IMG/VR virus record: IMGVR_UViG_3300008339_000534
Span: 1-22,589 of that record
Origin: a virus
Length of the DNA: 22,589 nucleotides
Reading direction: 5' to 3' (one strand)
Part shown: positions 1 through 22,589 of the stretch, piece by piece
Layout of the letters: each line of letters starts with the position of its first letter
How positions within the stretch are numbered: position 1 is the stretch's first letter
Program-made: the position numbers and the translations under genes
Notes under the pieces: model-generated
What the model was told of the DNA's origin: nothing
Seen by the model: the letters and a program-made list of their open reading frames with translations, nothing else
Databases searched by the model: none

Positions 1-371
1 ATCCATTCAGAAACTATATCACCTACAGGACCTAAAACATCAAAAGTTAAATCTTTTTTATAGAAATCACTATAACCATCTCTACCAGTTACTGATTCGT
101 GGTGTAAACGAACCCATTCCATTACTGCTTGTGCCCCTGAGGGTACAATAGGGTCAAATAATGTAAATTGAATAGTTCCCCAAGTTGTTTTACCTTTAAC
201 AAATCTTTGAACGTTTATATGATTTAAAGGCACTGTTCCTTGGGATACATTGACTGCACCTACTCCTTTAATCGCATACGCTGGTATACCGTCTATATAC
301 ATGATAAATCGGTTGGATTGTTTTGGCTCAAAGGCGGTGAAGAATATTTCGTTTGGATTTAATATTGCCAT
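1..371 (-). CDS. tail tube protein, T4 gp19-like (partial, C-terminus beyond the left edge)
   Basis: This is the N-terminal 123 codons of a tail tube protein, the subunit of the inner tube of the contractile tail through which DNA passes. My translation begins MAILNPNEIFF and continues with NRFIMYIDGIPAYAIKG and WGTIQFTLFDPIVPSGAQ. It also contains WVRLHHESVTGRDGY, a pattern typical of T4-type tube proteins, in which a first beta strand is followed by a conserved 'xxG-P-xxxxxI' segment. The ATG at 371 is the only good start, and its leader is A/T-rich with no Shine-Dalgarno sequence. An ATATTTAT element lies 27 bases upstream. The tube gene follows the sheath gene in the same direction, as in T4, but a plus-strand endonuclease gene is inserted between them. 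The family call is by recognition, without a database comparison. Confidence 0.85.
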   Translation of the reverse strand, partial: MAILNPNEIFFTAFEPKQSNRFIMYIDGIPAYAIKGVGAVNVSQGTVPLNHINVQRFVKGKTTWGTIQFTLFDPIVPSGAQAVMEWVRLHHESVTGRDGYSDFYKKDLTFDVLGPVGDIVSEW

Positions 372-398
372 GGTTTTATGTTTTTAATTTGTTCTATT

Positions 399-406
399 AT
401 AAATAT
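399..406 (-). promoter_or_regulatory. candidate late promoter element for tail tube gene
   Basis: The minus strand reads ATATTTAT, 27 bases before the tube ATG, with a TTTG 18 bases further upstream. The same 8-mer stands 24-28 bases before four other starts in this window. Because a terminator follows the sheath gene, the tube gene needs a promoter here. No transcript start has been shown. Confidence 0.45.
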
Positions 407-436
407 GTAAATTTGGAATTTTTTCAAAAATTTCAT

Positions 437-444
437 ATATTTAT
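437..444 (+). promoter_or_regulatory. candidate promoter element for the plus-strand endonuclease gene
   Basis: The plus strand reads ATATTTAT, exactly 24 bases before the ATG at 469, preceded by TTTG 21 bases upstream (412-415). It is arranged like the minus-strand elements, but in the orientation of this gene. That makes the motif unlikely to be a simple AT-richness artefact. Confidence 0.45.
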
Positions 445-468
445 CAACGTAACATTATTTAAACCAAA

Positions 469-1953
469 ATGGCAAGACCTAAATCAATTCCTAAACAAAT
501 TATATGTAAAAATTGTGAAATTATATTTGAAGATCTTCCTTCTTCTAAAAAACAATTTTGTTCTAATCCATGTGCCCAACAATATAAAGGTAAAGATAAA
601 ACATGGTTAGAGAAAAGAAAACAAACATGTTTAGAAAAATATGGAGAAGAAATAGCCTTTAAATCTTCACAAGTTCAAGAAACATATAAAAAAAATCTAA
701 AAGAAAAATATGGAGTTGAAAACCCTTTTTTAGTACCAGAATTTAAAAATAAAGCTAAACAAACTTGTATTGATAAATATGGTCATGAAGTAGCCTCTCT
801 TAATAAAGATATATCTAATAAAATATCAGAAAAATTAAAAGGAAGAGAACCAAATAGAAAAAATTTTATTGATATAAAATGGGAAAAATTATTAGAATAC
901 GAAAAAATATCTAATATGAAACCTTTATTTGATATTCAATATTTAGAAGATAATAAATTAAATCATATTTTTAAAAATAAATTTCAATTCCAATGTACAA
1001 AATGTAATAGTATTACTGAAGTATATTTGAGTAATGGGTACTTACCTTCATGTCAATGTTCAGATTATAAAGGTTATTCTTTGATTGAAGATGAGATTAT
1101 TAATTTTTTAAAACAAAATGGTATCAATAATATTTTATTAAATAGAAGGGATATAATTCCTAATAGATTAGAAATTGATATCTTTCTTCCAGATTATAAT
1201 TTAGCTATTGAAGTTAATGGAGTTTATTGGCACTCTGAAGCTATGGGGAAGTATAAAGATTATCACTTATATAAAACAGAGAAATGTTTAGAAAAAAACA
1301 TTGAATTAATTCATATTTTAGATTATGAATGGTTATTTAAAAAGAATATAATCTGTTCAATCATTTTGAATAAACTTATATTAAATCAAAATAAAATTTA
1401 TGCGAGAAAATGTGTCCTTAAAGAAATAATTGATACTAAACAATTAAAAACGTTTTTAAATGAAAATCATATACAGGGATATACTCATTCTTCTATTAAT
1501 TTAGGTTTATTTTTGGGTGATGATTTAGTCTCAGTTATGACTTTTTCTAAAAATAGGTTTAAAAAACAATCCAATGAATATGAGATGGTGAGATTTTGTA
1601 ATAAATTAAATCATAATATAATTGGAGGAGCTAGTAAATTATTTAAGTTTTTTCTTAAAAATTACAATAATGATAACTTTAATATTATAAGTTTTGCTGA
1701 TAGAAGATTTTTTAATGGAAATTTATATTTAAATTTAGATTTTATTTTTGATAAATATACTGATCCATCTTATATTTATTGGAAAGATAATAAAATATTA
1801 CATAGAATGTCTTGTCAAAAACATAAACTATCCAAATTACTTCCTTTATTTGATAATAATCAAACAGAATATGAAAATATGAAAAATAATGGGTGGAGAA
1901 GAATTTGGGATTGTGGTAATATAAAATTTATATATGAAATAAAAAAGCCCTAA
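469..1953 (+). CDS. Vsr-like (PD-D/ExK fold) homing endonuclease, zinc-finger type
   Basis: This 494-residue protein resembles the large 'YWHSE' endonucleases that are common as free-standing homing genes in T4-like phages (Hef / I-Bth0305I-like group). In order it has: a CxxC...CxxxC zinc-binding knuckle (C13, C16, C31, C35); two or three copies of a 'K-x-T-C-x-x-KYG' DNA-binding repeat (about 50-110); and a second Cys cluster (C176, C179, C195, C197). The nuclease core follows at about 205-290, with EID (D237), IEVNG (E248) and YWHSE (H255). The C-terminal domain (about 310-494) contains YARKC, HIQGYTHSSINLGL, LVSVMTF, GGASKLFKFFL and WDCGN, and it is shared with the other endonuclease in this window. 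Its role would be site-specific DNA cleavage that spreads its own gene. It is the only convincing plus-strand gene and lies between sheath and tube genes. Its stop codon lies inside a terminator hairpin. The C-terminal domain has GNAT-like spacing, which is inference only. Confidence 0.85.
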   Translation: MARPKSIPKQIICKNCEIIFEDLPSSKKQFCSNPCAQQYKGKDKTWLEKRKQTCLEKYGEEIAFKSSQVQETYKKNLKEKYGVENPFLVPEFKNKAKQTCIDKYGHEVASLNKDISNKISEKLKGREPNRKNFIDIKWEKLLEYEKISNMKPLFDIQYLEDNKLNHIFKNKFQFQCTKCNSITEVYLSNGYLPSCQCSDYKGYSLIEDEIINFLKQNGINNILLNRRDIIPNRLEIDIFLPDYNLAIEVNGVYWHSEAMGKYKDYHLYKTEKCLEKNIELIHILDYEWLFKKNIICSIILNKLILNQNKIYARKCVLKEIIDTKQLKTFLNENHIQGYTHSSINLGLFLGDDLVSVMTFSKNRFKKQSNEYEMVRFCNKLNHNIIGGASKLFKFFLKNYNNDNFNIISFADRRFFNGNLYLNLDFIFDKYTDPSYIYWKDNKILHRMSCQKHKLSKLLPLFDNNQTEYENMKNNGWRRIWDCGNIKFIYEIKKP

Positions 1954-1968
1954 CTTAATGTTAGGGCT
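1946..1968 (-). terminator. Rho-independent terminator after the tail sheath gene (possibly bidirectional)
   Basis: A perfect 9-bp stem AGCCCTAAC / GTTAGGGCT encloses a 5-base loop. On the minus strand it is followed by TTTTT, so it fits a terminator for the sheath transcript, whose stop is at 1992. On the plus strand it is followed by CTTTAAT, a weaker tail that could also end the endonuclease transcript. The TAA of the plus-strand gene (1951-1953) is part of the stem. Confidence 0.88.
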
Positions 1969-1991
1969 CTTTAATGTAACTCTAAAATTCT

Positions 1992-3722
1992 TTAACCAGG
2001 GAAAACTACCCCAGTGGGAAGAATATTAAAGTTTAGATAAATAAATTCAGCTGTCTTAGTGGGTTGTAAATAAATTTGTCCAACTAATTGATTTCTATCA
2101 ATTACATCAGGAGTATTTATTGAATCATCCATTATTACTTTGAAAGCATATAAACCTTGTCTTTGTTGTACAGATTCTAAATATGGATTTACTTGAGACA
2201 AGAATTGATTACGAGTAGCAATAGTGTTTTGTTCAAATACTAGGTTTTGTGCTACTTGACCGATATAAGATTTAAGGGCAATCAACAATCTTCTAACATT
2301 TACTCTATCTAGGGCAGAGGCTTGAGTTTGTAATGTTTTTTGTCCATAAACTACAGTTCCTGTTCCAGGGAAAGTTGCAATTGGATTAACTTTATTTTGA
2401 TATAAAGTATCACGATTTGTTTGAGTTAATTTCTTTTCAGCTCTTACAACATTACCTAAACCACCTCTGTTAATACCTGCTGGAGCAAACCAAGGCTCAC
2501 TTACAGAATCATTATATGCATAAACACCAGCAATCATTGTTGAAGCAGGTACCCATACTAATTGGGCTGAATCAGGGTCAATTGTTTGAACCCAAGGCCA
2601 GTATGCAGCAGCATATGATGTATTTTTAGCATTAGCTTGAGTAGTTACTGTTGAAATACTAGAACTAAAAGGTACTAAATCGGCCACATAAATTGAATCT
2701 CCTCTGTTTTGAGTATTTGAAATAATTGAGGTTACTTGAGAAGCACCTAAAGGTCCTTCACTTGCAAATAAACCAGGAGCAATCAATACGTTAAATCTGT
2801 AATCATCCTGATTGGATAATAAATTAATCATATTATCATAACTAGAACTAGTTAATCCTTGAATATTTGTTACTCCAGAAACAATGTTGCTATAATATTT
2901 TGCTCCTGCTCCAAATAAATTACCTGTTGCTCCACCAAAAGAACCGCTTGCATTTACAGGAATTGAACCAGTAAATTGTGATTTTGCGATGCCTGTGTTA
3001 TCAAAATAAAATGGGGTTGGAGTTTTAACTTCACTTACATAAACATATCTTGAAACATTAGGATAATCACCCAATACCTCAATTTGATTATCTGCTGAAT
3101 TGTATTGTTTGTATTGATTTCCTATTACTCTTGCCACATAGTTAGGGGCAGTAGGATCCATTGATAAGTTAGTGAAAGATTCTAATACAATTTGATTGTT
3201 TGTATTATCATTTCCTTGACGAATAATTAAACTAAAGGTACCTGATGAGGTATCTCTGTTTGCAATTTGCCATCTAATATTATCAATTGAACCTGAAGCT
3301 AAAGAACCACTTGCATCTATACTTCCGGTACTATTCATAATAGAACCTTGGGAAATAGTTTTTAATACTACAGCCTCAGCAGAACTACCATTCAATATTG
3401 GAGATCCTGAACCTGTTGCTGTGGTAGAAGAAGTAAATGAACCACTTACTACTCTTGATACTAATAATGTTTGTCCACCATTGGCAAAATAATTATATGC
3501 TGCAATAGAGGTAAAATAAGTGTAGACTTGACTAGCACTTAAAAATGTACTACCAAATTTGTTTTGATAATCACTATAAGAGGTAACTACTGTTGGAACC
3601 TCTACTGGGCCTTTAACTGTAGGTCCAATTAATGCTGCCCCAACAACAATGGGTTGTTGAGATATAAATGACTGATCATTTTCTAATGATAGTACTCCTG
3701 GTGATGTTAATGTTGTTGCCAT
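1992..3722 (-). CDS. tail sheath protein, T4 gp18-like
   Basis: This 576-residue protein is the contractile sheath subunit that surrounds the tail tube and shortens on infection. The N-terminus MATTLTSPGVLSLENDQS, followed by GAALIGPTVKGPVEVP and a YQNKFG motif, is the usual start of T4-type sheath proteins ('PGV...E.D.S', then a P-V-x-V segment). The C-terminal part (about 440-576) has the conserved sheath core: GTGTVVYGQKTL, LDRVNVRRLL, an FEQNT segment, and a final TAEFIYLNFNILPTG. The length is slightly below T4 gp18 (659 residues). The middle domain (about 90-330) is rich in S, T and G and is probably the variable outer region. The ATG at 3722 has an A/T-rich leader with no Shine-Dalgarno sequence. 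A candidate promoter element lies 24 bases upstream and a terminator lies 24 bases after the stop, so it may form its own unit. Confidence 0.93.
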   Translation of the reverse strand: MATTLTSPGVLSLENDQSFISQQPIVVGAALIGPTVKGPVEVPTVVTSYSDYQNKFGSTFLSASQVYTYFTSIAAYNYFANGGQTLLVSRVVSGSFTSSTTATGSGSPILNGSSAEAVVLKTISQGSIMNSTGSIDASGSLASGSIDNIRWQIANRDTSSGTFSLIIRQGNDNTNNQIVLESFTNLSMDPTAPNYVARVIGNQYKQYNSADNQIEVLGDYPNVSRYVYVSEVKTPTPFYFDNTGIAKSQFTGSIPVNASGSFGGATGNLFGAGAKYYSNIVSGVTNIQGLTSSSYDNMINLLSNQDDYRFNVLIAPGLFASEGPLGASQVTSIISNTQNRGDSIYVADLVPFSSSISTVTTQANAKNTSYAAAYWPWVQTIDPDSAQLVWVPASTMIAGVYAYNDSVSEPWFAPAGINRGGLGNVVRAEKKLTQTNRDTLYQNKVNPIATFPGTGTVVYGQKTLQTQASALDRVNVRRLLIALKSYIGQVAQNLVFEQNTIATRNQFLSQVNPYLESVQQRQGLYAFKVIMDDSINTPDVIDRNQLVGQIYLQPTKTAEFIYLNFNILPTGVVFPG

Positions 3723-3746
3723 ATTTTATACAATTTTGTTCATGTA

Positions 3747-3754
3747 ATAAATAT
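3747..3754 (-). promoter_or_regulatory. candidate late promoter element for tail sheath gene
   Basis: ATATTTAT on the minus strand, 24 bases before the sheath ATG, lies in the 54-base gap after the small coiled-coil gene. It matches the element found before the tube, amidinotransferase and both endonuclease genes. A TTTG directly precedes it rather than lying about 20 bases upstream. Confidence 0.4.
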
Positions 3755-3776
3755 GACAAAGGGTTGTAAAAGTCAT

Positions 3777-4025
3777 TTATACAGGAGTAAATTCTCCTGT
3801 TTCTAAATTTATTGTACCTTTACCATATTTTGATTCAATTTCTTGACCTATTTGAATTTCTTGTTTCTTTAATTGAGACAATAAATCAATTAAGTTTTCT
3901 TTTTGTAATTCTAGTTCTTGAATTTGATATTCAACATAACCAAAATCAATCGTTAATTGATCCCTTGTTTGTTGTAATTGTCTAAAACTTTGAATTTCTT
4001 CTTGGGTAAAAACTATTTTTTCCAT
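3777..4025 (-). CDS. small coiled-coil protein of unknown function
   Basis: This 82-residue protein (MEKIVFTQEEIQSF...) is mostly a predicted coiled coil from about residue 6 to 64. It has a regular pattern of I/L/V and Q/E/K, and it ends in KYGKGTINLETGEFTPV, a short non-helical tail. I recognise the type as a small hypothetical that commonly travels with tail or neck genes of T4-like environmental phages, but I know of no assigned role. It lies between a short fibre-like protein and the sheath, 12 bases after the previous stop, so it is co-transcribed with tail genes. A tail chaperone or small structural part is possible. There is no signal peptide or membrane segment. The ATG at 4025 has an A-rich leader. 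Confidence 0.75.
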   Translation of the reverse strand: MEKIVFTQEEIQSFRQLQQTRDQLTIDFGYVEYQIQELELQKENLIDLLSQLKKQEIQIGQEIESKYGKGTINLETGEFTPV

Positions 4026-4037
4026 ATTATTTTTTTA

Positions 4038-4619
4038 TTAAGCTAAGTACATACAATTAAAAAAGAAATCTACTGAACTTGTAGCGGTTGTTCCTCCTGC
4101 TTTGTCATATTCAAATATTAAAGTAGGACCAGCTAATGAATCTACTGCTACTTTCATATCACTTCCACTAACTGAAGAAGAATATCCTATTGTTATAAAG
4201 CAATTTGCTCCTAATATTTTACCATCTAGTTCATTTATTGTGGCTATGAAATTTATTCCTCCTCCTCCACCTCCACCTGCAGGGATTTTTCCATATCCAG
4301 TAACACATTTTAGTGATACTGAGGTTGAAGTAACACTTCCTGATGGAACATATGCACCTGAAATAGCCTCAGCTACTGATGCATATGAACTAGATATTGA
4401 TGAAATAGCTTCAGAGGATGATTGTGCCCAACTAGCGGTACCAAATAACGAACCTGTATATCCATTTAAAGATTTTATACTACCTGTTAGTGTTAATGAA
4501 CCTGATATTGTTATATCATATGCTGTTGTTCCTGTTAAAGCATCTATAGATTGAGTTACATGCCAAGGTTGAACTGTTGCCCCATCTACTATTCCTGATT
4601 TTGATAATACTGTTGCCAT
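4038..4619 (-). CDS. short tail-fibre-like/structural protein with phage adhesin repeat
   Basis: This 193-residue protein has phage-fibre character. Residues about 40-90 carry a degenerate unit TGSLFGTASWAQSSSEAIS, the same family as the repeats in the 1185-residue fibre. A run of seven glycines (PAGGGGGGGINF, near residue 120) then forms a flexible hinge. A C-terminal domain of about 70 residues follows, which I do not recognise and which is probably a beta-rich trimer head. It lies between the gp15-like gene and the coiled-coil gene, in the tail module and away from the main fibre cassette. It may be a whisker or collar-type appendage or an accessory fibre. The ATG at 4619 has ATATTTAT only 5 bases upstream, which is too close for the promoter spacing seen elsewhere. 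Confidence 0.75.
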   Translation of the reverse strand: MATVLSKSGIVDGATVQPWHVTQSIDALTGTTAYDITISGSLTLTGSIKSLNGYTGSLFGTASWAQSSSEAISSISSSYASVAEAISGAYVPSGSVTSTSVSLKCVTGYGKIPAGGGGGGGINFIATINELDGKILGANCFITIGYSSSVSGSDMKVAVDSLAGPTLIFEYDKAGGTTATSSVDFFFNCMYLA

Positions 4620-4643
4620 TTATTATAAATATTAAAAACTTAA

Positions 4644-5498
4644 TTAAGGTATATCATTTACTATTTTTTCCTCAATAGAAACTTGAGATTTATTTGAGAA
4701 TTTTTTAATTGCGGTTAAATCTTTTTGTATAGTATCTGGGATTATATATCCATTTAATTTTAATGTAAATGTACTTCTTACTATGCGTTCATCATCTTGG
4801 GCTAATTCGGTTTGAAATCCAAAAGAATCAATCATTGATTTAAATTGATATCTTTGTGGATTTCCCCAATATGCATCAGAAGCATATTCCATTGCTTCCA
4901 CTATTTTATTTAATTGTTCTACATAATAAGTAAACACTGCTACCTCATAAGTTACAGTTAAATAATCAGGCATTATTACAGCATAAAATAATTTTTGGGG
5001 TATTCTATTGTTTAGTATTTTAAAATTATCATACGCATTTTTAGAACTATAATCTTTAACAAACACTCCAAAATTATTAGGGTAATTTGCATCTAATTTA
5101 TTTGCTATAGATCTATTTTTGGTTACATCTGTTTTTTTAAACATAATTAAAGGGGCCATAATTTTACCCTTTTGATCCCTGTAATATCCATCTTTTTGAT
5201 ATGATTTCCATTTTTCAGGAGAACCATAAATTACTGGTACTGGTAAACGAGAACCATTTTGAATTACAGTGGGTTTAATTATATTTTGAAAATAAAAAAA
5301 TACTGCTTCATCTATGTCTTGTAAACCAACTGAAAATGGTTTTGTTGTATCCCCAGAAAATGAAGTATTTAATGCCCTATTATTTTGTGGGGTCTGATTA
5401 TAATCATTAGGATTCCCATATTGAGGTACAGTAGGAACATGCTGTTCTTTAGATAGCTGTTGTTGGGTTTTTGGTATGGGTTTTCTAGTTTTAGTCAT
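4644..5498 (-). CDS. proximal tail sheath stabilisation protein, T4 gp15-like
   Basis: This 284-residue protein (T4 gp15 is 272) likely forms the hexameric ring that caps the finished tail and joins it to the head. Residues 1-55 are a polar, Q/N/P-rich extension that looks disordered. The conserved part starts with FFYFQNIIKP and RLPVPVIYGSPEKW, followed by KDGYYRDQKGKIMAPLI, the recognisable core of gp15-like proteins in marine T4-like phages. The middle has an FYAVIMPDYLTVTYEVAVFTYY segment and an AYWGNPQRYQF turn. Its start codon overlaps the stop of the gp14-like gene by one base (TAATG), so the two are probably translationally coupled. The order gp14-gp15 matches T4. Assignment is by motif memory, without a search. 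Confidence 0.72.
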   Translation of the reverse strand: MTKTRKPIPKTQQQLSKEQHVPTVPQYGNPNDYNQTPQNNRALNTSFSGDTTKPFSVGLQDIDEAVFFYFQNIIKPTVIQNGSRLPVPVIYGSPEKWKSYQKDGYYRDQKGKIMAPLIMFKKTDVTKNRSIANKLDANYPNNFGVFVKDYSSKNAYDNFKILNNRIPQKLFYAVIMPDYLTVTYEVAVFTYYVEQLNKIVEAMEYASDAYWGNPQRYQFKSMIDSFGFQTELAQDDERIVRSTFTLKLNGYIIPDTIQKDLTAIKKFSNKSQVSIEEKIVNDIP

Positions 5499-6019
5499 TA
5501 TAATCTTGATGGTTGAATATTTAATTTATCTGCAGGACAATAATGGGCTTTACATATTACAGATACATTATAACCAAATTCTCCTAAATCTGTTTCATAT
5601 GGGTTTTGGTTATTATCATCTAAGTAATTATATTCTGGATCTTTTCCAACAAAGAATTGGGCAGCACTAACATTATCAATTTCCCAATATCCCTTTTGGA
5701 ACATTATTACATCTCCAACTTCAGGATTTAAGTTAGCATCAATTAAATCATCTTTTAAAAATTTATAAGTCACTGACCATTCAAAATCAGGTCCAAAATC
5801 ATTTACTGGATATTCAAATTGGCTGGTTTCAATTAATGAAAATAGTATTATAGGATCTGCAAAATTTCTTCCTTCTGATGCCTCACCATACATGTTTACT
5901 TTGGTACTAGTATTATTGTATTTATAAAACACACACTGTTGCGAAATAATTTTACCCATCAATTCTCTATTGATGTGTCTAAACATTGATATATCCCTTT
6001 GTTGTCCAAATAAAGCCAT
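5498..6019 (-). CDS. neck protein, T4 gp14-like
   Basis: This 173-residue protein of the head-tail connector begins MALFGQQRDISMFRHINREL and continues with the typical gp14 segment QQCVFYKYNNTSTKVNMYGEA. Later come FEWSVTYKFLKDDL, GDVIMFQKGYWEIDN and QFFVGKDPEYNY, also conserved in T4-type gp14. The ATG at 6019 is preferred because it lies 4 bases after the upstream stop. A longer reading frame from a TTG at 6067 would overlap the previous gene by 44 bases and add a poor N-terminus. It is shorter than T4 gp14 (256 residues). Neighbours are a probable gp13-like protein upstream and the gp15-like protein downstream. Confidence 0.82.
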   Translation of the reverse strand: MALFGQQRDISMFRHINRELMGKIISQQCVFYKYNNTSTKVNMYGEASEGRNFADPIILFSLIETSQFEYPVNDFGPDFEWSVTYKFLKDDLIDANLNPEVGDVIMFQKGYWEIDNVSAAQFFVGKDPEYNYLDDNNQNPYETDLGEFGYNVSVICKAHYCPADKLNIQPSRL

Positions 6020-6023
6020 AGTA

Positions 6024-7217
6024 TTAACCGATATATAAAACCATTGGTACTTGACTAATTTCAGCAACTCTTGCTACTGATTCTGCTTGTCTTCTTTCTA
6101 ATAATTTTTGACGAGAAGTTTCATCAAAATATGCTCTTAATCTTTCAATTAATGATTCTTTTTCTGCTGTTGCTTGTGTTATTAAACTATCCCCATTTAA
6201 TTGAACTTCAGCTCCTGGTATAGGAATTTGAGAATATTTATTTCTAACTAACCCCAACATTTCTTTTACAATAGCTAATGTATATTCAAATATCCAATTT
6301 CTTCCTATTGAATTTATTTCATTGTAATTTGGATTTTCAAAGGGTACATTTGAAGTATTGGTAATTTTGTCTGTACCATCTCCAAAAGCCGACAGTATTC
6401 TATCTTCTAATTTAATAAAATCAAAAACCAAATATTGTCCATAATATAATTCATCTGCTCCATCAAATCCATTAGTTAATCCTGTTCCAGGAACGGGAAA
6501 TACAGATAAAATATTATTTACAATATTAAATGAATAATTGGATAAAGTTACTGTGTTTTGCATTTCTATAGCCTGTATGTTTTGCATTGTAAAACTTGTA
6601 GGCATCATTAAATAATTTGTGTAACCATATCCTAAACCATATACACCAGCTGCTGGTACTCCTCCTAAACCTCCAGGTCCTGTTCCCAAAAACGGAGAAT
6701 ATAATTGGTTTATAGCAGGAGGAGCTTGATAAAATACATTTTTAATTTCAATTCCACCTGTTATGCTTTGTGAAATTGCCCATAAAGATAAATCATAATC
6801 TTGTACTCCAGGTGTTAATTCTAGTCTACCTTTATACCAAGTTACATTTCCTCCAACTCCTGCTTCCTCACCATATTGTTGAGATATTCTAACAATAGAT
6901 TCCATTGAAGGAATTGTTAATGTGTTATTTACATCTATGTTGGAAGGGGCTCCTTCATAAGATAAATAATTATCTCGGGTTTGGAATGCATATAATTCAT
7001 TACCATATATGGTTACAGCCATTTCAAAAGCAGTATAAAAATTTACTGCCTGTAATTCAACATTTTCTATAGGGTAACCTAAACGGTAAGCACAATATTT
7101 GGCTACTTTGTCTGCATCAACTTGAAATTGATATTGATAATCATAAAACCCAAAAGGTGTTACTCCTGGAAAAAAAGATGATGATCCTGGCCATATAGGA
7201 ATGTTAGTGTTAGACAT
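6024..7217 (-). CDS. probable neck protein (gp13 position) of the head-tail connector
   Basis: This 397-residue protein sits directly upstream of the gp14-like gene with a 4-base gap, which is the place of gp13 in T4. The N-terminal 20 residues are P/G/F-rich and are followed by a helical region DADKVAKYCAYRLGYP and NFYTAFEMAVTIYGNELYAF. This pattern is common in structural proteins of T4-like environmental phages. A beta-rich middle contains LTPGVQDYDLSLWA. The C-terminal helix region has FEYTLAIVKEMLGLVRNKYSQ followed by an E/R-rich tail. No transmembrane segment is seen. The neck role rests on gene order and resemblance, and a different structural role is possible. The ATG at 7217 has ATATTTAT 7 bases upstream. 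Confidence 0.62.
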   Translation of the reverse strand: MSNTNIPIWPGSSSFFPGVTPFGFYDYQYQFQVDADKVAKYCAYRLGYPIENVELQAVNFYTAFEMAVTIYGNELYAFQTRDNYLSYEGAPSNIDVNNTLTIPSMESIVRISQQYGEEAGVGGNVTWYKGRLELTPGVQDYDLSLWAISQSITGGIEIKNVFYQAPPAINQLYSPFLGTGPGGLGGVPAAGVYGLGYGYTNYLMMPTSFTMQNIQAIEMQNTVTLSNYSFNIVNNILSVFPVPGTGLTNGFDGADELYYGQYLVFDFIKLEDRILSAFGDGTDKITNTSNVPFENPNYNEINSIGRNWIFEYTLAIVKEMLGLVRNKYSQIPIPGAEVQLNGDSLITQATAEKESLIERLRAYFDETSRQKLLERRQAESVARVAEISQVPMVLYIG

Positions 7218-7231
7218 ATTTATTATAAATA

Positions 7232-7516
7232 TTATACATATTCGATTTCTAATTGTTTACTACACCAATCCTTTATTATGGAAAAATTAAGGAATGTTGC
7301 TTTCTCTGGATTATTGAGTGCTATAATACCCCACTCTTGTTGTACATCCATAGATATAAACAAAGGTACTTTGGTTCCTATAGGAGTTTCTTCGTTGTAA
7401 AATTGGGCGTATATGGTAAAAGTTTCCATATTCATATAGAAATCTATATTCAATGCTATTTTATTTGCTACACCGAATATAGATAATGATTTAGGTTTTA
7501 TGTTAATTTTTTTCAT
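7232..7516 (-). CDS. small hypothetical protein
   Basis: This 94-residue protein begins MKKINIKPKSLSIFGVANKI. It contains alternating beta-type segments (IALNIDFYMNMETFTIYAQFYNE) and a C-terminal helix with a single Trp-Cys (IKDWCSKQLEIEYV). I do not recognise the family. It is 2 bases after the stop of the lectin-like fibre gene and 14 bases before the neck gene, all in the same direction. It may be a structural accessory or a fibre chaperone. Codon use looks like its neighbours. Coding seems real because it fills its slot with no overlap. Confidence 0.6.
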   Translation of the reverse strand: MKKINIKPKSLSIFGVANKIALNIDFYMNMETFTIYAQFYNEETPIGTKVPLFISMDVQQEWGIIALNNPEKATFLNFSIIKDWCSKQLEIEYV

Positions 7517-7518
7517 TA

Positions 7519-8811
7519 TTATACTATTTTAGTTGGTTTTATTTGTGCTCCTGAGATGTAATCAGTCAAAATTATTCTTGCATCTGTACCGGCTATTTTA
7601 AAGAAGTATAAATTAGCCCCACACGGCCTTGTTATTGATCCTGTACCCTCGGCCATTAATACTCCATTTTGCCATGCTTCTACTTGATTAACAGAGGCTG
7701 AAATTGGGTATCCTACTATTCGGATTCGACTCCAATCTCCAAAAACTGGTGGTGTTGAAGTATTAACTGTTAATACGTTGTTAACAAACAATTGCCAGTT
7801 TCCACTATTTTGAGAATAAATGTATCTTAATATATAAGAAGAAGTTGCTGTTCCTGTTGGTGAGTTTGAAAAACCAAAATTTGCTATTCTCCAATCATTT
7901 GTGACATCGGATGATTGAGTGGGCCATTGACCTATCCAAGTAAATTCATAATAACTACTTGTTGATGGTGCATATTGTCCTACAATACTGTTAGTACTTT
8001 TTATAACATTTCCTGTAGTGGATGTTCCTGTAGAGTATTGAGTAATACCTGTTCTCAGACTTGAGCTTACATCGGCTGTTAAAAACTCACTTAAAGTTCC
8101 TCCTGTATTTATGGAAGCTTGCCATCCTCCCTCTCCTGTATTTCTGACCCAACAATCATCCCAGTTATAGTGTCCTAAATTATCTGGAACATCTTTGATT
8201 AGTCCTCCACCTGCTGATCTCCACTTACTTCCACTATATAGTAATTTTATACTGGATTGTGGGTAACAAATTAAGTCTTGTTCATTTAATCCATTGAATG
8301 AAAAATCAAATTGATTTGAACTGGATGCAGCTGATGAACTGTGTTTGAATCCAAAACAATTATTTCCTGAGTTTATAAATTCAACTAGATGTCCTTCTTG
8401 GGTAGCTTGTAGACCTAAAATAAAGGGAAAAGTATTATTTGAAGAAACAATTATTTTTTCTACTGTGCTATTCCATTCTGTAGGGTTATAATTTGTTTGC
8501 CAAGTAGTTAATTGGGATGCTGTAATGGATGTGTTTGCTGGTGTAGATGGTGTATTTAAAGCATAAGAAGCAGTTAATGCATTGGTAGCATAAGAGGATG
8601 TACCTAATACACTTCCTGTAAATGAACCTGTAAAGGAACCGGTAGGTGATCCTCCTCCGGTTGCATTTAAGGTAGAACCGTTCATTGATAAATTGGTTCC
8701 CAAAGTAATTTCTTCAAAATCTCCTGCGGAACCTGATCTTCTACCTAATAATATACTTCCACTATTGGCCTGTTGAATTGCCCAAAATTTTATACGTGTA
8801 AATAAACTCAT
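7519..8811 (-). CDS. tail fibre / receptor-binding protein with lectin-like C-terminal half
   Basis: This 430-residue protein starts with an attachment-type segment containing LGRRSGSAGDFEEITLGTNL, a motif often found in phage fibres before the shaft. One repeat TGSFTGSFTGSVLGTSSYA (about 60-80) follows, as in the large fibre. The C-terminal part (about 240-430) is beta-rich, with YYEFTWIGQWP, NWQLFVNN, RIRIVGY and VEAWQNGVLMAEG. This resembles a concanavalin/LamG-type jelly roll that may bind a surface glycan. The start is ATG 8811: it overlaps the previous stop (ATGA) and has a full AGGAGG at 8821-8826, 9 bases upstream. A longer frame opening with GTG at 8856 is less likely. The receptor role is inferred. 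Confidence 0.78.
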   Translation of the reverse strand: MSLFTRIKFWAIQQANSGSILLGRRSGSAGDFEEITLGTNLSMNGSTLNATGGGSPTGSFTGSFTGSVLGTSSYATNALTASYALNTPSTPANTSITASQLTTWQTNYNPTEWNSTVEKIIVSSNNTFPFILGLQATQEGHLVEFINSGNNCFGFKHSSSAASSSNQFDFSFNGLNEQDLICYPQSSIKLLYSGSKWRSAGGGLIKDVPDNLGHYNWDDCWVRNTGEGGWQASINTGGTLSEFLTADVSSSLRTGITQYSTGTSTTGNVIKSTNSIVGQYAPSTSSYYEFTWIGQWPTQSSDVTNDWRIANFGFSNSPTGTATSSYILRYIYSQNSGNWQLFVNNVLTVNTSTPPVFGDWSRIRIVGYPISASVNQVEAWQNGVLMAEGTGSITRPCGANLYFFKIAGTDARIILTDYISGAQIKPTKIV

Positions 8812-9005
8812 TTCCAATTTCCTCCTATCTTTACATAGGGTGTGGCTTGTTTCCACACACCTGCTATTTTAATCCATGTTATTGCCTGTTTCCATACACC
8901 TGATATTTTTATCCAAAATATAGATGAAGGGGTTGATGGTATACCGACAATTGGTATTGATTGAATTTCAATCTGTGCTCCGTCAAATAATCTTCTTGTT
9001 GCCAT
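8808..9005 (-). CDS. 65-residue protein with three WIKIxGVWKQ repeats
   Basis: This small protein begins MATRRLFDGAQIEIQS and ends with three direct repeats of about 12 residues: FWIKISGVWKQA, TWIKIAGVWKQA and YVKIGGNWK. The repeat resembles the short 'xWxKxxGxWK' units seen at the ends of phage fibre and virion proteins and may form a small beta-stack or membrane-binding tip. It is preceded by TAATATG (1-base spacing after the upstream stop) and overlaps the next gene by ATGA, so it is co-translated in the fibre cassette. I recognise no named family. The repeat pattern is direct observation and the adhesion role is inference. Confidence 0.65.
   Translation of the reverse strand: MATRRLFDGAQIEIQSIPIVGIPSTPSSIFWIKISGVWKQAITWIKIAGVWKQATPYVKIGGNWK
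8821..8826 (-). promoter_or_regulatory. strong Shine-Dalgarno site AGGAGG deciding the start of the lectin-like fibre
   Basis: AGGAGG stands 9 bases before ATG 8811, inside the end of the 65-residue gene. Other starts in this window mostly lack such a site. It might partly reflect the Gly-Gly codons of the upstream gene, so its function is uncertain. Confidence 0.5.
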
Positions 9006-9006
9006 A

Positions 9007-9828
9007 TTATATTTCCCCTAAAATTATAGCCCCGGATAAGGTTTGTGTTGTGTTAGCAATCGCGGCACAAGTTATACAAGAACCTGAGGGCATTCCTGTG
9101 AGACTTGCTATAAAGCCTCCAGTTGACACAGCATCAACTGGCATAGCTCCCATTACATCATTTAATGGTATCATGGACAATGGTTTAAATAAACATACTC
9201 CAAAATTTCCTATGGTTCCTGTGGCTGTAGCTGTTGAGCCGCTTATATTTACAGATTCTACAGAGCGTACTCCTGTATCTCCTGCTGCCAAGGGTAGTAA
9301 TATTAATGACCTAATTTCCCTAAAACCTGTTGCCCCTATACTTGTAGGTGTAGTTATATTACCTGTTACCCCTAATTGGTTTGTATAGGTTGCAGTCACG
9401 GTACATGCTACTGTGCCTACCTGAGTATGAATAATTAACCCGGCCATTACTCCATTTCCATCTGTATAACGGGTTAGGGGTGCTGTAGGTATATTTGTGG
9501 TTTGACTTCCTGTTATGTTACCGGCCATCCCTCCACTGTGGTTAAGCAGATCAATTAATATTAATCCAACACCGGCAGCTCCTCCTGTGTTTAGTCTACC
9601 CCCTAGTATAGATAATTGTCCTGAACCTACTGATGGTATAGGTCCTATAGCAACATCAGATGTACTATCTAATGCTGTACTTGTTGTTGGGGTACTTGGA
9701 GCTGGTAAAAAAGAAGGCCATAATGCAGACATTCGTTGAGCTCTACCCAATACAGCACTGGTTTGAAAATCAGCTACTCTGTTTTCTTTTAGCAAATCTA
9801 AATATTGTTGGTAATTATTTATTGCCAT
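9007..9828 (-). CDS. structural protein, paralogue of the next upstream gene
   Basis: This 273-residue protein is similar to the 282-residue gene just upstream. Both have an N-terminal helix of about 20-30 residues (YQQYLDLLKENRVADFQTS here), a Gly-rich beta region, and a core reading YTNQLGVTGN, SIGATGFREI, LPLAAGDTGVRSVESV and IGNFGVCLFKPLSMIP. I know similar pairs as uncharacterised virion proteins of large phages but cannot name a family. It has no signal peptide and no long membrane segment. It sits between the large fibre and the lectin-like fibre, so a role in adhesion or decoration is likely. The ATG at 9828 follows the previous stop by 4 bases (TAATAATATG). Confidence 0.68.
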   Translation of the reverse strand: MAINNYQQYLDLLKENRVADFQTSAVLGRAQRMSALWPSFLPAPSTPTTSTALDSTSDVAIGPIPSVGSGQLSILGGRLNTGGAAGVGLILIDLLNHSGGMAGNITGSQTTNIPTAPLTRYTDGNGVMAGLIIHTQVGTVACTVTATYTNQLGVTGNITTPTSIGATGFREIRSLILLPLAAGDTGVRSVESVNISGSTATATGTIGNFGVCLFKPLSMIPLNDVMGAMPVDAVSTGGFIASLTGMPSGSCITCAAIANTTQTLSGAIILGEI

Positions 9829-9832
9829 ATTA

Positions 9833-10681
9833 TTATTTTTCTACTGTTGCTAAAGATCCAAAAACCTCTGGAGCAGTTACAGCTGATGGAATGAACATCA
9901 CTGATAGACATGCATCAGGATCTATTTCAGGGATTCCTGGTAAACCTGTTGTATAATCTCTCCATCCCATAGTTCCTGCTGCTCCTACTGGTATCCATGC
10001 TAAAGGTTGTCCAATTGTAATTCCAAAATTTCCTAGTGTACCTGTAGTACCTGTTAGTTGTACTGTTTGTATTGATTGTATTCCTGTATCTCCAGCTTGT
10101 AGAGGTATTCTTTGCATTCTTGTAACTTCTCTAAAACCCGTGGCTCCTATATTAATGGTAGATGTTCTAGAACCCGTACCCCCTTGGTTGGTGTAGGTCA
10201 TGGTTAGTGTTGTTCCTGTTGTACCTATTATAGTATAAATTTCATAAAAAGCCATATTTCCCGATCCACTTATATTTCTTGTTAATGAGGGGGAAGCTGG
10301 TGATCCTTGGATTGTTTGAGCTCCAGTTGATGTACCACTTAAACCTCCTATATGAAATAATCTATCATAAAGTAAATATGTTCCCGCTACTAGAGGTGCT
10401 ATTCCAGCACCTATCAACCATTTATCTCTACCTCCTCCTGGAGGTGTAAATGGTATTGAACCACTTGTTGCTAATGTTGGAATAGCTGCTGAAGATGGCA
10501 CTGAACCACCAGCTGGCATTCCATCATAAGTCCATAAAGAACATCCTCTTCCTGCAATTGGAGCAGTTGCTACTACTCCCCCTACTCTTGGTACTTTATG
10601 AAAAAATATATTTTCAGGATTTCCATTATTTCCTCCTGTTTGTAAGTTAATTAAATCTGATAGGTCTGTTATAGCTGCCAT
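9833..10681 (-). CDS. structural protein, paralogue of the next downstream gene
   Basis: This 282-residue protein begins MAAITDLSDLINLQTGGNNG. It shares with its neighbour the block YTNQGGTGSR, NIGATGFREVTRM, IPLQAGDTGIQSIQTV and LGNFGITIGQPLAWIPV. The two probably arose by tandem duplication. Their N-terminal halves are different, so the duplication is old or one N-terminus was replaced. The middle is Gly/Ser/Thr-rich and probably beta-structured. It lies 3 bases after the stop of the large fibre and is co-oriented with the cassette. A small tail-spike or head/fibre decoration protein is possible. No catalytic motif is seen. Confidence 0.68.
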   Translation of the reverse strand: MAAITDLSDLINLQTGGNNGNPENIFFHKVPRVGGVVATAPIAGRGCSLWTYDGMPAGGSVPSSAAIPTLATSGSIPFTPPGGGRDKWLIGAGIAPLVAGTYLLYDRLFHIGGLSGTSTGAQTIQGSPASPSLTRNISGSGNMAFYEIYTIIGTTGTTLTMTYTNQGGTGSRTSTINIGATGFREVTRMQRIPLQAGDTGIQSIQTVQLTGTTGTLGNFGITIGQPLAWIPVGAAGTMGWRDYTTGLPGIPEIDPDACLSVMFIPSAVTAPEVFGSLATVEK

Positions 10682-10684
10682 ATA

Positions 10685-13600
10685 TTATACATATTGTAAA
10701 TAGATATCTCCATCGTTTCCTCCTGATGGCAATGCTGTTCCTGATGTGAAATTGGCCCCTACTACCACTGTTTTGTTATACCAGGCTGTCAATACTGATC
10801 CTGATGGAGGAGCTGTATTAAATGTAAATACTCCTGCAGAAGGTGTTGTTTCAACCCAGTCTTGACTTACCCCTTGAGTTAAAACTTGTCCATTTATTGC
10901 GACTACTAAAGTTCCTGTAATATAAACCCCTTGTGAAACTGTATATGAAGTATTACTTCCATCTATAGCTCCAGTTAATAAACCGTATGAACCATTGTCA
11001 GGAGACTGGTCTATATAAATTTGTGTATTACCTCCTCCTGCTCCTCCATTTAATGCATAAGAAGCTGTTAAGGCAAATGATGCACTTTCGGCCCAACTTG
11101 ATGTTCCTAATAAAGATCCTGTAAATGAACCTGTAAAAGAACCTGTTGTTGAACTTCCGGGTGCATTTAATGCAAATGATGCAGTTAATGCATTTGTAGC
11201 ATACGAAGCCGTACCTAATAGAGAGCCGGTAAAACTACCGGTGAAGCTTCCGGTTGTTGTACCTGCTGTAGCATTTAAAGCAAATGAGGCTGTTAGTGCA
11301 TAAGAGGAACTAATGGCTTGTGATGAACTAATAGCCCAACTGCTTGTTCCAAGTAAAGATCCTGTGAATGAGCCTGTAAATGATCCTGTGTTGTAAGAAG
11401 AAGTAAAGTTATTTATTGACTGGGTAAAGCTATTAAAACTAGAAGTTGTTACAAATGAACCTGTATCAATAGCACCCCCTGCATTTAATACAAATGAGGC
11501 TGTTAATGCATATGAAGAGGATAAAGTATTTGTTGCATATGAAGAAGTTCCAAGTACTGAACCTGTAAATGAACCTGTAAAACTTCCTGTATTAGCAGAC
11601 CCTGTGTAATTATTGAATGTAGTTAACAGTGTATAATTTGGTGCAAATGAAGCCGTTAATGCAAAAGATGATGTTATTGCTGTAGATGAACTTACTGACC
11701 AGCTAGAAGTACCAAGTAAACTTCCTGTGAAACTTCCTGTGAAACTTCCTGTGTTATAAGAAGATGTAAAATTATTTATTGACTGGGTGAAAGAATTAAA
11801 TGAGCTTGTAGTTACAAATGAACCTGTGTTTATATTTGTTCCAGCATTCAAAGCAAAAGATGCTGTTGTAGCAAACGAAGAACTAATTGCTTGAGAAGAA
11901 CTTACTGCCCAACTAGAGGTTCCTAGTAAAGATCCAGTAAAACTTCCTGTAAATGATCCTGTGTTATAGCTACTTGTAAAATTGTTAATAGATTGTGTGT
12001 AACTATTGAAACTTGATGTTGTTACAAAAGATCCTGTATCAATAGCACCCCCTGCATTTAAAGCAAAAGATGCTGTTAATGCAAATGATGAAGAAATTGC
12101 TTGAGAAGCACTAACAGCCCAACTACTTGTTCCAAATAAACTACCAGTAAATGAACCTGTAAAACTTCCTGTATTAGCAGATCCTGTGTAATTATTGAAT
12201 GTAGTTAATAAAGTATAATTAGGAGCAAAGGAGGCTGTTTCTGCAAATAAAGCATATGATGCTGTTGATACTGAACCTGATTGCGAGACTGTAACATCAA
12301 ATGTTGTTCCATCACCTCTTGTAAAAGTTATAGTTGTATTTGCTGCAGAAGCTGTAATTACTCCTTTTAAAGGGAATGAAGAAGTTACAGCAAAAGAAGA
12401 ACTAATTGTTTGTGAAGAACTAATTGCCCAACTTGATGTTCCTAATAAACTACCTGTAAATGAACCTGTGAAACTACCGGTAGTATAACTACTAGTAAAA
12501 TTATTTATCGATTGGGTAAATGAATTAAAACTTGAGGTTGTAACAAACGAACCCGTGTTTATAGTTGTTCCGGTATTTAATGCAAAGGAAGCTGTTGATG
12601 CAAACGAAGCACTTGTAGCAAAGGATGAAGAGATAGCTTGTGAAGAACTAATTGCCCAACTAGAAGTACCAAGTAATGAACCCGTAAAGGATCCTGTAAA
12701 GCTACCTGTGTTATATGATGAAGTAAAGTTGTTAATAGATTGTGTGTAACTGTTGAATGAACTCGTAGTTACAAATGAACCTGTGTTTATTGCTGCCCCA
12801 GCATTCAAAGCAAACGAGGCTGTTAAAGCAAATGATGAAGAAATTGCTTGAGACGATGATTGTGCCCAACTAGAGGTTCCTAGTAAAGACCCAGTAAACG
12901 ATCCTGTAAAACTTCCTGTATTATAAGAGGAAGTAAAATTATTTATTGATTGGGTAAAGCTATTAAAACTAGAAGTTGTTACAAATGATCCGGTATTTAC
13001 AGTTATCCCAGCATTCAAAGCAAATGAAGCAGTTGTAGCAAAAGATGAAGAAACGGCTTGAGATGATGATTGTGCCCAGCTTGAAGTACCTAGTAAACTT
13101 CCAGTAAAAGATGTTGCTTGAAAACTTCCTGTTAATCCATAACTTCCAGTTAATTGTTTTGAATTAACCCATATTGAACCAGATTTAACTAATAAATCTC
13201 CATAAGAAGATGTGGTGGTTGTGTCCAGTACATCATGTAATTCACCCAATTCATATCCATTATCTATACGAACATATATTGAACCATTATTCAACTGCAC
13301 TCGTAATACTTGTCCTAATCTAACAGCATGTAATGGAGCTGAAGGAGCAGATCCTATAATACTACCTGTAGCTCCTAAATATAATAATTGACCTACGGTA
13401 AAACCATCCGTATTAATACCAAGTAATTTTCCCTCGGTTATTACATATCCAAAGGCATCGTTAGCAATATTTTCGTTAGTAATTCCTAAAGTATTGGCTG
13501 AATTGAAATCATCCGTATAGGAAGCTGTTGCAATTAAAGGATTGTCCCCTACTGCTCCTGAGATTAATACAACTGTTCCTTTGTTAATTTGATTACCTGT

Positions 13601-14242
13601 CTGGTTTTTAACATAGATTAAAATATCCGAAGCATTTAATGCTGAAGAAGCAGTAGCAGCATATGATGAACTAATTGCTTGAGAAGCACTAACTGACCAG
13701 CTAGATGTTCCTAATAAACTACCTGTAAATGAACCTGTGAAACTACCGGTAGTATAACTACTAGTAAAATTATTTATTGATTGGGTAAAACTGTTAAAGC
13801 TTGAGGTTGTAATAAATGACCCAGTATCTATTGTTGTTCCTGCATTTAACGCAAAAGAAGCCGTTAAAGCATATGAAGCAGATGTTGATGAAGATGCATA
13901 TGAAGCACTTATAGCAAATACAGCATTTGAAATACTTCCTGAAAAGAAAGATGCTGTTAAAGCAATATTGGCTACACTAGCTGTTCCATATAATGAACCA
14001 GTAAATCCTTCAGTGGCAGATACAGAACCTGTAATTTCCAATGATGAGGTTGTTGTATATACACTACCACTTCCTGGTGTAAATGGTTGTGAAGATCCTG
14101 AAGGACCTGCAGGACCAATTATGCCAGGATAAGATACTTCAACAACCCCTGTTATAGGATTAATATTTATTACATTATAACTAGGATTTACCTCTACTAT
14201 ATTATTTTCAGGGGTTATCTTAACCGGATTAAATTTTGCCAT
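10685..14242 (-). CDS. large repetitive tail fibre protein
   Basis: This 1185-residue fibre has an N-terminal region with NPITGVVEVSYPGIIGPAGPSG, including a short collagen-like GPAGP turn. The rest is mainly repeats. I count eleven units of the type TGSFTGSFTGSLLGTSSW and seven units TTSSFNSFTQSINNFTSSY, alternating with A/S-rich segments such as SSSQAISSSFALTASFALN. A non-repeat insert of about 140 residues (about 205-345) contains KNQTGNQINKGTVVLISGA and HAVRLGQVLRVQL, a known type of fibre beta domain. The C-terminal 110 residues (TQIYIDQSPDNGSYGLL to GGNDGDIYLQYV) look like a tip domain. It is the largest gene here and probably the long tail fibre shaft. It starts at ATG 14242, 10 bases after the 131-residue gene, with no Shine-Dalgarno sequence. 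Confidence 0.88.
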   Translation of the reverse strand: MAKFNPVKITPENNIVEVNPSYNVININPITGVVEVSYPGIIGPAGPSGSSQPFTPGSGSVYTTTSSLEITGSVSATEGFTGSLYGTASVANIALTASFFSGSISNAVFAISASYASSSTSASYALTASFALNAGTTIDTGSFITTSSFNSFTQSINNFTSSYTTGSFTGSFTGSLLGTSSWSVSASQAISSSYAATASSALNASDILIYVKNQTGNQINKGTVVLISGAVGDNPLIATASYTDDFNSANTLGITNENIANDAFGYVITEGKLLGINTDGFTVGQLLYLGATGSIIGSAPSAPLHAVRLGQVLRVQLNNGSIYVRIDNGYELGELHDVLDTTTTSSYGDLLVKSGSIWVNSKQLTGSYGLTGSFQATSFTGSLLGTSSWAQSSSQAVSSSFATTASFALNAGITVNTGSFVTTSSFNSFTQSINNFTSSYNTGSFTGSFTGSLLGTSSWAQSSSQAISSSFALTASFALNAGAAINTGSFVTTSSFNSYTQSINNFTSSYNTGSFTGSFTGSLLGTSSWAISSSQAISSSFATSASFASTASFALNTGTTINTGSFVTTSSFNSFTQSINNFTSSYTTGSFTGSFTGSLLGTSSWAISSSQTISSSFAVTSSFPLKGVITASAANTTITFTRGDGTTFDVTVSQSGSVSTASYALFAETASFAPNYTLLTTFNNYTGSANTGSFTGSFTGSLFGTSSWAVSASQAISSSFALTASFALNAGGAIDTGSFVTTSSFNSYTQSINNFTSSYNTGSFTGSFTGSLLGTSSWAVSSSQAISSSFATTASFALNAGTNINTGSFVTTSSFNSFTQSINNFTSSYNTGSFTGSFTGSLLGTSSWSVSSSTAITSSFALTASFAPNYTLLTTFNNYTGSANTGSFTGSFTGSVLGTSSYATNTLSSSYALTASFVLNAGGAIDTGSFVTTSSFNSFTQSINNFTSSYNTGSFTGSFTGSLLGTSSWAISSSQAISSSYALTASFALNATAGTTTGSFTGSFTGSLLGTASYATNALTASFALNAPGSSTTGSFTGSFTGSLLGTSSWAESASFALTASYALNGGAGGGNTQIYIDQSPDNGSYGLLTGAIDGSNTSYTVSQGVYITGTLVVAINGQVLTQGVSQDWVETTPSAGVFTFNTAPPSGSVLTAWYNKTVVVGANFTSGTALPSGGNDGDIYLQYV
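10685..14242 (-). repeat. degenerate intragenic fibre repeats (TGSFTGSFTGS family)
   Basis: The gene contains two interleaved repeat families: eleven TGSFTGSFTGSxxGT units and seven FNSxTQSINNFTSSY units, plus further degenerate FTGSLxGT copies near the start and middle. The protein repeats are nearly identical, but the codons differ from copy to copy (for example the two Gly-Ser-Phe blocks use different third positions). The copies are therefore diverged at DNA level rather than freshly amplified. Confidence 0.8.
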
Positions 14243-14252
14243 TTTATAAAAA

Positions 14253-14648
14253 TTAATTATATCTAGTTACTTCAGGACTTAATTGAATTTGACCTTGAAT
14301 TAGTCTTATTGTATAAGGACAATTAGATCCTGAATATAATTCTAAATCATAATAAGCTTGATTAAAATTTAATTCTGAACTGGTACATGATGATATAACT
14401 ATTCCTATGGTACCTGAGGTAGGTGGAAGTAAATTTTGAGATCCTGAAAAGTTCAATCCTGTTCCATCTGGATTTAATGAGCTAGATAGTGTTAAATATA
14501 TGGTGTTGGATGATGGGGAAGGTCTTAATTGCATTCTTCCTGTATATCCAGTTAGATCTATAGGGGTACCTAAGTAGTCTCTATATTGAACATTCAGTTG
14601 GAATGTAGCACCCTGTTCTATGGTAAAATTATATACACTTCCTAACAT
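14253..14648 (-). CDS. small structural/baseplate-like protein heading the fibre cassette
   Basis: This 131-residue protein contains FTIEQGATFQLNVQYRDYLG and PIDLTGYTGRMQLRPS near its start. This is a pattern often seen in phage proteins that resemble the N-terminal domain of baseplate upper protein (BppU-like) or other attachment-type domains. The rest is a beta-rich NIYLTLSSSLNPD-type region with a C-terminal QIQLSPEVTRYN. It directly precedes the large fibre by 10 bases in the same direction, so it may anchor or adapt the fibre. The start is ATG 14648. A palindromic hairpin sits just upstream, and PhoH ends 37 bases earlier. Assignment to a named family is tentative. Confidence 0.65.
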   Translation of the reverse strand: MLGSVYNFTIEQGATFQLNVQYRDYLGTPIDLTGYTGRMQLRPSPSSNTIYLTLSSSLNPDGTGLNFSGSQNLLPPTSGTIGIVISSCTSSELNFNQAYYDLELYSGSNCPYTIRLIQGQIQLSPEVTRYN

Positions 14649-14651
14649 ATC

Positions 14652-14674
14652 TTTTCCATCATAAATATGGAAAA
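14652..14674 (-). promoter_or_regulatory. hairpin just before the fibre cassette (contains ATATTTAT)
   Basis: TTTTCCAT and ATGGAAAA form an 8-bp stem around a 7-base loop, ending 3 bases before the ATG at 14648. There is no T-run after it on either strand, so a terminator is unlikely. It could influence translation of the first fibre gene. It also overlaps an ATATTTAT element. Confidence 0.35.
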
Positions 14675-14685
14675 ATTATGTTTCT

Positions 14686-15357
14686 TTACTGTTTTTTAAA
14701 TTCAAAATCAAGGATTTTTCCAACTAAATCTGAGCGATGATTATGTTGTAATTTAATCCATTTAATTTCTTCAATATTTTTAGATAATTCAATTGCATAA
14801 GATAATCCATTTATTTCACCGGAGGATGGTTTTATGTCAATTTGATTATTATCACCATTAATTACTATTTTACCATTTTTTCCCAAACGAGTTAAAATAG
14901 CTAACATTTCTCCTTTAGTTAAGTTTTGGGCTTCTTCAACAATTAAAATATCATCAATTGTTTTTCCTCTAATAAATTGAACAGGCATTGCCTTAATTTT
15001 TTCTTGTTCAATTAATTTAGGAATTTCAGTTTTATCTTGACAGCATTTGTTTAAATTTTCTACTAAAGCCTCCATATAAGGATCAAATTTTTCAGATAAT
15101 CCGCCCGGCAAATAACCTAAACTTTTACCCACTTCAATGGCGGCTCTAGTATTGTAAATACAATTGATTTGTTTTTTCTTTAAAAAGTCTAAGGCTGTAT
15201 TTGCACAGACCAAACTCTTTCCACTTCCTGCAGCCCCCGTTACTATAACTATCTGATTTTCTATAATTAATCTTTTTGCTTCTTTTTGTTCTTCATTTAA
15301 ACTTATTGCATTGATAGCTTTAATTTCATTTTTTCTTTCTCTGTTTGGTTCTTTCAT
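14686..15357 (-). CDS. phoH: PhoH-like ATPase
   Basis: This 223-residue protein is a PhoH-family P-loop ATPase of the RNA/DNA-linked helicase-like type, widespread in phages and common in T4-like marine phages. Residues about 17-32 (SLNEEQKEAKRLIIEN) form the helix before the core. Walker A is GAAGSGKS at about 42-49 and Walker B is ILIVEEAQN near 140. GDNNQIDI and a C-terminal LQHNHRSDLVGKILDF motif (the family HRSDLV box) are present. Its role in phage is unknown; RNA or stress-related functions are discussed for the family. It ends the three-gene accessory operon. A 7-base gap separates it from the upstream decarboxylase gene, and ATG 15357 has no Shine-Dalgarno sequence. It is a little shorter than bacterial PhoH (about 350). 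Confidence 0.92.
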   Translation of the reverse strand: MKEPNRERKNEIKAINAISLNEEQKEAKRLIIENQIVIVTGAAGSGKSLVCANTALDFLKKKQINCIYNTRAAIEVGKSLGYLPGGLSEKFDPYMEALVENLNKCCQDKTEIPKLIEQEKIKAMPVQFIRGKTIDDILIVEEAQNLTKGEMLAILTRLGKNGKIVINGDNNQIDIKPSSGEINGLSYAIELSKNIEEIKWIKLQHNHRSDLVGKILDFEFKKQ

Positions 15358-15364
15358 AAGTTTT

Positions 15365-16084
15365 TTATTTGAATTTTATCTTTACTAAAGGATCAATACC
15401 TGCTTGAACATGCATGTGGTCTTCTAAACATAATTCAAAATCAAACCTTTCATCAATTCCTAAAATCATCTCCACCTGAGAGCCCCAACGTATCATTGAA
15501 AATCTTTCATTTTGGTTAAACATTTCATTTTGATCAGGAACAAAATGTGAAATAACATCAACATCTTCATCAGCTATTTGAATTAAATAATATGTGTAAT
15601 CCAATGAAGGTGAATAAATTTTATTCCACATTCTTTCATTGTATTTTAGATAATCTAAATTAGCAGGATTAATTTTGCCATTGAATATATCTTTTTCGGT
15701 GGCCAACATTGGTTTATTAGTTGATTCTATCGCGTCTATAGGTTTATATGACAAACAGCCTCCGTAAGGTATACGATTGATGTGAACATCATAAAATGAC
15801 ATGAATATACCAATTACTAACGATGGTTTATTGTAAGTTTTATCACACATTGCATCCTGTAATGTATAATTTATGCCTTTTATTTCAACTATAGATTCTG
15901 TAGGATCTTCAATGAATTTTTGATATAAAATGGTACCATCTGCTGGTGAATAAAAATGTTCATGGTCAATGAATATTGGTCTAGCAGGGTCCCTAAAGAA
16001 AAATTGATTTGAAAGTTGACCAATGGATAATTTTTCAGCTTCTGCAACATCTGTGTCAAGCCATTCCTCTAAATATTTTGCCAT
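15365..16084 (-). CDS. psd: phosphatidylserine decarboxylase-family protein (pyruvoyl enzyme)
   Basis: This 239-residue protein has the signature motifs of phosphatidylserine decarboxylases, pyruvoyl enzymes that decarboxylate phosphatidylserine to phosphatidylethanolamine. FYSPADG has D49. FMSFYDVHINRIPYGG has H101. The YNERMW segment corresponds to the family's RNER-type box. IRWGSQVEMIL has G201-S202 at the expected self-cleavage position. These match the catalytic Asp, His and Ser of the bacterial enzyme, so activity is plausible. Short forms of about 220 residues occur in bacteria. No transmembrane helix or signal peptide is obvious. The ATG overlaps the previous stop by one base (TAATG), which indicates translational coupling to the amidinotransferase gene. 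The substrate is uncertain, since some family members act on amino acids such as tryptophan. This is an unusual gene for a phage. Confidence 0.85.
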   Translation of the reverse strand: MAKYLEEWLDTDVAEAEKLSIGQLSNQFFFRDPARPIFIDHEHFYSPADGTILYQKFIEDPTESIVEIKGINYTLQDAMCDKTYNKPSLVIGIFMSFYDVHINRIPYGGCLSYKPIDAIESTNKPMLATEKDIFNGKINPANLDYLKYNERMWNKIYSPSLDYTYYLIQIADEDVDVISHFVPDQNEMFNQNERFSMIRWGSQVEMILGIDERFDFELCLEDHMHVQAGIDPLVKIKFK

Positions 16085-16998
16085 TAGATTAAAGATTTAG
16101 TATAGTCAACATAATTTAAGTGCATAACACAACAAGACAACATAGCCCCTGATTTCATAAATTCTGATAGATTGAAAAATACAGGTTCCATTCCTTCGTT
16201 GGCACATATTTTTTCTAGAGTATTGATTTTATGTAATTCCGCATCATATAATTCGTCTGTTTTTTTCAATTCTGAAATGTTGGATGCACATAAAATCATA
16301 TTTCCTAATCTAACTGAGTTAGTTAAACCTCCAAAAGCATCATCAACATTTATATCAATGATTTGAGTATGTTTTTCAATTTGTTGTAATTCTTCAGGGT
16401 CAAACAATTCGGTACAAATTAATGTTTTTTCATTGGTTAATGGAAAAATTGAACAATCCAAATGATATAAATAATCTTCAACCATTTCAACTGGAATTAT
16501 ATTCATGTTAAAATTTTCTGACATCCAATTATATGATTCTATTTCTGAGCGAATACCAAATCCACCAATATAATTGTTTCCACCAATATATTTTAAATCT
16601 GCTTCTCCTTCCCACTTATAAGGACAAATGGTAGTGTTGTAATTCATTAATTTAAAAAATGGTTGGGCTACTTTTTCTTCACCTTGTCTAGGTTCTGAAG
16701 TAAAATTGGATAGGATAATTTCATTTTTATCTTTTAAATGTGGTAAATAAATACCTACATTTGCAACGTATGTTTGATCTTGGTAGTTACCATATGAAGG
16801 CATTAAGTATACTAAAGCACCCCCAGCCATAAAGTTATATAAATCCATAAATTGTTTATATGCTTTAGGCCTATTAATTTGTAAATCTTCAGGTGATAGT
16901 TCATTCATCCAAACATTGTTTGGATTTTCCGTAGATAATGTAAATGGAAAATTCAATACATAACTTGGAATAGATAGTTGTGATGGTGTTTCTTTCAT
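16084..16998 (-). CDS. amidinotransferase / arginine-deiminase superfamily enzyme
   Basis: This 304-residue protein belongs to the guanidino-modifying fold (DDAH / arginine deiminase / amidinotransferase). Near residue 25 it has NPNNVWMNEL, the substrate-side start. EGEADLKYIGG holds E130, E132 and D134; YHLDCSIFPL has H179 and D181; and the C-terminal SGAMLSCCVMHLNY contains C289/C290, one of which is the likely nucleophile. A GGFGIRSE segment follows the acidic motif. The likely chemistry is attack of Cys on a guanidino carbon, with release of ammonia, an amine or a transferred amidine. The exact substrate cannot be read from sequence. The ATG at 16998 is followed downstream by the coupled decarboxylase gene. 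Two promoter-like sites lie upstream (ATATTTAT 28 bases and TATAAATA 7 bases before the ATG). It may be an auxiliary metabolic gene. Confidence 0.8.
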   Translation of the reverse strand: MKETPSQLSIPSYVLNFPFTLSTENPNNVWMNELSPEDLQINRPKAYKQFMDLYNFMAGGALVYLMPSYGNYQDQTYVANVGIYLPHLKDKNEIILSNFTSEPRQGEEKVAQPFFKLMNYNTTICPYKWEGEADLKYIGGNNYIGGFGIRSEIESYNWMSENFNMNIIPVEMVEDYLYHLDCSIFPLTNEKTLICTELFDPEELQQIEKHTQIIDINVDDAFGGLTNSVRLGNMILCASNISELKKTDELYDAELHKINTLEKICANEGMEPVFFNLSEFMKSGAMLSCCVMHLNYVDYTKSLI

Positions 16999-17026
16999 AA
17001 AATCTTATTTATAGTTTTGCTTTCAT

Positions 17027-17034
17027 ATAAATAT
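17027..17034 (-). promoter_or_regulatory. candidate promoter element for the amidinotransferase operon
   Basis: ATATTTAT on the minus strand, 28 bases before ATG 16998, is preceded by TTTG 20 bases upstream. In addition, TATAAATA (T4 late promoter consensus) occurs at 17006-17013 on the minus strand, 7 bases before the start. That site seems too near the start codon unless the mRNA is leaderless. Confidence 0.42.
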
Positions 17035-17075
17035 AGTACCCTTATATCAAAGTACAAAAGTCTATAATAAGTTTT

Positions 17076-18587
17076 TTAAAAAAGAAAAAGAGTATATTTG
17101 GTTGTACCACAATCCCATACTTTTGTATAACCCATTGATTTCATAATTTCATATTCAGTTTTGTTTTCAGTATCTGCTCCTAATTTTTTTAATCTTTGTT
17201 TATTAAAATTATATCTATGTAATCTACTTAAATAATCTTTAGTATAAAAATAATTTGGTGAAGATTGTCTTTCAATTTCAAATCCTAATTTTAAATACAT
17301 ATTATTATTAGGATCAGTCCATCTATTATCTGAGTATGAGTAAATGGATTTTGGATTGTATTTTTTTACAAAGTATTTTATTAATTTATTTGAACCCCCA
17401 CATATATAGGTTTTAGAAGCAAACCTAGATAATTCATATGAAGTTTTATCCAATGGATTACCTCCTAATGATATTCTTGGATAGGAAAACGTCATTACAG
17501 ATACTAATTCTTCCATGTAATAAAGACCTAATTTTATTGAACTTCTGTCTTCACCTTGTATATGATATTGATTTAAAAATTCATTTTTTATTTGTGAACT
17601 TATTTCTTTAACAATACATTTCCTAGCATATATTCTAGAAGATTTAGTTTTATTTATTATAGTATTTAATTTACTTTTAACTATTGTCTTTTTATTAATC
17701 CATTCGTCTGAAAAAATATGAATTAATCTTATTCCTGCATCATTAGCTTTTTGAGTTTTATTTAAATGATAATCTGATAATTTTCCATTTTTTTCTGAAT
17801 GCCAATAAAGTCCATTGTATTCTATAGCTAAATTTATATCAGGTAAATAAATATCAATTTCATATTTTGGGATGATTTTTCTAACATTTATTAATATATT
17901 TCCAGAATAGATTGTTTTTATGTATTCAACTAGTTCTATTTCTTCTTTAGATTGTTTTCCTATGTTGGAAAATACTTCCCAATCCCAATGACCTTTTATA
18001 TAATCTCTATGATATGTTTCTTTATTTAAATCACAATTTTTTCCATTTTCTAATATAGTAACAGGTTGTCCACAACCACATTTACATAAAGGAGTTTCAT
18101 TATTTAAATAATTTTCAATTATATATTCACTTTTATTTATTTGTGGATGAAATTTTGATAGATGATACATTAAGTGTTGATTACTATTCATTTTTTCACC
18201 ACATAAATTACAATGAATATTGGATTGTGTTTGTTTTTTTAGATTTTCTAGTTTTTTAGGTCTGAATTCTCCATGTAATTTTACATATTCTTCAGTATTA
18301 GAATTATGAACCCATTTTAAATGTAGAGCCATTGTTCTTGGGGTTTCATCAGAATTACATATTTTGCATTTGAATGAGTTTGGTTTAGTTTTATTATTTA
18401 TTATATTAAATTCTTCTCCTTCAAATCTCCATACAAACCCACCTGCTGTTTTATATTTTCCTATACAACAATTTATTATTGAATCATAATTTATTATATG
18501 AGTTGCTTTGGATGCTTCTTGGAATATATTTATAATGTTCCCATTTAAATCATATTGAATTACTTTTTTATTATATTTTTTCTTCAT
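17076..18587 (-). CDS. Vsr-like (PD-D/ExK fold) homing endonuclease with NUMOD1-like and zinc-finger domains
   Basis: This 503-residue protein has a NUMOD1-like N-terminus (QYDLNGNIINIFQEASKA ... TAGGFVWRF, about 8-55). Two zinc-finger units follow: C74-C77-H89-H94 within HLKWVH, and C126-C129-H142-H147. A CKCGCGQ cluster lies near 168-174. The nuclease core contains EID (D245), LAIEYNG (E256) and YWHSE (H263). The C-terminal domain (about 305-503) has IYARKC, HIQGEDRSSIKLGL, LVSVMTF, GGSNKLIKYF and WDCG, and is clearly homologous to the plus-strand endonuclease. It lies between the capsid terminator and the amidinotransferase operon and has its own promoter-like element. It would cut an allele lacking the insertion and so spread itself. 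No intron or intein borders are seen, so it is free-standing. Confidence 0.86.
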   Translation of the reverse strand: MKKKYNKKVIQYDLNGNIINIFQEASKATHIINYDSIINCCIGKYKTAGGFVWRFEGEEFNIINNKTKPNSFKCKICNSDETPRTMALHLKWVHNSNTEEYVKLHGEFRPKKLENLKKQTQSNIHCNLCGEKMNSNQHLMYHLSKFHPQINKSEYIIENYLNNETPLCKCGCGQPVTILENGKNCDLNKETYHRDYIKGHWDWEVFSNIGKQSKEEIELVEYIKTIYSGNILINVRKIIPKYEIDIYLPDINLAIEYNGLYWHSEKNGKLSDYHLNKTQKANDAGIRLIHIFSDEWINKKTIVKSKLNTIINKTKSSRIYARKCIVKEISSQIKNEFLNQYHIQGEDRSSIKLGLYYMEELVSVMTFSYPRISLGGNPLDKTSYELSRFASKTYICGGSNKLIKYFVKKYNPKSIYSYSDNRWTDPNNNMYLKLGFEIERQSSPNYFYTKDYLSRLHRYNFNKQRLKKLGADTENKTEYEIMKSMGYTKVWDCGTTKYTLFLF

Positions 18588-18613
18588 CCGACCAAAAAAT
18601 TAGTGTATCGAGC

Positions 18614-18621
18614 ATAAATAT
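18614..18621 (-). promoter_or_regulatory. candidate promoter element for the endonuclease at 17076-18587
   Basis: ATATTTAT on the minus strand, 26 bases before ATG 18587 and 14 bases downstream of the capsid terminator hairpin. TTTG lies 21 bases upstream of it, within the hairpin. A transcript start here would free the gene from the upstream terminator. Confidence 0.42.
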
Positions 18622-18635
18622 AATAAAAAAGAAAA

Positions 18636-18656
18636 AGGGCACCAAATTGGTGCCCT
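18636..18656 (-). terminator. Rho-independent terminator after the major capsid gene
   Basis: AGGGCACCAA / TTGGTGCCCT is a perfect 10-bp inverted repeat with a single base between the arms (in practice a stem of about 8 bp). It is flanked by T-runs on both sides of the hairpin (TTTTTCTTTTTT on the minus strand). It follows the capsid stop at 18683 by 26 bases and should end the highly expressed capsid message. The plus-strand tail (CTTTTTTT) also gives a terminator in the other direction. Confidence 0.9.
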
Positions 18657-18682
18657 CTTTTTTACATTGAGTCTAATTTATA

Positions 18683-20377
18683 TTAAATAGTGTTTAAACC
18701 ATTAACATAAATTTTCGCATAGAATTCAGGTCTTAACATCTTCTTAGCATAACGAGTCAAGAGACCTTTTCTAGGAGTGAAGGTATCAGGATCGTACACA
18801 AGAGGAGTCATGATTAAAGGAATATAAGGAGCAAATACAGCACCAGTTTCCAAGAACTGAGAACCTTTGTAACCCATTAAGATTAGATTTTCAGTCAAGT
18901 AAGGATTCTTATAAACCTTGTAACGACCATTTACTAAACCAACTTTCTGTACACCGAAAGCATATTCCATTTGGTCGGCCTCACCATTGTTGGTAGAAGC
19001 AAATCCAGGGATAGATTCAATAATAGTTGCTACTGTAGGAGAAGTTACTAAGAAGTTAGCACCTCCTCTTAAGGTTAACTGGTGGATTTTGTTGCTTAAC
19101 TTTTGGATTTTAGTTCCTAAAGTTTGGAACCATTGTCCTTGAGTATTGTAATACGAAGAAGTACTGAAAGTACCATTGTTTGCAATTACTTGGTTAGAAA
19201 TAGCTGACCAGTATTCAGTTCCAGCGGCTGCATCTTCAATTAACATATCAAGAACTTCAAGATCAATTTCCATAGAAATATACTCGCTCATGATATTGGT
19301 TAATTCAGCTTCAGCATCAATGTTTTGGTAAGCAGCCAAATCTTGAGCAAATTCAGGAGTCCATACAGCCTTTAACTTTTTAGTTTTAGCGGTAATGGGT
19401 TGAGATTGCATTCTAACATTGATTTCAGGAATAACAATTTGAGAAGTTGAAGCATTGTTAGGTACTGAGAATGCACCAGATGCTTCAAAATCACCTCTAC
19501 CTGAACCACTAAAGTTATTACCACCAGAGAACACGTTTGAACCATCTGCTGAACCCGCCTTTTGATAAGTTACTACATAAGTACCATTGGCTGCTAATTC
19601 AGCTGAAGAAGCACTAACTAGGAAAGTAATAGTTTGGTTAGTGTAATTAAAAGTGGTGAATTGTTGGAAGTTATCTGCTAAAGTAATAGTAGAACCAGAA
19701 GTAATTATAAATCCTCTTACTGCTTCCATATCAAATGCTGGTAGATTAGAAGATGAAACTATAAGTTTTTTAATTGTTCCAGCAGCAACTGAAGCAGAAT
19801 AATCAGAATCAAAGTTTACATCTTGGAATGAAGCAGAAGAATTTGCAGTTACAGGAACAGCCATAGATGCTGAGAACTGGTTAGTTGCATAAGTGAATCT
19901 GCCTGAAGGTCCACCATATAAACCACCAGCTGCTTCAGCAGTTGCAAATGGGAACTGAGATGCAGTGTTTCTGTTACCATATAAAGACTGACCTTGGGTA
20001 AATGGATTCTTTGCATCTCCATATTGGAAATCCAAGAAGAACACAAGACCAGAAGGCATGTTCATAGGTTGTACAGAAACGAATTCTTTGGCTACGATAG
20101 TACCAAACACTTTTCTAACTAGAGGTAAAGCAATACCAGCCCAGTTTTCACCTTGCCCACCTGAAAGGAAAGCAGAGTTAGAAGAAATCTGGTTTGCTTC
20201 TACTACTAATTGTTTTGCTTGGTTTTCCAAGAGCATTGACATGTTGTTTTTGTCAATATCATTCAATCCTTCTAACAAACCGGTTTTTCTCCATTTGTTA
20301 GCTAATTTGGCAGCATCACTTTGGATTGATTTCCAAGATCCAGCTGAGCTTTCTAAGAGTTGTTGTACTTGTGACAT
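18683..20377 (-). CDS. major capsid protein, T4 gp23-like
   Basis: This 564-residue protein forms the head shell. The N-terminus MSQVQQLLESSAGSWKSIQS is followed by KWRKTGLLEGL and MSMLLENQAKQL, as in gp23. The conserved HK97-fold entry reads GIALPLVRKVFG and SVQPMNMPSGLVFFLDFQYG. The middle has ISMEIDLEVLDMLIEDA and a G-rich TLRGGANFLVTSP. The C-terminus has a YKNPYLTENLILMGYKG segment and GLLTRYAKKMLRPEFYAKIYV. Gp21-type cleavage sites after LLE51 or VVE60 are possible, which is inference from the T4 rule. I use ATG 20377, 13 bases after the scaffold stop. A longer frame from a TTG at 20434 overlaps the scaffold gene and is less likely. The leader is A-rich. Confidence 0.96.
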   Translation of the reverse strand: MSQVQQLLESSAGSWKSIQSDAAKLANKWRKTGLLEGLNDIDKNNMSMLLENQAKQLVVEANQISSNSAFLSGGQGENWAGIALPLVRKVFGTIVAKEFVSVQPMNMPSGLVFFLDFQYGDAKNPFTQGQSLYGNRNTASQFPFATAEAAGGLYGGPSGRFTYATNQFSASMAVPVTANSSASFQDVNFDSDYSASVAAGTIKKLIVSSSNLPAFDMEAVRGFIITSGSTITLADNFQQFTTFNYTNQTITFLVSASSAELAANGTYVVTYQKAGSADGSNVFSGGNNFSGSGRGDFEASGAFSVPNNASTSQIVIPEINVRMQSQPITAKTKKLKAVWTPEFAQDLAAYQNIDAEAELTNIMSEYISMEIDLEVLDMLIEDAAAGTEYWSAISNQVIANNGTFSTSSYYNTQGQWFQTLGTKIQKLSNKIHQLTLRGGANFLVTSPTVATIIESIPGFASTNNGEADQMEYAFGVQKVGLVNGRYKVYKNPYLTENLILMGYKGSQFLETGAVFAPYIPLIMTPLVYDPDTFTPRKGLLTRYAKKMLRPEFYAKIYVNGLNTI

Positions 20378-20390
20378 TTGTTTTGTTTTT

Positions 20391-21443
20391 TTAATTTGTT
20401 GGTTTAATTCCAGCAAGTTGTTGCCATCTTGCAAATTGATCGTTTACTTCAAGAATTGGTTTCTTTTCGGCCACACCAGAGGGTTTAGAAGCAAATCCTC
20501 TTAATAATGATTCATTAACAAAGGTTTTCTTTTCTTTTAATCCTCCAGATAAAGATTCAAATACTAATTTTGCTTCTTTAACTGTTGTGGCTTTATCGAA
20601 AGCAGCCAATACTTTTACTTTTTGATTTTCGGTTAAATTTTTGGCTTTGAAGATTTTATTGGTGTAAAGTAACTTAGCGTTGAATAAATTTACCTCGTTA
20701 AGTTCAGATTTGATAGTTTTGATAGTTTCATATGCTTCGTTAATTTCTTTTTTAAGTTTCTTAACTTCACTTTTAGCTTCTTCAACCTCTTTTTCTTTTT
20801 TAACTTCGTTCATTAATTCCTCTACATCTACTTCATCTTCCATTTCTTCTTCATCATCCATTTCCATGTCTTCACCTTCTGATTCTTCACCAGCTTCTAG
20901 TTCACCGGCTTCAACCATATCAGCAATTACATCTTCAATGAATGATTTTAAATCTTCTTCAGTCATGTCCTCTAGACTCATAGATTCTTCATTTTCATCA
21001 CCTTCGGCCTCAGCTAGGAGTTCATCTAGATCGATTTCATCTAAATCACCAGCAATGTTTCCATGCTCTCCATCTCCATCTGGGAAGTCGGTTAGGTTGA
21101 TGTTTTCATCCATTTCGTCTAATTCTTTTAGAAGTTCATCTAGGTCAATTTCATCCATGGATTCTTTTTCTAGTGCATCTTTAGTAGACATAGAGTGTTC
21201 ATCTCCATATTCTTCTAATTCGATTTCATCTAGTTCTTCATCCATTAATTCGTTTTCCATGATGTCTTCATCTGCCTCTTCTAGATCATAATTTTCATCC
21301 ATTTCTGAAAGTTTTGCTGCAAACATTTCTTTCATACGTGGGGTGAAAACTTCCTCTAAAGCGGCTTTTGCATTGGCAATGGCTGTTTCCTTAACAGCTT
21401 TAGCATCGGCAATGGCTTCTTTAAGTAAGTCCCTGTTTGTCAT
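20391..21443 (-). CDS. prohead scaffold protein, T4 gp22-like
   Basis: This 350-residue scaffold core protein fills the procapsid and is degraded by the prohead protease before DNA packaging. The N-terminal helix MTNRDLLKEAIADAKAVKET is followed by AALEEVFTPRMKEMFAAKL. A highly acidic region (about 55-215) contains two copies of a DEIDLDELL unit. A long K/E coiled coil (about 215-265) follows, and then a C-terminal part with NLFNAKLLYTNKIF and RWQQLAGIKP, which is typical of gp22 in T4-like environmental phages. The ATG at 21443 is chosen over a TTG at 21461: a GAGGA sequence at 21455-21459 lies 11 bases upstream. The capsid gene follows by 13 bases. No enzyme activity is expected. Confidence 0.88.
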   Translation of the reverse strand: MTNRDLLKEAIADAKAVKETAIANAKAALEEVFTPRMKEMFAAKLSEMDENYDLEEADEDIMENELMDEELDEIELEEYGDEHSMSTKDALEKESMDEIDLDELLKELDEMDENINLTDFPDGDGEHGNIAGDLDEIDLDELLAEAEGDENEESMSLEDMTEEDLKSFIEDVIADMVEAGELEAGEESEGEDMEMDDEEEMEDEVDVEELMNEVKKEKEVEEAKSEVKKLKKEINEAYETIKTIKSELNEVNLFNAKLLYTNKIFKAKNLTENQKVKVLAAFDKATTVKEAKLVFESLSGGLKEKKTFVNESLLRGFASKPSGVAEKKPILEVNDQFARWQQLAGIKPTN

Positions 21444-21480
21444 TTGTTTTTTTGTCCTCAAATAAAATTTTTGTTGGAAG

Positions 21481-21512
21481 TACGCTTAATAATGACAGAA
21501 CGTCAAAGCGTA
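21481..21512 (-). other. imperfect hairpin in the scaffold gene leader
   Basis: TACGCTT and AAGCGTA form a 7-bp outer stem. Inside it TGAC and GTCA form a 4-bp inner stem around a 5-base loop, with a 5-base bulge on one arm. It lies 38 bases before the scaffold ATG. It could be a leader structure. No T-run follows, so it is not a terminator. Confidence 0.35.
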
Positions 21513-21530
21513 ATAAGATATTTTAAATCA

Positions 21531-21551
21531 ATACGATATCAAAAATCGTAT
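21531..21551 (-). other. 7-bp inverted repeat in the scaffold gene leader
   Basis: ATACGAT and ATCGTAT are separated by 7 bases. It is a second dyad in the same spacer, between the protease terminator and the scaffold start. It may be an operator or RNA structure element; no function is assigned. Confidence 0.3.
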
Positions 21552-21598
21552 ATTATCATGGATACATATATGAAAATTTATAAAAGTCGCAAAAAGAA

Positions 21599-21621
21599 AC
21601 CCTTCTCTTTTGAAGAAGGGT
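21599..21621 (-). terminator. Rho-independent terminator after prohead protease gene
   Basis: ACCCTTCT / AGAAGGGT is an 8-bp stem with a 7-base loop. On the minus strand it is followed by TTTCTTTTT, so it fits a terminator for a transcript passing the protease stop at 21650. It separates protease from scaffold and capsid, which implies a new promoter in 21462-21598. Confidence 0.75.
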
Positions 21622-21649
21622 CGGTCAAAGGATACTATCCTAAGAGAGG

Positions 21650-22291
21650 TTAAAATATTGGACAAGATCCATTAGCACATAAAATTTCTGTAATAATGGA
21701 ATTAACTTTACTATATTTATTTAATTCTGATTTTGTTAATGATTCATTTATTTTACCCCAAGAACCATGGTTTGAAGGATTTGATACGGCATCAATTGTT
21801 AAAAAGTCAAAATCATCTTGAACTTCCATTACACTTCCTTTTTGTTTTAAAGAACCCATTCCTCTTGTGGAAAATCCTATGGCTAATTTATTTCTTAGGT
21901 ATGAACCCAATATTCTGCCTGCTTCATTTCCCATTGGTCCTGGGTCGCATAGTATTTCTATATCTGCTAGAACTTTTTTACCTTCCCATTCCAATCTACG
22001 AATTATATGAGAACCATTTCGTAAGTTAATTACTTGAGATTCAGGGTGATCTAATTCACCAACACATTCTGTGGTACTTTGTTTAATTTTTTCCTGGAAT
22101 TTTGTTATTTCTCTTTCCCAAAGTTCTATTGGATAAACTCTACCATTTCCATTTTCATTTTCGGCTGTAATTACTAAAACATTTTTTAGTAAAATATTTC
22201 CATTATTGGAACCTTGAATAGATTCAACAATATTTTGAGCAGAACCTGCTGGTGAAAATAATATAGGTTGTCCTACTAGTAATTCTTTCAT
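21650..22291 (-). CDS. prohead core protein protease, T4 gp21-like
   Basis: This 213-residue serine protease (T4 gp21 is 212) cleaves scaffold and capsid proteins during head maturation. Conserved blocks visible are NGNGRVYPIELW (about 47-58), GELDHPESQ with catalytic His82, GRILGSYLRNK, and IGFSTRGMGS with catalytic Ser141. TIDAVSNPS (D167) completes the family pattern. The start is ATG 22291, 1 base after the preceding stop (TAATATG), so the two genes are probably coupled. A terminator follows the gene. The order protease-scaffold-capsid is as in T4. No signal peptide is seen, as expected for a prohead-internal protein. Confidence 0.94.
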   Translation of the reverse strand: MKELLVGQPILFSPAGSAQNIVESIQGSNNGNILLKNVLVITAENENGNGRVYPIELWEREITKFQEKIKQSTTECVGELDHPESQVINLRNGSHIIRRLEWEGKKVLADIEILCDPGPMGNEAGRILGSYLRNKLAIGFSTRGMGSLKQKGSVMEVQDDFDFLTIDAVSNPSNHGSWGKINESLTKSELNKYSKVNSIITEILCANGSCPIF

Positions 22292-22292
22292 A

Positions 22293-22589
22293 TTATTCTA
22301 ATTCTTCTTTAATTATATTTTGGATTAAAGAACGAAGTTTTGATTCATTTAATGGTTCATTCCCTAATACTTGTTTTACTATTTCTTCATATTCTTTTTT
22401 TACATTTTTTGTATAAGATGGTAAAACATCTGAGGCCATATCTAATATTTTGTTGGCTTTACTCTTTGTAATGTTTAATTTTTTAGCTAATATTTTATTA
22501 GAAGTGATATCATCTTTTCCACTAGCTATTAGTTGTTCTATAAATTCACCAATATTCTTCAAGTTAATTTCTTGATTATATGATTTTTT
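22293..22589 (-). CDS. small Lys/Glu-rich protein upstream of the protease, partial
   Basis: The frame is open to the right edge of the window. The last 98 codons end in NESKLRSLIQNIIKEELE. From about 22562 downward the sequence reads KNIGEFIEQLIASGKDDI, then NKILAKKLNITKSKANKIL, mainly helical and charged. A TTG at 22560-22562 could start an 89-residue version, but the frame continues upstream, so the true start is probably beyond the window. In T4 this position, before gp21, holds the small prohead core proteins gp67 and gp68, which makes a core role possible. I do not recognise the family. A fragment of a larger protein is also possible. Confidence 0.6.
   Translation of the reverse strand, partial: KKSYNQEINLKNIGEFIEQLIASGKDDITSNKILAKKLNITKSKANKILDMASDVLPSYTKNVKKEYEEIVKQVLGNEPLNESKLRSLIQNIIKEELE

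Follow-up and report, generated by a model that had tools for sequence, protein, structure and literature searches.

A conserved phage gene pair encoding an arginine-dihydrolase-like enzyme and a predicted soluble pyruvoyl decarboxylase: a possible route from arginine to putrescine

INTRODUCTION

Two described enzyme groups come closest to the pair of proteins analysed here: the arginine dihydrolases, ArgZ (Sll1336) and the dihydrolase domain of AgrE (Alr4995), and the PF02666 phosphatidylserine decarboxylases (PSDs), with the E. coli enzyme (7cnw/6l06) as the reference. In ArgZ, Asn71 is the residue that takes the enzyme past the deiminase step. The amine, carboxylate and catalytic positions of arginine deiminase (ADI) and DDAH have been described, and DDAH has a Lys at the HxD/HxK position, which admits its methylated substrate (PMC11659421). 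For E. coli PSD the roles of the catalytic residues are established, with D90 and D142 acting in complement, and the enzyme needs its N-terminal helices for membrane binding (PMC7952604). The PSD fold also works on free amino acids, in PsiD (tryptophan) and in the Aspergillus oryzae arginine decarboxylase. These two precedents are fungal and larger than the phage protein, to which they have no sequence match at E≤10. To our knowledge neither has a guanidino-enzyme partner, and we know of no ornithine decarboxylase that uses the PSD fold.

Phages are already known to make putrescine or agmatine with pyruvoyl ornithine/arginine decarboxylases derived from SpeD (PMC9992855, PMC10407285). Unlike the protein described below, these have the AdoMet decarboxylase fold, and neither paper mentions PSD or amidinotransferase homologues. 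Campylobacter phage records already label the two genes 'phosphatidylserine decarboxylase' and 'aminidotransferase'; the Fletchervirus 'phosphatidylserine decarboxylase' and 'amidinotransferase' genes are a homologous pair, 37–39% identical to the one studied here and annotated from family names alone. The 'glycine amidinotransferase' of CP220/CPt10, found in radical-SAM clusters, was treated as different; neither phage is among our AMT matches. The GenBank note AF210249_12 may hint at a link with the bleomycin cluster.

Here we describe the pair in a virus record of 22,589 bases, the whole of which was analysed and is called the window below. The upstream 304-aa protein is referred to as AMT and the downstream 239-aa protein as PSD-like.

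RESULTS

The gene pair and its neighbours

Profile searches identified T4-like genes in the window, including the gp23 capsid, an S77 protease and a contractile tail sheath. The two genes of the pair meet at the sequence CTAATGGCAAA, in which a single A is common to the TAA stop and the ATG start (Table 1). The open reading frames, the one-base overlap and the motif positions given by a first-pass annotation of this DNA were reproduced exactly, and its placement of the pair among head genes, with PhoH, applies to the relatives as well (capsid gene upstream, PhoH downstream). Both proteins match PHROG families to which no function is assigned (phrog_12670, E=2e-42; phrog_12759, E=8e-59).

Table 1. 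Positions of the gene pair, its predicted functional residues and neighbouring genes (window coordinates unless another locus is named)
Feature	Position	Strand	Basis
AMT, guanidino-group-modifying, arginine-dihydrolase-like, 304 aa	16084..16998	-	ORF, profile, fold, residue evidence
PSD-like soluble pyruvoyl decarboxylase, 239 aa	15365..16084	-	ORF, PF02666, PHROG, residue evidence
One-base overlap of stop TAA and start ATG (TAATG)	16084..16084	-	sequence
EGEAD motif, AMT catalytic Glu130	16597..16611	-	alignment
AMT Asn80, equivalent of ArgZ Asn71	16759..16761	-	alignment; PDB 6juz is the N71S form
AMT Arg104, predicted alpha-carboxylate contact	16687..16689	-	alignment, PMC11659421
AMT Arg150, predicted alpha-carboxylate contact	16549..16551	-	alignment, PMC11659421
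YHLD motif, AMT His179 and Asp181	16456..16467	-	alignment, PMC11659421
AMT Cys289, predicted catalytic nucleophile (ArgZ Cys264)	16132..16134	-	alignment, structure comparison
SPADG motif, Asp49 (E. coli PSD Asp90)	15935..15949	-	alignment
DVHINR motif, Asp99 and His101 (E. coli PSD Asp142, His144)	15773..15790	-	alignment
PSD-like Asp172, subfamily-invariant; Gly/Ala in canonical PSDs	15569..15571	-	alignment
Gly201-Ser202, predicted self-cleavage/pyruvoyl site (E. coli PSD Ser254)	15479..15484	-	alignment
PhoH-like ATPase, conserved downstream neighbour	14686..15357	-	profile match, locus comparison
Major capsid protein gp23, conserved upstream neighbour	18683..20434	-	profile match, locus comparison
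Free-standing homing endonuclease, between capsid gene and pair	17076..18587	-	profile match, locus comparison
Related homing endonuclease genes	window 17076-18587; L138 10799-12319; L139 5731-7185		42-46% identity

Most relatives have no homing endonuclease in the gap between the capsid gene and the pair. In each of the three phage lineages a related endonuclease gene adjoins either AMT or PSD-like (identities in Table 1) and may have helped the genes to move; Campylobacter phages carry ~10 such genes, so the adjacency could be chance. A second homing-endonuclease-like gene in the window (469–1953, plus strand) has DUF7487 and a weak Mom-family match, and its product is 47% identical to the first endonuclease (17076–18587) across its C-terminal 290 residues. 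Between PhoH and the tail genes lies a gene for an 1185-aa protein (10685–14242, minus strand) for which no convincing family match was found; judged by its position it may be a fibre protein or another component of the virion. The T4 late promoter TATAAATA occurs in 8 exact copies in the window, one of which starts 15 bases ahead of the AMT gene. As evidence for late expression of the pair the motif is uninformative, since 3 copies are on the minus strand and 5 on the gene-poor plus strand of this AT-rich DNA.

AMT resembles arginine dihydrolases

AMT carries the motifs EGEAD (residues 130–134), YHLD (178–181) and SGAMLSCC (283–290). Its assignment to the guanidino-modifying enzymes, made earlier from these motifs, is borne out by matches to the NCBIfam dimethylargininase and arginine dihydrolase models (~1e-22). 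In the Pfam search it had no match at E≤0.1 to PF02274 (AGAT, SxtG, StrB1) and was below the cut-off of PF19420 (21.8 of 23 bits). The best PDB sequence matches were AgrE and ArgZ (E to 3e-31), DDAH reached just 9e-4, and no amidinotransferase was among the reported matches. The predicted structure (pLDDT 94.5) has the alpha/beta-propeller fold of the guanidino-modifying superfamily and is nearest to ArgZ/AgrE (Z ~35 over 263–265 residues, 1.8 Å), followed by AstB (Z 28), DDAH (27), arginine deiminase (26) and AGAT/SxtG (~24.5). The nearest kin of AMT are thus arginine dihydrolases and not the amidinotransferases after which it had been named.

In an alignment of 36 AMTs, D74, N80, R104, E130, R150, H179, D181, N227 and C289 are retained in 34, and Asp181 is present in all 36. 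Cys289 is the conserved member of two adjacent cysteines; C290 varies. The key residues match the positions described for ADI and DDAH (PMC11659421), with D74, R104, R150 and D181 at amine-, carboxylate- or guanidino-binding positions and E130, H179 and C289 at catalytic ones. Asp181 in place of Lys argues against a DDAH. Asn80 corresponds to ArgZ Asn71, the Asn that replaces the second guanidino-binding Asp. AMT therefore shares with ArgZ and the AgrE dihydrolase domain the fold, the Cys-His-Glu set, the Asn71-type residue and the contacts for the amine and carboxylate of arginine. It differs from them in being ~24% identical, in lacking the ornithine cyclodeaminase domain and in occurring, within the phage/PSD clade, with a decarboxylase. 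It also scores 77.9 bits against the NCBIfam arginine dihydrolase model NF052232, far under the cut-off of 450. AMT probably works like an arginine dihydrolase, yet we do not file it as a member of NF052232; judged by homology alone, our best guess is that it would convert arginine to ornithine.

PSD-like belongs to a separate soluble subfamily

Of the two Pfam matches anticipated in the first-pass annotation, that of AMT to PF02274 failed, whereas that of PSD-like to PF02666 is clear (E=6e-23, 82 bits, cut-off 22). PSD-like is thus a pyruvoyl decarboxylase-type protein, as had been proposed. With E. coli PSD it shares the domain, the Asp/His/Ser set and the Gly-Ser pyruvoyl site (motifs SPADG at 46–50, DVHINR at 99–104 and GS at 201–202): D49, D99, H101, G201 and S202 are retained, the equivalents of E. 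coli D90, D142, H144 and S254, and the G201-S202 processing site is invariant. Both proteins of the pair accordingly keep the intact catalytic residues that had been read from the sequence (C289/H179/E130 in AMT, D49/D99/H101/S202 in PSD-like).

PSD-like stays under the cut-off of the NCBIfam PSD and archaetidylserine decarboxylase equivalogs (best 74 of 183 bits). A profile built from the phage proteins scores subfamily members at 238–316 bits (split or partial copies, e.g. that of Photorhabdus, score lower) and canonical PSDs at 21–33 bits. In a tree, the pair-type PSDs separate from the canonical ones at 95/95 support, to be read with caution given the long branches. The subfamily has its own residues D172, E130, N103 and Q203, of which D172 and E130 are the acidic invariants found only there, and an insertion of ~20 residues before the N-x-R motif. 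In contrast to E. coli PSD, no N-terminal membrane segment was found: FFRDP starts at residue 29, and no 19-residue stretch has a mean hydropathy >0.95. The decarboxylase of the pair is a separate PSD subfamily without a membrane segment.

The predicted structure of PSD-like is of moderate quality, and with it Foldseek found no match at E≤0.001. A second structural aligner placed E. coli PSD at Z ~10.5 and EIIA-type domains at 11.7, which is weak fold evidence; the weak matches include PsiD and the A. oryzae arginine decarboxylase. In a Bacteroides phage copy (L138, 9949–10794) Asp99 is replaced by Ser while Asp49, His101 and the Gly-Ser site are kept; loss of this D142 equivalent in Bacteroides phages may be tolerable because D90 and D142 of the E. 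coli enzyme complement each other.

The two genes are kept together in phages

Both genes are present in 129 of 136 viral loci, and in the 7 exceptions a contig end lies beside the missing gene; the junction is tight in 114. Wherever the flank was long enough, the capsid gene was upstream (98/98) and PhoH downstream (112/112). This recurring order shows that the pair belongs to related phages and is not an assembly chimera. Codon comparison gave median dN/dS values of 0.14 and 0.10 for the two genes. Purifying selection acts on the pair, which is nearly universal among the relatives, and its conservation is far beyond chance.

Among 50,697 phage records, PSD-like was found in 45 and AMT in 46; all 45 have both, and the odd record (PP921807.1) holds an AMT fragment alone. 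The 45 are Bacteroides phages, in which the genes are adjacent, and Campylobacter phages. Unlike the pair in the window, the two genes are ~42 kb apart in Campylobacter phage NCTC12673, and their retention though unlinked argues for a joint function. A search of 10 phage records, some of them perhaps fragments, found neither spermidine synthase (PF01564) nor AdoMet decarboxylase (PF02675), so the phage would depend on its host for later steps.

The pair in bacterial genomes

A scan of bacterial genomes for AMT yielded 33 loci, one of which lies on a phage contig that was binned as a Flavobacteriales genome. This contig has the phage gene order and an AMT 68% identical to that of the window; it is possibly a hint at the host, possibly a binning error. 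Of the 32 cellular loci, 19 have the PSD-like gene directly upstream of AMT, in the order opposite to that of the phages. The pairs come from Actinomycetota, Xenorhabdus, Photorhabdus, Methylococcaceae, Acidobacteria and others, and a MATE or ABC exporter often adjoins them. In Latescibacterota both genes are retained with PSD-like ~0.6 Mb from AMT and its MATE gene. The distribution is scattered: 2 of 198 genomes of the Xenorhabdus family have the pair, and in Pseudonocardiaceae the same 13 of 249 genomes carry AMT and PSD-like, a co-occurrence in which linked genes travel together and which is no independent functional test. All 12 of the 12 cellular genomes with a linked pair that were searched contain a canonical PSD in addition.

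Seven Pseudonocardiaceae pairs (L218–L221, L223–L225) have lost key AMT residues beside an intact PSD-like, for example Cys289 to Ser, Ala or Arg and His179 to Arg. These degenerate AMTs look like pseudoenzymes or repurposed partners, and because the decarboxylase stays intact AMT may sometimes be a mere partner subunit. In Photorhabdus tasmaniensis (L160, 592–2435) PSD-like is split into two separated pieces, with AMT and an ABC exporter as neighbours; Xenorhabdus has intact copies. Three alphaproteobacterial AMT relatives (L162, L164, L165) lack a neighbouring decarboxylase gene; each is preceded by the gene for a TPR protein that contains an adenylate-cyclase-like domain.

Other decarboxylases take the place of PSD-like in cyanobacteria

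Four cyanobacteria have, next to AMT, a gene for an AR-fold PLP decarboxylase of the Orn/Lys/DAP type, whose closest solved relatives are lysine/ornithine decarboxylases. In a fifth, Spirulina, the neighbour is an Orn/Lys/Arg decarboxylase of the OKR_DC family, whose fold is different again. Neither the two AR-fold-gene genomes that were searched nor the Spirulina genome yielded a PSD, canonical or pair-type. A search of 292 genomes gave no further case besides the seed, so the replacement is documented in five genomes. One partner enzyme is thus accompanied by decarboxylases of three unrelated kinds, two of which come from basic-amino-acid families. A shared reaction explains this best, and the replacement argues that the substrate of PSD-like is a basic amino acid and not phosphatidylserine. 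The AMT tree agrees with this: the cyanobacterial AMTs form one supported group, separate from those of phages and those linked to a PSD gene. Two further members of the cyanobacterial cassettes, an agmatine-deiminase-like protein (L142, 9147–10121) and an ABC exporter of the cyclic-peptide type, hint that a guanidino or amine compound is exported.

DISCUSSION

We propose that AMT, as an arginine dihydrolase, and PSD-like, as a PSD-fold pyruvoyl ornithine decarboxylase, form a self-contained arginine-to-putrescine pathway in phages, to which bacteria add a dedicated exporter; we give this reading a probability of roughly 0.4. Its parts differ in strength. The substrate of the decarboxylase is probably a soluble basic amino acid, while the exact route from arginine through ornithine to putrescine by these two enzymes comes close to an even chance but falls short of it. 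AMT would bind free L-arginine through Asp74 (amine) and through Arg104 and Arg150 (carboxylate), as judged by homology and its residues; Cys289, aided by Glu130 and His179, would attack the guanidino carbon, and with the ArgZ-type Asn80 the enzyme would strip both nitrogens, giving L-ornithine, CO2 and ammonia. PSD-like would cut itself before Ser202 to generate the pyruvoyl group and would then decarboxylate L-ornithine to putrescine. It may have lost the membrane-binding part of PSDs because its substrate is soluble. Putrescine levels in the infected cell would rise in this way, which could help the phage, for example, to offset the charge of its packaged DNA or to sustain translation. Campylobacter and Bacteroides make putrescine via agmatine, so the phage pair would be a bypass via ornithine. 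In bacteria the same two-enzyme module would make an amine, and the exporters often paired with it suggest that cells may make something beyond putrescine.

The nearby exporters and the co-occurrence of the genes in 13 of 249 Pseudonocardiaceae and in 45 of 45 phages count for the arginine–ornithine–putrescine route. Against it stand the agmatine-deiminase-like protein of cyanobacteria, which would be superfluous, the degenerate Pseudonocardiaceae AMTs, the later polyamine genes not found in the 10 phage records, the 78 of 450 bits of AMT and the moderate PSD-like model with its weak fold matches.

Some of this evidence would also suit a different small molecule. AMT could be an amidinotransferase or deiminase acting on an arginine-derived compound, with the decarboxylase acting on its product and bacteria exporting a secondary metabolite; the exporters, the scattered distribution in Pseudonocardiaceae and the Xenorhabdus family and the second guanidino enzyme in the cyanobacterial cassettes all speak for it. 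We consider it unlikely, if a serious competitor, as AMT is closer to dihydrolases than to amidinotransferases in both sequence and fold, its Asn80 is conserved, and the cyanobacterial replacements resemble ordinary ornithine/lysine/DAP decarboxylases. Could PSD-like instead be an arginine decarboxylase that makes agmatine, with AMT using either agmatine or a different pool of arginine? The PSD-fold arginine decarboxylase of A. oryzae is a precedent, and the cyanobacterial cassettes contain an agmatine-deiminase relative. This is rather improbable: AMT retains contacts to alpha-amino and alpha-carboxylate groups, which would be needless with agmatine, and the two enzymes would compete for arginine.

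The first-pass annotation had named altered host lipid or amine pools among the possibilities, and a true PSD that shifts host lipids to phosphatidylethanolamine, beside an independent or head-group-modifying AMT, would fit the PF02666 match, the full catalytic set and the phosphate-contacting Tyr98. We now hold it to be very unlikely, since PSD-like has no N-terminal amphipathic or transmembrane segment of the kind that E. coli PSD needs, comes on top of a separate canonical PSD in 12 of 12 genomes and is substituted by unrelated amino-acid decarboxylases in cyanobacteria, and since the obligatory AMT partner would be left unexplained. Least credible of all is that the pair contributes to the modification of phage DNA or virions by supplying a precursor or a step, e.g. 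for a putrescinyl-type base, even though it adjoins capsid genes and phages use amines in base modification: the bacterial operons with the same module have exporters, no modification genes were noted in them, and the Campylobacter phage annotation offers no obvious partner enzyme. The two-step pathway, which had been called speculation, is now better supported than the lipid idea and is, as a putative pathway, the best-supported reading.

Among the papers searched, none links the two genes; the only one that names both treats psd and GATM separately. As far as we can tell, it is unreported that these decarboxylases form a soluble subfamily of their own, that the cellular operons have the reversed gene order and that other decarboxylases replace PSD-like, and the partner logic and predicted function of the pair look new. 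If the proposed pathway is correct, the genes labelled as lipid enzymes in dozens of Campylobacter phages, and their relatives in many aquatic phages, would encode makers of polyamines or amines, and some 'psd' calls in surveys of viral auxiliary genes may have been misread. A further protein fold would join the ornithine decarboxylases, an arginine-to-putrescine route would come to light in bacteria, and the question of why phages manipulate host amines would become testable.
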